A stretch of DNA of 36,404 nt from Actinomycetes bacterium (GTDB lineage Bacteria; Actinomycetota; Thermoleophilia; RBG-16-64-13): NCBI GenBank assembly GCA_021372435.1, contig JAJFUK010000086.1, positions 71,307-107,710 on the forward strand, read 5' to 3'. Under the pieces are notes generated by a model, which ran no database searches, was not told the DNA's origin, and saw nothing but the letters and a program-made list of their open reading frames with translations. The number at the start of each line of letters is the position of its first letter. Position 1 is the stretch's first letter. Both the position numbers and the translations under genes were made by a program. Shown here in pieces: positions 1-36,404 of the stretch.

Positions 1-1329
1 GTCCAACACCTCCGCCTTGTAGTTGATCTTGATCCCGCCGAGGGTCCCGTACGCGCTCGGGAAGTACCGGCACGCGTAGAACCTTGGCTTGGAGATGGCC
101 TCCAGATACCGGTGGTCCTTCTCGAAGAGGTCGTCGAACCCGCCGTCACAGAGCTCGTTGTACTCGTCGACCGTCTCCGCGAGTTTCCCGGGAGAGATCT
201 CCAGCTTCTCAGCCAGCTCCTCGATGCTGTCTGCCGCGAAGACGTGCCGGTAGCCGGCCTCAAGAGCGGCGGCGACGGCCTCCTCGAAGTGGTCGAACAG
301 GTCGAACGGGTGCACGTGGGAGGTGATATCGGGACCTTTCTTCTTGTATTTCTTGAGAAGCGCGGAGTCGAAGATAGAGAACGCGAACTTGCCCGGTTGA
401 GTGGATATGGCATTGCCGGCGAAGGTGGTGTTGGCGATGGCGTCCTCGTTCATGAAGCGCTCTCCCTTGGAGTTGACCCAGAGGCAGGGTTGCCGGAAGG
501 CGCCATCGATGATGAAGTTGTTCGGCGTCGCCATGTTGTCGGGTACCAGGTACATGATCTCCATGATCATGTCGGTCTTGACGGCGCCCACTTCCCAGGC
601 CATCTTCAGTCCATCGCCGTCCATGCCCGGGACCCGGAAGGAGAACATGTCCTTGCCCCATTCGTAGCCGGTGTAGTCCTTGATCATCGCCGGGTTGTCA
701 CCGGCACCGCCGGTGGCGATGATGACGCCCTTGGCCCTGGCCTCGATCTTCTCACCATCCTCGGCCTCAGCGACGACTCCCACAATCCGGCCGTTCTCTT
801 TGATGAGGCTCCGAACCGGCGTGTTGAGGCGTATGTCTACTCCAAGATCCTGAGCCCGCATGGTCATGGCCTTGATCATCGGACCTGCCATCCGTGGCCC
901 TAGTTGGGTACTGCCGTCGGCCGGCTTCACCACGTGCCAGGTGGGCTCGGAGGTGGCATAGGCTCTGAGGATCTCGGGGGTCGGATAGACCGGGGTAACG
1001 GTCAGGAACTCCACGCCCATGTCCTCGAGCCAATCGATCGTCTCGCCTGACCGGTTGTAGATCTCGCGAACGAGTCGAGGGTCGACCTTCCAGTGAGTGA
1101 AGTTCATGTGCTTACGGAAGGCTTCGCCGGGCGTGATACTGACCATGTGGTGCCTTTGGAACCTGGAGCCGACGCCCAAGGGACCCATGCCCATGTTGGC
1201 CGCGCCCCCGGTTGTGCTCCCTTTCTCGAACGCGATGACCTTGGCACCGTTCTCAGCGGCCGAGATAGCCGCGGCCAGACCGGACAGACCGGCGGCGACG
1301 ACGATGACGTCCGTCTGTTCCTGCTTCAC
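1..1329 (-). CDS. FAD-dependent oxidoreductase, fumarate-reductase/urocanate-reductase-like flavoprotein (3' end cut by window)
   Basis: The frame is open for 443 codons from a GTG at 1329 to the window edge, so the C-terminus is missing. GAGGACG just upstream is the ribosome site. The N-terminus is a Rossmann FAD fold (DVIVVAAGLSGLAAA, residues 7-21), followed by an acidic strand end (VIAFEK) and a GGAANMGMG loop. A second conserved block, VIIATGGAGDN, lies mid-protein. The end of the visible part (YGTLGGIKIN) matches the stretch that precedes the last FAD contact in flavoproteins of the fumarate reductase/3-ketosteroid dehydrogenase family. These enzymes reduce an activated C=C bond, often as a terminal electron acceptor in anaerobes; the substrate cannot be read here. 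The first glycine of the FAD motif is Ala (A-A-G-x-x-G). No signal peptide or heme motif is visible, so a cytoplasmic form is inferred. It diverges from the moaD-like gene. Confidence 0.85.
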   Translation of the reverse strand, partial: MKQEQTDVIVVAAGLSGLAAAISAAENGAKVIAFEKGSTTGGAANMGMGPLGVGSRFQRHHMVSITPGEAFRKHMNFTHWKVDPRLVREIYNRSGETIDWLEDMGVEFLTVTPVYPTPEILRAYATSEPTWHVVKPADGSTQLGPRMAGPMIKAMTMRAQDLGVDIRLNTPVRSLIKENGRIVGVVAEAEDGEKIEARAKGVIIATGGAGDNPAMIKDYTGYEWGKDMFSFRVPGMDGDGLKMAWEVGAVKTDMIMEIMYLVPDNMATPNNFIIDGAFRQPCLWVNSKGERFMNEDAIANTTFAGNAISTQPGKFAFSIFDSALLKKYKKKGPDITSHVHPFDLFDHFEEAVAAALEAGYRHVFAADSIEELAEKLEISPGKLAETVDEYNELCDGGFDDLFEKDHRYLEAISKPRFYACRYFPSAYGTLGGIKINYKAEVLD

Positions 1330-1414
1330 GTTCGTCCTCCATTTCCTGCGGGTGCGGCCTGCGGAGCCTGCCCTGCGGCGGCGGCTCCCGGCCGTGTCGG
1401 TTTGAACGGTCACA

Positions 1415-1429
1415 CACTTCGAAGAAGTG
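1415..1429. promoter_or_regulatory. Inverted repeat CACTTC-gaa-GAAGTG, possible operator
   Basis: Perfect 6-bp arms around a 3-bp centre, about 90 bp upstream of the flavoprotein start. The size fits a dimeric repressor site. No regulator gene lies nearby, so the role is inferred. Confidence 0.3.
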
Positions 1430-1538
1430 CTCGCCGCAGCGGACGCCCACTCTCTGGCGCTCGTGCGACTCAAGGAAGATACAGGGTATCGCGCCTGCTG
1501 ACCAGGTAGGGGAGGCGAGTATCCGGGTACATGGCGCC

Positions 1539-1555
1539 GGGCCTCGATGAGGCCC
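1539..1555. terminator. GC hairpin GGGCCTC-gat-GAGGCCC
   Basis: A perfect 7-bp stem with a 3-nt loop, followed by CTTCA rather than a T-run. It sits between divergent genes, where a terminator is not expected, so it could be a leader or operator structure instead. Confidence 0.25.
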
Positions 1556-1686
1556 CTTCACTGAGCGGCGTTGCTTCGTCGTGAACCCGGTAGTGAGCGT
1601 CGTCACATAGAAGTGCTCGGGGGAATCTGGTACAACTTATGACAAACCGTATTGTGGCCCTGAAGTCGCCCCTCTGCGTCTGTATC

Positions 1687-1701
1687 ATCCGCCGGGCGGA
1701 T
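1687..1701. promoter_or_regulatory. Inverted repeat ATCCGCC-g-GGCGGAT near the moaD-like gene
   Basis: Perfect 7-bp arms with a 1-bp centre, 60 bp upstream of the moaD-like start and touching a -10-like TATCAT (1683-1688). A repressor site here would block that promoter. The promoter itself is weak by eye. Confidence 0.3.
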
Positions 1702-1761
1702 CGGTAGTGCTGCCCGTTCGTCATACCTCGGGGAGCGCATCTGAACAAGGGAGTCGTCGAG

Positions 1762-2043
1762 ATGCAGGTGACCGTGAGGTTCCTGGATGTGATGCGTGAT
1801 CGAGCCGGAAAGCGGTCGATGGTGATCGAGCTCCCGGACGGGGCGACCTACCGGGATCTTCTGGACCACATCGCTCCGGAGATGGAATCCGGTCTGGCCG
1901 ACTGGGCTTGGGATGCCGAGAGAGGGTCATTCTCGCGGCGCATGATGGTCCTGCGCAACTCGTCTGTGGAACTACGGGATGGTTCGACCGGTCTCGAGGA
2001 CGGGGACGAGATCGTTGTGCTTGTGCCGCTGGCCGGAGGGTGA
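1762..2043 (+). CDS. MoaD/ThiS-family small sulfur-carrier protein
   Basis: The protein has 93 residues, the usual length for MoaD/ThiS ubiquitin-like carriers. It starts with the typical first beta strand (MQVTVRFLDVMRDRAG) and ends in the diagnostic Gly-Gly (VLVPLAGG), which in this family is adenylated and thiocarboxylated by a MoeB/ThiF enzyme to deliver sulfur. The DGATYRDLL block and the DGDEIVVLVPLAGG ending fit MoaD better than ThiS. AAGGGAG at 1747-1753 sits 8 nt before the ATG. The alcohol dehydrogenase follows after 19 bp, so the two are probably co-transcribed. Extra MoaD copies of this sort often accompany tungsten aldehyde:ferredoxin oxidoreductases, but no such enzyme and no other cofactor gene lies in the window. 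Confidence 0.9.
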   Translation: MQVTVRFLDVMRDRAGKRSMVIELPDGATYRDLLDHIAPEMESGLADWAWDAERGSFSRRMMVLRNSSVELRDGSTGLEDGDEIVVLVPLAGG

Positions 2044-2062
2044 TCTCAGAAAGGAGCTCAAT

Positions 2063-3157
2063 ATGGGAAGAACGGCAAAGGCCGCCGTGGTGCGAGAAGT
2101 CGGAGGACCGTACTCCATCGAGTCGGTCGAACTCGACGATCTGCGCCCCGACGAAGTCTACGTACGTGTCGAGGCGGCCGGAGTATGTCACACCGACGCG
2201 AACATGCAGGTGATGGTGCCCATGCCGGCCGTGCTCGGTCACGAGGGTTCAGGGATCGTAGAGGAGGTGGGGGCGGCTGTCGACTACGTGAAGCCGGGCG
2301 ACCGAGTGATCATCTCCTGGCCGGCCTGCGGTGTGTGTCCCAACTGCCTGACGGGCAGGCGCTACATCTGCGACAACGCTTTCCCCCTGCTCTTCAGCGG
2401 ACGAAGACTCGATGGGTCCCAGACGATCAAGCTGGGGGGCGAGTGGATCTCGGGCTCTTGGTTTCAACAGTCTTCATTCGCCACCTACGCGCTTACTCCG
2501 GTCGAGTCACTCGTCAAGGTGGAGGACGACATCCCGCCCGAGATCCTCGCCGCTCTGCCCTGCGGGGCGATGACCGGCGCCGGCGCTGTGGTCAGCGCCC
2601 TGCAGGTGGGGCCTCAGGACGGCCTGCTGGTCCTCGGCGGAGGGGGAGTGGGCTTGAGTGCGGTGATGGCCGCTCACATGGCCGGAGCCTATCCGATCAT
2701 CGTGGTCGATGTGAACACGGAGCGCCTGGCGCTGGCCCTCGAGCTGGGAGCTACTCACGCGGTCAACGCGGCAGAAGAAGACGCGGCAGCGCGGGTGCAG
2801 GAGATCAGCCCGGGCGGGGTAAGGTACGCCTTCGACAGCTCCGGGGTGGTCGCCAGCTGGAAGGTCGCGGCGGTGAGCGTCCGGGCCGGGGGCATCTTCG
2901 GGGTCTGCGCCGCGGTCGAGCAGGAGACCCTTGGAGGGAGCCCGCACATCATGCTGTCCAAGGGCAACCGGATCCAGTTCATCATGGGCGGTTCGGTGGT
3001 CCCCCGGGTGTTCCTGCCCAAGATGATTGAGTGGTACAGGCAGGGCCGTTTCCCTGTGGATAGGCTGGTCAAGACCTTTCCGTTCTCTCAGATAAACGAG
3101 GCCTTTGCCGCCGCGCATCATGGAGATGCAGTCAAACCGGTGTTGTTGATGCCGTAG
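2063..3157 (+). CDS. Zinc-dependent alcohol dehydrogenase (MDR family)
   Basis: The protein has 364 residues. The ATG at 2063 is preferred over upstream in-frame starts because AAGGAG lies at 2051-2056. Catalytic zinc ligands are visible as Cys42 (GVCHTD), His60-Glu61 (GHEGSG) and Cys167 (LPCGAMTG). The structural zinc site is Cys89, Cys92, Cys95 and Cys103. The cofactor fold has GGGGVG at 192-197 and Asp216 at the end of the next strand, which predicts NAD(H) rather than NADP(H). It is of the long-chain or aryl alcohol dehydrogenase type, interconverting alcohol and aldehyde in the cytoplasm; the substrate cannot be read from sequence. It shares a transcription unit with the moaD-like gene and may belong to the same pathway as the cyclase pair downstream. 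Confidence 0.93.
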   Translation: MGRTAKAAVVREVGGPYSIESVELDDLRPDEVYVRVEAAGVCHTDANMQVMVPMPAVLGHEGSGIVEEVGAAVDYVKPGDRVIISWPACGVCPNCLTGRRYICDNAFPLLFSGRRLDGSQTIKLGGEWISGSWFQQSSFATYALTPVESLVKVEDDIPPEILAALPCGAMTGAGAVVSALQVGPQDGLLVLGGGGVGLSAVMAAHMAGAYPIIVVDVNTERLALALELGATHAVNAAEEDAAARVQEISPGGVRYAFDSSGVVASWKVAAVSVRAGGIFGVCAAVEQETLGGSPHIMLSKGNRIQFIMGGSVVPRVFLPKMIEWYRQGRFPVDRLVKTFPFSQINEAFAAAHHGDAVKPVLLMP

Positions 3158-3175
3158 GAGGACCGCTCGACGCGC

Positions 3176-3205
3176 CGGTTTGGGGGGTCTCGGTTTGGGG
3201 GGTCT
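3176..3205. repeat. Tandem 15-bp direct repeat (CGGTTTGGGGGGTCT x2)
   Basis: Two identical copies abut (3176-3190, 3191-3205) in the leader of the first cyclase gene, just before a -10-like TATAGT at 3223-3228. It is either slippage or a tandem regulator site. Confidence 0.6.
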
Positions 3206-3267
3206 GGGGCGAGGGCATATGGTATAGTGATTTCATTTCGTGGTAATCCCTAACCGAAAGGGGGGAC

Positions 3268-4080
3268 ATGGCTATGGCAAACATCACCACCGACCCATAC
3301 AGTGGGCTTCAGTTCGTGGAACTTAGCCATGAGTGGGACCAGCGCGCGCCGTCCTACCCAGGGCAGGCCGACGTCAGGATGGTCCGCGGGGTCAAGCATG
3401 CCCAGCATGGAGTCCTGGCGTGGCGGACGACCACGGTCATGCACACAGGCACCCACATGAACGCCCCTATCCATCTCATCCAGAAGGGCGCAGATCTCGC
3501 CGACATCTCCCCCGACCGGTTCTTCGGCAACGGTGCCGTTCTCGACGTCCCTAAGCAGAACTGGGAAGTGATCACGGCGGCCGATCTGGAGAAGGCCGGT
3601 CCTGGGGTCAAAGACGGCGACATCGTGGTCATCGTCACGGGATGGCACCACAAGTACTCCGACGGCCTCGAATACTACGGAGAAGCTCCGGGGCTCTCGA
3701 AAGACGCCGCCGAATGGCTCGTGAAGAAGAATCCCAAGATGGTCGCCGTAGATACGCCGCACGTCGACCACCCGCTCGCCACTTCCATGGGCCCCCACCG
3801 GGGCGGGCCCCAGATGAAGCGTCTGGCCGGGGAGTACACCAAGGCCACCGGTCTGGATCCCAAAGTCGAGCATCCTGAGTGGAACATCGCTCACAGGATC
3901 CTGCTGAGCGCCGGCATCCCGACCATCGAGCAGGTAGGGGGCGATGTCGACATCGTCAAGGGCAAGCGGGTCACACTGGCCGCGACCCCTTGGAAGTTCG
4001 CGCACGGGGACGCGTGTCAGGTCCGCATGGTCGCCATGTTCGATCCCAGCGGTACCTGCCGCATCGAGCCGGGCAACTAG
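3268..4080 (+). CDS. Cyclase-family (PF04199-type) metal-dependent hydrolase, paralog 1
   Basis: The protein has 270 residues, normal for the family that includes kynurenine formamidase (KynB), isatin hydrolase and polyketide cyclases. Family features are LSHEWDQRAPSYPG at the N-terminus, the metal motif at residues 59-69, and GDIVVIVTGWHH near the middle. The usual motif is HxGTHxDxPxH; here it is HTGTHMNAPIH, with Asn65 in place of the metal-binding Asp. That change could weaken or alter the metal site. The GAAAGGGGGG site ends 3 nt before ATG 3268; a second ATG at 3274 is possible. No signal peptide is seen, so it should be cytoplasmic. A paralog follows 30 bp downstream. It probably opens a C-N or C-O bond in a ring or amide, but the substrate is unknown. 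Confidence 0.9.
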   Translation: MAMANITTDPYSGLQFVELSHEWDQRAPSYPGQADVRMVRGVKHAQHGVLAWRTTTVMHTGTHMNAPIHLIQKGADLADISPDRFFGNGAVLDVPKQNWEVITAADLEKAGPGVKDGDIVVIVTGWHHKYSDGLEYYGEAPGLSKDAAEWLVKKNPKMVAVDTPHVDHPLATSMGPHRGGPQMKRLAGEYTKATGLDPKVEHPEWNIAHRILLSAGIPTIEQVGGDVDIVKGKRVTLAATPWKFAHGDACQVRMVAMFDPSGTCRIEPGN

Positions 4081-4110
4081 ACGTCCACGCGAACTCGAAA
4101 GGACTAGGAT

Positions 4111-4893
4111 ATGAGCCTGAAGGTATACGACCTCAGTCACACGTTCACCCAGTTCATGCCGGAGTGGCCTTCCAGCCCGAGCGTGGATATCGACATCGAC
4201 AAGTTCCACGCTCGTGACGGTGTCTACCAGGTGCAGTGGGAGGGCATCATGCACCGCTGCACGCACATGGATGCGCCTCTCCATGTGACTGAGTGCACCC
4301 CGAGCATCAATGACTATCCTCTCTGGCGACTCTTCGGGACCGGCGTCTGCGTCTCGATTCCCAAAGGCAAATGGGGCGTCATCACTCCCGATGATCTCGA
4401 GAAGGCGGAGCCCAAGATCCAGGAGGGCGATGTCGTCGTCATCAACACGGGCTATCACCACCTGTGGGCCGACACCGACGAGTATTTCGGCTATGGGCCC
4501 GGCATCGCGAAGGCGGGTGCTCAGTGGCTGGTGGACAAGAAGGTCAGGATGGTCGCCTATGGGTGTCAGGCCAACGACCACCCCATCGCCACCAAACTGG
4601 TCAACCATGGCCTCGGTCCTACGCATCCACACCTCATCGAAGAGTACAAGGCCGAATACGGGCATGATCCTTTGGAGGACTTTCCCGAATGGGAGCCGGC
4701 TCACAAGACCCTCATGGTGAAGGGTGGGATCCCGGGCATCGAGAACGCGGGCGGCGACCTCGATGCGGTCACCGGCAAGCGCTGCACCTTCATGGCGTTC
4801 CCGTGGCGATGGCCCGGAGGCGATGGCTGCATCGTGCGCCTGCTGGCAGTGATCGATCCGGATCAGACGTTCCGGTTCGAGACCGGCGCTTAG
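4111..4893 (+). CDS. Cyclase-family (PF04199-type) metal-dependent hydrolase, paralog 2
   Basis: The protein has 260 residues and is clearly related to its upstream neighbour through shared blocks (LSH near the start, the HM-x-A-P-x-H motif, GDVVVINTGYHH, HP-A, and a GG-D-VTGKR ending). The metal motif at 48-58 is HRCTHMDAPLH: the Asp ligand is kept (Asp54), but the usual Gly is Cys50. The pair therefore differs from the family motif at complementary positions, which suggests different specificities or a heteromeric enzyme. AAAGGA lies 9 nt before the ATG. Gene order and spacing point to one operon with paralog 1. A 161-bp inverted-repeat element starts 8 bp after the stop and may end or modulate the transcript. 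Confidence 0.9.
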   Translation: MSLKVYDLSHTFTQFMPEWPSSPSVDIDIDKFHARDGVYQVQWEGIMHRCTHMDAPLHVTECTPSINDYPLWRLFGTGVCVSIPKGKWGVITPDDLEKAEPKIQEGDVVVINTGYHHLWADTDEYFGYGPGIAKAGAQWLVDKKVRMVAYGCQANDHPIATKLVNHGLGPTHPHLIEEYKAEYGHDPLEDFPEWEPAHKTLMVKGGIPGIENAGGDLDAVTGKRCTFMAFPWRWPGGDGCIVRLLAVIDPDQTFRFETGA

Positions 4894-4901
4894 TAATACT
4901 A

Positions 4902-5062
4902 GAGGCTGCTGAAAAACGAAGCCACAGTCGCCAAGACACACCGGCCGGCGCGATAGGGCGTCCTCGGTCGCGCAAATAGCGCTGCTCTTCGCGCTTCCTG
5001 CGTTCTTCTCTCGCCCGCAGCCATCGCGCCCTGACGGCGCAGCGTCGTTTTTCAGCAGCCTC
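4902..5062. mobile_element. 161-bp inverted-repeat element, copy A (MITE-like)
   Basis: It is bounded by perfect 18-bp inverted arms: GAGGCTGCTGAAAAACGA at 4902-4919 and its reverse complement at 5045-5062. The core starting at 4947 (GGCGCGATAG...) matches the core of copy B at the same offset (45 bp from the left end), with only two mismatches over roughly the first 38 bp and weaker similarity after that. It has no coding capacity. A nested stem (GGCGCGAT at 4947 with ATCGCGCC at 5023-5030) makes the whole element one long potential hairpin. No clear target-site duplication is visible. Confidence 0.75.
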
Positions 5063-5132
5063 CTAGAACTCGGTCAGGGGTCGCTCTTGGTAGGCGGGCC
5101 CGGCTCTGTCGGGTCTTGAAGGAGGTCTGTCC

Positions 5133-6371
5133 ATGAAGGTCTTGATCGTCGGTGCCGGGCAGCAGGGCCACGTCATCACCTGGAACCTCGGTCGCAACCC
5201 GGCCGTGACCGAACTCGTGGTCTCCGACTATGACGAGGCCCGAGCCAGGTTGATCGCCGAACAAGTGGGCAATGGGAAGGCCACGCCGGCGTTCGTCGAC
5301 GCCTCTGATACGGCCATGGTCGCTCGTTTGGCCAGAGGAGCGAAGCTGGTGGTCAATGCGGTCATTCCTGACTACAACATGAGCATCATGCGTGCCTGCC
5401 TGGACGCGGGAGCCGCCTATCAGGACATGGCCTCGGGGCAGACCCGCACCAAGACCATCGACGAGGCGTATCTGGAGCAGACGACGCTGGCCGCCGACTT
5501 CAAGAGTCGTGGTCTGGTAGCTCTGCTCAACACGGGCATGGATCCCGGGGTCACCAACACCTTCGCGGCCAATGGCTATGAAGACCTTGAACGGTGTTTC
5601 GAGATCCGTATCAAGGACTACGCCATCTTCGACTCGCCGGTCCCCCTACAGGTGTGGTCCCAGGAGACCTACTACGCCGATTGCTCGCAGCCGCCTCTGC
5701 TGTTCGAAGACGGTGAGTACAAGCGGGTGGAGATCTTCGCGCGGAGAGAGCACTATCCGTTCCCGCAGCCGTTCGGCCTTGGAGCCGTCGTGTGCCACGA
5801 TCACGAGGAGGTCAGTACGCTACCCCGTCTGCTCCCTCGCGCGTACGGCGACAAGGGTCTGCGCTACGTGGACTTCAAGATGGGTGGATCCGAAGAAGGA
5901 CTCGACGCGGATCTTGCCCTCGTCAGCTCGGGCATGGTCAGCAAGGTCCCGGTCACTCTGAAGGACGGCACCCAGGTTCGCCCGATCGACGTCTACGTGG
6001 CCACCCTGCCGCCCAATCCACCGGCCGATGAGTTGGCTGAACTGGCTCTGGCGGGGGAGATCACCGACTCGGGCGTGGTGACGGTCGATTGCATCGGAGA
6101 GAAGAACGGGAAGCCGGCCGGCATCACGTACAACATCTTCCCTCCGGACATCAAGTGGGTGAACACCCGGATACGCGGCGGCACCTGTGTCTCGTACGGC
6201 ACCAGCACCCCGGCCTCCATCTACGCGGAATTCATCGTAGAGGGCAAGATCGCGGAGCCGGGGCTCGTATGTCCTGAAGAGCTGCCGCGGGCGGTACGCG
6301 ACGCCTTCATCGCTGAGTGCGGCCGGCGCGGCCTTCCGATCACCCGCACCGACATGGTGACCGTCAACTAG
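5133..6371 (+). CDS. Saccharopine dehydrogenase-like NAD(P)-binding oxidoreductase
   Basis: The protein has 412 residues. It begins with a Rossmann fold (MKVLIVGAGQQG, GxGxxG at residues 7-12; VVSDYD ends strand 2). The middle has the family signature (VVNAVIPDYN, then YQDMASG, then LLNTGMDPGVTN), and the C-terminal half fits the saccharopine dehydrogenase C-terminal domain. Relatives form or cleave secondary amines (saccharopine, carboxynorspermidine, homospermidine, lysine routes). Residues that would separate these are not evident, so the substrate is left open. GAAGGAGG lies 7 nt before the ATG. Upstream are copy A of the inverted-repeat element and then a 70-bp leader, so it may have its own promoter. 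With the two cyclases and the alcohol dehydrogenase it may form a nitrogen-compound catabolic set; that is inference. Confidence 0.88.
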   Translation: MKVLIVGAGQQGHVITWNLGRNPAVTELVVSDYDEARARLIAEQVGNGKATPAFVDASDTAMVARLARGAKLVVNAVIPDYNMSIMRACLDAGAAYQDMASGQTRTKTIDEAYLEQTTLAADFKSRGLVALLNTGMDPGVTNTFAANGYEDLERCFEIRIKDYAIFDSPVPLQVWSQETYYADCSQPPLLFEDGEYKRVEIFARREHYPFPQPFGLGAVVCHDHEEVSTLPRLLPRAYGDKGLRYVDFKMGGSEEGLDADLALVSSGMVSKVPVTLKDGTQVRPIDVYVATLPPNPPADELAELALAGEITDSGVVTVDCIGEKNGKPAGITYNIFPPDIKWVNTRIRGGTCVSYGTSTPASIYAEFIVEGKIAEPGLVCPEELPRAVRDAFIAECGRRGLPITRTDMVTVN

Positions 6372-6386
6372 GCAAAGCACCAAAGA

Positions 6387-6415
6387 CGGGGCCGGGAGCA
6401 TCATCCCCGGCCCCG
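6387..6415. terminator. Bidirectional terminator hairpin between convergent genes
   Basis: CGGGGCCGGG pairs perfectly with CCCGGCCCCG (10 bp, 9-nt loop). It lies between the saccharopine-dehydrogenase-like stop and the parvulin gene stop. There is no T-run, as is common at high GC. Confidence 0.6.
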
Positions 6416-6480
6416 CGACTTGATCTCTTCTCCGACCCTCTTCTCCGACAGAGGGCCCCGGCTCACCGCGGGGGCTGGGC

Positions 6481-7641
6481 TCAAGGCTTGGCCGTAGTGG
6501 TCGTGTCGGCTCCGGTAGTGATGGTCTGGCCCGCCGTAGTGGTGGATTTCCCGGAGAGGGTAGTGTCCGTCGACTCGGTCGGAACCGTGGTAGTCGTCTG
6601 CATGTCTTCTCTGTAGATCACGTTCAGCTCGGTCTTGCTCTCGGCGATCCATTGTGTCCAAGCGGCCTTCTGCTTCTGGGACAGGAGTGTGCTCCGGATG
6701 TCCTCGGTGACCTCCTCCAAGGTCTCCTGGCGGGCCTCATCGATCGTAGTGACCTGGATGATGTGATAACCGAAGGCGGTCTTCACAGGCTGGGAGATCT
6801 CGTTCAGTTCGAGCGAGAACAACGCGTCCTCGAACTCCTGGATCATCTCGCCCTTCTCAACGACGCCCAGCTCGCCACCGCTGTCCGCAGTCCCGGAATC
6901 GTCAGAGTACTCAGCGGCCAGCTGTGCCCAATCGCCCCCGGCCCGCAGCAAGTCGCGCACCTTCTCCGCCGTCGCCAAGGCGTCGGCCCAATCGGCGTCG
7001 GTCAGCTCGGTAGTAGTGGTCGACGACTCGTTGGAGCCCGTTGTCGAGGTCGTCTCGTTGGTCTCTTCACCGTCCGGCGCGATCAAGATGTGGCGGGCCG
7101 TACGGGTCTCCTCTATGTAGTAATCGTCCTTGTTCTGCTCATAGTAGGCGGCGATCTCCTCATCGGTCGGCTCCGAGACCGCCGCCGTGACCTGCTCGTA
7201 GACCTTTTGCATGAGCATGGATTCTTTGTAGTTGGCTTTCAGTTGATCCAGAGTGATGTCTGACGAGGCCAGATCCTCATTGAAGGCTTCTTCGTCACCG
7301 CCGTAGTAACTCTCGATGATGGTGTCGATCTCTGTCTGCACATCCTCGTCGGTGACTTCGACCCCATAGTCTCCGGCTTTTTGCGCCGCCATCTCGTAGG
7401 TCACGAGGTACTCGAGCACATCGAGTTTGAAGAGTCTCCAGGTCTCGGGGTCGGTGGTTTCCTCGCTGTACCCGTACTGGGCGCCGAACTCCTCCAAGCG
7501 CTGGTTGAAGACGTTCTCAGCTATCTCAACGTCGCCTACCTTGGCGACGGCATCAGCGGACAGATCGCCGCCACAGCCCGCCAGGGCTCCGCCCGACAGG
7601 GCCAGAGCGAGCAGAAAGACGGCGACAGCAAGTCTCTTCAT
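6481..7641 (-). CDS. Parvulin-type (PpiC) peptidyl-prolyl isomerase lipoprotein, PrsA/SurA-like
   Basis: The protein has 386 residues from ATG 7641, with GAGGTG upstream; longer in-frame starts would bury the signal peptide. The N-terminus is a lipoprotein signal with lipobox LAGC, acylated Cys23. Residues 28-175 are a SurA-N-like chaperone region. The parvulin domain (about 181-298) opens with ARHILIA and closes with TAFGYHIIQV. Inside it, residues 192-213 form a Ser/Thr/Glu-rich insertion, and the C-terminal tail (349-386) is Thr-rich and low in complexity. Extracytoplasmic foldases of this kind help secreted proteins fold at the membrane face. The neighbours, a protease, a substrate-binding protein and SLH proteins, fit that job. 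It diverges from the substrate-binding protein gene. Confidence 0.93.
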   Translation of the reverse strand: MKRLAVAVFLLALALSGGALAGCGGDLSADAVAKVGDVEIAENVFNQRLEEFGAQYGYSEETTDPETWRLFKLDVLEYLVTYEMAAQKAGDYGVEVTDEDVQTEIDTIIESYYGGDEEAFNEDLASSDITLDQLKANYKESMLMQKVYEQVTAAVSEPTDEEIAAYYEQNKDDYYIEETRTARHILIAPDGEETNETTSTTGSNESSTTTTELTDADWADALATAEKVRDLLRAGGDWAQLAAEYSDDSGTADSGGELGVVEKGEMIQEFEDALFSLELNEISQPVKTAFGYHIIQVTTIDEARQETLEEVTEDIRSTLLSQKQKAAWTQWIAESKTELNVIYREDMQTTTTVPTESTDTTLSGKSTTTAGQTITTGADTTTTAKP

Positions 7642-7952
7642 CACGGGCACCTCACAACCTTGTTCACAGACGGCGACGTAGCAGTATATCCACATATTCA
7701 TAAGAATGCCGTAAAGGCACCGGGTCCTTGCTGCCCTGTCCGCATGTCGCGCAGGGTCGCTGTGAGGGAGGCCGGCCGGGGAGGTTGAGAGATGCGCCCA
7801 TCTTCCAGTAATCTGATGCCGGTACACGTTGAAAACGCCACATATATGACGACCGCGTGGCCGGAGTCGGCCCGTGCCCGGGTGGGGACGAGGCGATGCG
7901 CAGCAGCCAAGTACAGAATTCGGTCGAAAAAGCGGAGCCGACAGGAGTCGCA
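7642..7952. other. Divergent intergenic region (311 bp), no gene seen
   Basis: It separates the leftward parvulin gene from the rightward substrate-binding protein gene and should hold both promoters. AT-rich patches lie near 7681-7705 (with a leftward -10-like TATACT at 7683-7688) and near 7840-7850. A rightward reading frame is open through the second half, but its upstream starts lack the ribosome site found before GTG 7953. Confidence 0.4.
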
Positions 7953-9380
7953 GTGCTCACTCGCCGTGAGTTCTTGAGGAAGATAGTCGGGGCTGCCGTC
8001 TCTGTCGCCGGAATGATGACGGGAGTGGGGGCCGCCCTGTCAGGGTGTGATGGCGGCGAAGAGACCAGCAATACCACCGCCACCGTCCACCCGGTTCGGA
8101 CGACTACCACCGCGGTCAGCACCTCTACTTCGACGACGGTCGTCACCGGACCCGAGACCGGTCGGGACATCAAGATCGGTCTGGTCTCTGCCGTGAGCGG
8201 CCCTCTCGCCCTGCACGGCAAGGCCGACGAATGGTGGGTCTCACTGGCGATGGATAGCCTTGCCGACGGCGTCGTATGCGGCGACCGAAGACTGCACAGG
8301 TTCGTAGTGATCACTCGTGACAACCGCTCCGACCCGGGATTTGCCGCCAAGGCGGCAGCCGACCTCATACTGGACGCCAGGGTCGATATGGTCTTATGCT
8401 CGGGCGGTACGGATCTTGTCGTGCCTGTCGCCGCCCAGGCCGAAAAGCTCCTATGTCCCTGTCTCTGCAGCTTCGTGCAGTGGCGACCTTTTGTCGCTGT
8501 ACGCGGCGAGACCGTTGACAGGCCGCCTATCTGGGCGTACGCCCACGCTGTAGGTTTGGAGGACATCGTGGCCGATCTCACGGCCGCGTGGGACCGGCTG
8601 GATACGAATCGCAAGGTCGGCCTCCTCTTCGCAGACAACGTCGCCGGCCGGGCTTGGGCGGACTCTGCGACAGGCCTTCCCCCCGCCGCGGCCGCGGCAG
8701 GCTACGAGTGCGTGCCGGCCGGACTGTATCCGGCATCACTGGGGGATTTCACATCGTACGTCTCGGAGTTCAAGAAGAACGGGTGCGAGATCTTCTGCGG
8801 CACCTTCGCCCCCCGCGACTTCTTCGACTTCTGGCGGCAGTCGCTGGAGCAGAAGTTCCAGCCCAAGATCGTCACCGTTGGCGAAGGATTGATCTTTCCC
8901 CATGCCCTCGAGGCCCTCGGTCGTAGCGCCCGTAACATGACCGCCGAGTGCTTGTGGCAGCCCGACTGGCCGTACCAGGACTCGATCACCGGCAGGACCT
9001 GCTACGAACTGGCCAAGGATTACATGGCGAAGACCGGCGATCAATGGACGCCCGCGATCGCCCAGTACGCCGACTTCGAGTGGGCGGTGGACGTGTTCAG
9101 GCGGGTCATCGACCTTAACAGCCGCAGGGAGATCATAGGGAAGGTGGCGGCCACCGAGATGGATAGCTGCCTAGGTCCGATAGACTTCACCGCGCCGGTC
9201 GACACCTCGGGGCGGAGCAGAAGCAGGCGTCCGGCGGCAAACGTCTACAAGGCACCGGTCGGTGTTGCGCAATGGGTGGAGGGCGAGGCCTTCGGCTTCG
9301 AACCGCGCTTGGTCTCTGCGGTCGGCAGCCCTCGTCTGACTGCCACAGGCGGCCTGCAGCCCATGCGGTACGGGCCGTGA
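7953..9380 (+). CDS. Tat-exported ABC-type substrate-binding lipoprotein (branched-chain amino acid/amide type)
   Basis: The GTG at 7953 is chosen because AGGAG (7943-7947) lies 5 nt upstream and the signal then starts at once: twin-arginine motif TRREFLRK (residues 3-10), a hydrophobic stretch, and lipobox LSGC with Cys32. Starts at 7857 or 7896 add a poorly conserved leader. After a Ser/Thr-rich linker (residues about 36-66) comes a type I periplasmic-binding fold (IKIGLVSAVSGPLALHG, then a lobe repeat starting KVGLLFADN), typical of LivJ/amide-binding proteins. The length is 475 residues. No permease or ATPase gene is adjacent, so the protein is either an orphan receptor or served by a distant transporter. 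Tat export of such a protein suggests folding before export. Confidence 0.88.
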   Translation: MLTRREFLRKIVGAAVSVAGMMTGVGAALSGCDGGEETSNTTATVHPVRTTTTAVSTSTSTTVVTGPETGRDIKIGLVSAVSGPLALHGKADEWWVSLAMDSLADGVVCGDRRLHRFVVITRDNRSDPGFAAKAAADLILDARVDMVLCSGGTDLVVPVAAQAEKLLCPCLCSFVQWRPFVAVRGETVDRPPIWAYAHAVGLEDIVADLTAAWDRLDTNRKVGLLFADNVAGRAWADSATGLPPAAAAAGYECVPAGLYPASLGDFTSYVSEFKKNGCEIFCGTFAPRDFFDFWRQSLEQKFQPKIVTVGEGLIFPHALEALGRSARNMTAECLWQPDWPYQDSITGRTCYELAKDYMAKTGDQWTPAIAQYADFEWAVDVFRRVIDLNSRREIIGKVAATEMDSCLGPIDFTAPVDTSGRSRSRRPAANVYKAPVGVAQWVEGEAFGFEPRLVSAVGSPRLTATGGLQPMRYGP

Positions 9381-9522
9381 CGAAGCGGCGAGGCGAAGCG
9401 GCAAGGCCCATGTCGCAGCAGCGACACCGGCAAATGGACTACAATATCGGGCAATCGTCCCTCCGCCGTGGGAGTATCAACTGAGCCACCGTCGTTCGGA
9501 ACACAACGTTGCTGATCGCTTC

Positions 9523-11523
9523 ATGAAGGATGGTCCGGTTGGAGCCGCGGCCCTCCTTCTGGTGGTGCTGGTCTGTGGGTTGTCCTTGGCCGGGCAGGCT
9601 ATGGGCGGTAGTCCCGTCTACGCGGGGAATGATGCCGGCGAGTGTAGTCACAGTATCGCGCTGAAGCTGGCGCCGGGAGCCCGACTGGCGGAGAAGTCGG
9701 ACGGGACGTTGGTGGTCGTCCGGGATTGGAGCTCGGTCGCCGAGGCGGAAGTATCCGTGCCGGGGTTGAGACTCCAAAAGGCCGGCCGGCTTGACAGACT
9801 GGGGGTCTGGGTGCTGGAGCCGGGCGATAGCGGCACGACCCTGGACCGGGGCGAGACCGACCTGGAGGCGGCCGCGGGGGCGCTGAGACTGATGCCGGGC
9901 GTGGTGTGGGCCGAGGTCAGCCGGCCTCTGCACGGGTGCTTGATCCCCAATGATCCGTACTACGCCGCGGGCTCATATACGCCCCTTGGGCAGTGGGGTC
10001 CTCCCCGGGTGGGGTTGCCGTCGGCCTGGGAGATCACTACCGGGACGGAGGACGTGGTCGTGGCCGTCCTGGACAGTGGCCTAGACCGCGATGCCGCCGA
10101 CTTCTCAGGGCGCATCGTGTCACCCTACAGTGTCACAGGTGAAAGTGCTGAATGGCCGGCATGGCAGGACAATCTGGGGCACGGGACCGCGGTGGCCGGC
10201 GTAGCCTGCGCGCGAGGCGATGACGGAGAGGGCATCGCCGGGGCGGCCTGGGATGTCATGGTGATGCCGGTGAAGATATCGGAAGCAGGCGAGTCCGACA
10301 CCACGATCCTTTCCGAGGCCATCCAGTACGCAGTGGATCAGGGAGCCGACGTCATCAACATCAGCTTCTCGGGACCGCAGACCAGCCAGACCCTGACCGC
10401 GGCGGTCGCTTATGCGATCGCCCAAGGAGTCGTCGTGGTAGCCGCGGCAGGCAACGACGGAGCCACCACGGTCTCGTACCCGGCCGCGTCCCCCGGAGTC
10501 ATCGCAGTGGGGGCGACGACCAGGGCCGATGCCCGGTGGAGCGGCTCCAATATGGGGGCGGCCCTTGACCTGGTCGCGCCGGGTGACGACATCATCGGCT
10601 ACTCGCAGAGGTCGTCCGGCTCGTTCGGCTATTGGGACGGCACTTCACTGTCGGGCCCGCTGGTGGCAGGGGTCGCGGCCTTGATGCTCTCTGTGGATGA
10701 TTCGCTCACCCCGGAGCAGGTGGCCACGATCATCGACGAGACCGCCGACGACCTGGGCACCCCCGGCTGGGATGAGGAGTTCGGATGGGGGATCCTCGAC
10801 GCCGCCGAAGCGGTCGCGCAGGCGGCGAGCGCCGGTGGCACCGGCACGACGACTACCACAACGGCCGCGTCGACGACCACCACGACGACCACCACTCCGA
10901 CTACCGAACCTCCCACGACGACCACCACGGTCTTTCCGACGACCACCACGATTCCAACGACTCCTACGACCGAAGTCCGGTTCGCCGACGTCTCGGAAGC
11001 GACAACACCCTACTCGTATGCGATCGGCTATTTAGCTTCGCTCGACATCGTCTCCGGCTCGGACGGTGTGCTTTTTCACCCTGACGACAGCCTCAAACGC
11101 CAGCAGTTCGCGAAGATCATCGTGCGTGCGTGCGGCTACGCCGTGAGCGGGTCAGAGGTCTGCCCGTTCAGGGATGTGGCCAAGCAGATGGGCACGGATC
11201 CCTACTACCCCTACTGCTACGTGGCTGTGGCCTATGCACAAGGCGTCACCAAGGGCACCGACGACACGCACTTCTCTCCGCTCCGCACACTCACCCGGGC
11301 GCAGATGATCACCATGGTGGCTAGGGCGGCCGGTCTGGCGGAGCCTCCCGAAGCCTACGAGCCGCCCTTCGCTAGGTTTGCCGGGGTGCACTACGGGCCC
11401 GCGCGGGCGGCGGCCTATGCGGGTCTTCTGGATGGGTTGGTAGGCATTGGTCCCGGCTACGACCTCGGTGCGCCGGCCACCAGGGGAGAGGTATGCGCGG
11501 TGATCTACGAGCTGCTGCAGTAG
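9523..11523 (+). CDS. Secreted subtilisin-like (S8) serine protease with C-terminal SLH repeats
   Basis: The protein has 666 residues. It has an N-terminal hydrophobic signal (residues 7-27) and then a propeptide-like region (about 40-135). The S8 catalytic domain has Asp184 (AVLDSGLD), His220 (GHGTAVAG), oxyanion Asn311 (AAGNDG) and Ser375 (GTSLSGP), so all active-site residues are present. Residues 440-485 are a Thr-rich linker. Three SLH-like units follow (about 486-537, 545-602 and 615-666), which would tether the protease to the cell-wall polymer. No good ribosome site precedes ATG 9523, so the start is less certain. Its likely role is processing or turnover of surface proteins. Its last 19 nt overlap the end of the convergent acetyltransferase gene. 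Confidence 0.94.
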   Translation: MKDGPVGAAALLLVVLVCGLSLAGQAMGGSPVYAGNDAGECSHSIALKLAPGARLAEKSDGTLVVVRDWSSVAEAEVSVPGLRLQKAGRLDRLGVWVLEPGDSGTTLDRGETDLEAAAGALRLMPGVVWAEVSRPLHGCLIPNDPYYAAGSYTPLGQWGPPRVGLPSAWEITTGTEDVVVAVLDSGLDRDAADFSGRIVSPYSVTGESAEWPAWQDNLGHGTAVAGVACARGDDGEGIAGAAWDVMVMPVKISEAGESDTTILSEAIQYAVDQGADVINISFSGPQTSQTLTAAVAYAIAQGVVVVAAAGNDGATTVSYPAASPGVIAVGATTRADARWSGSNMGAALDLVAPGDDIIGYSQRSSGSFGYWDGTSLSGPLVAGVAALMLSVDDSLTPEQVATIIDETADDLGTPGWDEEFGWGILDAAEAVAQAASAGGTGTTTTTTAASTTTTTTTTPTTEPPTTTTTVFPTTTTIPTTPTTEVRFADVSEATTPYSYAIGYLASLDIVSGSDGVLFHPDDSLKRQQFAKIIVRACGYAVSGSEVCPFRDVAKQMGTDPYYPYCYVAVAYAQGVTKGTDDTHFSPLRTLTRAQMITMVARAAGLAEPPEAYEPPFARFAGVHYGPARAAAYAGLLDGLVGIGPGYDLGAPATRGEVCAVIYELLQ

Positions 11524-12050
11524 CGAACTCGATACTCCGAGTCGAGCATGTGAAACACCACGTGGTCGATGAAACGGCCTTCCCGGTAGATCCACTCGCG
11601 TTCTCTCCCGCTTTCGACGAACCCGAGTCTCCTATAGAGATCAAGCGCCCGCTCATGATGCTCGTCGGCGCGTATGCAGACGCTGTGCAGTCCCAGCGTA
11701 AGAAAGGCGAACCGGAGACAAGTGACGATGGCGTCCGCGCCGTATCCCTTGCCCCAGTCCTGCTTTGAGCCGATCACCAGTCCCATCTCGGCGTGTCTGT
11801 GCACGAGACTGACGTCGCCGAGGCCGACGTGGCCGATGAAACGGCCTTCTTCAGCCACGTGGACCTCGAAGTCGAAGCAGTCGGAAGAGGTCGACCGCGA
11901 GTCGTAGAAACGCTCTTCGTCTTCGCGGGTGAGCGGGACGGCGCCGACCAGGAGGTAGCGGTGGACCTCAGGATCGTTCAGCCATGCCCTGATCGTCTCG
12001 GCGTTTCTCCGGTCAAGTTCGGTCAGATAGACCCTCTTACCTGCGATCAC
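11505..12050 (-). CDS. GNAT-family N-acetyltransferase, RimJ/RimL-like
   Basis: The protein has 181 residues and a GTG start at 12050 with AGGTGA upstream. The fold follows the RimJ/RimL pattern: VYLTELDRRNAETIRAWLNDPEV at the N-terminus, then the acetyl-CoA loop DWGKGYGADAI (motif A, Q/R-x-x-G-x-G/A type), and HERALDLYRRLGFVESGRER (motif B). Such enzymes acetylate an N-terminal amine or a small amine in the cytoplasm; the target is unknown. It runs toward the protease gene and their 3' ends overlap by 19 nt. Confidence 0.9.
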   Translation of the reverse strand: MIAGKRVYLTELDRRNAETIRAWLNDPEVHRYLLVGAVPLTREDEERFYDSRSTSSDCFDFEVHVAEEGRFIGHVGLGDVSLVHRHAEMGLVIGSKQDWGKGYGADAIVTCLRFAFLTLGLHSVCIRADEHHERALDLYRRLGFVESGREREWIYREGRFIDHVVFHMLDSEYRVRYCSSS

Positions 12051-12104
12051 GTCGTCACCTCGGTGGGGCGGAAGTAGTCCCTCAAACAGCGCGCCTGCGA
12101 TGGA

Positions 12105-12740
12105 CTAGCGGCCGGCGCCCGGCTGAAATCCGGCCACGATAGCCTCGAACTCCGGTTGTTTCTCGTCCCAGTTCTCAGTGGCCGCCTGGAGGGTCAGCTG
12201 GTACTCAAGGTCGCCGGCGAAAAGGAAGTAGAAGGTCGAGGTGGTCGGCGTGCCGTCGGTCGTGGAGGTGTATGTCACCCTGTAGCCATCGATGGCATTC
12301 ACGGAGGCATCCGATAGGTCCTCCGTTCTCGTCCACCCGCCCTGAGCCTCGAGGTCGTTCAACATACTCTCGACCTCGCTCTTGATCTCGGACATCATGG
12401 ACTCCTCGACCGCGACCGCCAGCTCGTATACGGACACCTGGAAGAGGTCGATGTAGTAGTCTCCCGCGACGGCTCCGTCAGGATCGTAGACGCTCACGCC
12501 GCCCTCTGAGCCGCTACCAGCGGTGACGTCGGCGGTGCCACCCTGCTGCACTATCCAGTCGCCGGGGTATTGGAAGCTGTAGCCATAGTCTTCGTCGACG
12601 TACGTCTTGGTCTCACTCGTGGTTTCGCCGCAACTGAGATCGAAGCCGGCGCTACACCCGGCCGGCACGAGTCCTAGGACCAGGGGGAGGAGAACGATCG
12701 TTACCACCATGGACGTCGGACGCCGGGCTCGATTGTTCAC
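12105..12740 (-). CDS. Lipoprotein with PsbP-like domain, function unknown
   Basis: The GTG at 12740 is chosen because AAGGAGG lies just upstream; the longer frame to 12788 lacks such a site. The product is 211 residues. The signal peptide ends in lipobox VPAGC with Cys29. The mature part begins with DEDYGYSFQYPGDWIVQ, the entry motif of PsbP/DUF1795-like folds, and ends with a matching strand (YQLTLQAATENWDEKQPEFEAIVAGF). Many Gram-positive lipoproteins carry this fold and few have a known role. It sits in the envelope gene block and diverges from the SLH lipoprotein. Its -35 region may lie inside the lone repeat arm at 12796-12818. Confidence 0.85.
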   Translation of the reverse strand: MNNRARRPTSMVVTIVLLPLVLGLVPAGCSAGFDLSCGETTSETKTYVDEDYGYSFQYPGDWIVQQGGTADVTAGSGSEGGVSVYDPDGAVAGDYYIDLFQVSVYELAVAVEESMMSEIKSEVESMLNDLEAQGGWTRTEDLSDASVNAIDGYRVTYTSTTDGTPTTSTFYFLFAGDLEYQLTLQAATENWDEKQPEFEAIVAGFQPGAGR

Positions 12741-12795
12741 TGGTCCTCCTTCACTCGGCCGGGTGCGTGATCGCACCCATTGTGCCATGCTTGGA

Positions 12796-12818
12796 GAACT
12801 CGATTCAAAATGAAGCCG
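12796..12818. repeat. Lone terminal arm of the 161-bp element (copy B type)
   Basis: It matches the left end of copy B (23312-23334) at 22 of 23 positions, the only change being T to A. No core and no second arm are present within the next few hundred bp. It lies in the divergent promoter region of the PsbP-like and SLH lipoprotein genes. On the minus strand it gives TTGAAT, a possible -35 with CACAAT 18 bp on. Confidence 0.6.
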
Positions 12819-12904
12819 GGCCGGTCTATCATCGAGGGCGGGCGGCCGGCCGATTCTAAGAGGAGGGAACCATCGGCAACCGAAAGCAGAGAGGGATAAG
12901 AGTC

Positions 12905-14119
12905 GTGATGGGATCTTCGCCGTTCCTTCGTCTCTCTCATCGCATGAAGATCCGGGCGCTGGGCGCGATGGCTGCCTTAGTGATCGCTTTGCCCCTGGGC
13001 CTCAGCGGGTGCGTGGCGGTCACCTCCGTGCAACTGAACAGCGGTTCAGACGCGGGACCTGCTCATCGGATCGTCGTGTCGTTCGAGGCTACTCGGGACG
13101 GCTCCGGCCCGGTGCGCGGAGTCGTCGGACTGCGGATCCCCGAGGCCTGGGAAGTCGAATCCGTCAGCTTCACCGGCGACCTGACCGGGACCGCGACAAG
13201 GTCCATCGTGATGGAACGGGTGTACGCGCAGGAGTGGGAGGCATCGGTCGGGCCCGGCTACAACGGACCCAAGCCCGGGTATGAATGGTGGGTCGGGTAC
13301 AGCCCGGCCGGCACGTGGGTCGAAGGCGATGAAGCCCAAGTCACGTTCGAGATCGATACCCATGGTCGGGGCGGCACCTATTTGCTCGACCTTGTGACCG
13401 GGATCGCCGATGAAGGGTCGGCACCGGCGGACATCGAGGACGTCACAAACGACCATGCCTTGTGGTATCTAGGGAGCGCCGGGGCGAAGCCGGCCGGAGT
13501 GCTTCTCGACCAGGCCGTGACGGTCTACGCCTTCACCGACGTCCACCCGGGTGCCGCCCACTTCGATGCGATCCAGGGGATGGCTTCTCGAGGGCTTGTA
13601 GCCGGATATCCGACCGGCGAAGGCCACAGCGAGTTCAGGCCGGCCGCCGCCGTGTTTCGCGCCCAGTTCGCGAAGATGATCGATGGAGCTCTTGGGCTGA
13701 CGGTGGAGGAGGCCATGGCGCCTCCGGTCCTCTTCACCGACCTGGGTCCTGACGATGCCACCGGCCTGTACCCGCACGAGTATGTGTGGGCCGCCTATCA
13801 GCAGGGCATCATCAAGGGATACAGCACGGGTGTCTTCAAGCCTTATGTGGCGATCAGCCGGGGTCAGGTGGTCACGGTGACGGTACGTGCCCTCCAGGCG
13901 CGGCGTCCGGCTGCGCTGGCCGCTCCTCCTACCGGCTACGTGCAGACCTGGGGCAATGATCTGTCTTCGGAGCACCGAGCGAACGCCGCCGTGGCCGAAT
14001 ACAACGGCCTGCTCGAGGGCCTGCTTCCGGGGACGGCGGCCGCCGATGGGAACGCACCCATGTCGCGGGGAGAGGTGGCTCAGTTGCTCTGGAACATGAT
14101 GGCCTTCATCGGCCCCTGA
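12905..14119 (+). CDS. SLH-domain lipoprotein
   Basis: The protein has 404 residues from ATG 12905 (GAGAGGG about 10 nt upstream; GTG 12902 is also possible, and ATG 12944 would start right at the signal but has no ribosome site). The signal peptide ends in lipobox LSGC with Cys36. Residues about 37-195 form a beta-rich domain of unknown family. Three SLH units follow (about 199-258, 265-325 and 345-400; conserved F-x-D, Y-P-T-G, F-R-P and R-x-Q/E-F/V positions). SLH domains bind pyruvylated wall polymers, so this protein could tie the membrane to the wall through both ends, which is uncommon. It has its own promoter region, shared with the divergent PsbP-like lipoprotein. Confidence 0.88.
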   Translation: MMGSSPFLRLSHRMKIRALGAMAALVIALPLGLSGCVAVTSVQLNSGSDAGPAHRIVVSFEATRDGSGPVRGVVGLRIPEAWEVESVSFTGDLTGTATRSIVMERVYAQEWEASVGPGYNGPKPGYEWWVGYSPAGTWVEGDEAQVTFEIDTHGRGGTYLLDLVTGIADEGSAPADIEDVTNDHALWYLGSAGAKPAGVLLDQAVTVYAFTDVHPGAAHFDAIQGMASRGLVAGYPTGEGHSEFRPAAAVFRAQFAKMIDGALGLTVEEAMAPPVLFTDLGPDDATGLYPHEYVWAAYQQGIIKGYSTGVFKPYVAISRGQVVTVTVRALQARRPAALAAPPTGYVQTWGNDLSSEHRANAAVAEYNGLLEGLLPGTAAADGNAPMSRGEVAQLLWNMMAFIGP

Positions 14120-14258
14120 CGCGTGGGTGGGACCCGCCTGGACTGCGCCGCCGCGCGGAGGGGCCTGGCTCGCGGAGCAAGGGCCGCCCGCCTAGGTTAC
14201 ACTGCATCACAGCCCCGCACTGCGCCGGGGTCTCACTCCGAATCCCAGGGAGACGGCG

Positions 14259-15272
14259 ATGGAAGCGCGCATCATCGGACTCAAAGGATGTGGGAAGACC
14301 ACATTGGTGGCGGCTCTGGCCGAGGGAAGGGGAGAGGGCCACATAGCCACCGTGCACGTGGGCGATCCTCGGGTGCGGACCTTATCCGAGATCTTCCAGC
14401 CCAAGAAGACGACCTTCGCGGAGTTCAAGGTCCAGGAGGTGGCTTGGCCGGAGGCCGGCGTCCGCAAAGGAGAGATGGAACGCTACCTGGATTCGCTCGC
14501 CGGCGGCCAACTGTACCTTCAGGTGTTGCGCGCGTTCCACAGTGACATCCTGGGTGAGCCGGCCCATCCGGAGAGCGACCTGGAAGAACTCGACCGGGAG
14601 TTCCTCTTGTCGGACCTCATCCGCATCGAGCGCGCGTTCGAGCGGGCCAAGAAGGCGCCGTTGCCCGAGATCGGTAGGAAGGCGCTGACTCGCTGCCGGG
14701 AGGCCTTGGAGAGCGAGGTCCCTCTTCGCGAGGTGGAGTTCGATGAAGGCCAGTCAACCTTCATCAGGGGATACCAGTTCTTGACCCTCGTCCCGCAGCT
14801 TCTACTGGTGAACACAGAGTCTGACAGCACGTGGGATCCGGCGGCATTGGGAGCGCGCGTCCGAGAGCGGCACGTCGTCGCCTTTCCGTTCCCCGATGCT
14901 CTGGAGGTGGCCCGGTTGTCCGCGGAGGAGCAGGCCGAATATGCAGTCGCTCTGGGTCTTCCTGGGCCGGCGGCCGAAGTCGTGGCTCAGGCGGCCTTCA
15001 GCCAACTAGGGCTGATAAGTTTCCTTACGACCGGCAGTGACGAGGTGCGCGCTTGGCCCATCCGGGCCGGAGAGACCGCACGCGAGGCCGCGGGTGCCGT
15101 CCACTCCGACATCCAACGCGGCTTCATCCGGGCGGAGGTGGTTGCGTTCACCGACTTCATGAGCCATGGGGCCAACATGAAGGCCTGCCGTGATGCGGGG
15201 GTGCTTCGGATCGAAGGCAAGGACTACGTAGTCGCAGACGGGGACATCATCAACTTTCGGTTCAACGTATAG
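14259..15272 (+). CDS. Divergent YchF/Obg-like ATPase paralog with TGS domain
   Basis: The protein has 337 residues (true YchF is about 363). The C-terminal third is clearly YchF: LISFLTTGSDEVRAWPIRAG, then GFIRAEVVAF, then EGKDYVVADGDIINFRFNV. The N-terminus keeps a P-loop (GLKGCGKTT, residues 7-15, for YchF GLPNVGKST) and DPRVRTLSEIFQPKK. The stretch between P-loop and DPR, which holds the G2 loop in YchF, is shorter, and the G3 block (VDIAGLVKGAS in YchF) reads VQEVAWPEAGVRKGE, without the DxxG. Nucleotide binding may persist, but normal switch function is doubtful. AGGGAGA precedes the ATG. Canonical YchF is a ribosome-associated ATPase; this copy probably has another role. It is convergent with the NUDIX gene. 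Confidence 0.85.
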   Translation: MEARIIGLKGCGKTTLVAALAEGRGEGHIATVHVGDPRVRTLSEIFQPKKTTFAEFKVQEVAWPEAGVRKGEMERYLDSLAGGQLYLQVLRAFHSDILGEPAHPESDLEELDREFLLSDLIRIERAFERAKKAPLPEIGRKALTRCREALESEVPLREVEFDEGQSTFIRGYQFLTLVPQLLLVNTESDSTWDPAALGARVRERHVVAFPFPDALEVARLSAEEQAEYAVALGLPGPAAEVVAQAAFSQLGLISFLTTGSDEVRAWPIRAGETAREAAGAVHSDIQRGFIRAEVVAFTDFMSHGANMKACRDAGVLRIEGKDYVVADGDIINFRFNV

Positions 15273-15300
15273 GTCTTGACTCCGAGCCCGTCGTCTCTGG

Positions 15301-15319
15301 GCGCGTCACCACCACGCGC
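15301..15319. terminator. Short hairpin GCGCGT-caccacc-ACGCGC between convergent genes
   Basis: A 6-bp stem with a 7-nt loop in the 54-bp gap between the YchF-like and NUDIX stops. It has no T-run. The position fits a shared terminator but the stem is short. Confidence 0.35.
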
Positions 15320-15326
15320 GGCTTGC

Positions 15327-16304
15327 TCAGCCCTCAAAACCACGCGTGAGATTGTACACAGCCTTGTCGAAGAAGACCGCGAAGCGGCTCTGAAGCTCCA
15401 TGACCCGGTAGGCATCTACCGGACGGTCCCATACTCCCTCGGAGCGCGCGTACATCCAGATCTGTTTCTTCAGAAGCATGACCTCGGAGAGCATCTCATG
15501 CACCGCTACACCCTGCGAGCGCCGGCGGGCTCCCAGGTCTCGATAGAACGCTCTGATCTCCTCTTCAGTGCTCTCGCCTTCGAGCCAACGGCCCAGAAGC
15601 TTGAGTCCGGTTGTACATTCGGTCAGGAGGGACTCGGGGTCGAGGCGCATGTAGCGAAGAGTGGTCCGGTTGGAGCGTACGTCTGCCAGCCAGAGTCTGG
15701 CCACGTAGGGGGCGTTCTCGGTCACGAAGCCGACCAGGCTGGTGGACAGCATCTCAGCCCCGGTCCCATCCTCCAGACGGTGGAAGGAATCGTGGATGGC
15801 CCAGTCGTCCCGATGGAGGTCGGCGCACAGACGTATCGCCTTCTCGTTCGACGGAAAAGCAAGCGGCGGAAGGTGATCGATGGGGAAGTACGCGACTTCG
15901 TCCGCATCGTCGCCGGCCGTCTCATCACCCGATATCTTCTCCACCTCGAACGTGACGACCAGCAGGTCACCGTAGAACTCGCTACTCCACGAATCGGCGT
16001 CGATCAACCGGCAGACCCGCCCGACGACTCCGGCCTCTTCTCGCAGTTCCCTGAGCGCAGCCTGGGCGATGGTCTCACCCATCTCGGCGAATCCGATCGG
16101 TAAGCACCACATGCCCTTGTTCGGGTGGATCCCGCGCTTGACTAGGAGCACCCGCCGGTCGTAGTCGAGTACCAGGGCGGCGGCTGCCGGAACAGGGTTC
16201 TCGTAGAAGACCGCCCCGCACAAGGAGCACACATCACGGGGGCGGTCTCCCACCTGCTGCACTTCGACGGCGCCGCCGCATTTCGAGCAAAAGCGGGCGT
16301 TCAG
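15327..16304 (-). CDS. NUDIX hydrolase with N-terminal zinc ribbon and extra C-terminal domain
   Basis: A GTG at 16262 is the first common start, but the frame upstream encodes half of a zinc ribbon (Cys6-x2-Cys9, partner Cys26-x2-Cys29), so translation most likely begins at CTG 16304, preceded by AGGGGAG with 8-nt spacing. That gives 325 residues. The NUDIX box at residues 71-93 is complete (G-x5-E-x7-REL-x-EE-x-GV). Zinc ribbon plus NUDIX resembles NudC-type NADH pyrophosphatases, though the SQPWPFPxS signature of that group is absent. The C-terminal 140 residues match nothing I recognise. The CTG overlaps the upstream gene's TGA, so translation is probably coupled. Substrate: a nucleoside diphosphate derivative, unspecified. 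Confidence 0.85.
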   Translation of the reverse strand: MNARFCSKCGGAVEVQQVGDRPRDVCSLCGAVFYENPVPAAAALVLDYDRRVLLVKRGIHPNKGMWCLPIGFAEMGETIAQAALRELREEAGVVGRVCRLIDADSWSSEFYGDLLVVTFEVEKISGDETAGDDADEVAYFPIDHLPPLAFPSNEKAIRLCADLHRDDWAIHDSFHRLEDGTGAEMLSTSLVGFVTENAPYVARLWLADVRSNRTTLRYMRLDPESLLTECTTGLKLLGRWLEGESTEEEIRAFYRDLGARRRSQGVAVHEMLSEVMLLKKQIWMYARSEGVWDRPVDAYRVMELQSRFAVFFDKAVYNLTRGFEG

Positions 16305-17119
16305 TCGACCGGCTCCCCTGATACCTGCAGGTACACATGTGAACCGGAGTCATGGGTATAGAGGGCCAGAGCCTCACCCAGGTCCTCCGGACATCCGCGG
16401 ACTTTGCCCAGTTGCGTCTTGCCGGCCGTGACGACCTCCCCGATCGAGACGACCGGGTCACTGATGAAGAGCAGGGAAACAGTGATGCCGCTGGACTTCT
16501 CCGGCCGGATGTCTATCTGCACGTCGGCATACTTGCCGTAGAGCAGGTACTCCTTGACACCGGTCACGACTCCTGAGACGGGCGCCGTCACAGGGGAACC
16601 TGGAGGAGCGCCCACCAGAACCGACGTATTGGGCTCGCCCTCTGTCCCTTCCAGCACGTAGTAGCGTACGGCCGGCTGCGAGGAAAAGATGCTGCGGAAG
16701 AAGCGGACCAGCGCGTTCGAGTTGGCTTGGTCGCCGATAGGAGTCAACGGTATGGCCCGCTCATCGCTTACTGCCTGGTAGGCGATGATGGTGGCGTCGC
16801 CCGCGGCGACCGGGAGCAACAGGTTGCGATCGCCCAGTCGTGCGAACACGGGCCGGTCGGTGCCGCCGGCGGCGATGGGAGCCGTAGATGAGCGGACGCC
16901 GCCGACCCCAAGGGTGTCGTCGCCGACTGTTTCGGTGGTGCCGCCGGCAGTCACGGCGATGACGATGCCTGCGATGACGAGACATGCCACAGCAAAGCCC
17001 AAGGCGAACCGCATCCTTCGCCTGCGGTACACCCTCTCAAGGCGACGCCTGCGCCTCTGCACATCCTGCCGGCGCTGAATTTCGGCTGCGTATGCCCCTT
17101 CTCGCATTGACCCAACCAT
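16301..17119 (-). CDS. Membrane-anchored protein with degenerate M23-like (LytM) domain
   Basis: The start is taken at ATG 17119 (272 residues); ATG 17107 is close behind, and the frame stays open to 17302, where it would overlap the divergent permease. An Arg-rich cytoplasmic stretch (QRRQDVQRRRRRLERVYRRRR) precedes one membrane helix (about residues 37-58), so the rest faces outward. The C-terminal 110 residues follow the M23 endopeptidase order (SPVTAPVSGVVTGV, then SIGEVVTAGKTQLGKV, then SGSHVYLQVSGE), but the catalytic HxH is HVY and the first metal His/Asp are not evident, so peptidase activity is unlikely. Degenerate LytM proteins often regulate cell-wall amidases. It is the first gene of a two-gene unit with the NUDIX gene. 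Confidence 0.75.
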   Translation of the reverse strand: MVGSMREGAYAAEIQRRQDVQRRRRRLERVYRRRRMRFALGFAVACLVIAGIVIAVTAGGTTETVGDDTLGVGGVRSSTAPIAAGGTDRPVFARLGDRNLLLPVAAGDATIIAYQAVSDERAIPLTPIGDQANSNALVRFFRSIFSSQPAVRYYVLEGTEGEPNTSVLVGAPPGSPVTAPVSGVVTGVKEYLLYGKYADVQIDIRPEKSSGITVSLLFISDPVVSIGEVVTAGKTQLGKVRGCPEDLGEALALYTHDSGSHVYLQVSGEPVD

Positions 17120-17291
17120 AGCATCTTGAGGCCTGAATGCCCAGTTCAGCAGCCACTTCGGGAACTGACCGGCATCCCAGACCATCCGCCGCCCGGGTTC
17201 CCAGGCACTTGAACGCCCGGGTCGAGAGGCTGCTAATCTTCTCAATAGGAGCAACGCTCCCGCGGGCGGGCCGATGACAAGGAGGACGCAG

Positions 17292-18446
17292 GTGCGTGTC
17301 ACAATACCGCGATGGGTCCAACTGATCCTGATCCCGGTCGCGATCTTCCTCGCCCTCTACTTCAGCAAGGCGGCGAGCCACGCCGTCTGGGTCTTCCTGG
17401 TCTCGACCATCATCGCGCTGCTTCTGAATCCCCTGGTCCTCGGCATGCGGCGCATCAAGTTCCCGCGCTGGCTTGGGGTACCCATCGTCTACTTGGCATT
17501 CGTGGCTGTGGTCGTGGTGTTGGTCATCTTCTTGGGGCCCCTGCTTGTGGACCAGTTCCAGCGTCTCTTCAACGCCGTGCCCGGCTGGCTCGAGGCGCTG
17601 AGTGACCTCCTAGGCGATCTCGAGGTTTGGCTGGCTTCTCGCGGCGTCGATATCAGCCTGCAGTTCGACGCCGCCGATATCATCGACTGGCTTGAGACGC
17701 ACGGTACCGAATCCTTAGGGACGTTGGTCACAGTGGGCTGGAGTGTGGTCGGAGCGATTGTGAACCTGATTCTCACCGTCATCGTGAGCTTCTACATGCT
17801 CATCGACGGCAATCGCATCTTCCGTTTCCTGTGCCGCCTGGCGCCGGGCGAACCGGGAGTGAAAGCGGCCTATGTGCGCGGTCTTCAGACGGCGTTCAGC
17901 AAGTTCGTGCGCGGACAGGCTCTGCTGGGCGCGACCATCGGCCTGGTGTGTGGGCTGGCCATCTGGATCCTCAGCTGGGAGCTGGTGGGGGTCTGGCCCG
18001 AGGGCGGTCAGTACGCCCTGCTCTTCGGCTTCTGGGCCGGCCTGACTGAATGCATCCCCTACGTGGGGCCGTGGATCGGCGCAGTGCCTCCCGTGATCGC
18101 CGCCTTCTTCCACTCCCCGCTGACGGCCCTCATCGTGATCATCATCTATTTTGTGGTGCAGCAGTTGGAAAGCCACATCCTGGCTCCGAACATCGTGGGA
18201 AGCTCGGTGGGGGTCCATCCTCTCATCGTCATCTTCGCGCTGCTGGCTGGGGCTCAGATCGGTGGGATCCTTGGGATGCTCGCTTCGCTGCCGCTCCTCG
18301 CCATGCTGAAGCACACGCTCACCTTCTATGAGTTCAAGATGTCGAAAGCCCCCTGGGCCGGCGATGACGGCATCGCGATCATCCCGGCTCGGTCGGGTGC
18401 TCCTCCACCGCGGCGGGTGAAGCCGCCGGGAGCATCCGATGAGTGA
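17292..18446 (+). CDS. AI-2E family (PerM/UPF0118) membrane permease
   Basis: The GTG at 17292 is used because AAGGAGG (17279-17285) lies 6 nt before it; ATG 17274 has no site. The product is 384 residues. The pattern is that of the family: two N-terminal helices (VQLILIPVAIFLALYF, VWVFLVSTIIALLLNPLV), a third (VPIVYLAFVAVVVVLVIFLGPLL), a soluble amphipathic middle (about 90-150), then five or more helices with the conserved LTECIPYVGPWIGAVPPVIAAF and ILAPNIVGSSVGVHPLIVI blocks. Members export small molecules or act as Na+/H+ antiporters; specificity cannot be inferred. It sits upstream of the PI lipid genes with a 104-bp gap, so co-transcription is possible but not certain. Confidence 0.92.
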   Translation: MRVTIPRWVQLILIPVAIFLALYFSKAASHAVWVFLVSTIIALLLNPLVLGMRRIKFPRWLGVPIVYLAFVAVVVVLVIFLGPLLVDQFQRLFNAVPGWLEALSDLLGDLEVWLASRGVDISLQFDAADIIDWLETHGTESLGTLVTVGWSVVGAIVNLILTVIVSFYMLIDGNRIFRFLCRLAPGEPGVKAAYVRGLQTAFSKFVRGQALLGATIGLVCGLAIWILSWELVGVWPEGGQYALLFGFWAGLTECIPYVGPWIGAVPPVIAAFFHSPLTALIVIIIYFVVQQLESHILAPNIVGSSVGVHPLIVIFALLAGAQIGGILGMLASLPLLAMLKHTLTFYEFKMSKAPWAGDDGIAIIPARSGAPPPRRVKPPGASDE

Positions 18447-18550
18447 AGGGCCGGGCTCCGGGCTCCATGTAGGTGGCGGAGGTCCGTCGATATTGTTACA
18501 ATCGCCAGTTGCCGGGACGGAACCCCCGGGATCCGAACAGTAGCAGGTCG

Positions 18551-19144
18551 ATGGAGAATATTCGCCAGTTCTTCGCAACCCAGTTGCGCAGGGCCTTCAC
18601 TCCGATGCTGGCTGCCCTCCGACGGTTGAGGATAACCCCGAACGAGGTCACCATAGCCGGCACCATCCTCAACATGGTTGCGGCTGCGTTGGTCGTCGCC
18701 GATCATCTCATCTACGCGGGTATCGTCTTTCTCGTGGCCGGGTGTTTCGATATGCTTGATGGGGCCTTGGCGCGGATGGCTCAGAAGGTCACGCGGTTCG
18801 GAGCATTCCTTGACTCGACTCTCGATAGGGTTTCGGAGGGGGTCGTCCTCGCCGCCATCGCATACCTGTTGGCTGCCGAAGGGCATGCGATCGACGCGGC
18901 TTTGGTGGTGCTCGCACTCATGGGTGCTATGTTGGTAAGCTACACTCGCGCTCGTGCAGAGAGCCTCGGAGTCGAATGCAAAGTCGGGATCATGAGCCGG
19001 CCCGAGCGGGTCATCCTCATCGCCCTAGGCCTCTTCTTCGATGTGCTGCCGTATGTGATCTACATAATGCTGGCTCTGACCGTGGTCACGGTCATCCAGC
19101 GCGTCGTCCATACCTACCGCCAACTAGGCAGGCAAGAACAATAG
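18551..19144 (+). CDS. CDP-alcohol phosphatidyltransferase, probable phosphatidylinositol-phosphate synthase
   Basis: The protein has 197 residues from ATG 18551 (AGCAGG upstream). The full CDP-alcohol transferase signature is present: D-x2-DG-x2-AR-x8-G-x3-D-x3-D in [10 protein letters not shown]...[10 protein letters not shown]. The remainder is helical and hydrophobic, as expected for a six-helix membrane enzyme. In actinobacteria this enzyme condenses CDP-diacylglycerol with inositol 3-phosphate to give phosphatidylinositol phosphate. The assignment over PgsA (glycerol phosphate) rests on the next gene, inositol-phosphate synthase, which starts 10 bp after the stop and makes that substrate. 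The active site faces the cytoplasm. An -10-like TTACAAT lies in the leader near 18497. Confidence 0.85.
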
Positions 19145-19154
19145 GGAGGATTCG

Positions 19155-20240
19155 TTGAGCGACAAAGTACGGGTGGGCATCATCGGGGTAGGGAATTGTG
19201 CATCTTCCTTCATCCAAGGGGTGCATTTCTACCGCAACGCCAAGGCCGACGAGTTCGTCCCCGGCCTGATGCACGTGAACCTCGGCGGATACCACATCTC
19301 CGATATCGAGTTCACCTGCGCCTTCGACATCGACAAGACCAAGGTGGGCAGGGATCTGTCGCAGGCAATCTGGGGCGGGCGCAACTGCACGGTGAAGTTC
19401 TGCGACGTGCCCGAGATGGGGGTCAAGGTCCACCGGGGCATGACCCACGACGGCCTGGGCAAGTACCTGTCGGAGGTCATCGAGAAGGCCCCCGGCCCGA
19501 CCGACGACATCGTGGGCATCCTCAAGGACACCAAGACCGACGTGGTGGTCAACTACCTGCCGGTGGGCAGTGAGATGGCGACCAAGTGGTACGTGGAGCA
19601 GATCCTGGATGCCGGCTGTGCCCTGGTCAACTGCATCCCGGTCTTCATCGCCCGCGAGAAGTACTGGCAGGAGAGGTTCGAGGAGCGCGGGCTCCCCGTC
19701 ATCGGCGACGACATCAAGTCGCAGGTGGGCGCCACCATCGTCCACCGGGTGCTCACCAAGCTCATGCGTGACCGGGGCGTGCGCCTGGAGCGCACCTCGC
19801 AGCTCAATGTAGGCGGCAACACCGACTTCCTCAACATGTTGGAGCGCTCCCGGCTGGAGAGCAAGAAGATCTCGAAGACCAACTCGGTCACCTCGCAATT
19901 GGATTACGACATCGGCAGCAAGAACATCCATATCGGTCCGTCCGACTACGTCGAGTGGCTGGACGATCGCAAATGGGCGTACATCCGCATGGAGGGCCGC
20001 ACCTTCGGCGATGTGCCTCTCAACATCGAACTGAAGCTCGAAGTGGTCGACTCTCCTAACTCCGCCGGCATCGTCATCGACGCCGTGCGGTGTGCCAAGC
20101 TGGCGCTCGACCGCGGCATCTCGGGTGCTCTGTTCGATCCGGCCTCATATTTCATGAAATCGCCGCCCATCCAGTACGGCGACGATGAGGCTCGGCGGCG
20201 GACCGAGGCCTTCATCTCCGGTGAAGCCGCCTGCGAGTGA
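19155..20240 (+). CDS. ino1: Inositol-1-phosphate synthase (inositol-3-phosphate synthase)
   Basis: The protein has 361 residues. The TTG start at 19155 has GGGAGG 5 nt upstream; the next Met lies within the conserved part. It begins with the NAD-binding [15 protein letters not shown] and carries the synthase blocks [32 protein letters not shown] and [12 protein letters not shown], together with the Lys-rich active-site segment [10 protein letters not shown]. It converts glucose 6-phosphate to inositol phosphate through an NAD-dependent oxidation, aldol cyclisation and reduction. The length is that of the short actinobacterial and archaeal form. It shares a transcript with the PI-phosphate synthase 10 bp upstream. 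A strong hairpin follows its stop. Confidence 0.96.
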
Positions 20241-20259
20241 CGTAGAAGGAGACCGGGGG

Positions 20260-20301
20260 CCGGGGCCCGGGCGACCTGCGGATGAGTCGCCCGGGCCCCG
20301 G
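20260..20301 (+). terminator. Strong terminator hairpin after ino1
   Basis: The stem is 16 bp and perfect (CCGGGGCCCGGGCGAC, 20260-20275, with 20286-20301), with a 10-nt loop and then TTTCTC. The glycosyltransferase gene begins only 17 bp later, so the hairpin may act as an attenuator between ino1 and that gene rather than as a full stop. Confidence 0.75.
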
Positions 20302-20318
20302 TTTCTCGAGGACCGCAT

Positions 20319-22373
20319 GTGGCTGCAGATCTGCACATAGCCCTGGTGACGCCGTTCTCGTGGAGCGTGCCTAGCGCCGTGAATCAACACGTCGCCGATC
20401 TGGCGTGTGAATTGAAGAACCGAGGCCACCATCCCGTCGTGGTCGTGTCGTCCGATGCGCCCGCCGATGAAAGGCGGATACGGGCGCTTTTCCACCGCTC
20501 TCGGGGCCGGGTCGTGGCCCTGCTGCGCGACTATCGCGAAGGCGCTGAGCCGGACGGACTTCTCCTCCCGCCGGCCGGCGTCGGGCCGCTCGAACGGGAA
20601 GCGGGGGTGCCCGTCGTTCCTCTGGGCTCCAGCTTCCCGGTCCGGTTGAACGGCGGGGTCGCCAATCTCGGCCTGCCGGTGGACGTGACCTCCCGGCTCG
20701 AGAAGCTCATGTTGGGCGCCGGTTTCGACCTCGTGCACGTGCACGAGCCTTTGGCGCCGTCACTCAGTTTCACCGCGCTACGAGAGACACGCAGCCCGGT
20801 GGTGGGCACCTTCCATCTCACCCCACTGGGCGTGGCGGCGTACGAGCTGGGGCAGGCGGTCTTGGATCGCTTCTTCTTGAGGCTCGATGCCCGTATCGTC
20901 ACCTTCCGGTCCGGCCGCGATATCTTGGAGGATCTATACCCTGGACGGTACGAGGTGGTTCCGTGCGGCACCGGTTTGGCGCCTGCTGTGCCGGCCACCG
21001 CCTGCCCGTCGGCTCGAACCGGCGTCGCGAAGCCGTTCGCCCTCTACGTATACCGAGGCGACGGGCGCCGTTCGCACCGTGCCTTGCTGCGGACCCTCCT
21101 GACCGCGTTCCCGACCGACCTCGATGAGGTCTCCATCGCTTACCACCGAGCGTCGGTTAAGCGTTGGGTCCCGCGCAGCATTCCCCGGAAGCTACGGGCG
21201 CAGGTGACACTCCGCGAATTCGACACCCCTGCCGATCTGACGCCCTTGTACCAGGCGGCCGCCGTTACCATCCTGCCTTTCCTCGGCGGGGAATGGCTCT
21301 GTGCCACGGCCGCCGAGGCCTCCGTCCATGGCTGCCCCGTGGTGGGGCCCGATCTCGCCCCGGTGCGTGACTTCGTCAGCGGGCCCACGCCGGGCGGGGT
21401 GTTCTCGCCGACGGAGTCTGCGTCTCTAGGTGCGGCGATCCGAAGCGTGCTGGGGCGAACGGAATCGTCGGAGTCCCGCTGTGTCGAGGCTGTGGCCGCT
21501 CCCTCCCCGGGTCCCTGTGAACACACCATCGGGGCCGTCGTCGACAAGCTCGAGCGGATCTATGGCGACACCATCGCGGCCACGAGTGGGCGCCGCGGTA
21601 TCGTGGCGAAGACTCCAGTGGCCGGCTACTCGCTTCACGTGCGCGGCATCGGGGAGATGTCCACCCGGCGGCGTATGCGCCACGCCGCCGCGGGACCGGC
21701 TCGACCCGATTGGATCAACGCCGACCTCCATGTGCATTCGAACTACTCCAAAGACTGCGCCAGTCCCGTCGAGGCGATCCTGAACACTGCCCGCGAGATC
21801 GGGCTGGGGGCTCTGGCCATCGCCGACCACAATGAGATCCAAGGCGCGTTCTTGGCCCGGGAGCTCGCCAAGGACGACCCCATCATCATAGTCGCCGAAG
21901 AGATCAAGAGCGCGGAGGGCGAGGTCATCGGACTCTTCCTGAGCAAAGCGATCCCTCCGGCCCTCAGCTTCGATGAGACCCTATCGCTCATCAAGGAACA
22001 GGGTGGGCTCGTCTACGTGCCCCATCCCTTCGACGCGTTGCGGACCACTCCCTCCTACCGCACACTCGTGGACAACCTGCACCGCATCGACGTCATCGAG
22101 ATCTACAACGCCAAGGTGGCGCTGTCCTCCTTCAATCTGAGCGCTGAGCGTTTCGCAGCCAAGTATAACGTCGTAGCCGGTGCGGGCAGTGACGCCCATG
22201 TTCTGCAGGGTCTTGGCACCGCGATCATCCGCATGCCGCGCTTCGACGACCCGCAGAGCTTCATGGCCGCTTTGTGGGAAGCCGACATCATCGCACGCCG
22301 CAGGAACCTTCTGTATCTGCAGTCTCTCAAGCTGCTGCAGACCACCCTCGACCGGGTTTTACCAGAGGATTAG
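20319..22373 (+). CDS. Glycosyltransferase (GT4-like) fused to a PHP-domain phosphoesterase
   Basis: The protein has 684 residues; the GTG at 20319 has GAGG 7 nt upstream. Residues 5-415 are a GT-B fold. LVTPFSWSVPSAVNQHV resembles the PimA/WaaG first loop (usually GGV, here SAV), FDLVHVHEPLAPS (136-148) follows, and E-x7-E is at Glu325/Glu333. The Arg/Lys donor-phosphate block is hard to find. A linker (about 420-460) leads to a complete PHP domain: His471/His473 (DLHVHSNYS), Asp503-His504 (ADHNE), Glu528, His569 (VPHPFD) and Asp625/His627 (GSDAH). PHP domains hydrolyse phosphomonoesters or phosphodiesters with two or three metals. Its position after ino1 and PI-phosphate synthase suggests work on an inositol lipid headgroup, by analogy with PimA. 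That link is inference. Confidence 0.88.
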   Translation: MAADLHIALVTPFSWSVPSAVNQHVADLACELKNRGHHPVVVVSSDAPADERRIRALFHRSRGRVVALLRDYREGAEPDGLLLPPAGVGPLEREAGVPVVPLGSSFPVRLNGGVANLGLPVDVTSRLEKLMLGAGFDLVHVHEPLAPSLSFTALRETRSPVVGTFHLTPLGVAAYELGQAVLDRFFLRLDARIVTFRSGRDILEDLYPGRYEVVPCGTGLAPAVPATACPSARTGVAKPFALYVYRGDGRRSHRALLRTLLTAFPTDLDEVSIAYHRASVKRWVPRSIPRKLRAQVTLREFDTPADLTPLYQAAAVTILPFLGGEWLCATAAEASVHGCPVVGPDLAPVRDFVSGPTPGGVFSPTESASLGAAIRSVLGRTESSESRCVEAVAAPSPGPCEHTIGAVVDKLERIYGDTIAATSGRRGIVAKTPVAGYSLHVRGIGEMSTRRRMRHAAAGPARPDWINADLHVHSNYSKDCASPVEAILNTAREIGLGALAIADHNEIQGAFLARELAKDDPIIIVAEEIKSAEGEVIGLFLSKAIPPALSFDETLSLIKEQGGLVYVPHPFDALRTTPSYRTLVDNLHRIDVIEIYNAKVALSSFNLSAERFAAKYNVVAGAGSDAHVLQGLGTAIIRMPRFDDPQSFMAALWEADIIARRRNLLYLQSLKLLQTTLDRVLPED

Positions 22374-22442
22374 CGGGTTCCGAGGGCCAAGCTTCGACCT
22401 CTCGGGCCGGAGGAATTCGTCCACCGTGCGCCAATATAGTCT

Positions 22443-23120
22443 TTGCCCTTGCAAGATGAGAGCCGGGTAAACAACTGCGAAGCCGGTGCGATCGAAATCG
22501 TGAGAGACCCATCACCCGCCCACGAAGCTAACGAGATCTACCGCAAGCTGGAAGAGCGGGCGATCGAAGAAAACAACGATCTCAACCACCGCGTGGTCCA
22601 CTGCCGTAAATGCCTGCACGGAGAGTTCCTTCCAACGGTAGGTTCTGGGCATCCACTGGCCGACATCTTCCTGCTCAAGTACCAGCCGCGGTATCTGGAA
22701 GTCACGGAAGGCGTGGCCTTCTATGGTCGCTCGGGGACCGCGGTGCTCAAGAGCATGGAACGCCTTGGCGTGAACCCCTTGGTCGTGTACGGGACGAACC
22801 TCGTGAAGTGTCACGATGTGAAAGTCGAGGAGGGTGAGAAGAACTGCCCGCCGTACTGGCTGGAGGAGTTTCACATCACGCAACCTCGCATCATCGTGGT
22901 GATGGGCAGGCCGACGCTCGACGCGGTCAACCGACAACGAGTCGCGGGGATGAAGAAGCTGGCTTGGGACCCGGGAGCTCTTCAGGACTTCACCGCTTTC
23001 TGCAAAGCGCTCGTCACGCCGGACATCGACGACTGTCTGGATGAGGAGCAGGCGAAGGGCGAGTTTTGGAAGGCGTTCAGGAACCTGGGCGAGTGGATCC
23101 GAGACCAACCGCCCTACTAA
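22443..23120 (+). CDS. Uracil-DNA glycosylase superfamily-like protein with probable 4Fe-4S site
   Basis: The frame opens at TTG 22443 just after an in-frame stop; GTG 22500 is a possible later start, and neither has a convincing ribosome site. The longest form has 225 residues. The order of blocks follows family 4/5 uracil-DNA glycosylases: Cys54-x2-Cys57, then P-T-V-G-S-G-H, FYGRSGTAVLKSME (for PFVGRAGxLLDxLL), VVYGTNLVKC (for VYITNVVKC), Cys123-x11-Cys135, and QPRIIVVMGRPTLDAV (for I.P.II..LG..A). The cysteines could ligate a cluster. The catalytic GEAPGxxE block is replaced by LLKYQPRYLEV, so uracil excision is doubtful. The partner of this gene is unclear; it may be cotranscribed with the gene upstream. 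Confidence 0.75.
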   Translation: MPLQDESRVNNCEAGAIEIVRDPSPAHEANEIYRKLEERAIEENNDLNHRVVHCRKCLHGEFLPTVGSGHPLADIFLLKYQPRYLEVTEGVAFYGRSGTAVLKSMERLGVNPLVVYGTNLVKCHDVKVEEGEKNCPPYWLEEFHITQPRIIVVMGRPTLDAVNRQRVAGMKKLAWDPGALQDFTAFCKALVTPDIDDCLDEEQAKGEFWKAFRNLGEWIRDQPPY

Positions 23121-23149
23121 CACTCGTCTCAAAAGGGGATTGTGCCATC

Positions 23150-23175
23150 GGAGGTGCCCTTGCCGGGCCACCTCC
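23150..23175 (+). terminator. Hairpin after the uracil-glycosylase-like gene
   Basis: GGAGGTG (23150-23156) pairs with CACCTCC (23169-23175), and CCC-GGG extends it past a one-base bulge. It lies 30 bp after the stop. No T-run follows. Confidence 0.5.
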
Positions 23176-23312
23176 GCGTCGTTCTTAGGCAGGGTCCTTG
23201 ACGATCCGCTGGGCGAGGGCGAGGAGCGCGGGGTGAGCGACATCCTGTTCATCAGATAGCGGGGTCCTATTCGCCCTGGTTCTCCCGGCCCGCTCGCGGT
23301 CCTGCGCCTTAG

Positions 23313-23473
23313 AACTCGTTTCAAAATGAAGCCGCGGCCGCCCAGTGCGCGCCGGACGGCGCGATAGCGCGTCCTCGGTCGCGCCAATAGCGCTGTTATT
23401 CACGCTCCCCGCGCCCTTCTCTCGCACTCGCCCGGCTCGTCCCTTGCGGCGGAGCTTCATTTTGAAACGAGTT
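23313..23473. mobile_element. 161-bp inverted-repeat element, copy B (MITE-like)
   Basis: Perfect 20-bp arms: AACTCGTTTCAAAATGAAGC at 23313-23332 and its reverse complement at 23454-23473. The length equals copy A (4902-5062), and the core GGCGCGATAG starts 45 bp in, as there. The arms are unlike those of copy A although the cores match. It has no coding capacity and no clear target duplication. A lone arm of this type is at 12796-12818. Confidence 0.75.
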
Positions 23474-23607
23474 GTTGTGCTCCGCGGTAGACATGGACAC
23501 GCCGTCTACACTTGGTAGCACCTCTAATCCAATCAGGCCGTTCTTCGCTACAATACGTGTGTCACTGCGTGTCTGGGGTCTCGGGTGAGCGAAGAGGAAG
23601 CCGTGCT

Positions 23608-25608
23608 ATGAGCCACTATCCGCATCTATTGTCGCCTATCAGGGTCGGGAACGTCGTCTTGAGGGACAGGTTGGTCGCGACCAATGCCCTGCCTCACTTC
23701 TTGCAGGGCCCGGAGACGTTTCCGAACGATCAGGTGATCGCCCATGTCGCCGGATTAGCTAGGAACGGTGCCGCGATCGTCCAGTTCGCCGATTGGTCGA
23801 ACCCCGAGCAGCGTTCGGCCTTCAACCCGGACGGCAGGCGCTTCCCTATGTACGACCTCTCGGATCCCAGCGTCCACAACTACCTGTGTCAACTGGCCGA
23901 GGCCGTTCATTTCTACGGTTCCAAGCTGTCGTTGGCGCTCATGGAGTTCGGACCCAAAGGCTATGAGGTCTGCGATTCGCCCGCGCTGGATCCCGACTTC
24001 GAGATCGACATGACCGATCTGGCGGTCATGTCCCGGGTGGGCGCGAAGCTGTTCAAGAAGGATCCGGGTCCGGCCAAGGCTATGACTGAAGACAAGATGC
24101 GCGAGATGGCCGAGGAGATCGCGCAACGCTGCAAGTTCTACCAGGATCTGGACTTCGACATGTGCTCCATCCACATGTCGTACCGTCTGACCATGCCCGG
24201 CCGGTTCCTGTCCCCGATCAGCAACAAACGCACCGACGAATACGGCGGCGGTATCGAGAATCGGGCCCGCTTCCCGCTGGCCATCTGCCGGCGCATCAAA
24301 GAGGTCTGCGGTGACGATTTCCTGGTCGAGGTGCAGGTGAGCGGGGAGGAGCCCGGGGGTACGACTCTCGAGGAGACCGTGGCTCTGGCCAAGATGTGCG
24401 AGGGCGTCGTCGATATCATGCAGATCCGGGCCCCCGATGCCGACCTCTCCCACCCCATCGGCTACAACTCCGTCGAGCACGCCCCCGTCACTTTGCCGTA
24501 CGCGGCGGCGATCAAGGAAAGTGGGGCGAGGGTCTTAGTGGAGCCCATCGGCGGCTTTCAGGACCCGGATGACATGGAGGAGTACATCGCTTCGGGCAAG
24601 GCAGACCTTATCGGCCTGGCCCGGGCCTTCATCTGCGACCCGCACTACTACGAGAAGATCTGGCAAGGTAGGCCCGATGACATCGTCCCCTGCATCCGCT
24701 GCAACAAGTGCCACGTTCCCTCTCTCACGGGTCACTGGGTGAGCATCTGTTCGGTCAATCCGGTGATGGGCCTGACCACCCGCATGCCGCTGATGGTGTC
24801 CCCGCCGGCTGCGAAGCTCAAGGTCGCCGTGGTCGGTGGTGGACCGGCCGGGATGGAGGCTGCGATCGTGGCGGCAGAGCGGGGCCACGACGTGACTCTG
24901 TACGAAAAGAGCGGTTCGTTGGGGGGACAGCTCCGCATCGCCGACGTATCCAGAGCGAAGTGGCCCGTGCGGAACTTCAAGGACTACCTGGTACGCCAGG
25001 TGTACAAACGCGGTGTCCACGTGGTGTTGAACACGGGAGCCACCCCGGATCTCATCCGCACGGGAGGGTACGACGCTGTGCTGGTGGCAGTGGGGTCGGT
25101 CCCCAGTATCCCCGATATTCCGGGGGCGGACGCGGGATTCGTGCGCACCCCCATCAGCGTGTACCGAGAGCACGAGTCCTTGGGCAGGCGGGTGGTCGTG
25201 GTCGGCGGCTCGGAGACCGGCACCGAGACCGGCATGTATCTGGCGGAGAACGGCCATGAGGTCGTCGTCCTTACGCGACAGGACCGTCTGGCCTATGACG
25301 CGACGCCTATCCACTACGTGGAGATGGTCCGCCATGCCTGGCAACAACTGGAGACCTTCAGCTTCGTCACCAATGCCGTCACCACCGCCATCAAGAAAGG
25401 CGCGGTGACCTATCGGCAGGCCGACGGCGTGGAGAAGACCATCGAGTGCGACGACATCGTGGTGGCGGGTGGCATGAATCCACGGTGGGACGAAGCCCTC
25501 AGTTTCCACGGCACTGCCGATCGTTTCTTCATGATCGGCGATTGCAGAGAGGTAGGCAGCGTGCAGACTTCCATAAGGAGTGCGTTCGGAGCGGCCTCGC
25601 AGCTCTGA
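23608..25608 (+). CDS. NADH:flavin oxidoreductase / 2-enoate reductase-type Fe-S flavoenzyme
   Basis: The ATG at 23608 is chosen because AGAGGAAG lies just before it; the product has 666 residues, the usual size. Residues 1-360 form an old-yellow-enzyme TIM barrel that binds FMN (FLSPISNKRTDEYGGGIENRARF, then ADLIGLARAFICDP). Four cysteines for a 4Fe-4S cluster follow (Cys362, Cys365, Cys368, Cys381). An FAD-binding fold (AVVGGGPAGMEAA, from about 406) and an NAD-binding fold (VVVVGGSETGTETG, from about 529) complete the layout shared with 2,4-dienoyl-CoA reductase, enoate reductases and bile-acid BaiCD/BaiH. Such enzymes reduce a C=C bond next to a carbonyl with NAD(P)H in anaerobes. Catalytic residues that would fix the substrate are not evident. 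Confidence 0.95.
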   Translation: MSHYPHLLSPIRVGNVVLRDRLVATNALPHFLQGPETFPNDQVIAHVAGLARNGAAIVQFADWSNPEQRSAFNPDGRRFPMYDLSDPSVHNYLCQLAEAVHFYGSKLSLALMEFGPKGYEVCDSPALDPDFEIDMTDLAVMSRVGAKLFKKDPGPAKAMTEDKMREMAEEIAQRCKFYQDLDFDMCSIHMSYRLTMPGRFLSPISNKRTDEYGGGIENRARFPLAICRRIKEVCGDDFLVEVQVSGEEPGGTTLEETVALAKMCEGVVDIMQIRAPDADLSHPIGYNSVEHAPVTLPYAAAIKESGARVLVEPIGGFQDPDDMEEYIASGKADLIGLARAFICDPHYYEKIWQGRPDDIVPCIRCNKCHVPSLTGHWVSICSVNPVMGLTTRMPLMVSPPAAKLKVAVVGGGPAGMEAAIVAAERGHDVTLYEKSGSLGGQLRIADVSRAKWPVRNFKDYLVRQVYKRGVHVVLNTGATPDLIRTGGYDAVLVAVGSVPSIPDIPGADAGFVRTPISVYREHESLGRRVVVVGGSETGTETGMYLAENGHEVVVLTRQDRLAYDATPIHYVEMVRHAWQQLETFSFVTNAVTTAIKKGAVTYRQADGVEKTIECDDIVVAGGMNPRWDEALSFHGTADRFFMIGDCREVGSVQTSIRSAFGAASQL

Positions 25609-25684
25609 AGCCGGCGCCGGTCGCCCGGCCTTCTGCCTCAAGGCGCGAGTCGACGGTCGTGCATGCCGCCCACTCGGGATCGGG

Positions 25685-25701
25685 GCCGGCGTCTCGCCGG
25701 C
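25685..25701. terminator. Bidirectional hairpin GCCGGCG-tct-CGCCGGC
   Basis: A perfect 7-bp stem with a 3-nt loop in the 104-bp gap between two convergent genes, 11 bp from the rRNA methyltransferase stop. The position supports a shared terminator. Confidence 0.5.
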
Positions 25702-25712
25702 CGGCATAGGTC

Positions 25713-27200
25713 CTATAGGGGCGCCGGTGCACCTATGCGCGACATCGATGCCACGCACTCGACATGAGGCGTATGCGGAAACATGTCCACAGGGGTGACG
25801 CGCTCGAGGCGGTAGCCGTGTTCGACCAACTGGGCGGCGTTGGGAGCCAGGGTAGCCGGGTTGCAGGAGACGTACACGATGCGCGACGCTCCGGTCTCGC
25901 CGATGCACGCTGTGGCCTTCTTGGTGAGGCCTGCTCTGGGCGGGTCGACGATGATCACGTCGGGTTTGTCGACCCCAGCCGGTAGAGGACGGGAGCCGTT
26001 GCTTGCCTCCCGCAATACCTTCGCCACCTCTCCTTCCAAGAAGACGGCGTTGGTGATGTGATTAAGCGTGGCGTTCTCTTGGGAGTCCCTGATCGCGGCG
26101 GACACGCTTTCGATCGCCAGCACTGCTCCGGCGCGCCCGGCGAGCGAGAGGCCGATGGAGCCGACACCTGAGTAGAGGTCCCAGACGACCGGCCTGCCGG
26201 ACAATACCGGTCGGTCTGAGCCCAGCGGCCCGCCTCCGACGGCCGTCTCGCGGCCGCACGATCGGGCCGCTTCGAGTCCGGCTTCGTGGGCGATGAGTCC
26301 GTAGAGCGCATGGGCCATCAGGGTGTTGGTCTGAAAGAAGGCGTCGACCGATACCTTGAGAGTGATGCCTGCGACTCTTTCCAAAAGGTACGGGCGACCC
26401 CACAGCGTCTTCGCCCCCAGTCCTGAGCTGATCTCCGCCCGGCCGCCGTTCACCGCGTGGAGTACCCCCACGACCTGAGGGTGAGCGGTGCGCACCCGCT
26501 CGACAAGACCGCCGGCATCCGGCAGGTCCTCGGAGGCCGTGACCAGACTGACCAGGACCTCATCGCCCTGTTGCGCCGAGCGAACCAGAAGGTGTCGCGC
26601 GAAGCCTGTCCCGCTACGAGGGTCCCAGCCGGGAAGACCCTGGTCGCGCAACCATCCTTCCACCGTGGCGCGCACCCGCTCGATGATCGGGGGCAAGAGG
26701 TGGCATTCGGTCAGCGGCAGCACCGTGTCCCAGCGGCCGGGCGGTCTGAACCCGATGACGGCGCCCGTGTCGGCCGTTCCTACCGAGAAATCGGCCCGGT
26801 TGCGATAGCGCCAGGGGTCGGCCATCCCCACGATGGAAAGCAACTCGAAATCGTGTAGGCCTCCGAGGTGCTCAAGGGATTCGCCCACTTGGCGGGCTTT
26901 GTAGTCCAGTTGCACGCCGTAATCCAGGGCCTGCCAACTGCATCCACCGCAGCGGCCGAAGAAGTGGCAGCGGGCCGGCTGTCGATCCGGCGAGGGAGCG
27001 AGGAGCTGCTCTACGCGGGCCTCGGCGTAGTGCTTCTTTTGCCTTGTGACCCGGGCGCGAACGGAGTCTCCGGGCACCGCGCTGCTCACGAAGACGACGA
27101 AGTCATCGACCTTAGCGATGCCCTTGCCGCCGAAGGCGAGCCCGGAGATCTTGAGGTCGACGACTTGGTTCTTCTGGAGCCTTGGGTCGGGCGAGCTCAT
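25713..27200 (-). CDS. RlmD/RumA-type 23S rRNA (uracil-C5) methyltransferase
   Basis: The protein has 495 residues from ATG 27200. The frame extends to 27308, but the TRAM domain begins right after this Met (LQKNQVVDLKISGLAFGGKGIAK). Iron-sulfur ligands Cys78, Cys84, Cys87 and Cys166 match the spacing of E. coli RumA. The SAM fold opens with VVWDLYSGVGSIGLSLA; IVDPPRAGL and the nucleophile Cys446 (SCNPATLAPN) are present, with Glu481 near the end (HVECVAS). The enzyme methylates uracil C5 in rRNA through a covalent Cys-uracil intermediate. The family also contains TrmA-like tRNA enzymes, so the exact base is not certain. A run of about 30 Gly/Arg-rich residues before the SAM motif is unusual. 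No ribosome site is seen; see the finding on a leaderless start. Confidence 0.92.
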   Translation of the reverse strand: MSSPDPRLQKNQVVDLKISGLAFGGKGIAKVDDFVVFVSSAVPGDSVRARVTRQKKHYAEARVEQLLAPSPDRQPARCHFFGRCGGCSWQALDYGVQLDYKARQVGESLEHLGGLHDFELLSIVGMADPWRYRNRADFSVGTADTGAVIGFRPPGRWDTVLPLTECHLLPPIIERVRATVEGWLRDQGLPGWDPRSGTGFARHLLVRSAQQGDEVLVSLVTASEDLPDAGGLVERVRTAHPQVVGVLHAVNGGRAEISSGLGAKTLWGRPYLLERVAGITLKVSVDAFFQTNTLMAHALYGLIAHEAGLEAARSCGRETAVGGGPLGSDRPVLSGRPVVWDLYSGVGSIGLSLAGRAGAVLAIESVSAAIRDSQENATLNHITNAVFLEGEVAKVLREASNGSRPLPAGVDKPDVIIVDPPRAGLTKKATACIGETGASRIVYVSCNPATLAPNAAQLVEHGYRLERVTPVDMFPHTPHVECVASMSRIGAPAPL

Positions 27201-27324
27201 GCGCGAAGTATACGCATGGGGCCAGCGACCGGTGAGGCCGCCGGGCCCCTGAGGACGACGCGACCCGCCGGACCCCGGCATCTCACCCGCCGGAACTGGG
27301 TATCTCAACCGGCGGCCTGCGGAC

Positions 27325-29934
27325 CTATACCGGCTGCTCCACCTTCTCGGCCGCCGACCCCACCTTTTCGAAGACCAGACTCAGGTTCCGTTCGTCGACG
27401 CGGATGGTATCGCCGTCGTGGAAATCGCCTTTGAGGAGTGCCAGCGCCACCTTGTCTTGGATCTCCTTCTGGATGAGCCGCTTCAGCGGCCGGGCTCCGT
27501 AGGCCGGGTCGTAACCCTGCTGCGCCAAGTAGGCCTTGGCCGCGTCGGTCACCTCCAGGGTGATGTCACGCTCAGCGAGGCGCCTGCGCAGGAGCCTCAA
27601 CTGAATATCGACGATGCCCTTGATGTGCTCGGGAGTCAGGCGGTGGAAGATGATCACCTCGTCGACCCGGTTGAGGAACTCGGGCTTGAAGGTGGCCCGC
27701 ATGAGCTCGGTGACACGCATGTCCATCTCGATCTCGGTGATGCCGGGGTCCAGGATGAACTCGCTGCCGATGTTGGAGGTCATGATGACCACCGTGTTCT
27801 TGAAATCGACCGTGCGTCCGTGGCCGTCGGTGAGCCGGCCCTCATCGAGGATTTGCAACAGTAGGTTGAACACATCGGGGTGCGCCTTCTCTATCTCGTC
27901 GAGGAGTACCACCGAATACGGGCGGCGCCGCACGGCCTCCGTCAGGTAGCCGCCTTCTTCATAGCCTACGTAGCCGGGCGGCGCCCCGATCAGCCTGGCC
28001 ACCGAGTGGCGCTCTTGGTATTCGCTCATGTCGACCCTGATCATGGCCTTCTCATCGTCGAACAGGAACTCCGCGAGGGCCCGTCCCAACTCCGTCTTGC
28101 CCACACCGGTGGGTCCGAGGAAGATGAAACTGCCGATGGGCCGGTTGGGATCCTGCAGGCCGGCGCGGGCCCGCCGGATCGCGTTCGCCACCGCCTGGAT
28201 CGCGTCGTCTTGACCGACGACGCGCTCATGAAGGCGCTCCTCCATGTGGATGAGTTTCTCTACTTCGCCCTCAAGCAGCCGCGCGACCGGGATGCCGGTC
28301 CACTTGGCCACCACCTCGGCGATGTCCTCCTCGTCGACTTCTTCTTTCAGCATCTTCACATCGCGCTGCAGTTCGTTGAGCCGCCGGTTCTCCTCCGCCA
28401 ACTGCCGCTCGGCTTCAGGGATCTTGCCGTAGCGCAGCTCGGCCGCCTTTTGCAGATCACCGACCCGCTCGGCCTTCTCGGCCTCTGTCTTGGCTGCATC
28501 GATCTGCTCCTTGAGTGCCCGGATCTTGCTGATGGCCTCCTTTTCCGCCTGCCAGTGGGCTTTCATGCCGGCGGACTGCTCGCGCAACTCCGCCAGTTCG
28601 GCCTCGATGGCTTTGCGCCGCTCTTTAGAGGCTGCGTCCTTCTCCTTGCTGAGGGCGTGGAGTTCGATCTCCAACTGCTTGATGCGGCGCTCCACCTGAT
28701 CGATCTCGGTGGGCATGGAATCGATCTCGATGCGGAGCTTGCTGGCCGCTTCGTCCACCAGGTCGATGGCCTTGTCGGGGAGGAAGCGGTCGGAGATGTA
28801 CCGCTGGGAGAGCACCGCGGCAGCCACAAGGGCCGAATCCTGGATGCGGACTCCATGGTGCACCTCATAGCGCTCCTTGAGCCCGCGGAGGATGGCGATG
28901 GTGTCCTCCACCGAAGGTTCCCCGACCAGAATGGGCTGAAAGCGCCGTTCGAGAGCAGCATCTTTTTCCACATACTTGCGGTACTCGTCGAGAGTAGTCG
29001 CTCCCACTACCCGCAGTTCCCCACGGGCCAGCATGGGTTTGAGCATGTTCGAGGCGTCGACCGCGCCTTCGGCCCCGCCGGCACCGACGATGGTGTGCAT
29101 CTCGTCGATGAACGTGATTATCTCGCCCTCTGAAGCAGCTATCTCCTTGAGCACGGCCTTGAGCCGCTCCTCGAACTCGCCCCGGTACTTGGCGCCGGCC
29201 ACCAGGGCGCCGATGTCGAGAGCTATGACACGCTTGTTCTTGAGACCCTCCGGGACGTCTCCAGACACGATACGCTGTGCCAGTCCTTCTACGATGGCGG
29301 TCTTTCCCACCCCCGGATCGCCGATGAGGACGGGGTTGTTCTTCGTCCGGCGGCTTAGCACCTGGATCACCCGGCGGATCTCGTCGTCACGTCCGATCAC
29401 AGGGTCGAGCTTGCCGCGACGCGCGAGATCGGTCAGGTCGCGCCCGAAGCGTTCGAGCGCCTGGTACTTTTCCTCGGCGTTGGCGTCCTCGGCTCTTTGT
29501 GAGCCACGGATGTCTTTGAGGACCTGGAAGATTCGGTCGCGCGTCACTCCGTGCCGCTTCAAGGTATCGCCCAACCAGCCCTTGTTTGCAGCCAGTCCCA
29601 TCAGCACGTGCTCGGTGGAGACGTAGGCGTCCTTCATTCTGTCGGCTTCTGTTTGAGCCGTCTCCAAAGCCTCTTGCGTCTCGCGCGCGAAGCCCAACTG
29701 AGTGGCGCCACGCACTGTGGAAAAATAGCCGAGGCGTTTGTCCAACTCCGCCCGCAGCGCGGCGAGGTTGACCCCGACACGCTCGAAGATGGAGACAGTG
29801 AGCCCTCCTTCTTGGTCGAGTAGAGCCGCCATCAGGTGTTCAGGCTCGATCTGAGCGTGCCCTCGCTCCTGCGCAAGTCTCTGGCCTGCGGCCAGGGCCT
29901 CCTGGGCCTTCACAGTGAATCGTTCTAGTTGCAT
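27325..29934 (-). CDS. clpB: ClpB disaggregase
   Basis: The protein has 869 residues, the normal ClpB length. The N-domain covers 1-145, followed by two AAA+ modules. Walker A1 is at 205-212 (GDPGVGKT) and Walker B1 at 277-278 (FIDEMHT); Walker A2 is at 607-614 (GPTGVGKT), with [11 protein letters not shown] as Walker B2. The long coiled-coil M-domain (about 405-530) separates ClpB from ClpA/ClpC. Pore loops [10 protein letters not shown] and GYVGYEEGG are present. It pulls apart protein aggregates together with DnaK, whose gene starts at 36288. AAGGAG lies 11 nt before the ATG. A consensus-like promoter with a palindromic operator sits 70-97 bp upstream. Confidence 0.98.
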
Positions 29935-30003
29935 GTTGATCAGTGCTCCTTGTCTCCGCCGACGGCCGGGGACCGCGTATCTTCGTAGGTTGATGAAGAA
30001 AAG

Positions 30004-30031
30004 CTTATATGAGCTGGCTCATATTTGTCAA
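30004..30031 (-). promoter_or_regulatory. clpB promoter with palindromic operator
   Basis: Reading leftward: -35 TTGACA (30031-30026), a 16-bp spacer, and -10 TATAAG (30009-30004). The spacer is filled by the perfect palindrome ATATGAGC-ca-GCTCATAT (30007-30024), which also overlaps the -10. A protein bound there would block RNA polymerase. The sequence is neither CIRCE nor a canonical HAIR site. Half of it recurs in the dnaK promoter. Confidence 0.75.
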
Positions 30032-30137
30032 GCCGGTGGAGCCTATTACAAGCGCGATGGATACGATCATCGATCGGCGGGGTCAGAACGACGGTCTTGA
30101 ATGGACGGGCGCTTCGGCCGTCCGCGCCTGCGCTGGG

Positions 30138-32246
30138 CTAGAAGCCGATGTCGGGGGGTTCAGTAACAGTCGTGGACGGCGCTGTGATGTCCGGCGGCAA
30201 TTCGTCGGTCGGGATGACGGGGAGGAGGGTGGTCGTGGTGGTGCTGATGGTGGTGCTGGACGCGGGCGCCACCGCGTATTTGCTCTGGAAGAAACGGTCG
30301 TAGGTGATCGGGATGACGGGTTCGGCGAAATCCTCTTCGGGATAGTCGCGGTCGGCTTTGTACATGAATTTCTGCCAGATGACGGCCGGGAAGCTCCCCC
30401 CGGTCACCTTGATACCGTGCACGTTGTCCATAGGCACTTGGGCATCCCGGTTGCCTATCCACACCGAGGTGGAGAGATGAGGGGTGTAGCCGCAGAACCA
30501 GGCGTCGTACCATTCGGTCGCCGTGCCCGTCTTGCCGGCGGCGGGCCGGTCGATGTCGGCCTTGGTGCCGGTGCCGCGTTCGATGTTCATCTCGAGTATG
30601 CGGGTGGTCTCATAGGCCACGGCCGCTGATATGGCTTGGGTACGCTTAGGTTGCGCCTCCCAGATCACATCGCCGCTGGAGTCGGTGACGCGGGTGATGA
30701 TGGTGGGCTGAACATACTGACCCTCGTTCGCCAGGGTCGCATACGCCGAAGCCATCTCCAACGGAGACACCCCGATGGTGAGCCCGCCCAGCACTATGGC
30801 CGGGTCGGCGTTGAGCTCCGAGGTGATGCCCATGCGATGCGCTACGTCGACGATCTGCTCGGCGCCCACATCAAGGGCCATCTGAGCGTAGACGGTGTTG
30901 TCACTTCGCAGGGTCGCTTGGACGATGCTCGAAGTGCCGTAGTAGCTGTTGCCGTAGGTCTTGACGTCCCACGGCTCCGGCGCACCCGGGTAGTCGAGGG
31001 TGACCGGCATGGACTCATAATATGTCGTATAAGGGTCGATGCCCCTCTCCAGCGCAGCCACCAGACAGAAGGTCTTGAAGGCGGAACCCGGTTGGCGCCG
31101 GCCCTGAGCCGCCAGGTTGAACTTGGAATCGTCGTAGTCGCTGCCTCCCACCATGGCCCGGATGTAACCCGTCTCGACCTCGATGCTTACCAGCGCGGCC
31201 GACGGGTCGCCCTCTTGGTCGAGCGTGCTGGTTATGGCTTCCATCGCCAGGTTCTGATAGGCGGGGTTGATAGTCGTCTCTACCCGGAGTCCTCCCCCGA
31301 AGACCATATCCTCCCCGAACATGTCGATGAGCTGTTTCCGCACGTATGCCACTACATACGGCTCCTGCACCTGTGTATACGGGGAGTACGGGGCCAGGTC
31401 AAGAGGCCGGTCCAGGGCCGCCTCCGCCTCGCCCTTCGTGATGAAGCCCAACTCGTACATCTTGTTGAGCACCTGGTCGCGACGTTTGAGGGCGGCCTCA
31501 GGGTGTCTGCGGGGGGAATATGCGCTGGGGGCCTGCGGCAGCCCGGCCAGTAGAGCAGCCTCGTCGATGGTGAGCTCCATGGGGTCTTTATCGAAGTAAG
31601 TGCGGGCGGCCGCCTCCACACCGTACGCGTTGGAGCCGAAATACACGGTGTTCAGGTACATGTCGAGGATCTCGTTCTTAGAGTACTTCCGCTCCATCTG
31701 CCAAGCCAAGACCATCTCGTTCCACTTGCGAGTGAAGGACATGTCGCGGCGATCGAGGTACAGGTTGCCGACCAATTGCATGGTGATGGTCGAAAAGCCT
31801 TCATCCACCCCTTCGGCTTGGACATTGGTGACAAAGGCGCGGACGAACCCTTCGAAGTCGACGCCGGTGTGGCTGTAATACCGCTCATCCTCGATGGAGA
31901 CGAGGGCATGACGCATTATGTCCGGGATCTGTTTGCCGCTGATGACCGTCCGGTTCTCCTCGCCGTGAAGGTAGGCCAGCAGCGTCCCGTCGGCGGCGTA
32001 GATCTGAGTGGTCTCTGCCAGGGTGACCTCACCCTGGTCTTCGAGCGAGGGCAGATCCTGCTCGACGGCCGCCACGGCGTGCAGGCTGAACATGAACGCA
32101 GCCGCGAGGATGCCGACGGTGATGAGTGGGATAGCGACGAGGACGGCCACCAGGATGATCAGGCGGCGTCGTCCTACGGTCTGGGCCCGCCGTTCTCTTG
32201 CGCTGCGTCTTTCTCGACCGGTCCTCACCTTGACCTCAGACTTCAT
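30138..32246 (-). CDS. Class A penicillin-binding protein (PBP1a-like), bifunctional peptidoglycan synthase
   Basis: The protein has 702 residues. It has a basic cytoplasmic N-terminus, one membrane helix (about 29-54), and then the GT51 glycosyltransferase with catalytic Glu119 (EDERYYSHTGVDFEG) and STITMQLVGNLYL (usually STITQQ). The transpeptidase has SAFK (nucleophile Ser388, Lys391), SDN (448-450) and KTGT (572-575), so both activities should be intact. The tail (about 665-702) is Thr/Pro-rich. It polymerises lipid II and cross-links glycan outside the membrane. No good ribosome site is seen before ATG 32246. A leftward -10-like TAGAAT lies about 60 bp upstream. The gene lies between clpB and the S-layer-type gene and is transcribed like clpB. 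Confidence 0.96.
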   Translation of the reverse strand: MKSEVKVRTGRERRSARERRAQTVGRRRLIILVAVLVAIPLITVGILAAAFMFSLHAVAAVEQDLPSLEDQGEVTLAETTQIYAADGTLLAYLHGEENRTVISGKQIPDIMRHALVSIEDERYYSHTGVDFEGFVRAFVTNVQAEGVDEGFSTITMQLVGNLYLDRRDMSFTRKWNEMVLAWQMERKYSKNEILDMYLNTVYFGSNAYGVEAAARTYFDKDPMELTIDEAALLAGLPQAPSAYSPRRHPEAALKRRDQVLNKMYELGFITKGEAEAALDRPLDLAPYSPYTQVQEPYVVAYVRKQLIDMFGEDMVFGGGLRVETTINPAYQNLAMEAITSTLDQEGDPSAALVSIEVETGYIRAMVGGSDYDDSKFNLAAQGRRQPGSAFKTFCLVAALERGIDPYTTYYESMPVTLDYPGAPEPWDVKTYGNSYYGTSSIVQATLRSDNTVYAQMALDVGAEQIVDVAHRMGITSELNADPAIVLGGLTIGVSPLEMASAYATLANEGQYVQPTIITRVTDSSGDVIWEAQPKRTQAISAAVAYETTRILEMNIERGTGTKADIDRPAAGKTGTATEWYDAWFCGYTPHLSTSVWIGNRDAQVPMDNVHGIKVTGGSFPAVIWQKFMYKADRDYPEEDFAEPVIPITYDRFFQSKYAVAPASSTTISTTTTTLLPVIPTDELPPDITAPSTTVTEPPDIGF

Positions 32247-32737
32247 GAGCCGGTGTTCATCTTGCTGATCCGTCGTCCTTGGCGGACCTTTGACAGACGT
32301 ATTCTAGCCCCAGCAGGTTTCCCGCGAATGCGAACGAGGCAAGAAACTCCTACAAGCTGGCAAAGCCTGGTCGGCGCGAGTATATTCCTTCAAGTCCTAC
32401 AAGCCCGGGCCTGTTTCAACGAGAACGATTCTGAGGATAGGGGCCGGACATGTACCAGTGCGGGCGAAGCTCATATCGAGGAGGCTACCCAGGGCGGGTA
32501 GGGTCACCGGGGGGACTGGAGAGCCGCCGCTGCAGGGCAAGCCCGCCGCGACCACCCCGCTTTCTGTCGTCTGTCGCCGCTGGGCCGGCCGGCGCTCGCA
32601 TCTTTCGCAGAGACTGTTCCTCTGTCGTCCTTCACGCGCAGCGCCGTTCCATCCAGTCTGACCCGGGAAACACAAGAAGGCCGGCAACTCGTCTAAAGGT
32701 CCACGGAATCCGTATGCAGCCAACAGAGGAGGGAAAG
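32247..32737. other. Divergent intergenic region and long leader of the surface-protein gene (491 bp)
   Basis: No convincing gene: frames that run through it lack ribosome sites. A rightward promoter candidate is CTGGCA (32357-32362) with TATATT (32381-32386). Two copies of TCCTACAAGC flank it (32348-32357 and 32395-32404). The transcript would then carry a leader of about 340 nt with a small hairpin CTACCC-agggc-GGGTAG. I could not match the leader to a known riboswitch. Confidence 0.4.
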
Positions 32738-35700
32738 ATGAAAAGCAGTCAGAAGCGGCACAGAACCCGCGCATCGACGGTACTCGCTCTGGGAGCCGTG
32801 GCCGTCCTGATGGTGTTGCTGGGAGCCGGCTCGGCAGTCGCCGCTCCCCCTTGGTCGGACGCGCCGAACAGCTGGTGGGTCAATACCTACAAAATAACCG
32901 ATGCCCAGGCCGGCACAGTGTCTGATGGCTACCCTGACGGAACGTTCCGCCCCAGCTTAGCCGTCACGCGTGCCCAGTTTGCCAAGATGGCCGTCGAGGG
33001 CTTTGATCTACCTGTGGCAAACCCGCTCGTGCCGAGTTTCTCCGACGTTCCCAAAGCCAACTACTTCTACCAGTGGATCGAAGGAGCCGCCAGTGAAGGC
33101 ATAATCGGGGGCTTCACCGACGGGAAGTTCCGTCCCAACAGCAGCATAATCAGGCAGCAGGTCAACTCCATACTGGGCAAGTACCTCTCGGGGAACGAAC
33201 TTAGTCTGAGAGGCCACATTGCGGGTGATAGAGGCAACTACCCGACACTAGACGCCTGGTTCTCTGCGGAAGGAGCGGCGATTCTCGCTCGGTTCGCCGA
33301 TGCGGCCGGCGTAGCCGCGGTCCATGCTGCTCCGACGGCTTACCTCGTTTACCATGAAGTGGTGGAGGGGAGCGGCAGCGGGGCTTATCGCTCCCTTGGG
33401 CCCAGCCAGAATATCACTCGGGCCCAAGCCGTCGCCATGATACTGCGGACGAGGGGAGTGACATTCTCCACCGTCCTGCCTACGATCACCCAGCTCAGCC
33501 CTGCTTTCGGGCCGGCTGAAGGCGGTAATACCGTCGTCATCACCGGCACCAATCTTAGCGGTGCGACTGTAGTCGAGTTTGGTGCCAAGAAGGCTGTGAG
33601 CTTCACCGTCAACTCGGCGACGCAGATCACCGCCGTAGCTCCTTCCGGTACGGCCGGGACCACGGTGGATGTAAGAGTGACCACTCCGGCGGGCACCAGC
33701 TTGACGAGCGCCGCCACCAAGTACAGCTACGGCATCCCGGTCATCACGCTGCTCAACCCGGCTGCCGGCCCGGCGGGGGGCGGCACCACCGTCGTCATCA
33801 CAGGCATCAACTTCACCGGCGCGACCGCCGTGAAGTTCGGTGACAAGAACGCCACCAGCTTCACCGTCAACTCGGCCACCCAGATCACGGCCGTAGCTCC
33901 TTCCGGTACGGCAGGGACCACAGTGGATGTAAGGGTGACCACCCCGGGCGGCACGAGTCTCACCGACATGGCCAGCAAGTACAGCTACGGGGCGCCCACT
34001 GTGACCTCGCTCGATCCGGCGGCTGGGGCTCCGGCGGGCGGCAACGTGGTGCATATATACGGCACCGGGTTCACAGGGCTTAGCGGCGCAAGCGCCGTGA
34101 AGTTCGGGAGCAAGAACGCGACCACATATGCCGTCATCTCGCCCACCCATATCGAAGCGGTAGCTCCCTCGGGGAGCAACGGGACTACGGTTGATGTGAC
34201 CGTGACCAACCCGGCCGGCACCAGCTCCACCAGCGGGACCGGCAACGACTACGCCTACGGTGCCCCGACCGTCACGACTGTGGTACCGAACAGCGGCGCT
34301 ACGACGGGTGGGACCGCGGTCACCATCACCGGCACCGGGTTCGTGCCCGGCGCCATCGTGCGTTTCGGCGGCTCCAGCTATCCGGCGGCCAATGTCGTAG
34401 TGGTGAGCCCCACGAGCATCACCTGCGTCACTCCGGCACACTCGGCGGGCGAAGTCGAAGTCACGGTGACCACGGCGGCCGGAACCAGCTCGACCGAAGG
34501 TACCGGCAATAACTTCTTCTACGGGTTCGCAACCGCGCCGAGTCTCATTCAGCTGGCCAAGGGCAGCACGGCACCCGTGGGCGCGGTGACGGACGTCCAG
34601 ATCCCGGCTCCCGGTGCCACCGACAATCATGGTGCAGTAACCGGCTGGGTAGCCGACTCGGCCGACAGGATCAAGTTCACGGTCATCGATGTGGCCCCAG
34701 CCGTCTCCACGATCACGATAAACGGGGCGCCGTATGCAAGCGGAACCGACTACAAGATCCTGTCTGCGACTCCGCTCACTATCGTCGTGACGACCGCAGA
34801 GACCGGCAAGGCCACCGCTGTGAGGACGTTCACGGTTTCTGTTGCTCCGGCTGCGGTGGTCAACATAGCGGCGATCTCCGGGGTGACCGTCCCGGTGACG
34901 GGCGCGACCCCGGTGACGACTATTGCAGAGACGGCGCAGTACACCGGCACGGTCAGTTGGGCCCCAGCACACAACCCCTTCAGGGGGCCCGTAGTGTACA
35001 CGGCGACCATCACGCTGACCGCGAAATCCGGATACACCCTGCAGGGTGTCCCGGCCAACTTCTTCACGGTGGCCGGGGCGAGCGCGACAAACCTCGCCAA
35101 TTCTGGAGTGGTGACCGCCACCTTCCCGGTCACAGTCGGGAACACAATCACCATAGCGGCGATCTCCGGGGTGACCGTCCCGGTGACCGGCGCCACCCCG
35201 GTGAGGGTGATCACGGAGACGGACCAGTACACCGGCGCCGTCACCTGGAACCCCAATGACGCTCTGTTCAAAGCTGCGACCACCTACACGGCGACCATCA
35301 CACTGACCCCGAAATCCGGATACACCCTGCAGGGTGTCCCGGCCAACTTCTTCACGGTGGCCGGGGCGAGCGCGACAAACCTCGCCAATTCGGGGGTGGT
35401 CACGGCGGTGTTCCCGGCGACAACTGCGACCCCGATCGACATACCGGATATCCCGGGGGTGACCGCCCCGGTCACCGGCGGCATCCCGGCGACGACGATC
35501 GAGGCGACGACCCAGTACACCGGCATCGTCACCTGGGCCCCAACCGACAACCCCTTCAAGGGTGAGGTCGTTTACACCGCCTTTATCACGATCCTCCCAA
35601 AACCGGGCTTTACCTTGGACGGTGTCCCGGCCAACTTCTTCAAGGTGGCCGGAGCGAGCGCGACCAACCCCCCCAATTCGGGGGTGGTCACGGCGGTGTT

Positions 35701-36004
35701 CCCGGAAACGGCGCCTGCGGTGGTCAGCATAGCGGCGATCCCCGGGGTGCCCGCCCCGGTGACCGGCGCCACCCCGGTGCCGACGATCGAGGCGACGGCC
35801 CAGTACACCGGCACCGTCACCTGGAGCGCTAATGACACTCAGTTCCAAGCTACGACCATCTACACGGCGACCATCACGCTCACTGCCAAATCCGGATACA
35901 CCCTGCAGGGTGTCCCGGCCAACTTCTTCACAGTGGCCGGGGCGAGCGCGACAAACCTCGAGAATTCGGGGGTGGTCACGGCGGTGTTCCCGGCGACAGA
36001 GTAG
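32738..36004 (+). CDS. Large SLH-anchored surface protein with IPT/TIG and 96-residue repeats (S-layer-type)
   Basis: The ATG at 32738 follows GAGGAGGG; an open frame further upstream is not translated sequence. The product has 1088 residues. It begins with a signal peptide (KRHRTRASTVLALGAVAVLMVLLG, cleavage after AVA-A). Three SLH units (about residues 35-235) bind the wall polymer. Four IPT/TIG beta-sandwich domains follow (about 247-598; GP-x-GG-T-VVITG and F-T-x-V-S-A-T-Q pattern). Then come a domain starting PSLIQLAKG (about 605-708) and four near-identical 96-residue repeats to the end. The four repeats share the block YTGxVxW...YTATITLTxKSGYTLQGVPANFFTVAGASATN. No enzyme domain is visible; it is probably a structural or adhesive surface protein. 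A strong terminator lies after its stop. Confidence 0.93.
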   Translation: MKSSQKRHRTRASTVLALGAVAVLMVLLGAGSAVAAPPWSDAPNSWWVNTYKITDAQAGTVSDGYPDGTFRPSLAVTRAQFAKMAVEGFDLPVANPLVPSFSDVPKANYFYQWIEGAASEGIIGGFTDGKFRPNSSIIRQQVNSILGKYLSGNELSLRGHIAGDRGNYPTLDAWFSAEGAAILARFADAAGVAAVHAAPTAYLVYHEVVEGSGSGAYRSLGPSQNITRAQAVAMILRTRGVTFSTVLPTITQLSPAFGPAEGGNTVVITGTNLSGATVVEFGAKKAVSFTVNSATQITAVAPSGTAGTTVDVRVTTPAGTSLTSAATKYSYGIPVITLLNPAAGPAGGGTTVVITGINFTGATAVKFGDKNATSFTVNSATQITAVAPSGTAGTTVDVRVTTPGGTSLTDMASKYSYGAPTVTSLDPAAGAPAGGNVVHIYGTGFTGLSGASAVKFGSKNATTYAVISPTHIEAVAPSGSNGTTVDVTVTNPAGTSSTSGTGNDYAYGAPTVTTVVPNSGATTGGTAVTITGTGFVPGAIVRFGGSSYPAANVVVVSPTSITCVTPAHSAGEVEVTVTTAAGTSSTEGTGNNFFYGFATAPSLIQLAKGSTAPVGAVTDVQIPAPGATDNHGAVTGWVADSADRIKFTVIDVAPAVSTITINGAPYASGTDYKILSATPLTIVVTTAETGKATAVRTFTVSVAPAAVVNIAAISGVTVPVTGATPVTTIAETAQYTGTVSWAPAHNPFRGPVVYTATITLTAKSGYTLQGVPANFFTVAGASATNLANSGVVTATFPVTVGNTITIAAISGVTVPVTGATPVRVITETDQYTGAVTWNPNDALFKAATTYTATITLTPKSGYTLQGVPANFFTVAGASATNLANSGVVTAVFPATTATPIDIPDIPGVTAPVTGGIPATTIEATTQYTGIVTWAPTDNPFKGEVVYTAFITILPKPGFTLDGVPANFFKVAGASATNPPNSGVVTAVFPETAPAVVSIAAIPGVPAPVTGATPVPTIEATAQYTGTVTWSANDTQFQATTIYTATITLTAKSGYTLQGVPANFFTVAGASATNLENSGVVTAVFPATE
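34865..36001 (+). repeat. Four in-frame 288-bp repeats at the 3' end of the surface-protein gene
   Basis: Unit starts, set at the codon for Ile in IAAI, are 34865, 35153, 35441 and 35729, exactly 288 bp apart; the last unit is 273 bp, to the stop. Long stretches are identical at DNA level between units 1, 2 and 4, while unit 3 has drifted. This points to recent duplication or gene conversion. Confidence 0.9.
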
Positions 36005-36075
36005 TCATAGGCGAAGGCGAGGGGCTGTTCCCAGAGTACTAGAGACAGAAGAACGACACCGGCGGGTAGCGACGC

Positions 36076-36124
36076 GGGCCCGCGGGCTGAGCCGAGGTAG
36101 GCGCGCCCGCGGGCCCCGGCTTTT
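36076..36124 (+). terminator. Intrinsic terminator after the surface-protein gene
   Basis: A perfect 12-bp stem GGGCCCGCGGGC (36076-36087) with 36105-36116, a 17-nt loop, then CGGC and TTTT at 36121-36124. It lies 72 bp after the stop. Confidence 0.75.
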
Positions 36125-36200
36125 CTGCTGCCTACCATGACTGCTTAGGAGCGGAGGCGGCAGACCCGACAATTGGCAGAAAACCGCTTCGCTCCTAGAC

Positions 36201-36229
36201 TTGACAATCTCCGGCTCATATTTTATAAT
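36201..36229 (+). promoter_or_regulatory. dnaK promoter with half operator
   Basis: TTGACA (36201-36206), a 17-bp spacer and TATAAT (36224-36229), both perfect consensus. GCTCATAT (36214-36221) inside the spacer equals one arm of the clpB palindrome; the opposite arm is degenerate. The leader to the ATG is about 50 nt. Confidence 0.8.
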
Positions 36230-36272
36230 GCCGCCATGCTTAGGAATGTGGCAATCATCGTGTATCGAGTAG

Positions 36273-36404
<132 letters not shown>

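What the first reader, a model, noticed from the sequence alone, without database searches (positions are those of the whole stretch)
20319..22373. Glycosyltransferase fused to a PHP phosphoesterase beside inositol-lipid genes
A GT4-like domain with a PimA-like first loop but altered donor-site residues is fused to a PHP domain with all metal ligands. It follows PI-phosphate synthase and ino1. The PHP half could remove the phosphate from PI-phosphate (a step still poorly assigned in actinobacteria), or act on a sugar phosphate, while the GT half adds or recognises a sugar.
Basis: partly seen in the sequence, partly recalled or inferred. Interest (0 to 1): 0.66.

Follow-up and report, generated by a model that had tools for sequence, protein, structure and literature searches.

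The report
Dead mannosyltransferase fused to inositol-lipid phosphatase
In one class of soil and sediment actinobacteria, the gene next to those that make inositol lipids encodes a worn-out sugar-adding domain joined to an intact phosphate-removing domain, a good candidate for the enzyme that finishes phosphatidylinositol and has not been identified in actinobacteria.

Summary
The fusion is real: 684 aa, a PimA-like GT4 half plus a PHP half with every metal ligand. It follows a PI-phosphate synthase (PIPS) and ino1. It is not a one-off. In the class (Thermoleophilia) the fusion GT halves form one clade beside PimA. All 77 genomes with a listed PHP-half hit also have PIPS; in 69 the two share a contig, at most 7.1 kb apart.

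Six residues nearly constant in PimA relatives are eroded in all 52 fusions compared (0-4 of 6 kept). The donor domain evolves faster than the acceptor domain, the reverse of PimA. The GT half is therefore probably a pseudo-PimA that recognises PI/PIP or the membrane. PHP ligands are kept in 40 of 41 fusions.

Most likely the protein removes the phosphate from PIP. PgpA, the family of the Bacteroides PIP phosphatase, was found in none of 61 class genomes; no mycothiol ligase passed its cut-off; separate IMPases exist. Against: one family (12 genomes) keeps PIPS and the protein but has lost the PHP ligands, so either another phosphatase took over there or the ancestral role is partly scaffolding. 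Substrate and activity are inferred, not shown.

The parts
20319..22373 (+). GT4-PHP fusion gene (684 aa)
   Evidence: ORF and domains; class-wide homologues
20319..20969 (+). PimA-like N-terminal (acceptor-side) Rossmann domain, residues 1-217; His142-Glu143-Pro144, Phe165-His166 kept, GG loop replaced by Ser19-Ala20
   Evidence: Alignments; AF2 model matches PimA
21033..21458 (+). PimA-like C-terminal (donor-side) domain, residues 239-380, fast evolving and eroded at the donor/catalytic residues across the class; in the window Arg246, Glu325, Glu333 remain, Lys251 is Arg
21594..21704 (+). Low-confidence linker between the two halves, residues 426-462
   Evidence: AF2 pLDDT below 50
21708..22283 (+). 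PHP phosphoesterase domain with all nine metal-ligand residues, residues 464-655
   Evidence: Foldseek to TM0559 and RNase AM
22284..22370 (+). Fusion-specific C-terminal tail (LxYLQSLK motif, residues 656-684), amphipathic or basic; lost where the PHP ligands are lost
18473..19144 (+). PI-phosphate / archaetidylinositol-phosphate synthase-like CDP-alcohol phosphatidyltransferase, motif DMLDGALAR...GAFLDSTLD intact
19155..20240 (+). ino1, myo-inositol-phosphate synthase
22443..23120 (+). Uracil-DNA-glycosylase-family-4-like gene that follows the fusion in most class loci; altered motif; role in the locus unknown

Best explanation
A gene fusion that arose once in the ancestor of the class joined a PimA-type GT4 to a PHP phosphatase inside the inositol-lipid locus. 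The GT half has since lost mannosyl transfer (a pseudo-PimA) but keeps its acceptor-side domain. I propose that this domain docks on the cytoplasmic membrane face and recognises the inositol head group. The tethered PHP domain, with its metal centre intact, would hydrolyse the inositol phosphate of PI-phosphate made by the adjacent PIPS, giving PI. In short: Ino1 makes inositol-3-phosphate, PIPS makes PIP, the fusion makes PI. Shown computationally: fusion, synteny, single origin, GT decay, PHP integrity and constraint. Inferred: membrane and lipid recognition, and PIP as the substrate.
For: (1) Linkage: 77 of 77 class genomes with a listed PHP-half hit have PIPS; 69 on the same contig, median gap 2.6 kb, maximum 7.1 kb; the other 8 are in fragmented assemblies, several with a hit close to a contig start. 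The PIPS-fusion link survives in several family-f2 loci where no ino1 lies in the fetched stretch. (2) Single origin: 52 fusion GT halves form one side of a branch, support 100/98, next to PimA relatives. (3) GT decay: of six residues nearly constant in PimA relatives, fusions keep 0-4 and none keeps six; 20 of 28 PimA relatives keep six. N-domain identity is 38% in both groups, C-domain 29% in fusions versus 40% in PimA relatives. (4) PHP: mean identity 58%, ligands complete in 40 of 41 (the other a conservative D503E), omega 0.04-0.07 in the window's family versus 0.15-0.29 for the donor domain. (5) The step is unassigned in actinobacteria, and PgpA, the only known bacterial PIP phosphatase family (BT_1525), was found in 0 of 61 class genomes. 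(6) Soluble Ins-P removal is not missing: PF00459 in 31 of 31. (7) Intact PimA relatives exist separately, and the fusion is kept where none was found, e.g. G406 and G409, so the fusion is not tied to mannosylation. (8) PI and PIM are reported for a Solirubrobacter strain.
Against: No biochemical test. In family f2 (12 genomes) the PHP ligands and C-terminal tail are lost while PIPS keeps its motif and the protein stays in place: PHP catalysis is dispensable there or replaced. The PI head-group residues suggested for PimA (motif YNGSxAR, my reading) are only partly kept in fusions. Stand-alone PHP relatives (about 40% identical) in other classes are not near PIPS, so the PHP family as such is not PI-specific. 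Guilt by association cannot tell PIP from another inositol-phosphate compound.
Confidence: 0.45

Rival explanations
1. Scaffold or regulator of PI synthesis. The constant role of the protein is binding: holding PIPS, lipid and partners together; PHP hydrolysis is an added function in most families and was lost in f2.
For: Family f2 keeps the protein, between PIPS and the UDG-like gene, with both halves lacking catalytic residues; it is still under purifying selection (mostly omega 0.08-0.23), the N-domain most constrained in most pairs.
Against: Outside f2 the PHP half is by far the best conserved part, with ligands complete in 40/41 and omega 0.04-0.07 in the window's family, which a pure scaffold would not need.
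Confidence: 0.2
2. PHP half acts on a different inositol- or lipid-linked phosphate: free inositol phosphate, phosphatidylglycerophosphate, a glycerophosphoinositol diester or a sugar phosphate.
For: PHP domains do mono- and diester hydrolysis on varied substrates; nearest solved folds are TM0559, RNase AM and 3'-nucleotidase-type proteins; PgpA is absent, so the class's PGP phosphatase is also unassigned.
Against: Locus linkage is to PIPS, not to PG genes; separate IMPase-family genes exist in 31/31; fused to a PimA-type lipid-head-group domain.
Confidence: 0.22
3. Bifunctional enzyme: the PHP half makes PI and the GT half still mannosylates it to PIM1, as the first reader half suggests.
For: Window copy keeps Arg246, Glu325 and Glu333 and has a conservative Lys251Arg; its own genome lacks a clear separate PimA.
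Against: GG loop lost (Ser-Ala); none of 52 fusions keeps all six residues; the donor domain is the fastest-evolving part; most other class genomes, including several in the same family, carry a separate intact PimA relative.
Confidence: 0.07
4. MshA-MshA2 fusion of mycothiol synthesis (GlcNAc-Ins-P made, then dephosphorylated).
For: ino1 matches the mycothiol INO1 model, though under its cut-off (545 of 638 bits); MshA is a GT4 and its phosphatase is unidentified (own knowledge).
Against: MshC never passes its cut-off in 61 class genomes; the roughly one strong sub-threshold hit per genome looks like cysteinyl-tRNA synthetase, since the model also rings in all 14 controls. GT half is nearest PimA, with the donor site lost.
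Confidence: 0.02

Closest known systems
PimA (phosphatidylinositol mannosyltransferase, GT4)
   Same: Best sequence and fold match of the GT half; sister clade; PimA relatives also sit next to PIPS in other lineages; acceptor-side HEP and FH motifs kept
   Different: Donor/catalytic residues eroded, donor domain fast evolving, fused to PHP
BT_1525 PIP phosphatase of Bacteroides thetaiotaomicron (PgpA family)
   Same: Same proposed reaction (PIP to PI) and same setting beside PIPS and MIPS genes (PMC9246714)
   Different: Unrelated protein family; PgpA found in none of 61 class genomes
PHP phosphoesterases TM0559 (2anu), RNase AM, 3',5'-nucleoside bisphosphate phosphatase
   Same: PHP fold and metal-ligand set
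   Different: About 20% identity, stand-alone or other contexts, no lipid-enzyme partner domain
CehA/McbA family metallohydrolase (NF038032)
   Same: Best NCBIfam match of the PHP half (61 bits)
   Different: Below the curated cut-off of 80

Membership tests
PHP phosphoesterase superfamily | Match above curated score to PHP models | tested here: met
   PF02811 35.7 bits (cut-off 26.4), PF13263 36.4 (21.3)
PHP phosphoesterase superfamily | Complete metal-ligand residue set | tested here: met
   Nine residues present in window; complete in 40/41 fusions, not in family f2
Active PimA mannosyltransferase | Gly-Gly donor loop | tested here: not met
   Ser19-Ala20 in window; GG in 28/28 PimA relatives
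Active PimA mannosyltransferase | Catalytic Arg/Lys and E(x7)E of GT4 | tested here: inconclusive
   Window keeps Arg246, Glu325, Glu333 and has Arg251 for Lys; most other fusion lineages lack more
Active PimA mannosyltransferase | PI mannosylation with GDP-mannose | not testable with these tools
   Needs enzyme assay
PI-phosphate phosphatase (functional class) | Hydrolysis of PIP to PI | not testable with these tools
   Needs assay or lipid analysis
PI-phosphate phosphatase (functional class) | Genetic linkage to PIPS/MIPS | tested here: met
   69 of 77 genomes on same contig within 7.1 kb
BT_1525-type (PgpA) PIP phosphatase | PgpA domain PF04608 | tested here: not met
   Not found in P0001 nor in 61 class genomes
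MshA / mycothiol pathway | Pathway-specific MshC in the genome | tested here: not met
   0 of 61 over cut-off
CehA/McbA metallohydrolase | NF038032 score of 80 bits | tested here: not met
   61 bits

The most novel reading that the evidence does not exclude
A pseudo-glycosyltransferase has been turned into a lipid-head-group reader that guides a PHP phosphatase to PI-phosphate. This would be the PIP phosphatase of an actinobacterial class, from a fold not known to act on lipids, with one lineage that later discarded the catalysis and kept the scaffold.
Probability: 0.4. Interest if true: 0.78.

Novelty: new variant of a known kind. Interest (0 to 1): 0.64.

Why it matters
PI is the root of PIMs and related glycolipids in actinobacteria, yet the phosphatase that makes PI from PIP was described as unidentified in the structural papers on PIPS (PMC4634129, PMC6506517), and the Bacteroides answer (PgpA type) does not apply here. 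This finding names one protein, its active-site residues and a simple reconstitution test. It also offers a clear case of a glycosyltransferase whose donor half decayed while its acceptor half stayed constrained.

Tried and rejected
Mycothiol MshA-phosphatase fusion: rejected because MshC never passes its cut-off. PgpA as rival phosphatase: not found in 61 genomes. A missing inositol monophosphatase as the reason for the PHP half: IMPase-family genes in 31/31. Stand-alone PHP relatives beside PIPS in other classes as independent support: looked for in about 18 loci and not found; identified neighbours include LytR-CpsA-Psr, purine-synthesis, TldD and kinase/radical-SAM genes. Intact GT4 relatives as part of a second PIPS-PatA-PimA operon in the class: the neighbours read are not PIPS. 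Full-length AF2 model gives low confidence in the C-terminal third, so no conclusion is drawn on how the two active sites face each other. Paper searches for a described GT-PHP fusion or a PHP PIP phosphatase found none.

Full report
Observation. The window holds one open frame at 20319-22373 (+), 684 aa. Pfam gives GT4 domains in the first 380 or so residues and PHP plus PHP_C in the last 220. The closest solved sequences are the two PimA structures, and Foldseek of the AF2 model also ranks PimA first. The PHP half alone, modelled from 14 sequences, matches TM0559 and the RNase AM PHP domain. Upstream lie a CDP-alcohol phosphatidyltransferase at 18473-19144, whose best models are archaetidylinositol-phosphate and phosphatidylinositol-phosphate synthase (just under both cut-offs), and ino1 at 19155-20240.

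Distribution and linkage. The named hits from GTDB genomes with both halves are all Actinomycetota, several titled Thermoleophilia or Patulibacter; Patulibacter belongs to Thermoleophilia. A same-class genome (L122) has the identical C-terminal tail to the Patulibacter locus. I therefore take the class to be Thermoleophilia. Among 396 genomes of the phylum, GT and PHP halves in one frame appeared only in the window's class, judged from the listed rows. In the class, 98 of 99 genomes match the fusion query and 98 of 99 have PIPS. Of 77 genomes with a listed PHP-half hit, all have PIPS and 69 have both on one contig, median 2.6 kb and at most 7.1 kb apart; the other 8 are in fragmented assemblies, several with a hit near a contig start. 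The usual order is PIPS, ino1, fusion, UDG-like gene. In several f2 loci no ino1 lies in the fetched stretch, but PIPS and fusion remain neighbours.

GT half. All 52 fusion GT halves fall on one side of a well supported branch (100/98), next to PimA relatives, so the fusion is best explained by one origin. The PimA set Gly19-Gly20, Arg246, Lys251, Glu325, Glu333 (window numbering) is complete in 20 of 28 PimA relatives and in none of the 52 fusions, which keep 0-4. The window's own family is among the less eroded: it keeps Arg246 and both Glu, but has Ser-Ala for Gly-Gly and Arg for Lys. At the same N-domain identity (38%), the donor domain is 29% identical among fusions but 40% among PimA relatives. 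Acceptor-side motifs (HEP...P, FH) stay almost constant. This is what one expects if lipid or head-group binding is kept and sugar transfer is lost; the binding itself is inference. Separate intact PimA relatives occur in most class genomes, but no clear one was found in the window's genome, G406 or G409, which keep the fusion. A gap in assembly could explain the window's genome (96% complete).

PHP half. The nine ligand-type residues are complete in 40 of 41 fusions outside family f2, and the remaining one has Asp503Glu. Mean pairwise identity is 58%, against 39% and 30% for the two GT domains. In the window's family omega is 0.04-0.07 for PHP, about 0.09-0.12 for the N-domain and 0.15-0.29 for the donor domain. 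These omega values are approximate because synonymous sites are near saturation. A C-terminal tail with the motif LxY(L/V)xxLK is specific to the fused form and absent from stand-alone relatives; in many lineages it is basic, in the window it is amphipathic.

Function. Bacterial PI is made from inositol phosphate through PIP, and the phosphatase was described as unidentified until BT_1525, a PgpA-type protein, was found in Bacteroides. PgpA was found in none of 61 class genomes. IMPase-family genes are present in 31 of 31, so removal of phosphate from free inositol phosphate need not fall to the PHP half. Mycothiol synthesis is unlikely because MshC never passes its cut-off. A Solirubrobacter strain is reported to contain PI and PIM, so a member of the class makes PI. 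The best explanation is that the fused PHP domain is the PIP phosphatase, guided by a pseudo-PimA. I put this at 0.45; that the GT half has lost normal PimA catalysis across the class I would put near 0.85.

The main difficulty is family f2. In 12 genomes the protein sits in the same place and is still under purifying selection, but PHP ligands and tail are gone, while PIPS keeps its catalytic motif. Either another phosphatase took over, or f2 stops at PIP, or the protein also has a non-catalytic role which is the older constant. Lipid analysis of an f2 member would decide.

Comparison with the known. It is a member of the PHP superfamily (features met). It is PimA-derived but fails the donor-loop feature of PimA, and so should not be filed as PimA. 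It would work like BT_1525 but is not a PgpA. I found no description of a GT4-PHP fusion or a PHP-type PIP phosphatase in the paper library searched, which holds open-licence papers only.

Noticed in passing
L083, L084, L108-L117 (family f2): The fusion is kept in place but lacks catalytic residues in both halves: a doubly dead protein under purifying selection.
   Followed up: partly
window 22443-23120: A family-4 UDG-like gene follows the fusion in most class loci. The usual UDG motif region is replaced (KYQPRYLEVTEGVAFYGRSG), and the cluster-type cysteines are missing in several lineages. It may have a different function.
   Followed up: partly
61 class genomes: No PgpA was found, so the phosphatidylglycerophosphate phosphatase of the class is also unassigned.
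   Followed up: no
L085 7732-8430 (G000 contig C5): A second, stand-alone PHP protein (34% identical) lies beside a radical-SAM gene and a PASTA-type protein kinase; similar copies occur in other genomes of the family.
   Followed up: no
L017-L020: Chloroflexota (SAR202/Dehalococcoidia) have the order ino1 - intact PimA relative - PIPS without a PHP domain: a possible picture of the state before fusion.
   Followed up: no
L120 4665-4994: A second, truncated ino1 copy (C-terminal 110 residues, 74% identical) lies between ino1 and the fusion in G111.
   Followed up: no
window 14259-15272: YchF-like gene scoring well under the curated YchF cut-off (171 of 279 bits), retained near the locus in several relatives; perhaps a diverged paralogue.
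   Followed up: no
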